Assembly (NCBI GenBank): GCA_030018315.1
Contig: JASEGA010000023.1
Location: forward strand, 1 to 32,463
Source: a bacterium
Lineage (GTDB): Bacteria > Hydrothermota > UBA3073 > JACQXS01 > JAGMCI01
Direction of reading: 5' to 3'
Length of the DNA stretch: 32,463 nt
Under the pieces are notes generated by a model. That model was given only the letters and a program-made list of their open reading frames with translations. It had not been told where the DNA came from and did not search any database. A program made the translations under genes and the position numbers. Positions 1-32,463 of the stretch are shown piece by piece; within the stretch, counting starts at the first letter, position 1; the number at the start of each line of letters is the position of its first letter.

Positions 1-112
1 TTCAGTAAATGGGAAGAAAAAACTTGCAAAGGCAAGAGATATAGAGTATAATATAGAACATGAGGACATTCTTGCTTAACAATAAAGAGGACATTCTACC
101 TTAACAGTAACA
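1..112 (+). mobile_element. Right end of an insertion sequence (partial, runs off the window)
   Basis: Two copies of GAGGACATT at 62-70 and 87-95 (25-bp period) are followed 17 nt later by an AGTAACA end at about 112. The right edge of the window carries the mirror image with the same 17-nt gap to a TGTTAC end. Paired internal repeats next to a TG...CA terminus are typical of IS ends bound by DDE transposases (IS21/IS481-like). The family is not determined because no transposase domain is in the window. Confidence 0.55.
2..79 (+). CDS. Possible C-terminal tail of the IS transposase (partial)
   Basis: An open frame enters from the left edge and codes for 25 residues rich in Lys, Glu and Asp, ending ...NIEHEDILA before a TAA inside the IS terminal repeat region. 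A transposase frame ending inside the terminal repeats would be normal for such an element. The piece is too short to identify, and another frame is also open at the edge (to about 51), so this is a weak call. Confidence 0.25.
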   Translation, partial: SVNGKKKLAKARDIEYNIEHEDILA

Positions 113-130
113 GTAGGAAATTAAAAGTTC

Positions 131-159
131 TTGACAATTGGATTACTAAGTTATAAAAT
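131..159 (+). promoter_or_regulatory. Promoter of rpmA
   Basis: A -35 TTGACA at 131-136 and a -10 TAAAAT at 154-159 are separated by 17 bp. The predicted transcript starts shortly before the AGGAGG ribosome binding site at 168-173. The promoter begins only 18 bp beyond the IS end, so rpmA has its own promoter even though an IS lies where rplU would be expected. Confidence 0.7.
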
Positions 160-178
160 AAAAAATTAGGAGGTTAAA

Positions 179-433
179 ATGGCACATAAAAAAGGATTGG
201 GTTCGTCAAAGAATGGTAGGGATAGTTGTCCAAAATATTTAGGTGTCAAAAGGTATGGTGGTGAATTTGTGCGCCCTGGCACTATTATTGTAAGGCAGCG
301 TGGCACCAGGATACATCCTGGTCTAAATGTAGGCAGGGGTGGTGATGACACCCTTTTTGCCACTACTACAGGGATAGTTGAGTTTAGAACTATCCGTGGT
401 GGCAGGAAGGCAGTTAATGTGATCCCTGCATAG
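179..433 (+). CDS. rpmA: Large-subunit ribosomal protein bL27
   Basis: This 84-residue protein starts [16 protein letters not shown] and contains the family core ([20 protein letters not shown], then [16 protein letters not shown]). bL27 sits near the peptidyl-transferase centre of the 50S subunit, with its basic N-terminus reaching the tRNA ends. Length and N-terminus are normal, and there is no Firmicutes-type cleaved leader before the start Met. The ATG follows AGGAGG with 5 nt spacing. The usual upstream partner rplU is not present; an IS end lies there instead. The frequent third partner, obg, is in this window but about 6 kb away on the other strand. Confidence 0.97.
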
Positions 434-509
434 AAGAAAGAGTTAAAAAAGAAAAAAGTACACATTGATACAGTTGAAAGACTAAAAATATAGATATACT
501 GGAGGTATT

Positions 510-869
510 GTGCCGAGAGTATACGAAAAAATCATATACAAAGGGCAAAAAGGAGAAATAGAAGTAAATACACTTATAAATTCAGGAGCTGACTTAACTA
601 TTTTAACTCAAGAAATAGTTGAAAAAATTGACCCAGAATATATTGGTGAATGCGATGTGGAAACAGCAGATGGGAGATGGTCAACCGCAAAACTATATAA
701 AGTAGGAATAAAAATTTACATCCTTAACAGGAAAATTAGAAAAACAATAGGCGAAGCGATACTCTTAACTCGTAAAAGTTATTCAATACTTGGCGTTGAA
801 ACTATGGAAAAATTACACATTATACCAGATGTGGAGACAGGAAGGGTAATTTTAAAAAATAATCGGTAG
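510..869 (+). CDS. Retropepsin-like aspartyl protease fold protein, catalytic Asp replaced by Asn
   Basis: This 119-residue protein has the single-domain clan AA layout: a strand-rich start, a flap-like middle, and an ILG-x-x-x-(M/L) motif (SILGVETMEKL) near the C-terminus. The active-site loop reads TLINSGADLTIL at residues 21-32, where retropepsins have D-[ST]-G-A, so the nucleophilic Asp is Asn24 (codon AAT). Such enzymes work as homodimers with one Asp from each chain, so this copy is probably non-catalytic or a binding protein. The start is GTG, 4 nt after GGAGG at 501-505. It ends 2 nt before the Fe-S subunit gene, implying co-transcription. The substrate is unknown. Confidence 0.7.
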   Translation: MPRVYEKIIYKGQKGEIEVNTLINSGADLTILTQEIVEKIDPEYIGECDVETADGRWSTAKLYKVGIKIYILNRKIRKTIGEAILLTRKSYSILGVETMEKLHIIPDVETGRVILKNNR

Positions 870-871
870 GA

Positions 872-1552
872 ATGGGTAAAGTATCTATATTTATAATGGG
901 CAAGCGCTATAATGTGCCAGAGGGCTCAACAATAATAACAGCACTTGAGTATGCAGGCTTTCAGCTCAAGCGAGGCTGTGGCTGTAGGGAAGGTTTTTGT
1001 GGTGCCTGTTCTACTGTATACAGGCTACCTGGCGATTATAAACTAAGGACTGGTCTAGCTTGTGGCACAGTAGTAGAGAAGGATATGCAACTTGTCCAAA
1101 TTCCATTTGTACCGGCAGAGAAGGTAATTTATGATATATCCAAACTTACGCCGAGTGTAGATGTATTTCAAAAATTATATCCAGAGGTGTTCAGGTGCTT
1201 ATCCTGTAATACTTGCACAAAGGCTTGTCCACAAAATATTGAAGTTATGGACTATATTCAGGCTATTATAAAGGGTGATATTGAGAAGGCGGCTGATATA
1301 TCATTTGATTGTATTATGTGTGGTCTATGTGCAATGCGTTGCCCGGCTGAGATAGTTCAATACCAAGTTGGCTTACTTGCACGCCGTCTATACGGTAAGT
1401 ATTTATCACCAAAAGGTGAATTCATAAAGACACGAGTTAAAGAAATTGAAGACCATAAGTATGACAAAGAACTTAGTGAGCTATCATCTATGAGTAAAGA
1501 TGAAGTTAGCAAACGGTATTATGCGCGGGATTTAGATTTTAAAATCACTTAG
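872..1552 (+). CDS. Fumarate reductase/succinate dehydrogenase-type iron-sulfur subunit
   Basis: This 226-residue protein has an N-terminal plant-type [2Fe-2S] domain with Cys38, Cys43, Cys46 and Cys64 (an extra Cys36 is adjacent). A dicluster ferredoxin domain follows, with Cys109/112/115/119-Pro and Cys147/150/153/157-Pro. Both C-terminal motifs are regular CxxCxxCxxxCP, predicting two [4Fe-4S] clusters rather than the [4Fe-4S] plus [3Fe-4S] pair of classical SdhB. It would pass electrons to or from the flavoprotein encoded 4 nt downstream. The last 60 residues are charged and unassigned. No SdhC/SdhD-like membrane anchor gene is nearby, so the electron donor or acceptor is unclear. Confidence 0.85.
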   Translation: MGKVSIFIMGKRYNVPEGSTIITALEYAGFQLKRGCGCREGFCGACSTVYRLPGDYKLRTGLACGTVVEKDMQLVQIPFVPAEKVIYDISKLTPSVDVFQKLYPEVFRCLSCNTCTKACPQNIEVMDYIQAIIKGDIEKAADISFDCIMCGLCAMRCPAEIVQYQVGLLARRLYGKYLSPKGEFIKTRVKEIEDHKYDKELSELSSMSKDEVSKRYYARDLDFKIT

Positions 1553-1556
1553 AACT

Positions 1557-3224
1557 ATGTATCCAGATTATATGCAGGAGTCGTTGAAGTTAGTTGAGCG
1601 CACACGTGCTGATAGGCTTAAGATTGCAAAGTCGGGTGAGAAAGTATTTAAGCCTATGACAGAGAAGGAGCGTGGTGAAGTTTTATCAAAATTTCATCCA
1701 GATTATAAAGAAGATGCAAGAAGAGAAGTAAGAGTAGGTCCAAATAAAGGTGATAAAATAACAACTGAGGTAGCTGATTTACTTGAGTCGCATTCAAGGA
1801 TAGACTCATCATTATTTGACTTAGCAAACCCAGCCTATGAGACAGATGTCTTAATAATAGGTGGTGGTGGTGCCGGCTGTGAGGCAGCATTGTTTGCAAG
1901 AAATGAGGGTGCAAATGTTATAATTTCAACCAAACTCAGGCTTGGTGATTCTAACTCAATGATGTCACAGGGTGGTATGCAGGCATCAGTAAATCCACAT
2001 GATTCACCAATTATCCATTACTTAGATGCTATGGGTGGCGGTCATTTTGATAATAAGCCAGATCTTGTAAGAGCACTTGTAACCGATGCTCCAATGATAG
2101 TAACCTGGCTTGAGGAGCTCGGTGTTATGTGGGATAAAGGTGCAGATGGCCACTATGTAACTAAAGCAGGTGGTGGCACCTCCAGGCGTAGGATGCTATC
2201 TGCAAGAGATTATACCGGAGCTACTATTATGCGAGTTCTTATGGATGAGGTAAAGAGCTACCCTGATGATATTAAGGTTATGGAATTTGCGCCCTGTGTA
2301 GAACTAATTATGGATGATAAGGGACAGGTAGCAGGTGGTGTCCTATACGACCTTGACACAGAAGAATATTCCTTAGTAAAGTCAAAAACAACAATCATAA
2401 CAACAGGTGGATTTGGCAGATTACACATAAAAGGCTTCCCGACAACCAACCATTATGGGGCGACAGCAGATGGCATTGTCATTGCGTATAGGGCGGGTGC
2501 AAAATTACTTTATATGGACTCAGTCCAGTACCATCCGACAGGTGCTGTGTATCCGGAGCAAATTCTTGGTTTCCTAGTAACTGAGGAAGTCCGTGGTCTT
2601 GGTGCTCAGCCCGTAAATAAGGTTGGCGAATTGTTTGTATTCCCACTTGAGCCAAGAGATATAGAGGCAGCTGCATTTATAAGGGAATGTCTTGAAAGAG
2701 ATAAAGGAATTAAGACTCATACTGGTAGAGTAGGAGTGTGGTTAGATTCGCCAATAATTGACATGTTGCATGGTGATGGCACAATCAAGCGCAACTTACC
2801 GGCTATGGTGCGTCAATTTAGCAGATTTGGTATTGATATAACCTGTGAGCCAATGCTTATATATCCGACTCTACATTACCAGAATGGTGGCATCGAGATA
2901 AACGAGCGCTGTGAAACTAATCTATCTAACCTTTATGTAGCAGGCGAGGCATCTGGTGGGGTTCATGGCAGGAATAGGCTAATGGGTAACTCTGTCCTTG
3001 ACTACAATGTATTTGGTCGTAGGGCAGGAATAAATGCGGGTCAGCGTTCAAAGCAAGTTAAACTTGGTAAACTAACTCTAAATCATATTAACCGGTATGA
3101 GGCTGAGCTAAAAAATGCAGGTATAAAGACCGATAGAATATCCCCAATATTATTACCAGACTATACCCCTAAAGAAGTCAAGGATCGTCAGCTGACAGCC
3201 CACTACGAAGGCACACTAAGATAA
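1557..3224 (+). CDS. Fumarate reductase/succinate dehydrogenase-type flavoprotein subunit
   Basis: This 555-residue FAD-dependent oxidoreductase has a roughly 95-residue extension before the Rossmann motif (GGGGAG at 102-107). Conserved family motifs follow: SMMSQGGMQAS near 134-144, YHPTG at 325-329, TEEVRGLGA at 342-350 with the active-site-type Arg, HYQNGGIEIN at 440-449, and GNSVLDYNVFGRRAG at 477-491. Only about 65 residues follow the last motif, so the C-terminal helical domain of typical SdhA/FrdA is mostly missing. The YHPTG and HY..GGI motifs favour a succinate/fumarate-type enzyme over aspartate oxidase or APS reductase. The start ATG lacks a clear Shine-Dalgarno; translation is probably coupled to the Fe-S gene 4 nt upstream. 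Confidence 0.85.
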   Translation: MYPDYMQESLKLVERTRADRLKIAKSGEKVFKPMTEKERGEVLSKFHPDYKEDARREVRVGPNKGDKITTEVADLLESHSRIDSSLFDLANPAYETDVLIIGGGGAGCEAALFARNEGANVIISTKLRLGDSNSMMSQGGMQASVNPHDSPIIHYLDAMGGGHFDNKPDLVRALVTDAPMIVTWLEELGVMWDKGADGHYVTKAGGGTSRRRMLSARDYTGATIMRVLMDEVKSYPDDIKVMEFAPCVELIMDDKGQVAGGVLYDLDTEEYSLVKSKTTIITTGGFGRLHIKGFPTTNHYGATADGIVIAYRAGAKLLYMDSVQYHPTGAVYPEQILGFLVTEEVRGLGAQPVNKVGELFVFPLEPRDIEAAAFIRECLERDKGIKTHTGRVGVWLDSPIIDMLHGDGTIKRNLPAMVRQFSRFGIDITCEPMLIYPTLHYQNGGIEINERCETNLSNLYVAGEASGGVHGRNRLMGNSVLDYNVFGRRAGINAGQRSKQVKLGKLTLNHINRYEAELKNAGIKTDRISPILLPDYTPKEVKDRQLTAHYEGTLR

Positions 3225-3253
3225 AAAATAAAAATCCCTATTAGTGTAGAGAT

Positions 3254-3775
3254 ATGACAGGTAAATTGTTTATGAATAAAGTTACTAATAGTGAGTATGA
3301 CCTATTACAGGAGTTCCTTGATATCCTTAATGCCCAAAATGTAAAATTCTGCATAATAGGTGGCTTAGCTGTCAATGCTTATGCTGAGCCTGTTGTTAGT
3401 CTAGACCTTGATGTAGTCATTTCTGCTAATCAGCTAGACGTTCTATTAAAGATACTTGGCAAGCGTTTTTCCATTACCAAAAAATCTCATAGTATAAATC
3501 TACGCACTAATAAGTCTGACCTCCGCATTCAACTTAAAACTGACCCAAGGTATCAGAAATTTCTCACTCATTCAAAAATTAAAACTGTTCTAGGTTATAA
3601 ATTACCTGTAGCCTGCATTGAAGATGTTTTACACAGCAAAATATGGGCATACAAGGATATAACTCGAAGGCCAAGTAAGCGCCAAAAAGACTTAGCAGAT
3701 ATTATGCGACTAATCGAAGTAAACCCAAAATTGTTAAAGTTATTACCAAATTCATTAAGAAAACAAGTAAAATAG
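3254..3775 (+). CDS. Nucleotidyltransferase-fold protein (AbiEii-like/DUF-type), solitary
   Basis: This 173-residue protein has the minimal nucleotidyltransferase signature IIGGLAVNAYAEPVVSLDLD near residues 36-55: a Gly-Gly turn followed by D-x-D metal ligands. The C-terminal half keeps the Lys-rich, Asp-containing segment KRQKDLADIMRLIE, common in AbiEii-like and related NTases. It starts 29 nt after the flavoprotein gene and may share its transcript. No AbiEi-type antitoxin or HEPN partner is adjacent, so a toxin-antitoxin role is not supported here. Its substrate is unknown. Confidence 0.65.
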   Translation: MTGKLFMNKVTNSEYDLLQEFLDILNAQNVKFCIIGGLAVNAYAEPVVSLDLDVVISANQLDVLLKILGKRFSITKKSHSINLRTNKSDLRIQLKTDPRYQKFLTHSKIKTVLGYKLPVACIEDVLHSKIWAYKDITRRPSKRQKDLADIMRLIEVNPKLLKLLPNSLRKQVK

Positions 3776-3851
3776 TTGCTCTTGCCAAAGTTCTATTAAG
3801 TATTGTGTCCCTATAGCTCTTACCCAGAGCTTTATCTACTTCTAACTAATT

Positions 3852-4703
3852 ATGAAAAATAGTATAAAAAAACACCGAGAGAGAATTCTTTGGGTAATAT
3901 TTATTTTTACAGTCGTTGTAGGAGTGGCTCATATAATTGGCAGTTCGAGTGGGATGAGTTTGGCCCCAGGTCTTTCATTAATTGATTTTTTCAAGCTTTT
4001 TTTACCAGTAGTATTGTTAATACTCCATGCTGTATGGACACTAACTTATTTTCGTGGTCTTGTTTTTATCTGCCTTGCTTTATTAACAGCGTTGATATTT
4101 GAAATGTTTGGTCTAAAATATGGCACTTTATTTGGTGGTCATTTTGTTTATCAGCTTAATAATAAATTAATATTTTTTAATATCCCTCTCTTAGTTCTAT
4201 TATATTGGGCAGTCTTTATTTACATAAGTTATAATATTGTTTCCTCTTTTCTCTTTTGGGTAGGTAAGTCTAAGCCCAATAAACATATAGGTGGTGCTAT
4301 CTTGTTACCTTTGTTGATATTCCTTGATGGGTTAGTTGTTGTATCTATTGACTTTTTCATGGAGCCACTACAAGTGAAAACTAGGAACTGGATTTGGTTA
4401 GCTGGCGGTCCTTACTATAATATACCACTTGGCAATTTTATTGGTTGGTTTATTGTAGCAACTATATCAACAGGTATATTTAGAGTATTTGAATATTTCT
4501 CTCCTCAAGAGCCTACTAAAATTGATAAGTCCATTTTTTTGATCCCAGTAGTTGGCTACGGGATGCTCTGTCTATCACTCCTTTATTTTGCCTTAAAAAT
4601 TCAATTACATGGTTTAGCGTTAATAGGCTTTTTTACTATGTTTCCAATAACAGTTGTTAACCTGATATTTTTTATAAAAGGAAGTATTGGTGTAAGATTA
4701 TGA
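3852..4703 (+). CDS. Carotenoid biosynthesis membrane protein, CruF-like
   Basis: This 283-residue polytopic membrane protein has about eight hydrophobic segments. The mid-protein region FEMFGLKYGTLFGGHFVY and the later SIDFFMEPL...NWIWLAGGPYYNIPLGNFIGWF (about residues 165-201) match the DUF422/CruF family, which hydrates bisanhydrobacterioruberin-type C50 or gamma-carotenoid ends. The E-x-x-G...G..F/Y.Y and D..xEP..W.W..G.YY..P..NF.GW residues are preserved. No phytoene synthase, desaturase or glycosyltransferase lies nearby, so the pathway is not shown here. The ATG at 3852 lacks a strong Shine-Dalgarno. Confidence 0.75.
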   Translation: MKNSIKKHRERILWVIFIFTVVVGVAHIIGSSSGMSLAPGLSLIDFFKLFLPVVLLILHAVWTLTYFRGLVFICLALLTALIFEMFGLKYGTLFGGHFVYQLNNKLIFFNIPLLVLLYWAVFIYISYNIVSSFLFWVGKSKPNKHIGGAILLPLLIFLDGLVVVSIDFFMEPLQVKTRNWIWLAGGPYYNIPLGNFIGWFIVATISTGIFRVFEYFSPQEPTKIDKSIFLIPVVGYGMLCLSLLYFALKIQLHGLALIGFFTMFPITVVNLIFFIKGSIGVRL

Positions 4704-4998
4704 AATATAAGAATTTATAGAGAACTGAGACCATCTTCCCCTACATTTCTGATCTTGCAATTTTTTCAAGGGAATAAAAGATTGTCCTTGCTCTAAAGCA
4801 GATATTCTAAGAAATATATTTTCAATTTTAAATTTTACTGTATCAACAACGCTGTGGTCTTGACTTGTAATCCGGAAACCATTACACATACTAAAATGTT
4901 TGTTAATATATCTCTCATTTTAACCTCTTACATATTTAAAGCATCGTCTTCTTTCCAATAATTCTACACATAAAGACTATCCCATAATTTTACTACAC
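4704..4998. other. Intergenic stretch between convergent genes
   Basis: No supportable gene lies here. A 63-codon frame on - (4698-4889) has no recognisable features and no ribosome binding site. The stretch follows the 3' end of the decayed methyltransferase and may contain more remnants of the same accessory island. Confidence 0.4.
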
Positions 4999-5713
4999 CT
5001 ACCTCAATTTACCAGGTAAAATGTTAGTTTGCTCTACTGATAAAAATTGAATCTTGGGAATACCCTTTTTACCGGGATGAAAGTATTCACCCGATGCTTC
5101 TTCAATCATTCCTTGTGTCGGTTTTTCTCTAAAAGTTATTAAAATGCCAAAAATCAGCACCTTGACAAAGCTTCTTTGCTGAATAAACATCTTTTGGCTC
5201 ACCATCTATTTCAAAATTAAATTTTATACCTTCTTTCTTTTCAATTTTCTTAAACCTTTTAAAAATTACATCAATAGCAAGATAAGTTATATCTATCCCT
5301 ATCCATCTCCTATTTAATCTTTCTGCGACTACAACTGCAGTGCCACAACCACAAAAGGGGTCTAAAACTAAACCTCCCTCATCACTACTCGCTTTTATTA
5401 TCCTTTCCAAAAGCTTCTCAGGCTTCTGAGTTGGATAGCCCATATATTCTTCCGAATTGCCCTTTTAGAGGAGGAATATATATCCAATCTTCAGGAAATT
5501 TTCCACCTTCTTTAAGTTTTACCGGTTCCCCTTAGGGTTGTTTTATTCTATCTGGATAAAATTGCCAAATCTTACTTTTACTATACTACAAGATAACTTC
5601 GTGAACCCTGTAAAGTTGTCTTTGTTTTGGAGCACTCGGTCTCGAATAACACCAAATTATTTCATTAAAATGTCTAAGTTGTCACCAAAATATAATTTAT
5701 TCTTCCAGTTCAT
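4999..5713 (-). pseudogene. Decayed site-specific DNA methyltransferase (N6-adenine/N4-cytosine class)
   Basis: Pieces of one methyltransferase appear in order on - in changing frames. A start MNWKNKLYFGDNLDIL at 5713 is stopped by TAA 18 codons later. IWCYSRPSAPKQRQLYRVHE then continues in another frame and runs into a stop after ...VIL. PVKLKEGG...DWIYIPPL follows near 5530-5465. The longest piece (5443-5129) holds YPTQKPEKLLERII and LDPFCGCGTA, the target-recognition/AdoMet motif I region. A last piece (to 4999) holds EKPTQGMIEEASGEYFHPGK and PKIQFLSVEQ. The DPPY/DPPF catalytic motif IV expected between pieces one and two is absent. Several frameshifts, stops and a deletion make this clearly non-functional. 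The start ATG directly follows the zincin gene stop. Confidence 0.8.
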
Positions 5714-5714
5714 A

Positions 5715-6146
5715 TCAAGATTCTCTAATTTCCAGCATTTTATTTATTCTTTCTTCACATTCAGAGTAGATAAAGTCACCTTCAGGAAAAGGTTTATTCA
5801 TTTCTTTTCTATCTTTAAACTCGTCTAAATCAAGCACTCTGTTAATGAACAAACTAATTCTAGCAGGATAGGAAAAGACAGATCTATTTTTTAGAACTTG
5901 TGGAGTTCCTTGATAAACACCAAATAGTTTCCTGCCCTTAAATTTATGTAATAAATCTGAACTCGGCCTATTTTCAACACAGATTTCAATATTGTCCAAT
6001 TTACTCAAAAATTCTTCTGGAATTGTCTTTAATGATGCTTTTACAAGTTCTTCAAATTTTTCTACTGTGAAGAAAATAGGTGACGGACTACCATTTTTAT
6101 CACTTATTTCTTGAATCTTCCTTACTTTTTTACCCCAGTACCTCAT
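5715..6146 (-). CDS. Zincin-like (Zincin_1/DUF1025-type) protein lacking its HExxH motif
   Basis: Residues 27-103 of this 143-residue frame (TVEKFEELVKASLKTIPEEF, LDNIEICVENRPSSD, FGVYQGTPQ, YPARISLFIN) follow the possible-zincin metallopeptidase family. That family continues into an HEIGHxFG zinc site and then SEEE. Here the position reads PEGDF (121-125) followed by IYSECEE, so both zinc His residues are gone while the flanking residues remain. The protein is probably catalytically dead or decaying. The first ~25 residues are not part of the family, and the true start may be nearer residue 25. It lies immediately upstream of the methyltransferase remnant on the same strand, as part of one eroding accessory unit. 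Confidence 0.65.
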   Translation of the reverse strand: MRYWGKKVRKIQEISDKNGSPSPIFFTVEKFEELVKASLKTIPEEFLSKLDNIEICVENRPSSDLLHKFKGRKLFGVYQGTPQVLKNRSVFSYPARISLFINRVLDLDEFKDRKEMNKPFPEGDFIYSECEERINKMLEIRES

Positions 6147-6235
6147 ATCTTCTTTTCCATTTTTCTTCTACTATATTCTAAATTTCTGCGAAATCAACTA
6201 CTTTCTTGACAGCAAATTTAACGAATAATAAATTA

Positions 6236-6263
6236 GATTCTTTGCTTTACTCAGAATGACAGG
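6236..6263. repeat. Dispersed repeat A, intergenic copy
   Basis: The segment GATTCTTTGCTTTACTCAG then AATGACAGG is a diverged copy of the repeat family built around GAGATTCTTCGC...CAGAATGACA found at several other sites. It lies between obg and the zincin gene, next to a short tandem-like run of ACAGATTAC/AAATTAC at about 6279-6300. Confidence 0.6.
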
Positions 6264-6296
6264 GATGGGTAGTATATACAGATTACAAATTACAGA

Positions 6297-7256
<960 letters not shown>

Positions 7257-8822
7257 TTAGACTGTGCTCATATATCCACTTACTAATTCTCCGTATGTTT
7301 TGGGGCCGACAATTTTTTTAATCCTTAAATTAACAAATCTTTTGGTAAGATTTAAATTAGATTTAAATAGGACTTTTATGTAATTCTGTGTCACTCCAAG
7401 TAAATACTGAGATTCTTCCCCTTCGCTGAATTTATGAGATTGCTTCGCTGGCGCTCGCAATGACAGAGGAATGTGGTCAGAATGAAAAGAAGAAGTCATA
7501 GTGGTATTTGGGTCAGAAGACCCAAACCTACCCTCAGTATGCCTGTAAGCAAATGGATGAGATGTGGGTTTAGAATACCATGCTTCAATTGTCTTTGATT
7601 CAATATGTGCTTCAAGAGTCTTACCTATGAACTGTTCTCTGAATGCTTCCCACTTCTTGTCACCGAGTTCTCTAATAATTCTACTTCTCTCTTTTTTTGT
7701 CTTTTCAGGCACTTCATTCTTAAAGTTTGCTGCTTTAGTGCCCGGTCTTTTTGAATATCTAAATACATGAAGCCTTGAAATAGGTGACCGCTGAATTAAA
7801 TCGTAAGTGTTTGCAAATTCAGTCTCTCCTTCACCTGGGAAGCCGACAATGACATCTGCACCTATAGCAACTGATGGTATCTTTTCTTTAATTTTGTAAA
7901 TTAGGTCCTCATATTCTTCAGCAGTATACCAGCGGTTCATTAATTTAAGAATTGAGTTATCACCACTTTGTAGTGGTAAATGGATGTATTTATAAAATTT
8001 GGAAGTAGGGGTTTGATTAATCAAACCCCCACTTCCAATGTAGTCTAAAAACTCGTCTGAAATCCCAAGTGGCTCAATTGAGCCAATCCCAAGCCAATGG
8101 ACACCATGGATTTGGCTGATTGATTTAATTATACCCAGAAGGTTATCACATTTACTAAGGTTTGTGCCTGTGAGTACAAATTCTTCGTATCCGTTAGCAA
8201 TAAGAGCGTTGACTTCAGCGATTATCTCTTCAATAGGTCTTGACTTAGGTGCTCCTCTTGCGTAAGGAACTATGCAATAACTGCAAAACTGGTCACATCC
8301 TTCCTGCACTTTCACGAATGCTTTGGTGTGGTCTGCAAATTTCTTAATTGATTGTAGTATAGGGACTTTGAGAAAATCAGTAACTATTTTTTTGTAATCT
8401 GGTTCTATAAGATTAACTCCTTTTATTGATTTTATTTCATCCTGATACACCTTTGCATAACAGCCAGTAACAATAATAAAAGGTTTATTTGAGTTCATAG
8501 AGTTCATTGAGTTATTGGGTGGCTTTGAGTTTTTGCCTCGTTGACTGTATGTTCTTATGATATTTCTAGCTTCCCTTGCTGCGTGAGCTGTGACAGCACA
8601 AGTGTTAATTACGCAGACGTCAACATCCTCTGCCTGACGAGTGTGATGAGATTCTTCCCCTTCGCGGAGTCTGTCCTGAACTGCATATTGAGATTCTTCA
8701 CTTTGTTCAGAATGACAAGGATGTGGTATTACTTTAAAGCCTGCTATTTCAAATTCTTCACGTAGCCACTCAGTCTTATATTGGTTTAGCCTGCAGCCAA
8801 AAGTTATAAAACTGACTTTCAT
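7257..8822 (-). CDS. mtaB: tRNA N6-threonylcarbamoyladenosine methylthiotransferase, with inserted repeats
   Basis: This radical-SAM methylthiotransferase converts t6A37 to ms2t6A37 in tRNA. The N-terminal UPF0004 domain has cluster ligands Cys10, Cys75 (NTCAVTAHAAREAR) and Cys121 (TGCYA). The radical-SAM CxxxCxxC is Cys176/180/183. LTGTNLSKC and HLPLQSG motifs follow, then a C-terminal TRAM-like region. The NTCAVT...A.R style fits MtaB better than MiaB. At 521 residues it is about 80-100 longer than usual. The excess matches repeat insertions at about residues 36-65 (HSEQSEESQ...), 101-112 (NNSMNSMNSN), 264-273 (GLINQTPT) and 440-472. Core motifs are intact and no stop is introduced, so it is probably functional. 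Confidence 0.93.
   Translation of the reverse strand: MKVSFITFGCRLNQYKTEWLREEFEIAGFKVIPHPCHSEQSEESQYAVQDRLREGEESHHTRQAEDVDVCVINTCAVTAHAAREARNIIRTYSQRGKNSKPPNNSMNSMNSNKPFIIVTGCYAKVYQDEIKSIKGVNLIEPDYKKIVTDFLKVPILQSIKKFADHTKAFVKVQEGCDQFCSYCIVPYARGAPKSRPIEEIIAEVNALIANGYEEFVLTGTNLSKCDNLLGIIKSISQIHGVHWLGIGSIEPLGISDEFLDYIGSGGLINQTPTSKFYKYIHLPLQSGDNSILKLMNRWYTAEEYEDLIYKIKEKIPSVAIGADVIVGFPGEGETEFANTYDLIQRSPISRLHVFRYSKRPGTKAANFKNEVPEKTKKERSRIIRELGDKKWEAFREQFIGKTLEAHIESKTIEAWYSKPTSHPFAYRHTEGRFGSSDPNTTMTSSFHSDHIPLSLRAPAKQSHKFSEGEESQYLLGVTQNYIKVLFKSNLNLTKRFVNLRIKKIVGPKTYGELVSGYMSTV
7408..7468. repeat. Dispersed repeat A inside the mtaB C-terminal region
   Basis: Two half-copies are present: GAGATTCTTCCCCTTCGCTG, then GAGATTGCTTCGCTGGCGCT continuing into CGCAATGACA. 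They are translated on - as part of LSLRAPAKQSHKFSEGEESQ, extending the TRAM region. The copy stays in frame with mtaB. Confidence 0.75.
8001..8036. repeat. Palindrome B inside mtaB (GLINQTPT element)
   Basis: A 36-bp inverted repeat has centre TTGATTAATCAA and arms GGAAGTAGGGGTTTGATT, with one mismatch between arms. It is translated as SGGLINQTPTS between the radical-SAM core and the HLPLQSG motif. The other two frames of the central element contain TGA or TAG, so this is the only open phase. Confidence 0.8.
8646..8720. repeat. Dispersed repeat A (double copy) inside the mtaB N-terminal domain
   Basis: Two GAGATTCTTC-type units in tandem, the second ending TTTGTTCAGAATGACA, are translated on - as HSEQSEESQYAVQDRLREGE. 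They lie between the first cluster Cys and the NTCAVT motif of MtaB, where the family has only a short loop. Confidence 0.8.
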
Positions 8823-8834
8823 AGAAAAATGTAA

Positions 8835-8884
8835 ACGAATTACACGAATGATAGCGAATTATTCGAATTATTCGTTGCCATTCG
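8835..8884. repeat. Dispersed repeat C, copy upstream of mtaB
   Basis: The run ACGAATGATAGCGAATTATT followed by CGAATTATTCG has a close relative at 12936-12966 (GAACGATGGCGAATTACTCG). It contains the short inverted repeat CGAATAATTCG. It lies in the 122-nt gap before mtaB and probably falls in or near that gene's leader. Confidence 0.6.
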
Positions 8885-8944
8885 GCTTGTCCACTTTTAC
8901 CTGTCATTTATTACATTCGTTTTAGGATAACTTAAGTAATTGCG

Positions 8945-9574
8945 TTAAATAGATATTGGTATTCCTGTAAGGAGGTGGAAGAAGAATTTCATAATAGGTA
9001 TAAGAATATAGTCAAAAAGTCCCATCCATAGCAGTAAGAATATAATAAAGAAGCCAAATCTTTCTAATCTTAAATATTTTTCCTGTGCCTCGTATGATAG
9101 GAAGCCCTGTAAAATACGTGACCCATCCAGTGGTGGTACAGGGACAAGGTTAAAGAAAGCGAGCAATAAATTTATAGCTATTCCATAGGTAACAAATTCT
9201 GCAGTAACGCTATAACCCTTCAATATTCCAATTCTAAATATAAGAGCAAGTATAATTGCAATCCCTATATTACTCATTGGACCGGCAGCTCCAACCCACA
9301 TCAAGTCGCGTTTTGGATTCCTAAAGTAGTAAGGATTAATTGGGACCGGCTTTGCCCATCCAATAATTATACCTGTTCTCATAAGGATTAAAATGATTGG
9401 CAGTATTATTGTACCAAATAGGTCTATATGTGAGATAGGGTTAAGTGTAAGTCTACCATAATCTCTTGCAGTCGTATCACCTTTTTTGAGTGCTGTATAT
9501 CCGTGTGCTATTTCGTGTATAATGATAGAAAACAATAGGATTAAGAGTTGAACTATAATTATCAAAGCCTTCAT
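8945..9574 (-). CDS. Site-2 protease (M50) family membrane metalloprotease
   Basis: This 209-residue polytopic membrane protein has the zinc site HEIAHGYTA at residues 20-28 in the first membrane helix. A second conserved element, NLVPVPPLDGSRIL, supplies the Asp ligand. GRLTLNPISHIDLFGT matches the short YwhC/RseP-like branch without a PDZ domain. Such proteases cut transmembrane substrates within the membrane, but the target is unknown. The start overlaps the previous gene's stop as TAATG, a sign of translational coupling with the outer-membrane protein gene. Confidence 0.92.
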   Translation of the reverse strand: MKALIIIVQLLILLFSIIIHEIAHGYTALKKGDTTARDYGRLTLNPISHIDLFGTIILPIILILMRTGIIIGWAKPVPINPYYFRNPKRDLMWVGAAGPMSNIGIAIILALIFRIGILKGYSVTAEFVTYGIAINLLLAFFNLVPVPPLDGSRILQGFLSYEAQEKYLRLERFGFFIIFLLLWMGLFDYILIPIMKFFFHLLTGIPISI

Positions 9575-10146
9575 TAAAAGAACTCGCGTCTAAAATTAAA
9601 TTTTAAAAATGGTCCCCATAGTTTGATAGTCATAATGCTATAGTCTGTATCTGTAAGAAAGCCATCTTTAGTCTTAAGTTTACTAACATTAGCAAACTTG
9701 TATCCTAATAGTAAGTCTAATGATACATCACGTACTACAATGAAATTAAGTCCAATTTTAACTGGCATCCCATTTCCCCACCCACTTGCCCTAAAGCCAT
9801 TATTTTCACTATATTGAGTAAAATAGCGCTCATAGCCGGCTCCTGAGTTGAAAGATAGAAGTGCCGGCAATATCCATAACTTATAACTTAAACTTACCCC
9901 AATAGGGATAACCGTAAGGCTACGTGAGCCATCTGCTGTCTTTGCTTTAAAGTAATCAATTCCAGCATCCATATAAAATGGGTTCATAGTAATTCTGGCA
10001 TCTGTTCCAATAATAACACTTGGACTTATTGCACTAACTCTATTTCGTACTAACCATAAGTTAAGTTGTTCAATGCTTGGTGCGTAGTATCCGTATCCAA
10101 ATCCAATTGAGTAATTAAAATTTATAAGAAAAATAATAATATTCAT
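9574..10146 (-). CDS. Probable outer-membrane beta-barrel protein, unrecognised family
   Basis: This 190-residue protein has a short hydrophobic N-terminus (MNIIIFLINFNYSIGFGYGY) that may act as a signal peptide. Alternating amphipathic strands rich in Tyr, Gly and Phe follow, ending LKFNFRREFF; a C-terminal Phe is typical of barrel-assembly substrates. It starts immediately after the rnfB-like stop (TAAATG) and overlaps the M50 start, so it sits inside a coupled operon. No family was recognised. The N-terminus is short for an exported protein, so export is an inference. Confidence 0.6.
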   Translation of the reverse strand: MNIIIFLINFNYSIGFGYGYYAPSIEQLNLWLVRNRVSAISPSVIIGTDARITMNPFYMDAGIDYFKAKTADGSRSLTVIPIGVSLSYKLWILPALLSFNSGAGYERYFTQYSENNGFRASGWGNGMPVKIGLNFIVVRDVSLDLLLGYKFANVSKLKTKDGFLTDTDYSIMTIKLWGPFLKFNFRREFF

Positions 10147-11142
10147 TTATACCACCTCAGCGTATCCGAGTGAGAATGCCATTGTAATAGCCTTAGGCTT
10201 GCATACTTTATAGCAAAGGCTGCATCCTATACACTTATCTAATGTAACCCGATATTGTTCACCAGGTTTTCCACTAATTGCTTTTGTAGGGCATACCGGC
10301 TCACATTCAGCGCACCCCGTGCACTTAGTTCCAATTATAGCTTTAGGTCTAGACTTTAGTTTATCTAAAATTGTGTTTGTAGGGCATTTGTAAACACATA
10401 TACCACAGTTTTGACACATCTCAAAGTTTATCTTAGCACATCCATTGTCAACTTTTATTGCGCTATAAGGACAGTAACGCTCACATAATCCGCATCCGAT
10501 ACATCCAGTCTTACATACAGTTTTTGTAGCTTTAGCAGAATCGGGTGAACTACACGCAACATAAATTTTTTGTGCTTTTGGTATAAGTTCTATTATATTT
10601 TTAGGGCATACTTTAACACAATTTCCGCATCCAGTGCATTTTTTATCGTCTATCACTGGCAATCCATTTTCGCCCATTTTAATAGCATCAAATGTGCATA
10701 CTTCAACACAATCTCCAAATCCTAAGCATCCATATCTACAAGACTTAGGTCCCTCAGCTAAAATATTGGCTTGAGTGCATCCTTTAATCCCTATGTAATT
10801 AAACCTTTCATAAGTGTTAAGCTTATCACCGCAGCACCTTAAAATTGCTACTTTAGGCTCAGTAATTTTTGCCTCTACTCCCAGTATTTCTGCTAACTTT
10901 TCAGCTGTTTCTCTACCACCTACCACACACAATCCAACATCTGTTTCACCTTTTTCTAAAAACTTTGCATACCCTTCGCATCCTCCGGGGAAGCCACAAG
11001 CTCCGCAATTAGAGCCCGGTAAAGCTGACAGTAATCGTTTATGGCGTTCAGATACGTGGACGGCAAGTTTACTGTAGGCAATTGCAATAATTGTTGAAAG
11101 TACTGCACCTAATCCGCCAAGTGTAATTAATGCCCTCAACAT
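10147..11142 (-). CDS. RnfB-like polyferredoxin, membrane-attached
   Basis: This 331-residue protein has an N-terminal membrane helix (residues about 4-26) and an RnfB-type [4Fe-4S] domain, SNCGACGFPGGCEGYA. An extra Gly breaks the usual CGFPGC spacing. About six ferredoxin motifs follow, including CTGCGNCVKVCP, CIGCGLCERYCP, CQNCGICVYKCP, CTGCAECEPVCP and CIGCSLCYKVC. RnfB normally takes electrons from ferredoxin into the Rnf ion pump. No other rnf genes are in this window, so the partner may be distant or this may be a stand-alone relay. It lies between a GTPase gene and an envelope-protein gene in a tightly packed operon. No clear Shine-Dalgarno precedes the ATG. Confidence 0.87.
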   Translation of the reverse strand: MLRALITLGGLGAVLSTIIAIAYSKLAVHVSERHKRLLSALPGSNCGACGFPGGCEGYAKFLEKGETDVGLCVVGGRETAEKLAEILGVEAKITEPKVAILRCCGDKLNTYERFNYIGIKGCTQANILAEGPKSCRYGCLGFGDCVEVCTFDAIKMGENGLPVIDDKKCTGCGNCVKVCPKNIIELIPKAQKIYVACSSPDSAKATKTVCKTGCIGCGLCERYCPYSAIKVDNGCAKINFEMCQNCGICVYKCPTNTILDKLKSRPKAIIGTKCTGCAECEPVCPTKAISGKPGEQYRVTLDKCIGCSLCYKVCKPKAITMAFSLGYAEVV

Positions 11143-11184
11143 AAATCGTTAATCGTGCATCTATTTAACTAATGCCTATCACTG

Positions 11185-11397
11185 TTATTTCTCTTTCTCC
11201 TCTTCTTCTTTTTCAAAAGCCATTGATACTAATACTCCAAATATACGAGTAAGTCCCATAGCTATAAAGCCGACTCCCGCTCCTATAAAAAGACCGGCAT
11301 CTGTCCTACCAAAAAGCATACCTATTCCCATACCAAGGAGTAGACACCCTACAAAGATTATTCCCCCATGCTCCTACTCTCTATGTTTACGCTTCAT
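11185..11397 (-). pseudogene. Small membrane protein gene interrupted by an in-frame TAG at codon 8
   Basis: A strong AGGAGG (inside the end of the upstream gene) precedes an ATG at 11397 and the reading MKRKHRE, then TAG, then EHGGIIFVGCLLLGMGIGML, to a TAA at 11187-11185 (71 codons counting the stop). The downstream part looks real. It has two hydrophobic Gly-rich segments (GCLLLGMGIGMLF and AGLFIGAGVGFIAMGL) and an acidic/Lys tail. Either the TAG is a recent nonsense mutation or base error, or translation restarts at Met23 to give 48 residues. The family is not recognised. Confidence 0.6.
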
Positions 11398-11398
11398 T

Positions 11399-12724
11399 TT
11401 AGCCTCCTAACTTATTTACCCATTTAGTCAATATTTCTTTAAGACCAGGTTTACTAACTTCTTTTAATTCATAAGTAACTCTAATAGTAGGCTTTTTAAT
11501 AGTTATAATCTTTCGTAAATCAACAGGTGTCGCAATTATAACTATGTCACATAGTGTTCTATTTATTGTATTTTCAAGCTCCCTTATTTGCTCTTTGCTA
11601 TACCCAATAGCTGGCAGTATTTTGTCTATATTTTGGTATTTCTTATAAGTTTCAGATATAGAGCCGACTGCATAGGGTCTTGGGTCTATTATTTCTTTAG
11701 CGCCAAATTTCTTCGCCGCTATAAAGCCAGCTCCATACTGCATCCCTCCATGAGTGAGAGTAGGTCCATCTTCAATTACAAGTGCACTCTTGTTCTTTAT
11801 AAGAGTAGGCTTATCTGCAAATATAGGTGATTCTGCTTTGACCACAGTAGCCTCTGGATTTACATCCTTCACAGTATTTTCTAATTTCTTCACCTCCAAT
11901 GGATTTGCAGTATCAACTTTGTTTATCACAACTACTGACGCCATACGTAAGCAGGTCTCACCCGGGTGATAAAGTAGTTCATGTCCTTGCCTTAATGGGT
12001 CAACTACCACAATAAATATGTCCGGCTTATAAAATGGGAAGTCATTGTTTCCGCCATCCCATAAAATCACATCAGCTTCTTTTTCGGCGAGTCGTAAAAT
12101 TTGCTCGTAATCAACACCTGCATAAAGGACTGTTCCTCGTGTAATGTGTGGCTCGTACTCTTCTGCCTCTTCTATAGTACATCCGGCATCTGCAATCTCT
12201 TTTACAGTCTCAAATCTCTGTACTATCTGCTGTTCAATATTTCCGTATGGCATTGGATGACGAATGACTACAACTTTTTTACCAATCTCTTTTAAAATCT
12301 CAGCCACTCTCCTTGTAGTTTGCGACTTTCCACTTCCTGTGCGCACAGCGCCGATTGCGACAACTGGCTTATTTGAGTTTAGCATCGTAGACTTGGGTCC
12401 AAGTAACATATAATCTGCACCACAAGATAGTGCAATTGATGCGCGGTGCATAACATATTCGTGAGAGACGTCAGAATAAGAGAATACAACAATGTCTATT
12501 TTGTATTTTTTAATTAGATTTTTAAGCTCAGCTTCTGGATATATTGGTATTCCTTGTGGATATAATTTGCCGGATAGTTTAGCTGGATATTTCCTATTTT
12601 CAATATCTGGTATTTGTGTAGCGGTAAAAGCGACTACCTCATAGTTCTGGTTATCTCTGAAGCAGACATTAAAGTTGTGAAAGTCCCTTCCTGCAGCTCC
12701 CATAATTACGACTCTTTTCCTCAT
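11399..12724 (-). CDS. Cyclic 2,3-diphosphoglycerate synthetase-like P-loop GTPase
   Basis: This 441-residue protein matches the COG2403-type family that includes archaeal cyclic 2,3-diphosphoglycerate synthetase. It has an N-terminal Rossmann-like domain (RVVIMGAAGRDFHNFN), a P-loop GAVRTGSGKS at 125-134, WDGGNNDFPF, an NKVD base-specificity motif and DGPTLTHGGMQYGAGF. In thermophilic methanogens the enzyme makes a compatible solute; in bacteria its role is unsettled, so the substrate is not assigned. A strong promoter precedes it at 12810-12838. The last codons carry the ribosome binding site for the next small gene, so it leads the operon GTPase - small membrane protein - RnfB - barrel - S2P. 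Confidence 0.82.
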   Translation of the reverse strand: MRKRVVIMGAAGRDFHNFNVCFRDNQNYEVVAFTATQIPDIENRKYPAKLSGKLYPQGIPIYPEAELKNLIKKYKIDIVVFSYSDVSHEYVMHRASIALSCGADYMLLGPKSTMLNSNKPVVAIGAVRTGSGKSQTTRRVAEILKEIGKKVVVIRHPMPYGNIEQQIVQRFETVKEIADAGCTIEEAEEYEPHITRGTVLYAGVDYEQILRLAEKEADVILWDGGNNDFPFYKPDIFIVVVDPLRQGHELLYHPGETCLRMASVVVINKVDTANPLEVKKLENTVKDVNPEATVVKAESPIFADKPTLIKNKSALVIEDGPTLTHGGMQYGAGFIAAKKFGAKEIIDPRPYAVGSISETYKKYQNIDKILPAIGYSKEQIRELENTINRTLCDIVIIATPVDLRKIITIKKPTIRVTYELKEVSKPGLKEILTKWVNKLGG

Positions 12725-12809
12725 CTGCTTAAATTCAGTATACCTGATTTTCCATCTGTGTAATCTTGTTTTACAATCTGTGCAATCATTATTTCATCTT
12801 TGAGTAAAT

Positions 12810-12838
12810 ACTATACTTAATATTTACGAGTTTGTCAA
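12810..12838 (-). promoter_or_regulatory. Promoter of the GTPase-RnfB-S2P operon
   Basis: On -, TTGACA (12838-12833), a 17-bp spacer and TATAGT (12815-12810) make a near-consensus promoter about 80 nt upstream of the GTPase start. Confidence 0.75.
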
Positions 12839-13310
12839 GAAAAGAAAGAACACTGAGTGACACGGATAGGAACACTGATGAACACGGATAGACATAGAGT
12901 GTAGATTTCAGAGATGAGGGTTCAACCGAAGGTAAATGAATTACGAACGATGGCGAATTACTCGAAGAGGTACCCACCTCAAGTGAAGTGGGTAAGCGTA
13001 GGGTTAAGAAAAATATGGCATCCGTCCCCTTGTCATGAAGCCTGGCGTAACAGTCTATTTTATGCCCAATCAGGACGACCAGATGGTGGTACAAATAAAT
13101 AAAAACAGTTGACTTCTCTGGAATTTAGAGCTAAAATTAAAATGAAGAAATAAAATATTGTGGTTGATGGAAAAAAGCAAGAGTCAAGGAGAGGCACAGA
13201 ATCATAAATATGGGCTCTGTCCCCTCTACGTGCCTGTCCCTGACATTATGGGGTGGTTACAACGATACAATGTCAGTTGTGAATGGGTGAGTAAATAATT
13301 ATAGAGGTGA
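12839..13310. other. Repeat-rich gap between divergent genes
   Basis: There is no supportable gene. Positions 12850-12893 hold an ACACTGA..ACACGGATA repeat that recurs, inverted, at 29770-29812. Repeat C lies at 12936-12966. A TACCCAC / GTGGGTA hairpin lies near 12970-12993. A second possible stem-loop (ACAGA / TCTGT) lies near 13186-13210. The 62-codon frame at 12914-13102 shows no protein-like pattern. The gap looks like a mosaic of short repeats with the GNAT promoter inside. Confidence 0.55.
13109..13137 (+). promoter_or_regulatory. Likely promoter of the GNAT gene
   Basis: TTGACT (13109-13114), a 17-bp spacer and TAAAAT (13132-13137) point toward the acetyltransferase gene. It would leave a leader of about 165 nt that contains a possible stem-loop. 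Confidence 0.5.
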
Positions 13311-13313
13311 ATG

Positions 13314-13811
13314 ATGGCTTTTTCTATAAGACTAGCAAAAGATGAAGATGTAGCTTCAATCGTTACTCTCTACGCAGAAGCGACAAAACTCATGCACCAA
13401 ATTAGTCCGGATGGGTTTGGCGATGCACTGGGATATCCAATAAACATAACAAATGAAACGGAATCATTTACGAGAGCGTTAAATAACAAAGAGACAGTTA
13501 TATTTGTTGCCGAGCAAGGTGGAAAAGTAATAGGTTTTGTCATGGGAGTAATTGAAAATCACCCTGATGATTTATTGAACGCACCATATCTGACAGTCCA
13601 GTATATTTGTGTAGATAAAGAGTTTCGTCGTAGTGGTATTGGTAAAACACTGATGCAGGAAATAGAAAACTGGGCAGGTAATAAAGGACTTTCTACTCTT
13701 GAGTTGATAGTTTGGACCAATAACGTACCTGCAAAGACTTTATTCCAGGGTTTAGGATATTTACCGTTAGAACTCCGTATGGCAAAGAAACTAACAGATA
13801 AAGCAAAATAA
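13314..13811 (+). CDS. GNAT-family N-acetyltransferase
   Basis: This 165-residue acetyl-CoA-dependent N-acetyltransferase has motif A, VQYICVDKEFRRSGIGKTLM, holding the RxxGIG pyrophosphate loop. Motif B follows, LIVWTNNVPAKTLFQGLGY, typical of RimI/PhnO-like enzymes. Two adjacent ATGs are possible (13311 and 13314); 13314 is preferred because it gives better spacing from GAGGTG at 13304-13309. It is the only + strand gene between the left block and the right edge. It stands alone with its own promoter and ends 29 nt from the convergent DUF72 gene. The substrate cannot be inferred. Confidence 0.87.
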   Translation: MAFSIRLAKDEDVASIVTLYAEATKLMHQISPDGFGDALGYPINITNETESFTRALNNKETVIFVAEQGGKVIGFVMGVIENHPDDLLNAPYLTVQYICVDKEFRRSGIGKTLMQEIENWAGNKGLSTLELIVWTNNVPAKTLFQGLGYLPLELRMAKKLTDKAK

Positions 13812-13840
13812 GGTACTCCTGATTTTTACTATTCCTAATT

Positions 13841-14551
13841 TTATGCATTTTGGACTACTAATTTTGTAAATCTATTTGCGTCGTCGTAGGCATAAAAATT
13901 GTTAAATAGGATGTATACTTGTCTTTTTTCGTCCTTTATTTTCTTGTAAAGAATATTTAGCTCTTTATCACTAAATTTATAATCGTACATCCTTGGGCCG
14001 AGTCCATGTAGTCTATAATAGATAATATCTTTCGCATAAAAGCAGTCTTGCCTAAATGGGTCAACACATTGATTAATCTCGAGCTCCTTAAACAATGGGT
14101 TAACAATTTCTTCAGTCCATTGGTCACGCCACCTTACCTCAAGCACTAAAATAAAATCTTTTCTATCAATATTCTTGAAAAATATCTCCAATCTTTTCAA
14201 ATTCTCTGCCTCTGGTGTAAAGCTCTTTGGGCATTGGAATAATATAACCTTTGTCCTGAGTGCCTTTGCAATCTTACTTTGTGTCTCAAAAACAGGGATA
14301 GATTCTTTACCAAATCTTTTTAAGTGTGTGATATCTTTAAATATTTTTAAGCTAAACTCAAATTCCTTCGTTACTGCATCTACTTCTTCTCTCCATTTAG
14401 TCACAGTAGCTAACTTAGGCACCTTGTAAAATGTATAATTCACTTCTACTACATTGAAGTGTTTTGCATAAGCTTGTAGCTTAGTTTTAACTCCCTTCTC
14501 TTTTGCTTTAACTGGCGCAAACCCCCATCCACAGTTACCAACCTTAATCAT
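13841..14551 (-). CDS. DUF72 (YecE-like) protein
   Basis: This 236-residue TIM-barrel-type protein has the family opening VGNCGWGF, then NVVEVNYTFYKVP. An internal FEFSLKIFKDITH segment follows (KxxxxITH in the family), then VILFQCPKSFTP, LVLEVRWRDQW, and a late YRLHGLGPRMYDYKFSDKEL with the conserved RLHG. The biochemical role of DUF72 is not established. The gene is convergent with GNAT and follows a repeat-A cluster that separates it from the P5C dehydrogenase gene. The length is slightly short but complete. Confidence 0.9.
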   Translation of the reverse strand: MIKVGNCGWGFAPVKAKEKGVKTKLQAYAKHFNVVEVNYTFYKVPKLATVTKWREEVDAVTKEFEFSLKIFKDITHLKRFGKESIPVFETQSKIAKALRTKVILFQCPKSFTPEAENLKRLEIFFKNIDRKDFILVLEVRWRDQWTEEIVNPLFKELEINQCVDPFRQDCFYAKDIIYYRLHGLGPRMYDYKFSDKELNILYKKIKDEKRQVYILFNNFYAYDDANRFTKLVVQNA

Positions 14552-14554
14552 TAT

Positions 14555-14645
14555 TGAGATTCTTCGCTTCGCTCAGAATGACAGAAATGGGGGAGATGCT
14601 TCACTTCCCCTTCACTACGTTCAGGGCTTCGGTTCAGAATGGCAT
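14555..14645. repeat. Dispersed repeat A, intergenic cluster
   Basis: This is the best-conserved copy of the family: GAGATTCTTCGCTTCGCTCA then GAATGACA. A second, diverged unit follows (GAGATGCTTCACTTCCCCTT ... TTCGGTTCAGAATGGCA). It fills most of the gap between the DUF72 and P5C dehydrogenase genes. Confidence 0.75.
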
Positions 14646-14656
14646 GTGTCATTTTC

Positions 14657-16201
14657 TCATAACTTTTCAGCCATCACTTTTGCTTGAGTAAATAATAGAA
14701 GGTAGTCTCTGCCACCTGCTTTTGAGTCTGTTCCTGACATATTGAATCCACCAAATGGGTGCACTCCTACGAGTGCGCCTGTACATTTGCGGTTAAAGTA
14801 TAGATTACCACAATGAAATACTTGTTTAGCGAGTTCTATATGCTGTCTATTTTTAGTATAAACTGCACCTGTCAGTCCATATATAGTAGAGTTAGCAATT
14901 TCTATTGCATTATTAAAGTCTTTTGCCTTAATCACTGCAAGTACAGGTCCAAAGATTTCTTCTTGTGCAATCCTCGCATCTGGTGGCACATCTGCTATTA
15001 TAGTAGGTTCAATGAAATAGCCAACTCCTGGAATAGATTTGCCACCACAAACAAGTTTACCCTCTTTTTTGCCAATCTCTATATACTCAAGTATTGATTT
15101 ATATGCTCGTTCATTTATGACTGGTCCCATATAGGTATCGGGCTCTACCGGGTTACCGACCTTTATCTTTTTAGCTTTCTCAATAAGTATAGGTAATAAA
15201 TTATCATATATTGACTCAAGTACTATTGCTCTGGAGCACGCTGAGCATTTCTGTCCCTGGTACCCGAAAGCTGACGCAATGATACCTGTAGCTGCATCCT
15301 CAAGGTTAGCATCTTCATCTACAATTATGGCATCCTTTCCACCCATTTCTGCTATGACACGCTTAATCCAGATTTGTTTAGGTTGTGTCTTGGCTGCAAG
15401 TTCATTAATATGTAAGCCAACTTCTTTTGACCCAGTAAATGCAATAAATCTAGTATGTGGGTGAGCTACAATTGTATCTCCAATTACACTTCCTTTGCCT
15501 GTCACAAAATTAACAACTCCCGGAGGTAGACCAACCTCTTCCATAACTTCCATAAACTTAGATGCTGTAACTGGTGAATCACTAGATGGTTTAAGCACAA
15601 CTGTATTACCTGTAACGAGTGCAGCCGAAGTCATCCCTGTAAGAATTGACATAGGAAAATTCCACGGTGGAATGACAGCACCGACTCCAAGTGGTATATA
15701 CTTGAGTTCATTGGCTTCACCCGGCATAGGAGTCAACTCTTGTGGTCCTCCATATCTCAATGCTTCTCTGGCATAAAACTCTAAAAAGTCAATTGCCTCA
15801 GCTATATCGCCGTCAGCTTCTGCCCAACTTTTACCGACTTCGTAAACAAGCCATGCCGATAGTTTGAACTTATTCTTTCTCATAGTACTCGCAGCTTTAA
15901 ATAAATACCCTGCCCTCTCCTCAGCTGAGCTTAGACTCCATTTTTTGAATGTCTCATAAGCTACTTCAATTACCTGTTCTACTTGCTTCTGTGACGGCTG
16001 TTGCAGTATTCCAACTACTCCTTTATCTGCAGGATTATAAGATTTAAATTTATTTTCTGTCTTTATCTTTTTTCCACCTATTATAAGGTCGTATTCTCTA
16101 CCAAGTTCTTGCTTAACTTCATACAATGCTTTTTCCATCTTTTGCCGATTCTCAAGAACTCCAAAGTCCACAAATGGCTCATTTTTAAATTCGGTTACCA
16201 T
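14657..16201 (-). CDS. L-glutamate gamma-semialdehyde (1-pyrroline-5-carboxylate) dehydrogenase
   Basis: This 514-residue NAD-dependent aldehyde dehydrogenase oxidises glutamate semialdehyde to glutamate in proline and arginine breakdown. It shows PPWNFPMSI, FTGSKEVG (cofactor binding), EMGGKDAIIVDEDANLEDA (catalytic Glu region), YQGQKCSACSRAIV (catalytic Cys) and EEIFGPVLAV. The opening DF...R..M..AL and QGQKCSAC fit the P5CDH (RocA/PruA dehydrogenase) branch. An upstream in-frame GTG lies inside the AGGAGG itself, so the start is the ATG at 16201, 5 nt after that Shine-Dalgarno. It follows the C25 peptidase by 24 nt. No proline dehydrogenase gene is in the window. Confidence 0.93.
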   Translation of the reverse strand: MVTEFKNEPFVDFGVLENRQKMEKALYEVKQELGREYDLIIGGKKIKTENKFKSYNPADKGVVGILQQPSQKQVEQVIEVAYETFKKWSLSSAEERAGYLFKAASTMRKNKFKLSAWLVYEVGKSWAEADGDIAEAIDFLEFYAREALRYGGPQELTPMPGEANELKYIPLGVGAVIPPWNFPMSILTGMTSAALVTGNTVVLKPSSDSPVTASKFMEVMEEVGLPPGVVNFVTGKGSVIGDTIVAHPHTRFIAFTGSKEVGLHINELAAKTQPKQIWIKRVIAEMGGKDAIIVDEDANLEDAATGIIASAFGYQGQKCSACSRAIVLESIYDNLLPILIEKAKKIKVGNPVEPDTYMGPVINERAYKSILEYIEIGKKEGKLVCGGKSIPGVGYFIEPTIIADVPPDARIAQEEIFGPVLAVIKAKDFNNAIEIANSTIYGLTGAVYTKNRQHIELAKQVFHCGNLYFNRKCTGALVGVHPFGGFNMSGTDSKAGGRDYLLLFTQAKVMAEKL

Positions 16202-16225
16202 GTTCACCTCCTATCTACATTTTAT

Positions 16226-19200
16226 CTATCTTAATACCATAAGTTTAGAAATTTTTGCCGTTTCCTCTCTTGTGAATATCTCTGATACGGCTTCAATCTT
16301 GTAAATATAAATTCCATTCCCAACCCTATTCCCAATCTCATCTCTTGTATCCCAGTAGATTTTACTTGGACCTGCCATTATGTCTTGAGCTGGTATTGTC
16401 TTTATAAGTCTTCCTGTGACAGTGTAAATTTTAACATTCACCCTTGCTGGTTTTGATAAAAAGAATGTAAACCATGTGTGTTCTCCCTTGACCGGGTTTG
16501 GATAATTCATAACTCTTGTAAGTGATAGCTGAGCTGCTGATACCACGTTTACAATAACACACTCTACATTTCGGTTACCAAGATTATCTGACGCCTGTAT
16601 ATATAGCGTATCCTTTACATCCCATTTTCCAAGCACAACTGGGTAAGAGAAGCTACCACGAGTATAACTCCCAATATCATATTTGAAGTAATCTGCAAGT
16701 GGTATATCTTTATCCTTAAATCTAAGTCTAAGCGCTAAATGAAGAGGCTCTATTTTATTAAATATATTAATTCCAGATAAGTCATCCAATACTCCTGAAA
16801 GCGTGAACTCACTCGGCACTAAGTCTCCAGTTCTAAGTGGCTTGCCATTTGCAAAAAGTTCAATTCTCGGTCCAACTGTATCATCTGGATTTGGTTCTCC
16901 TTCAGTGACCACAACTGTCTCTATGCCTGCACTCCCACATTGTGCATCATTTCCACCGGATCCTGCGGACCATGCAAATACGCTAATTTTACCCCTGTTA
17001 CCAGTCATAGGCGAATCTATATCAACTGGAATAAAAAATTCTTGTCTCCATCTCCCATTTTCTACTTTAGTAAGTCCCTCAAATAAGATATCTTGAGTCA
17101 ATTGGCTGCTATCACTAGTCATTCTACCTCTCATTTTATAAGTAGCTATGTTCCCATACACAGTGTATTCTGAACTCATTGCAGTGATGTATGCAAAATT
17201 AGCCCCCGGCGCATGACCTGATACTTTAAGTATCTTCCCACCTTTAAGTGTATCTGGGCAAGAGTCAATTGTAACATCAATTGCCCTATCTATAAGCCTT
17301 GTTGTCGGGTCTGCAAATAAGTTATGATTTGGAGGCAGACTGACAGGAATGCTTGTCCCATATATTGCTTCACCGACAGTACTTGCATTTTGTGTTAAAA
17401 CTCTTTGTATAATTGCAACATCCAAACCTGGTGGTCCACCTTCTGCACGTGTTGAAGCCTCAGTAGCAATAGAGCCTTTATCCTTTATTTTTTGCATGAA
17501 ATCAGCCATCCCATCTTCATATTGACGGTCAAAGCAACCTACTCCACATGACCAAAAATAAGAGATTGGCAGCTTTGTTCCATTATTAAGTGGATAAATA
17601 TCTTGTGGATTTAGAAATAACTGTTCGTGGCAAAGTTGCATCAAGTTCCCATGTCCAGCAAAGAATGTCATAAATACACCATTTGTAATGTATCTAATTA
17701 AATCGCCAGTTGCCTTCCGTTTCAGCCCGCCTATAAGTGGATAATTCGTTAAGTAAACTTTAAATATGTCAACCCCTTTTGGTATTTCATTTGCAAGTCC
17801 TTCTTCATGAATTATAAACCCAGCGTCAGGCTGCTCTGGCCATGCCCCATCATCTGCAATCAGCAATATTCTATTTTGCCATACACCTGTATTTTTTTCA
17901 TATTTTATAAGCTTTTCTATCGCATCACGTGCCTCATCTTTTGATTTTACAGTTATTCTACCAATTGCAAACTTCCCATCCACATACAAAAAGTCGGAAC
18001 AATCATTTCCGGATGGTGGGTATCCATATTCTCCGACACAATAGCCAGTCTCAAATGGGGGGATACGATTCTTTTCTAATGTACCCTTATAATCATAAGT
18101 GCCAGCACCCAAAAGTAGGCAATAGCCAGGTTGACCTTGATTCTCATATGCAAATTTAAGAAAGTTTCTTATCGCATAAGGTGAGTTCATAAGTCCCCAT
18201 GAGAAATTGTTGTAGATATCAAATATAGAAAAGACTTTTGTCTGACATCCTTGTCCTTCTCTATATCTTTTAAGTTTATTTGCATAATCAAAGAAATCTG
18301 GGTGTGTAATTATTATAAAGTCTATATTCGCTACTTCATTCCGCAAATTATACGGGCTTTCTACTTTAAGGCGTGGCGTTTTAAACTCATTGCTTGCATA
18401 ATAAACACCTTCAAGACATTGAAATTTAACAATACCATTTTCAAATACTGCACCGTACACAAATTTTGGCTCAATAGGATTAGTGATATTAAAGATTACA
18501 GGTAGCTTGTGAAAATTCTGCACCCTAAACTCTAAATTAGCCCCTTTTCCTTTAAATTTTAAGCTTTCATTGTATGCTTTGTATTTCCTTTTATAAATGA
18601 CTTCAAACCAATTAAAGAATATAATATCATTCTTTTGCGACGCCCCTTTATACATCTCAAGTGTAAAAGTGTTTACCCCATCAAGCCCTGTAGCGTGCTC
18701 TTCGTAGATTTTAGGTGGGTCTTGGTCGCCACCAGTCCAACTTGTTTCAAAGAAGCTCACTCCATTCAAATATAACCTTATATTATGAAGCAAGTTAATA
18801 TCGGCACCAGTCTTGTCACTATACCAGCCATAAACTGCAACCCTAACTGTGCACGAATCTACTTTCTGTCCATGCGCATTAAATATATAATCTCTCTTAA
18901 AGCTACTATTTTCTTTAGCTCTTTCAAGCTTTTCCCATACGAATTGAAGCCCACTTTTCGACGGGCATAACAAGTCTTCTTCTACATGTAGGGTATCAAT
19001 AAAATATTCTGGTATTTCTGGATTTGGATTTATAATGCTACCAGAAATGCTGTCTCTTCTTCCTGTTGTTCCACCATAAGTAAGCCAGTAGACATTAGTA
19101 TTAGTATAAGGGTTATAAAATAGCTTATCTCTGACATTCTTGTCCCATCCGCTAAGTGATGTACCGTAGAATAAGATAGAAGTGTCAGGTAAAACATAAA

Positions 19201-20014
19201 TTGGCACTTCTCTTAGTGTATCTAAAGAGTCAGTACACATTTTACTACCGCCATTATATAATTTTATTGTGTAAGGCTCAATTGTATTAAGAGAAATGCC
19301 TACACCTTTAAGCTGTTCTTTAGTAATTTTATATATACCTTCGTCTTGAAGTTCAACCTTGTACCATGGTCCTAGCCGGTATTTAAAATGCTTTACTTCC
19401 ATTTTTTTACGCCAGTTTTTAGCTTGCTCATAATTGATAAGTTCATTTTTGAACACATTTTCAAAGATTTTGTCCCGTTGCGGTACTCCGGTGCCTCCAT
19501 AAAAATTGACTTTTATTCTTATCTTTTTATAAAATAACAAAACTTTACGTTTCGGATTATATCTTAATGGATTTATTCTAATTGTCAGTACTTCCTGCTC
19601 TCTACAAAACTTTCGTTCTTTTATGGCAACAAGTTCATAAGGCCAAAATCCGTCCCTATTGTATATTTCCTTATCTTCTTCACCCTCTGTAAACCCTTTT
19701 GTAGGTGGTATGTATACATCTGTCAATTCTATAGATATAGCTTCAATAACATTGACATCAAATTTAGCACCCACCGGTATTCCCATTGCAACATATTTGA
19801 TAGGAAGGTTAGGTTTACCAACCTCTTGTTGAGGATAAGTGTTTGGAATGTAAGGGAACGGTTTAAGTAATAGTTTGGGGGGAGTATATACAAATTCTAC
19901 TTCATTTCGCGTAGAGCTAATTACCTCAATATCATTATGGGATTGCTTCGCTGTCGCTTGGAATGACAGGATAGGGTCATTATGTGCTAATATTATTAAA
20001 AAAAGTAGCCACAT
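16226..20014 (-). CDS. C25 (gingipain-family) cysteine peptidase with C-terminal sorting domain
   Basis: This 1262-residue exported protease has a short hydrophobic N-terminus (MWLLFLIILA), a propeptide-like region (about 30-210), mixed beta domains, and a C25 catalytic domain near 560-900. The catalytic domain has FFAGHG (His788) and WSCGVGCF (Cys823), the expected His/Cys dyad. Beta-sandwich modules follow, and the C-terminus is FlgD/Por-like, NYPNPVKGEHTWFTF ... GRLIKTI ... GNGIYIYKIEA, of the kind used for type IX-like sorting. Residues about 13-27 are a 15-codon repeat insertion just after the signal peptide core, flanked by HND on both sides. The target of the peptidase is unknown; self-processing or surface proteolysis is likely. 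Confidence 0.9.
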   Translation of the reverse strand: MWLLFLIILAHNDPILSFQATAKQSHNDIEVISSTRNEVEFVYTPPKLLLKPFPYIPNTYPQQEVGKPNLPIKYVAMGIPVGAKFDVNVIEAISIELTDVYIPPTKGFTEGEEDKEIYNRDGFWPYELVAIKERKFCREQEVLTIRINPLRYNPKRKVLLFYKKIRIKVNFYGGTGVPQRDKIFENVFKNELINYEQAKNWRKKMEVKHFKYRLGPWYKVELQDEGIYKITKEQLKGVGISLNTIEPYTIKLYNGGSKMCTDSLDTLREVPIYVLPDTSILFYGTSLSGWDKNVRDKLFYNPYTNTNVYWLTYGGTTGRRDSISGSIINPNPEIPEYFIDTLHVEEDLLCPSKSGLQFVWEKLERAKENSSFKRDYIFNAHGQKVDSCTVRVAVYGWYSDKTGADINLLHNIRLYLNGVSFFETSWTGGDQDPPKIYEEHATGLDGVNTFTLEMYKGASQKNDIIFFNWFEVIYKRKYKAYNESLKFKGKGANLEFRVQNFHKLPVIFNITNPIEPKFVYGAVFENGIVKFQCLEGVYYASNEFKTPRLKVESPYNLRNEVANIDFIIITHPDFFDYANKLKRYREGQGCQTKVFSIFDIYNNFSWGLMNSPYAIRNFLKFAYENQGQPGYCLLLGAGTYDYKGTLEKNRIPPFETGYCVGEYGYPPSGNDCSDFLYVDGKFAIGRITVKSKDEARDAIEKLIKYEKNTGVWQNRILLIADDGAWPEQPDAGFIIHEEGLANEIPKGVDIFKVYLTNYPLIGGLKRKATGDLIRYITNGVFMTFFAGHGNLMQLCHEQLFLNPQDIYPLNNGTKLPISYFWSCGVGCFDRQYEDGMADFMQKIKDKGSIATEASTRAEGGPPGLDVAIIQRVLTQNASTVGEAIYGTSIPVSLPPNHNLFADPTTRLIDRAIDVTIDSCPDTLKGGKILKVSGHAPGANFAYITAMSSEYTVYGNIATYKMRGRMTSDSSQLTQDILFEGLTKVENGRWRQEFFIPVDIDSPMTGNRGKISVFAWSAGSGGNDAQCGSAGIETVVVTEGEPNPDDTVGPRIELFANGKPLRTGDLVPSEFTLSGVLDDLSGINIFNKIEPLHLALRLRFKDKDIPLADYFKYDIGSYTRGSFSYPVVLGKWDVKDTLYIQASDNLGNRNVECVIVNVVSAAQLSLTRVMNYPNPVKGEHTWFTFFLSKPARVNVKIYTVTGRLIKTIPAQDIMAGPSKIYWDTRDEIGNRVGNGIYIYKIEAVSEIFTREETAKISKLMVLR
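19932..19984. repeat. Repeat A insertion in the C25 gene with 8-bp flanking direct repeat
   Basis: TCATTATG occurs at 19932-19939 and again at 19977-19984, a 45-bp offset. Between them lies GGATTGCTTCGCTGTCGCTT followed by GGAATGACA, a member of repeat family A. Removing one 45-bp unit leaves a continuous frame (LAHNDIEV). This looks like an in-frame insertion with target duplication. Confidence 0.75.
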
Positions 20015-20041
20015 ATAAACAAAAATACCTAAAAGTCCAAC

Positions 20042-20062
20042 CAGCCTGACGGCAGGCAGGAA
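20042..20062. repeat. Small inverted repeat, CCTG..CAGG type
   Basis: GCCTGACGGCAGGC forms a 5-bp stem with a short loop, followed by another CAGG. A similar unit, CCTGTCTGCCGACAGG, lies inside the M6 peptidase gene at 26897-26912. Flanking AATACCTAAATACCTAAA is a short tandem run. Confidence 0.5.
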
Positions 20063-20110
20063 TACCTAAATACCTAAAAATAGGATACTAACGGCTACCT
20101 AGGCATTTGC

Positions 20111-20278
20111 TCATTCCAGTTTTTCTGCCTCATCTATCAGCATTATTGGGATATCATCTTTTATAGGATAGGCAAGCTTGCAGGCACGGCATATGAGTTT
20201 ATCGTTCTTCTTGTCGTATTCAAGGTCTCCTTTGCACTTAGGACAAGCAAGTATCTCAAGTAGTTTTTCGTCAAGCAT
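20111..20278 (-). CDS. Trm112/UPF0434-like small zinc-ribbon protein
   Basis: This 55-residue protein, [20 protein letters not shown], ends with [19 protein letters not shown]. Four Cys residues (12, 15, 30, 33) form a zinc ribbon (CPKC...CRAC). Trm112-like proteins are activators of methyltransferases in archaea and eukaryotes; bacterial UPF0434/YcaR members have less certain roles. AGGAGG at 20293-20288 lies 9 nt from the ATG. It lies between the lipoprotein gene and the C25 gene on the same strand and is probably co-transcribed with the lipoprotein. Confidence 0.9.
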
Positions 20279-20305
20279 ATCATTCACCTCCTTATTCGGG
20301 CGAGG

Positions 20306-21571
20306 CTAAAGCCTTGCGCTACATATTTTGTATGGTAATGGGTATTTTATCTTTACCCAAGTCTCTTTATTATTATTTATTTCTATAGTCTTACCCCACA
20401 CTTCTGGCAATACTTCAATGAGTTCACCATCCACCATAATTCCAATCATTGTATTTGATGGCAAATCTTCATCAAATGTAAGTTCAATTAAAGAACTACC
20501 GAGTGCACCAAGCTTAAAATTAGTATCCATAAGTTTATGTGGCAATTTCTCTCTTAATAGTACAGGTTTTGTAGAATCTCTACGCACAAAATGAACTTCT
20601 TTGCCACAGGCTCCTTTGGAGAGTTGGTAAACTGGTTGATTAGGATAAGCTATCTGATAAAGTCCCAGCTTACCTGGCTGTAGTAAGGTTTGGATTAAAC
20701 TTGTAGAAATATTCTGAGATATAAGTTTCAGTGTTATACAATCACCCAGTATTTTATACTTTACATTTGTAAATCCGTATAATTCAAATCTTTCCTTTAA
20801 TATTTTAGCCACCGTTTTTGTTTCTTCCTTAGCAATTATTTTAATTGTTTGAGTCTTTGCTAACGGGTCAATTATCTCAAATTCACCGCCAATATTTTTG
20901 AACTTAAACTCCCACTGAATTTGAGATTCTTCCACTTTGCTACGCTCAGGGTCAGAATGACATTTTAATTTACCTTTTGCGACCACCTTTTCTGGCAGTC
21001 TTGACATTATATTAATCCATACCTCACCGTAAGCTTCAGTAAGATTGGGGCACATAAAAAGTAAGTTAGGCTTAAATTCATATATGAAGTGACCATACTT
21101 TTCCACAGGATTCTGCGAAGCTTCTTTAAATTTATATTCACCGATAGAACAAACCATCCGTAGGTAGGATACTGGCTGTGTCTCCTGTGTTCTATCTCTC
21201 TTCTCCCACTTGTTATTTATCCACCTATATTCATCGTCTGCAATCCCAATCGCAGACAGCTTTTCAATAGTTGAATTGAATTTCCAACTCCCATCTATTT
21301 TCACCTTATCGTCTGTTTTTACTCCTTTAAATTTGCCTTTGAGGTGATCACCTCTTAACCCTATTTTTGAGAATTTAAGCTCAAATTCAAAACTTTGTGT
21401 CTCAATACTTTCCATAACTTGCTTTACTTCTTGTGGTGATAACGGTTGGCCTGTAGGGGTTTGATTAATCAAACCCCTACTACTTTTTGTAGTACATCCC
21501 GCTAAAGACAGAAGACAGAATACAGAACGCAGAATACGGGCTGCATCCTGTTTCCTGTTAACTTTCATCAT
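20306..21571 (-). CDS. Lipoprotein with a SecD-like periplasmic region
   Basis: This 421-residue protein has a lipobox SLAGC (Cys26), so it is probably an acylated membrane lipoprotein. The middle (residues about 50-200) resembles LolA/LppX-type beta-rich lipoprotein folds. Residues about 250-390 (TVAKILKERFELYGF ... ITLKL ... LLQPGKLGLYQI, then LIELTFDE...GIMVDGELIE) follow the SecD P1 head pattern. It carries three repeats: palindrome B directly after the lipobox (SRGLINQTPTG), an 18-bp element D (ASQNPVEK), and repeat A (CHSDPERSKVEESQ, about 206-219). The signal peptide itself is translated from a CTGTATTCTGTCTTCTGT-like repeat. The function is not known. Confidence 0.7.
   Translation of the reverse strand: MMKVNRKQDAARILRSVFCLLSLAGCTTKSSRGLINQTPTGQPLSPQEVKQVMESIETQSFEFELKFSKIGLRGDHLKGKFKGVKTDDKVKIDGSWKFNSTIEKLSAIGIADDEYRWINNKWEKRDRTQETQPVSYLRMVCSIGEYKFKEASQNPVEKYGHFIYEFKPNLLFMCPNLTEAYGEVWINIMSRLPEKVVAKGKLKCHSDPERSKVEESQIQWEFKFKNIGGEFEIIDPLAKTQTIKIIAKEETKTVAKILKERFELYGFTNVKYKILGDCITLKLISQNISTSLIQTLLQPGKLGLYQIAYPNQPVYQLSKGACGKEVHFVRRDSTKPVLLREKLPHKLMDTNFKLGALGSSLIELTFDEDLPSNTMIGIMVDGELIEVLPEVWGKTIEINNNKETWVKIKYPLPYKICSARL
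20922..20962. repeat. Dispersed repeat A inside the lipoprotein gene
   Basis: TGAGATTCTTCCACTTTGCT, continuing ACGCTCAGGGTCAGAATGACA, is translated on - as CHSDPERSKVEESQ. The frame is maintained through the element. Confidence 0.75.
21102..21119. repeat. 18-bp repeat D, copy 1 (in the lipoprotein gene)
   Basis: TCCACAGGATTCTGCGAA is translated on - as SQNPVE. Two more exact copies lie at 22658-22675 (same orientation) and 22866-22883 (inverted). Confidence 0.75.
21453..21480. repeat. Palindrome B inside the lipoprotein gene (GLINQTPT element)
   Basis: A perfect 28-bp inverted repeat has arm GTAGGGGTTTGATT. It is translated on - as RGLINQTPT immediately after the lipidated Cys region, in the same phase as the copy in mtaB. 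Confidence 0.85.
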
Positions 21572-21598
21572 TTGTTTCCTGTATTCTGTCTACTGTTT
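21490..21598. repeat. AT-rich CAGAATACAG-type repeat run spanning the lipoprotein gene start
   Basis: Units such as GACAGAATACAGAA, GCAGAATACG and, inverted, CCTGTATTCTGTCTACTG cover the region. The start codons and most of the signal peptide (RSVFCLLSL) are encoded by these units. No separate ribosome binding site is visible. Confidence 0.55.
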
Positions 21599-24469
21599 TT
21601 AGAACTCTGGTCCCAAAGATAGGTACATGTATGTCTCTTTTGATAAGTTTAATAGGTTAGTATTTTTTGCAATGTCAAATCTAATTATAAAAAATGGGAA
21701 TCTAATTCTTAACCCGGTGCCGAAGCCGAATTTCAAGTCTTTTAATACTCCTTGTTCAAAAGGTTTAAATCTTTTAAGTTCATCCGTCGCATACCCGAAA
21801 TCGCAAAATAATGCACCTCGTATCCCTCCAATTGATATAGGAATTGGGAATGCAATCATGAGCTTATCAATAAATGGATACCTGAGTTCAAAATTTAATA
21901 CACTTACATTTCTGCCTTTAAATTCACCAATCTTGTATCCCCTTAAATCGTCAGCCCCCCCAATTGCTAAGTAAACTCGCTCCTTGTCTTTACCCCATAT
22001 TCCTGCATTTATAGCCCTTATTGCAAATGAATATCTATTGGTAATTCTTATATATTTACGGAGGTCAAACTTATAGTAATTATACAGCCAGGTAGGTGAA
22101 ACAACAGGCAATGTAGCTGATACAGTAATTTTACCTCGTTCCCCATTTTGTGGTCCCATCGGTCCCCATATGGAATTATCGAGTACATAGGATAGGACTG
22201 GTCCAGATATGTAAAGCTTTTCGCTAAACAAAACAGTGTCTAACTCATGGTAAGGATACAGTCCCATCTCATCCACATAGCCATTGAGCTCTAAATCTAC
22301 ACGACGAAATTTATCTATTGGATATTCAAACAATACTCCGCCTCCATATAATTTTTCGTATAGCAATAAGTCTCCTAATAGTGTATCTCCTATAAGCCAG
22401 TAGTATTCTTGCTTGAAAGTAGCTATACCGAAGTCTAATCTTCTTGGTAAGTACAGGTAACTTATATAATAATTTGCTGTGAGGTTACCTGGTGAGTTAG
22501 TCTCTATATAAAATTGATGGTTACCAAGTAAATCAGATACTGCAAGTCTCAAGTTACCAAAAATACCTCCCCCGTAAACATAAGATACGGAGCCGCCTCC
22601 CCAATCCGGCGTAAATCGTAATCCTAATTTTTTAGCTTCAATTTTAGCTGTATCTTCTCCACAGGATTCTGCGAATTTTACTTCAGTGTAGCACCTACTG
22701 AATGAGCTCTCAGGGCTACACTCAAGTCCTTTCTGTAGTGGATATTTTATAGTGTATATATCCCAGCCCATATCGGTATAACTACAGAAGGCGAGGTGCT
22801 TACCGTCATTAGAAATTGATGGTGTAAAGATGCCACCAATGACATTAGTAAGTTGCATAATATAATTCGCAGAATCCTGTGGAGATGACCCTACATCAAG
22901 AATATATAGATTATTAACCCCGTCTTGATTAGAGACGAATAAAATTTTGTCCTGAATCCATATTGGAGAAGCTACATAAGAAGCACGATTCTCTAGAATG
23001 GGTTGTGGTATTTGTATGGGCAATTCATAAGTTGTCCCTATCTTAAAGATGGTGTATTTTCCGTAGTGCCAACTTTCTCCATTCAGTGGTCTATCAGATG
23101 AAAAAATAATATACTCACCATCAGGTGACCAATTTGGGGTCAAGTCATCGTATTCATCAGAAGTGAGTTGTTCAAGTTTTCCTGTCGCAATATTTAATAC
23201 GTATATATCTGCCATCCCATCTTTTATACCACGAAATGCAACAAATTTACCATCCGGCGAAAATGACGGTGAAAAAATCCCATCAAGTTTAGGTGAAAAC
23301 TTTTTTATTACTTTTCTTTTGCACACATCCATAATATATAAAACATCTTTTCCACTACTTTTTGCAACAAAAGCTATATTTTTACCCGATGGGTCCCAAG
23401 TAGTTCCTCCATATAAGATATGTAGTGACTCAAAGCCTGCTGACTTACCACCTCCAATAAGTTTACACTTAATCCTGCCGTCAATACTTGACATAAGATA
23501 CAGATTTTCATATTCATCTCTATCAGATATAAAGACAATTTCACTCCCATCCGGAGATATACTTGGAGCTGTATTAAAAAAATAGTCTTTGTGTTCTGTC
23601 AGTCTTCTTGCATCACTTGGGACTTCATCTTTAAGAGCACAACTTGCCCAATATTTCTTTTTTAAGTCAGCCATCCATAATCTATTCAATTCTTCTACAT
23701 TAATTCCAAGCACAGATTCAATAGCCTTGTTTAGACCGCCAACTAATCCAATTTTGTGAAATAACTCGCCTATCTTTTTTCTACCATAGCGGTCTGCAAT
23801 AAACTGCAAAATAGATTGTCCTTCTTTATACATAAGATAAGAGCCTTCTATAAGATAAAGTTGTTTTATTGGTTTTATTTTGTCGTAATATAAAGCATCT
23901 CTAATAATCATATCAGATTCAGCATCCCATCCTAATGATAAGTATTCAGCCATCCCCTCTACAAACCACAGTGGTATATTTAACAAGCTAATTCTTGGAA
24001 TAATTCCAGTACCCCGTGATATACTAAATTGGAATGCATGTGTAAGTTCGTGAACAAGCACACGCCTAAAATCTTCGTAAGAGCCATTAAATGGGACAAC
24101 AACCCTATTCTTAAACACTTCTGTAAATCCGCCAGTAGCTTCATCAATTAACGATAGAGTAACATTTGTTTGCTCAAAGTCGTTATGTGAGTTATATATA
24201 ATGACAGGGATTGGTTCTTGTGGTGTATGAGATAATGTCTGAGATAATAATTTATAAGCATCAAGTAGTATAGTTTTTGCAAATTTAGCAATCCGCTCCC
24301 CACCCTCATAATAAATAATACTAAATTCCTTAGTCTCTATCACCTTCCAATTGAAATCTCTGTATTGCACTTTATTCTGCCCAAATTCCCAGTACTGTGA
24401 ATAACCGATTATAGGGGTAATAAGAGACAGGATAACAATTATTAGGAATGACCTAAAAAACTGTATCAT
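21599..24469 (-). CDS. Fusion of gluzincin peptidase-like domain, PD40 repeats and Omp85-type outer-membrane barrel
   Basis: This 956-residue protein starts with a signal peptide (residues 1-24). A peptidase_MA-like domain follows with HELTH at 140-144 and the downstream third-ligand motif EGMAEY at 171-176. A TolB-type propeller from about 290 to 600 has repeated SPDG/DPSGK motifs (SPDGSEIVFISDRD, SPDGKFVAF, SPDGEYIIFSSDR). The C-terminal barrel (about 640-956) contains GGADDLRGYKIGEFKGR, the Omp85/D15-type conserved loop, and ends ...YLSLGPEF. The layout suggests a periplasmic protease/propeller tethered to an outer-membrane pore. The zinc ligands are intact. It overlaps the upstream membrane-protein gene by 4 nt. 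Two copies of repeat D lie inside. Confidence 0.85.
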   Translation of the reverse strand: MIQFFRSFLIIVILSLITPIIGYSQYWEFGQNKVQYRDFNWKVIETKEFSIIYYEGGERIAKFAKTILLDAYKLLSQTLSHTPQEPIPVIIYNSHNDFEQTNVTLSLIDEATGGFTEVFKNRVVVPFNGSYEDFRRVLVHELTHAFQFSISRGTGIIPRISLLNIPLWFVEGMAEYLSLGWDAESDMIIRDALYYDKIKPIKQLYLIEGSYLMYKEGQSILQFIADRYGRKKIGELFHKIGLVGGLNKAIESVLGINVEELNRLWMADLKKKYWASCALKDEVPSDARRLTEHKDYFFNTAPSISPDGSEIVFISDRDEYENLYLMSSIDGRIKCKLIGGGKSAGFESLHILYGGTTWDPSGKNIAFVAKSSGKDVLYIMDVCKRKVIKKFSPKLDGIFSPSFSPDGKFVAFRGIKDGMADIYVLNIATGKLEQLTSDEYDDLTPNWSPDGEYIIFSSDRPLNGESWHYGKYTIFKIGTTYELPIQIPQPILENRASYVASPIWIQDKILFVSNQDGVNNLYILDVGSSPQDSANYIMQLTNVIGGIFTPSISNDGKHLAFCSYTDMGWDIYTIKYPLQKGLECSPESSFSRCYTEVKFAESCGEDTAKIEAKKLGLRFTPDWGGGSVSYVYGGGIFGNLRLAVSDLLGNHQFYIETNSPGNLTANYYISYLYLPRRLDFGIATFKQEYYWLIGDTLLGDLLLYEKLYGGGVLFEYPIDKFRRVDLELNGYVDEMGLYPYHELDTVLFSEKLYISGPVLSYVLDNSIWGPMGPQNGERGKITVSATLPVVSPTWLYNYYKFDLRKYIRITNRYSFAIRAINAGIWGKDKERVYLAIGGADDLRGYKIGEFKGRNVSVLNFELRYPFIDKLMIAFPIPISIGGIRGALFCDFGYATDELKRFKPFEQGVLKDLKFGFGTGLRIRFPFFIIRFDIAKNTNLLNLSKETYMYLSLGPEF
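22658..22675. repeat. 18-bp repeat D, copy 2 (in the barrel fusion gene)
   Basis: TCCACAGGATTCTGCGAA is translated on - as FAESCG, in a different frame from copy 1. It lies between the propeller and the barrel. Confidence 0.75.
22866..22883. repeat. 18-bp repeat D, copy 3 (inverted, in the barrel fusion gene)
   Basis: TTCGCAGAATCCTGTGGA is translated on - as SPQDSAN within the propeller. The matches to copy 2 extend 2-3 bp on both sides. Confidence 0.75.
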
Positions 24470-24846
24470 ATCAATTTACCCAAAATGAAGCCTAAAACTA
24501 TACCAGCAAGAAATGAAGTTACAAGCACCCTTGATTTGAATATGTCTATCTTGTGTCCCTTTCTGAGCACCAAAAGTGTTACAATATAAGCAAAACTATT
24601 CGCAACCCAGACAAGTGGAATAGAAATTATTTTCACTATAAACGGACCAATCCCAGGAATAAGCCCAATAATACCAAGCAACCCAGAGAATGCCTGTGTA
24701 AATATTCCAAAAACAACTACACCAAAAGCCATAATCTTCTTATCAAGCCTAAAGTGTAGACAAACAAATATAGTAAGAAAGATAATAGCCCAGCTAATTA
24801 ATAGCATCTTATTCCGTAAGAAGAATTGTTTCATACCATTTGTCAT
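24466..24846 (-). CDS. Small polytopic membrane protein, unrecognised
   Basis: This 126-residue protein has three to four hydrophobic segments: LLISWAIIFLTIFVCLHF, FGVVVFGIFTQAFSGLLGII ... IVKIISIPLVWVANSFAYIV, and VTSFLAGIVLGFILG. The last codons overlap the barrel-fusion start by 4 nt (ATGA), indicating translational coupling, so it may assist that protein or only share its mRNA. The first ATG (24846) is the terminal ATGACA of a repeat-A copy; Met5 (24834) could be the older start. Neither has a visible Shine-Dalgarno. Confidence 0.65.
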   Translation of the reverse strand: MTNGMKQFFLRNKMLLISWAIIFLTIFVCLHFRLDKKIMAFGVVVFGIFTQAFSGLLGIIGLIPGIGPFIVKIISIPLVWVANSFAYIVTLLVLRKGHKIDIFKSRVLVTSFLAGIVLGFILGKLI

Positions 24847-24886
24847 TGCAAGCGACCCTGAACTTGTTTCAGGGGAAGCAATCTCA
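24841..24886. repeat. Dispersed repeat A, inverted copy supplying a start codon
   Basis: TGTCATTGCAAGCGACCCTG, continuing AACTTGTTTCAGGGGAAGCA and ATCTCA, is the reverse orientation of family A. Its TGTCAT end provides the ATG of the downstream membrane-protein frame. It also contains the inverted repeat CCCTGAA / TTCAGGG. Confidence 0.7.
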
Positions 24887-24902
24887 TTTTTGTTTTCTCA
24901 AT

Positions 24903-25589
24903 CTACCTCAATGCCAAGAATACCTTAACTCCATAAGGTTCTATCAATAGCCCATATCTTGGTGATGTATGGGCAGCTATCACCCCACTTATGACCCTGT
25001 TTAATATAGCCACTCCTATACAATAAGTTGCACGTTGTAACACTTCTCTTTTTTCTCTCCTTAAGCTACGGTATTTATTCCACTTAGATTGATTATCCCA
25101 TTCCCATTTCAAGCTATCAGGTAAACTGTGTTCTTCTATATACTTCAGCTGACGTTCCCTTGCATCTTCTGGATATTTTTCTTCAGGATAAAGGTATCTT
25201 GCCTCTTCTCTAATATAAGTATTGTATGCCTCCAAGTTTTCATACCACTCTACAGCATTATAATAATCTTCATCTTTACCTGTTTTAGCGCCCGAGTTTG
25301 CATAACCATACAGGATGTAATTTTTTGTAATGAGTCCCGCATACCACCTAAATCCGAAGAATGTCGCCCAGATACTGGCCTCTATCGCATAAGCTCTTAC
25401 AGCACCTGATTTATCTCCTATATATTGTTCACCAAGTCCTGGAAGCAATAGTGAAAGAGCGAGTGCCTTCTTATGCGACTTAGGTTTAAGCAAAATTTCA
25501 GGTGGCACTCTGATATGTCCTGGTGAAAACTCTTGCCCATAAATTGTGGCACTTAAAAATGCCAACATTAGTAAGATATGCAATTTCAT
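24903..25589 (-). CDS. Exported/membrane protein with DUF5683-like hydrophobic region
   Basis: This 228-residue protein has a signal peptide (MKLHILLMLAFLSATIYG). Residues about 40-80 (KKALALSLLLPGLGEQYIGDKSGA, then IWATFFGFRWYAG) are hydrophobic and match the 'lots-of-Gly, PGLGQxYxG' start of DUF5683-like proteins. A charged Tyr/Glu-rich helical stretch (about 100-175) is followed by a further hydrophobic segment. The function is unknown. It follows the M6 peptidase by 16 nt and precedes the small membrane protein on the same strand, so it belongs to the envelope block. Confidence 0.65.
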   Translation of the reverse strand: MKLHILLMLAFLSATIYGQEFSPGHIRVPPEILLKPKSHKKALALSLLLPGLGEQYIGDKSGAVRAYAIEASIWATFFGFRWYAGLITKNYILYGYANSGAKTGKDEDYYNAVEWYENLEAYNTYIREEARYLYPEEKYPEDARERQLKYIEEHSLPDSLKWEWDNQSKWNKYRSLRREKREVLQRATYCIGVAILNRVISGVIAAHTSPRYGLLIEPYGVKVFLALR

Positions 25590-25605
25590 ATACCCCTACA
25601 AGATA

Positions 25606-28600
25606 TTACTTTACGACTGCAAATTTCTTGAATCTGACTAAATTTTTGTTTCCAGTATCTACTTCAACTCTACATATATAAACACCGCTCACTAAATTAG
25701 GAAGCATAACTTCTGTAGCCACTTTTTCGCCAATCTTACCTCCAAAGTCTTTAACTACTTCACCAGCTGCATTTATTATCTTTATATTTACTGATTTTGC
25801 ATTTCCACTAAAATATCTTACCCACCCTTCATCTATGACTGGATTTGGGTACACATAAAACGGGCTACGCATAAATACATCCACTGGAATTGTTGGTGCT
25901 TTAGGTGGTATTAAATATATTCCATTATGGCACTCATCTCTATATAGCATTGGCCAGGGTAATGCGCCATAACTGTCAATACTCCATGCATAAAGATTGC
26001 CATCGTCACAGCCGATAACAATTTCAATTATTCCATCTTTATTAAGGTCAACCAATAAAGGAGTAGAGTAAATTTTATTACCTACTGATAGTGGAAAACC
26101 TGAGAGTAATTTTCCTCTATTGGTATACCCAAGTAACTTACCAGCAGGTGCCCCAATTATAATTTCAAGCTTTGAGTCATTATTTATATCACCAACTACA
26201 GGAGAAGATTGGATTATTTCATTTGTTTTAGTATCAATTGGAAAACCAGGTAAATTAGCGCCAGTATTATTAAATGCATAAATCTTATTCCCAGCTGCAA
26301 GGATAATATCTAAGAGTGAATCACCATCTATATCAGCTAAGCAGGGTGATGAATAGAAAGATGTGTCTTCCAAGGTTTGCTTCCAGATAACTTTACCACT
26401 ATCACTAACACAGTAAAGTTCACCCATCCCATTAGCTACAATAATCTCTCGTTTCTCATCCCCATTTATATCGCCAACTATTGGTGACGAAGTTGCGGGT
26501 ATCCATGATAGGTGTGGTTCAATTGCAGTCCATAGGGTATCACCATTTGGCTTTATTGCCCAAAGCCTACCATCCCATGGCACAGCATAGATGACATTGC
26601 TGATTGAGTCATAAACTGGAGTAGTCCATATACATTGATAAAGATTTATAGGAAAACCGTCAAGTGTATCTCCATTACCATCCCATGCATATAGATTCAT
26701 ATCGTGTGCGCCTATAATGATTTCTTTTTTACCGTCATTATTAACATCTGCAAGAAGAGGCGATGATATAATAGGACCGTCTACTGATACAGGAAACCCT
26801 GAAAGTAGATTTCCATTTATATCTAAAGCATACACTTTGCCCCAGAACTTATATACTGTATCTTCACGACTTATGAACCGCATTTTTGTTTGATATCCTG
26901 TCTGCCGACAGGTAAGATTGGACTTTGACATTTGAGCTTTAGTAACTATTGTATCTTTACCAAAATATACACCACAAACAATGTCTGGGATGCCATCACC
27001 GTCTATGTCACCGACAGCTGGTGATGAGTAAATATTTGCACCATATCCAGCATCTACAGGATGATATCTCCATTTGATTATCCCGCTATCTGTGCACATA
27101 AATATAAATCCACCATAAGTAGTATCCATCACACTGGATACTATAAATGAACGACCGCCAATTTCTACAACATTAGGTGAGTTTATATCAAAATAGTCAC
27201 CACACTTTATTGGAAAATTTGCATACTTTAAGCCAAATCTTAATGAAAAGCTCATTATAGTATCTGGCTTACTGATTGACTCAATAAATACATTAGAGAC
27301 TGAGCCCAAGTTATCGTTTGTGTTTGGCGATGTATTTGGTGTGAACCTATCTAAGTTACCGTTGTAAAATACATCCCACGGAGTTCCATAAAAGAGAGCT
27401 ACAAAGTCAGATGCCAGCCACCATGGGGTATCAAAGTCCTGAATCCCATCTGCTTCTTCCATGTCTACACCTTTAGGAGAGCCTGCATTTATCTCATTCA
27501 TAAGTGAATCACGTGCAATTTTGTCATTATCTATATGCCAGATTGCCAAGCCACCCGCCATTGAGTCACAGGGAGTGCCCCAGTCATAATCGTCAAACTT
27601 AACGAGAACACCATCTTTCCATACTCTTGTAGCAGATGAGTCGTAATGGAAAGTTGAATCATTTGGATGTAAAGAATCACCTATTACAATATACTTATGA
27701 GTATCTGGGTTTGCGAATGCAAATCGCTCTTCTACAAGGAAATGTTCTCTTGTATTTATTGGTATTTTGTAGATTTTAGTTCTCGCAGTGTCCTCCCCCC
27801 CTCTCCTATAGATTTCTACATTAACTGTATCATTATCAAGTGAATCTAATTTAACTCTGCCAAGCTTTTGTGCACACCAAGCAGAAGTATGCGGTGGTAA
27901 TAAACCGTTCAAATTCCAATTCCCTGTGCCCATTAAACACCAGCCTCCACAACCTATTGTTCTCAACTGAGTATCGTATAAATCAGGTAGCCCAACTTGA
28001 TGCCCAAACTCATGTGCAAGCCCACCCTGCAAATAACCTGGCATACCATCTTGGAATGCAGTCTCCGGATAAATTGTACCCTCCAAAACTGCAACTGTCC
28101 CATTATCTACCCAGATTGGAGTCCCAAAGTATTCGTCTATATTGGTAACAAAACAGGCAATAATATCGTAAGGTGAATCCCCGAAATAATCGGTCTGCCA
28201 CATTGAACCGGCATGGAATAGAATAATTGCGCCATTATCACCTGCATACTTTGAAAAGTCAATTTCAGGACTCTCTCTATCACAGGTTATAATAGCGTCT
28301 CTGAAAAGTGTAAGTAAGCCCTGAACATAGTTTACTGGGTCACCATAATAAGTCATAGGGTAAGGAAGCTTATAAGATGCACTCTCTCCTTCAGGTACGA
28401 CTTTAAATTCTATCCATAATTTTTGGTCTGAGTCATCCCACCAATAATTTCTTAATGCCTCAAGTAAGTGTTCAAAATATCGCTTTGTATGAGGTGGGTC
28501 ATAGTACAAATTATGGCCAAATGAGTCAGTATTTGGAAAAACGAATGGTGGATTACTATCGTGTAGGGCAGCAGATGTAGGATAACCCAACGAGTCGTAG

Positions 28601-28980
28601 GGGAATGGATTTACATCAAGGTCAAACTTTCCATTCCCTGTAGTTAATGATGTAGTATCCTCTTGAAACTCTACCCTTATACCCAAGACATAAATAGTAT
28701 CAGGATATACCCCTTTCCTTACACGGTGAAGCAAATTTCTTTTTGATGGTCTTGAAATGTAGCGCTTAAGTTCGGGTTGTTCCTTAAATAGTTTATCAAA
28801 TTTATAAGTTACCAATTTTGCACTCTTTACACCAAGTCCCCTTAATTTCTTAAGTTGTTCCAATTCATCTGCCAAAGCTCCTGTGGCGATTGCGAAACCA
28901 CAGATTAAACATATCACATAGAGTAAAAATCTATTAAATCTGTAGCTCTCTTTACTTCCGTTTATCAACTTATTTATCAC
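25606..28980 (-). CDS. M6-family metallopeptidase with FG-GAP/VCBS repeats and C-terminal sorting domain
   Basis: This 1124-residue exported zinc protease of the immune-inhibitor-A type has an N-terminal hydrophobic signal at about 16-36. The M6 domain has HEFGHQVGLPDLYD (323-336) and GCGGWCLMG (343-351, Met-turn). The second half has about six Ca-binding repeats such as GDIDGDGIPDIVCG, ADVNNDGKKEIIIG and GDINNDSKLEIIIG, predicting a propeller. The C-terminal 90 residues (FYVYPNPVIDEGWVRYFSG ... GVYICRVEV) form a YPNP-type sorting domain. A small palindromic insertion (TCRQTGYQ) lies between repeats one and two. The start overlaps hepT by 4 nt. Confidence 0.9.
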   Translation of the reverse strand: MINKLINGSKESYRFNRFLLYVICLICGFAIATGALADELEQLKKLRGLGVKSAKLVTYKFDKLFKEQPELKRYISRPSKRNLLHRVRKGVYPDTIYVLGIRVEFQEDTTSLTTGNGKFDLDVNPFPYDSLGYPTSAALHDSNPPFVFPNTDSFGHNLYYDPPHTKRYFEHLLEALRNYWWDDSDQKLWIEFKVVPEGESASYKLPYPMTYYGDPVNYVQGLLTLFRDAIITCDRESPEIDFSKYAGDNGAIILFHAGSMWQTDYFGDSPYDIIACFVTNIDEYFGTPIWVDNGTVAVLEGTIYPETAFQDGMPGYLQGGLAHEFGHQVGLPDLYDTQLRTIGCGGWCLMGTGNWNLNGLLPPHTSAWCAQKLGRVKLDSLDNDTVNVEIYRRGGEDTARTKIYKIPINTREHFLVEERFAFANPDTHKYIVIGDSLHPNDSTFHYDSSATRVWKDGVLVKFDDYDWGTPCDSMAGGLAIWHIDNDKIARDSLMNEINAGSPKGVDMEEADGIQDFDTPWWLASDFVALFYGTPWDVFYNGNLDRFTPNTSPNTNDNLGSVSNVFIESISKPDTIMSFSLRFGLKYANFPIKCGDYFDINSPNVVEIGGRSFIVSSVMDTTYGGFIFMCTDSGIIKWRYHPVDAGYGANIYSSPAVGDIDGDGIPDIVCGVYFGKDTIVTKAQMSKSNLTCRQTGYQTKMRFISREDTVYKFWGKVYALDINGNLLSGFPVSVDGPIISSPLLADVNNDGKKEIIIGAHDMNLYAWDGNGDTLDGFPINLYQCIWTTPVYDSISNVIYAVPWDGRLWAIKPNGDTLWTAIEPHLSWIPATSSPIVGDINGDEKREIIVANGMGELYCVSDSGKVIWKQTLEDTSFYSSPCLADIDGDSLLDIILAAGNKIYAFNNTGANLPGFPIDTKTNEIIQSSPVVGDINNDSKLEIIIGAPAGKLLGYTNRGKLLSGFPLSVGNKIYSTPLLVDLNKDGIIEIVIGCDDGNLYAWSIDSYGALPWPMLYRDECHNGIYLIPPKAPTIPVDVFMRSPFYVYPNPVIDEGWVRYFSGNAKSVNIKIINAAGEVVKDFGGKIGEKVATEVMLPNLVSGVYICRVEVDTGNKNLVRFKKFAVVK
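26897..26912. repeat. Small palindrome inside the M6 peptidase gene
   Basis: CCTGTCTGCCGACAGG forms a 6-bp stem with a TGCC loop. It is translated on - within LTCRQTGYQTK. It is similar to the element at 20042-20062. Confidence 0.55.
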
Positions 28981-29411
28981 TGTTTATGAATTATCCGATT
29001 TATATCCTTGATAAAGTTTCTAATATCAGGTAAATTCTTATGTAAAATTTTGTATACCTCTTTTGCATCAATCTCCTCATAGTTATAAACTACTCTATTT
29101 CTAAAGTCTACCAATTTTTCGTATATTTTCACTTTTTCCTTTGAGATCAAATCATTCTCATCCAGCACCTTAATTATATCTTTACTCCCCTTAGGACTAC
29201 GTAATCCAAGCCTCGCAACAATATGTGATGAGATATCCAAAAGAGCCTGAATTGAAGTCTGAATCATATACACACAACCTTCAAGTCTAACATAATCTTT
29301 GGCTAACTCTTTGTAATTAAGTTTCCTCAATTGTTCAAGTCCTTTAAGATTCTTTTCTAATACTACAAACCTCCCATTTATTCGCGCCCTATCAATATCC
29401 ATAGCGTTCAT
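28977..29411 (-). CDS. HepT-like HEPN protein with substituted catalytic His
   Basis: This 144-residue all-alpha DUF86/HepT-type protein has YVRLEGCVYMIQTSIQALLDI (40-60), matching the family's core helices. HepT toxins carry R-x4-H-x-Y; here residues 104-111 read RNRVVYNY. The Arg and final Tyr are kept but the His is Tyr109 (TAT; a single C-to-T change from CAT would explain it). RNase activity is therefore doubtful. The first codons overlap mntA by 20 nt, the usual arrangement for the pair, although translation may start at Met4 (29402). The last codons overlap the M6 gene by 4 nt. Confidence 0.87.
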   Translation of the reverse strand: MNAMDIDRARINGRFVVLEKNLKGLEQLRKLNYKELAKDYVRLEGCVYMIQTSIQALLDISSHIVARLGLRSPKGSKDIIKVLDENDLISKEKVKIYEKLVDFRNRVVYNYEEIDAKEVYKILHKNLPDIRNFIKDINRIIHKQ

Positions 29412-29805
29412 CTATTCCTTTAAAATATTCATCTAAGTAAATCTTATAAGTAGGCTCAAAGTCGCAATACTCTATAATCACACGCTCTATAAAATTGGCT
29501 GTCTTCTCCTTATCTTTACTATAAATAAGTTTACCTTCAGAGATAACCCTGTGCTGAAATGGGAGTCCTACTTTATTAAGATTAACAAAATCAATATCCT
29601 CTGTCTCCAAAGCATTCTCAATTTTATTCTCAACTCCAATTTGTTCCATAAGAGAGACTGGCTGTTCATATAAGATTGCAATGTCTAAATCAGAGCGCTC
29701 TCTTGCTTCGCCTCTTGCACAAGAGCCAAATAGCCACACACCAACTATCTCCGGCTCCTTCTTAAAAATATCTGTGTTTATCAGTGTCTCTTTATCTGTG
29801 TCCAT
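29392..29805 (-). CDS. MntA-like nucleotidyltransferase antitoxin
   Basis: This 137-residue minimal nucleotidyltransferase has the full GS-x10-D-x-D signature GSCARGEARERSDLDIAI (27-44). In MntA/HepT type VII systems the nucleotidyltransferase AMPylates the Tyr of the HepT R-x4-H-x-Y motif, silencing the toxin. The C-terminal region (RVISEGKLIYSKDKE...ERVIIEYCDFEP) is family-like. Residues 1-12 (MDTDKETLINTD) are a translation of a dispersed ACAGATGGACACAGAT-type repeat, which supplies the only usable start; no ribosome binding site is visible. The gene lies 10 nt after tRNA-Ser on the same strand. Confidence 0.87.
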   Translation of the reverse strand: MDTDKETLINTDIFKKEPEIVGVWLFGSCARGEARERSDLDIAILYEQPVSLMEQIGVENKIENALETEDIDFVNLNKVGLPFQHRVISEGKLIYSKDKEKTANFIERVIIEYCDFEPTYKIYLDEYFKGIDERYGY

Positions 29806-29812
29806 CTGTGTT
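29770..29812. repeat. Dispersed repeat E (CACAGAT / ACACTGAT type)
   Basis: CTGTGTTTATCAGTGTCTCT, then TTATCTGTGTCCATCTGTGT, is the inverted relative of 12850-12893 (ACACTGAGTGACACGGATAG, then GAACACTGATGAACACGGAT). Here it forms the mntA start. Confidence 0.65.
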
Positions 29813-29815
29813 TTA

Positions 29816-29906
29816 CGGAGGGAGAGGGATTTGAACCCCCGTTTCCCGTTTTAACAGAAAAACACGATTTCGAGTCGTGCGCCTTCAACCACTCGGCCAT
29901 CCCTCC
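29816..29906 (-). tRNA. tRNA-Ser (anticodon CGA)
   Basis: The 91-nt class II tRNA begins GGAGGGA and ends TCCCTCC plus discriminator G, giving a 7-bp acceptor stem. The anticodon arm CACGA-CTCGAAA-TCGTG carries CGA (reads UCG). A long variable arm (GTTTTTCTGTTAAAACGGGA, then AAC) and GGGGGTTCAAATCCC T-arm follow. CCA is not encoded. A near-consensus promoter lies directly upstream. Confidence 0.95.
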
Positions 29907-29912
29907 ATTCCT

Positions 29913-29941
29913 AATATAAGCGATAAAATTAGCGGTGTCAA
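29913..29941 (-). promoter_or_regulatory. Promoter of tRNA-Ser
   Basis: On -, TTGACA (29941-29936), a 17-bp spacer and TATATT (29918-29913) lie 7 nt before the mature tRNA 5' end. The -35 overlaps the tadA stop codon. It may also drive the mntA/hepT and M6 genes by read-through. Confidence 0.75.
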
Positions 29942-30384
29942 TGAGTATCTTCTTTCCTCAAATTATCAAAGAATCCCTTTAATATATGCTTGCAATTAGG
30001 CTCAAGTACACCAGAAATGACCTCTAATTCAGGACTCTTAATATTGTAGACTGTACCAAGACTGCCAACTCTTGGGTCACTAATTCCAAATACACATCTT
30101 GATATACGTGCCAAAAGGATAGCACCTGCACACATAGGACAGGGTTCTACGGTCACATATAGGGTCGCATTATCAAGTCGCCAATTATTTAGCGTATTAG
30201 CAGCACTTGTTATAGCAATTAATTCGGCATGGGCAGTAGGGTCTTTAAGTCTCTCAACTTGATTATGACCTCGTCCTATTATTCTGTCATTAAGAATAAC
30301 AACAGCACCAACAGGGACTTCTTCCTTCTCTTTTGCAACTCTTGCTTCTTTGAGAGCCTCTCTCATCCAATATTCATTGTTCAT
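29938..30384 (-). CDS. tadA: tRNA adenosine(34) deaminase
   Basis: This 148-residue zinc deaminase converts A34 to inosine in tRNA-Arg(ACG). It has the cytidine-deaminase-like motifs HAELIAI (zinc His and catalytic Glu) and EPCPMCAGAIL (two zinc Cys), with the TadA-type opening YWMREALKEARVAKEKEEVP and PTAHAEL. The length and motifs are normal. The ATG directly follows the stop of the endonuclease remnant (TAAATG) and has no Shine-Dalgarno, so it may rely on read-through translation. It is followed immediately by the tRNA-Ser promoter. Confidence 0.95.
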   Translation of the reverse strand: MNNEYWMREALKEARVAKEKEEVPVGAVVILNDRIIGRGHNQVERLKDPTAHAELIAITSAANTLNNWRLDNATLYVTVEPCPMCAGAILLARISRCVFGISDPRVGSLGTVYNIKSPELEVISGVLEPNCKHILKGFFDNLRKEDTH

Positions 30385-30845
30385 TTAAAAAAGATTCAAT
30401 TGGTAATAACCATTTGGATTTTTCATCTCAAAAGTTCGAGTTATGGTAGCATCTGGCACGATAATCCCACCATACTTGGTAGCTGTTTTCTTCACAGTCT
30501 CAATACAATAAGAGATGTTTTCATTTATCTCTTTGCTTCCAAAACGCAAAACCGACAGCCTTGCGAGGTCAAATAGTTATTCCTCACATTATCTTTAACA
30601 ACAAGGCAATAATTTATTTTTTATCCCCAACAAAGAATTGGCGTTCTGCTTCAACCCTTTCCTTCTTAAATTTGTCCCAACCTTTGTCTTCCAAGGCGCT
30701 TTCGTTATACAGGTCGTTTATCTCCTCAGCTTTTAGGGGCGCTCCCAACAGGTATCCGATACCATCTCTTGATTTGGGCTATTTTGAAATCTTGTGGATT
30801 GTTCATTATAGCTACAAGCACTAACTTCTCCTCTAATTTGCTCAT
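30385..30845 (-). pseudogene. Broken endonuclease-like gene (DUF559-like C-terminus)
   Basis: Ordered fragments lie in different frames. MSKLEEKLVLVAIMNNPQDF then KIAQIKRWYRIPVGSAPK reads to a TGA. AEEINDLYNESALEDKGWDK then FKKERVEAERQFFVGDKK reads to TAA. RNNYLTSQG follows, then a shifted LSVLRFGSKEINENISYCIE, then TVKKTATKYGGIIVPDA, ending YYQLNLF. The RWYRIPV opening and the LTSQGxxVLRF...I.EN segment recall a family of stand-alone endonuclease-like proteins, with the C-terminal part resembling the DUF559/very-short-patch-repair nuclease fold. The central part, which would hold catalytic acidic residues, is deleted. It ends flush with the tadA start. Confidence 0.7.
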
Positions 30846-30865
30846 ATCCAGCTAATCTGAATTTC

Positions 30866-32050
30866 CTAAATAACTCCGTATTTTTTGCCTACTTTTTCAA
30901 ATACATCGAGAGCACGGTCAAGATGATGCTTCTCATGAGCAGCTGACATCTGGACCCTGATTCTTGCTTCTCCTCTCGGAACTACTGGATATGAAAAACC
31001 AACAACATAAATACCTTCCTGTAACATATCTCGTGCCATATCATGAGCAAGCCTCTCCTCACCAAGCATTATAGGAATTATCGGATGAATACCAGGCTTT
31101 ATATCAAATCCGCGCTTTGTCAGCTCTTCCCTGAAATACTTTGTATTCCACTCGAGTTTGTCCCTGAGTTCGGTTGTCTCTTCCAGCATATCTATTACTT
31201 TTATCGCAGTGTATACAATAGGCGGCGCAAGAGTATTTGAGAATAGGTAAGGTCTTGACCTTTGACGCAATATATCAATGATTTCTTGCCTCCCGGTAGT
31301 GAACCCACCTGAGGCTCCGCCAAGTGCTTTTCCGAGAGTACTCGTTATTATATCAACTCTTCCCTCTACTCCTCTATATTCAGGGGTCCCTCTACCTGTC
31401 TTACCAAGAAACCCAGTTGCATGAGCGTCGTCAATCATAATGAGTGCATCGTATTTTTCTGCAAGCGGACATATTTCGTCAAGCTTTGCAATATCTCCAT
31501 CCATTGAAAATACACCATCTGTGGCTATCAATCTCAAAGTAAATTTCTGTGTATCTTTCAATATTCGCTCGAGGTCTTCCATATCTGCATGTTTAAATAC
31601 AAACCTGTTGGCTTTGCACAATCTAATCCCGTCAATAACCGATGCATGATTCAGTGCGTCAGATATTACTGCATCATCGCCGTCAAGCAATACATGAAAT
31701 AGTCCTCCATTTGCATCAAAGCAACTTGAGTAGAGGATTGTGTCATCTGTACCCAAGAATTCAGCAATCTTATGCTCGAGCTCCCTGTGTATGTCCTTAG
31801 TCCCACAAATGAATCTCACACTTGACATTCCATATCCGTGTTTCTCGGTTCCTTCTTTTGCAAATTCAGCAATTCTTGGATTTCCCGCGAGTCCCAAGTA
31901 ATTATTGGCACAGAAATTAATTACCTCTCTACCTTTTATCCGTATATCTACGCCTTGTTTGGATAGGATTTCCCACTCCTCTTTGTAGAGTCCTGTATCC
32001 CTTATATTTTTGAGCTCCTTTCTTAAGCTCTCTTTTAACTTACCATACAT
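30866..32050 (-). CDS. kbl: Glycine C-acetyltransferase (2-amino-3-ketobutyrate CoA ligase)
   Basis: This 394-residue PLP-dependent alpha-oxoamine synthase interconverts 2-amino-3-ketobutyrate plus CoA and glycine plus acetyl-CoA in threonine breakdown. It shows [46 protein letters not shown] (PLP Asp-x-x-His) and [17 protein letters not shown] (Schiff-base Lys). The start is ATG 32050, six nt after AGGAGG (32062-32057); a longer frame to 32122 has no ribosome binding site. CDANGG and the length (about 395) fit Kbl over BioF/HemA. The usual partner tdh is not in the window. A long leader precedes it. Confidence 0.94.
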
Positions 32051-32359
32051 CTTACACCTCCTTGTTGCCCCTAAAAATAGGGACTTCTCTGCATAGTGCA
32101 TTTCACTTGACTGGTCTGCCACTAATTTTTACTCGTAGCATGTTCAACTTAATACAAGTAAAAGGTGATGAGCAGCAACTTCCTTGCATCGCGTTAGTTC
32201 TAATTTTAAGCCAGGCTGTTTGCATTCCAGTCCAAGGGATCTCTCTCACTTCTCTCCTTCAGAAAGGAGGACTTATAAAGATTTCAAAGAGCGTAGCACT
32301 TTTTGGATTGCTATTTAACTACTTCTCACCAACGTCTCGTTGAGATGGAGAGCTTCACA
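32051..32359 (-). promoter_or_regulatory. Long 5' leader of kbl
   Basis: About 300 nt lie between the predicted transcription start and the kbl ATG with no supported gene. Visible structure includes a 6-bp hairpin CTCCTT-TCTG-AAGGAG near 32251-32269 and a CCCTA/TAGGG hairpin just before the AGGAGG. No T-box AGGGUGGNACCGCG or recognisable glycine-riboswitch core was found by eye. It could be a regulatory leader or a remnant of another element. Confidence 0.45.
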
Positions 32360-32365
32360 GAATTA

Positions 32366-32393
32366 ATTATATACTCCTCTGCTGTAGTGTCAA
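32366..32393 (-). promoter_or_regulatory. Consensus promoter reading into kbl
   Basis: On -, TTGACA (32393-32388), a 16-bp spacer and TATAAT (32371-32366) are perfect boxes. The -35 lies 15 nt from the IS end at 32409, pointing away from it. Confidence 0.8.
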
Positions 32394-32408
32394 GGGAAAA
32401 AAATAGAG

Positions 32409-32463
32409 TGTTACTTTTCAGCAAAAATGTCCTCTTTTATTTTTCAGGTAAAATGTCCTCTAT
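32409..32463. mobile_element. Left end of an insertion sequence (partial, runs off the window)
   Basis: A TGTTAC end at 32409 is followed after 17 nt by AATGTCCTC at 32426-32434 and again at 32452-32460 (26-bp period). It is the mirror image of the repeat pair at the left edge of the window. Confidence 0.55.

Follow-up and report, generated by a model that had tools for sequence, protein, structure and literature searches.

The 53-bp feature at positions 19932 to 19984 of the window (the whole 32,463-nucleotide stretch of DNA that was analysed) raises the question of how a short repeat came to stand inside the reading frame of a peptidase gene, and whether the exact 8-bp direct repeat on either side of it is the footprint of a transposase. 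The initial annotation took it for such a footprint and proposed a MITE-like mini-element that tolerates or prefers coding DNA. Our results suggest that the feature is probably a TGTC/CGTC-tagged REP that entered the reading frame where signal peptide and mature protein meet, a permissive site, and that the 8-bp repeat is a one-off by-product and not a MITE target duplication.

The host gene (16226 to 20014, minus strand) encodes a C25 peptidase of 1262 aa (Pfam PF01364, E value 5.8e-53), with a propeptide, the C25 catalytic domain and a C-terminal FlgD-like/sorting-type domain. Based on sequence inspection, the hydrophobic signal peptide codons (MWLLFLIILA; 19985 to 20014, minus strand) are directly followed by the insert. 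On the plus strand this consists of a left copy of TCATTATG (19932 to 19939), the 30-bp REP A core GRGATTGCTTCGCTNNCGCTYGSAATGACA (19939 to 19968), whose right end bears a TGTC tag when the complementary strand is read, an 8-bp G-rich extension GGATAGGG (19969 to 19976), and a right copy of TCATTATG (19977 to 19984). The two TCATTATG copies are exact, are spaced 45 bp apart and are both within the C25 reading frame. The 37 bp between them are the core plus the extension, with the first core base, a single G, being common to the core and the left copy. The coding strand starts as ATG...TTAGCA-CATAATGA-(37 bp)-CATAATGA-TATTGAG and the protein as MWLLFLIILA-HND-PILSFQATAKQS-HND-IEVISS. Deleting 45 bp joins the flanks into MWLLFLIILAHNDIEVISS. 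Both the placement of a repeat-A unit between two TCATTATG copies and the uninterrupted reading after its removal, as they were originally described, were thus confirmed. Because the signal peptide lies before the insert and is common to the orthologues, the insert is coding and not a misannotated 5' leader. An Rfam scan of the window returned one tRNA and nothing else.

Comparison with orthologues supports a real insertion. The orthologue in G001, the closest available genome (same family, different genus), is 63% identical at the protein level and starts with MWIYILLLFA-QDIKILESG (MWIYILLLFAQDIKILESG), lacking both the element and a second HND-like stretch. The joined flanks of the C25 gene correspond to this N terminus to within one codon. 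The empty site that the initial annotation asked to be sought in relatives is therefore present, with a single HND-like stretch, and the segment is an in-frame addition relative to the closest orthologue. As far as sequence can tell, this comparison makes a local duplication of 8 bp at the C25 site plausible. In more distant orthologues, the linkers at the junction between signal peptide and mature protein differ widely in length and sequence, indicating that this junction is a permissive site.

Repeat A is dispersed in the genome, as had been supposed, with 34 copies at up to three mismatches compared to 0 for a reversed control pattern. The flanks were read for 30 of these copies and for 30 of the 56 copies of the sister family, REP B (GAGATTCTTCNCTTNGCTCAGAATGACA). 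Column counts over the 30 A copies gave a core, GRGATTGCTTCGCTNNCGCTYGCAATGACA, of about 30 bp with sharp borders, outside of which the sequence is not conserved, apart from a stretch of about 9 bp, degenerate and G-rich, beside the AATGACA end (30% G, compared to 14% on the other side). REP B has such a stretch at the same position (41% versus 13%). Since A and B copies generally consist of core plus G-rich extension, the 37 bp enclosed by the direct repeats are one extended element. The C25 segment in the window matches dispersed A copies at 89 to 93%, and most of those copies are outside genes. On the other strand, A reads TGTC-ATTGC...GCAAT-CTC, that is, a TGTC tag, a stem that starts with A-T pairs, a 4-nt loop and a short tail of three unpaired bases, CTC or CCC. 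The consensus stem is interrupted (5 + 2 bp with an internal loop), and the copy in the C25 gene has a mutated stem (GGAAT instead of GCAAT) that folds differently from the consensus. The TGTC tag is present in 86% of the A copies of this genome, and CGTC is found in several copies of G004. Apart from its own imperfect hairpin core, A has no terminal inverted repeats. Among the matches listed, searching the literature for the repeat sequence yielded only unrelated ones. Exact REP A cores are also carried by six IMG/VR viral contigs (L364 to L369). In G011 and G014, REP A forms tandem arrays with a period of 41 to 42 bp (L161, L164, L173, and L177), and the tandem copy number differs between these congeners, with one copy in L164 and three in L177.

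Could the 8-bp repeat be a duplication of its target site? Taken alone, it is more than chance: an exact repeat of at least 8 bp within 20 bp on each side was found for 0.7% of random 28-bp sites in the AT-rich window, and permuted flanks of REP copies gave a chance of about 0.2 to 0.3% per copy. One case across all copies of the family is not significant. None of the 29 other A copies examined in the genome, including those with a perfect core, has an 8-bp flanking repeat. In a MITE family, most copies are expected to have target site duplications of one constant length, whereas here 1 of 30 copies has one. The initial annotation had proposed the repeat as the mark of a transposase or integrase-type event and had itself named the lack of flanking repeats at other copies as counting against this; as a feature of the family, the repeat is thus not supported. 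The mean longest flanking match of the 30 A copies was 4.4 bp, hardly above the 4.1 bp for permuted flanks. Over 113 A copies in six genomes, anchored repeats of at least 8 bp were present at 5, with 0.28 expected. The four others are all within the tandem REP arrays of G011 and G014, where the flanks repeat because the whole unit does; outside such arrays the C25 copy is the only case in 109 copies of the six genomes. Between G011 and G014 there were no clean DNA-level empty sites, and their REP-rich intergenic regions are mosaic. A general target duplication, whether of 8 bp or of another abutting length, was ruled out for repeats A and B and for a third repeat, palindrome C, by the flank surveys.

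It is most likely that the 8-bp repeat at the C25 site is a one-off by-product of the insertion. Host repair or an unlinked HUH-type activity may have copied a REP in the form of a short fragment able to fold into a hairpin, and 8 bp would have been duplicated once upon insertion, as could happen when a staggered break is filled in. The insert would then have been retained for two reasons: together with the duplicated 8 bp its length is divisible by three, and it landed in a disordered, fast-changing linker. We have moderate confidence in this mechanism for the insertion of REP A in the C25 gene. Three points go against it. The exact repeat and the 37-bp extended element adjoin as neatly as in a true target duplication, the stem of A, with its internal loop, differs from the 8- to 9-bp stems of the CGTC REPs described so far, and the empty site was read from a different genus, at 63% protein identity.

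The same counts bear on another explanation, in which the repeat is a coincidence or came in part with the insert and the REP was inserted without any target duplication. As about 0.3 such repeats are expected over the 113 copies, one non-array case in 109 is unremarkable, and some A copies do have variable flanking sequence. We nevertheless consider this explanation unlikely. The chance at a single site is just 0.2 to 0.7%, and the N terminus obtained from the joined flanks is very near that of the relative. In addition, the segment running from the right end of the REP into the second TCATTATG has no second copy in the genome at up to three mismatches, and a donor that is still present can therefore not have supplied the 8 bp.

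A further explanation is that the 37-bp unit is a mini-element of the MITE type, mobilised by a DDE transposase or integrase whose action leaves an 8-bp target duplication; this is improbable. Such an element would explain why the exact repeat sits right at both borders of the unit formed by core and extension and why there is a clean in-frame empty site compared to G001, and the same genome does contain a real MITE, which has both terminal inverted repeats and long direct repeats. That MITE carries REP B and not A, and the other A copies of the genome, perfect cores included, all lack the 8-bp repeat. An autonomous partner, for which a search had been suggested at the outset, was not found: the genome has two Y1 transposase (Y1_Tnp) genes, with no copy of A, B or C within about 1.5 kb on each side of either, which also rules out linkage to a RAYT, and A lacks separate terminal inverted repeats beyond its hairpin. 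From the MITE-like reading, the dispersed element and the real insertion stand, while the general duplication and the preference for coding DNA do not. The C25 case speaks against the spread of repeat A by a simple MITE mechanism.

The real MITE is an example, from this genome, of how a MITE with target duplications appears, and it demonstrates that REP B can be carried along by such an element. Fourteen of the 30 sampled B loci (L065 to L068, L072, L073, L075, L077 to L079, L082, L083, L085, and L086) are in this 97%-identical element of about 160 to 170 bp, which has the inverted termini TTGCTTTGTTGAATAA.../...TTATTCAACAAAGCAA. In several copies, direct repeats of about 9 to 11 bp stand at the ends (for example, AAGTCTTTTTT in L073 and AAGAAAAAGC in L078), and in L066 a transposase-like ORF fragment adjoins the MITE. 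The termini may resemble those of IS903 (IS5 family), which duplicates 9 bp.

REP A avoids coding DNA. Only 9 of 30 A copies are in ORFs of at least 120 aa, compared to 464 of 600 random positions (77%) in the sampled loci; for B it is 5 of 17. A preference of repeat A for coding DNA, which the initial annotation had allowed for, is thus not supported, although in-frame copies do occur in real genes, namely, those for an MtaB-like enzyme, a bacterial sugar transferase, a hydrogenase maturation protease and a second C25 peptidase. The first of these is in the window, where an MtaB/MiaB-like radical SAM gene (7257 to 8822, minus strand) has several in-frame repeat inserts and encodes 521 aa, versus about 410 to 420 in its orthologues. 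The extra segments coincide with repeat copies. A REP B copy (8690 to 8717, plus strand) is part of the B-containing N-terminal insert that is absent from the orthologues, a copy of palindrome C (8005 to 8032) adds GGLINQTP and makes the protein about 8 aa longer there, and the second REP A copy of the window (7438 to 7465, plus strand) is in frame near the C terminus in an insert that the orthologues also lack. This gene is still open despite at least three separate in-frame repeat inserts plus an NNSMNSMNSN insert, with about 100 extra residues in total. Two further B copies in the window are intergenic (6234 to 6261 and 14556 to 14583, both on the plus strand).

Another way in which repeats of this kind are found in proteins was seen in G002 (L147 to L157 and L213), where about nine A copies, judging by DNA context, are present as the protein linker GVEER-DCFANARND-RLEVYPNPF or close variants. 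Six of these are clean translations. The linker stands exactly before the C-terminal YPNPF (FlgD/sorting-type) domain; one protein has B instead of A at this place (GVEERRFFADAQNDRLEASPNPF), and most of the paralogues have unrelated linkers of similar length. Although this use of REP A and REP B before many YPNPF domains and the long variable linkers of other orthologues at the C25 site could suggest that the C25 segment is an ancestral linker lost by G001, resembling A by shared ancestry of a spreading coding module, this is very improbable, as the segment matches the mostly nongenic A copies so closely and no clearly related peptide is present in the linkers of the other orthologues.

The case for spreading inside genes is stronger for palindrome C (GTAGGGGTTTGATTAATCAAACCCCTAC) than for repeat A. 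Palindrome C is a perfect 28-bp palindrome with 38 copies in the genome, 19 of them exact, and among the 40 genomes searched it was found only in the source genome and in G004 (8 copies). The loci considered were the two in the window (8005 to 8032 and 21453 to 21480) and L091 to L105 and L237 to L256. The proportion of C copies in ORFs (28 of 35 at a threshold of 80 aa or more and 26 of 35 at 120 aa or more) equals that of random positions. C is read in one open frame, as (C/G/S)RGLINQTPT or a close variant; the window copy at 21453 to 21480, for example, is in frame in the ORF at 20306 to 21571 and encodes SRGLINQTPT. Based on reading of the sequences, and on orthologue alignment for all but the first, the host proteins look like asparagine synthetase, PrmC, IleRS, dihydroorotase (PyrC-like), PhoH, PheT, TsaC and MurD (twice). 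The C-bearing proteins are about 0 to 9 residues longer than their orthologues, which does not support a fixed insertion of 10 residues. As the gain in length is not constant, C may often replace loop sequence, or the loop may have been trimmed later. No abutting duplication of 3 bp or more was found at C in 29 copies. In other phyla, exact C copies are mostly outside ORFs (15 of 66 are in ORFs of at least 120 aa), so the coding tolerance of C is particular to the source genome.

This suggests that protein-coding DNA may be invaded in an RPE-like manner outside the Rickettsiales, with C present in about 26 genes, always in a single open frame and without avoidance of coding DNA or target duplication, and with REPs A and B reused as protein linkers. 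For us, the arguments for and against such an invasion are evenly balanced. If it is true, short palindromes are copied into genes without the footprint of a known transposase. The genome has several REP-like families in frame in secreted as well as housekeeping proteins, and a comparison of close strains would allow tests of how the copies are made and of how insertions in coding DNA are tolerated.

Among known systems, the CGTC-tagged REPs are the closest. For these, TGTC and CCTC variants of the unpaired CGTC tetranucleotide, intragenic copies and the absence of a linked transposase have been described (Di Nocera et al. 2013, PMC3733652), and how they spread is an open question, as no transposase is tied to them. 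Like them, repeat A is a hairpin of about 30 bp that has a TGTC/CGTC tag at one end and, in its consensus, A-T pairs at the base of the stem and a 4-nt loop, and it is present in tens of copies, mostly intergenic and some in frame in genes, with no linked transposase. The described CGTC REPs have an 8- to 9-bp stem beginning with A-T pairs, a loop of 4 to 5 nt and a three-base tail that is mostly CCA (PMC3733652), whereas A has the interrupted 5 + 2-bp stem, a CTC or CCC tail and the additional G-rich extension, and its host lineage is apparently not covered in that study. The Rickettsia elements RPE-4 and RPE-6 belong to the CGTC REPs (PMC3733652). As with RPEs, palindromic repeats are found here in frame in genes of unrelated function, where they encode peptides that are absent from orthologues (the C25 and MtaB-like proteins). 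RPEs are about 150 bp long (review, PMC10969869) and come from Rickettsia, whereas the elements described here are 28 to 45 bp long and come from an unrelated lineage; moreover, palindrome C is a perfect palindrome and is read in one frame only. With the REP/RAYT (REPtron) systems (PMC2817692), the repeats share short dispersed hairpins and the lack of larger target duplications, which are also not made by IS200/IS605-type transposases, the only class linked to REPs (PMC2817692). Those REPs have GTAG heads and flank a RAYT gene, while here neither Y1 gene is near A, B or C. Repeat A resembles MITEs in being small, dispersed, noncoding and sometimes located in genes, and in the direct repeats that flank the C25 copy, but it has no separate terminal inverted repeats, no family-wide target duplication and no autonomous partner that could be found. 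Repeat A is therefore best filed as a variant CGTC-type REP, a class for which in-frame copies within genes are already known.
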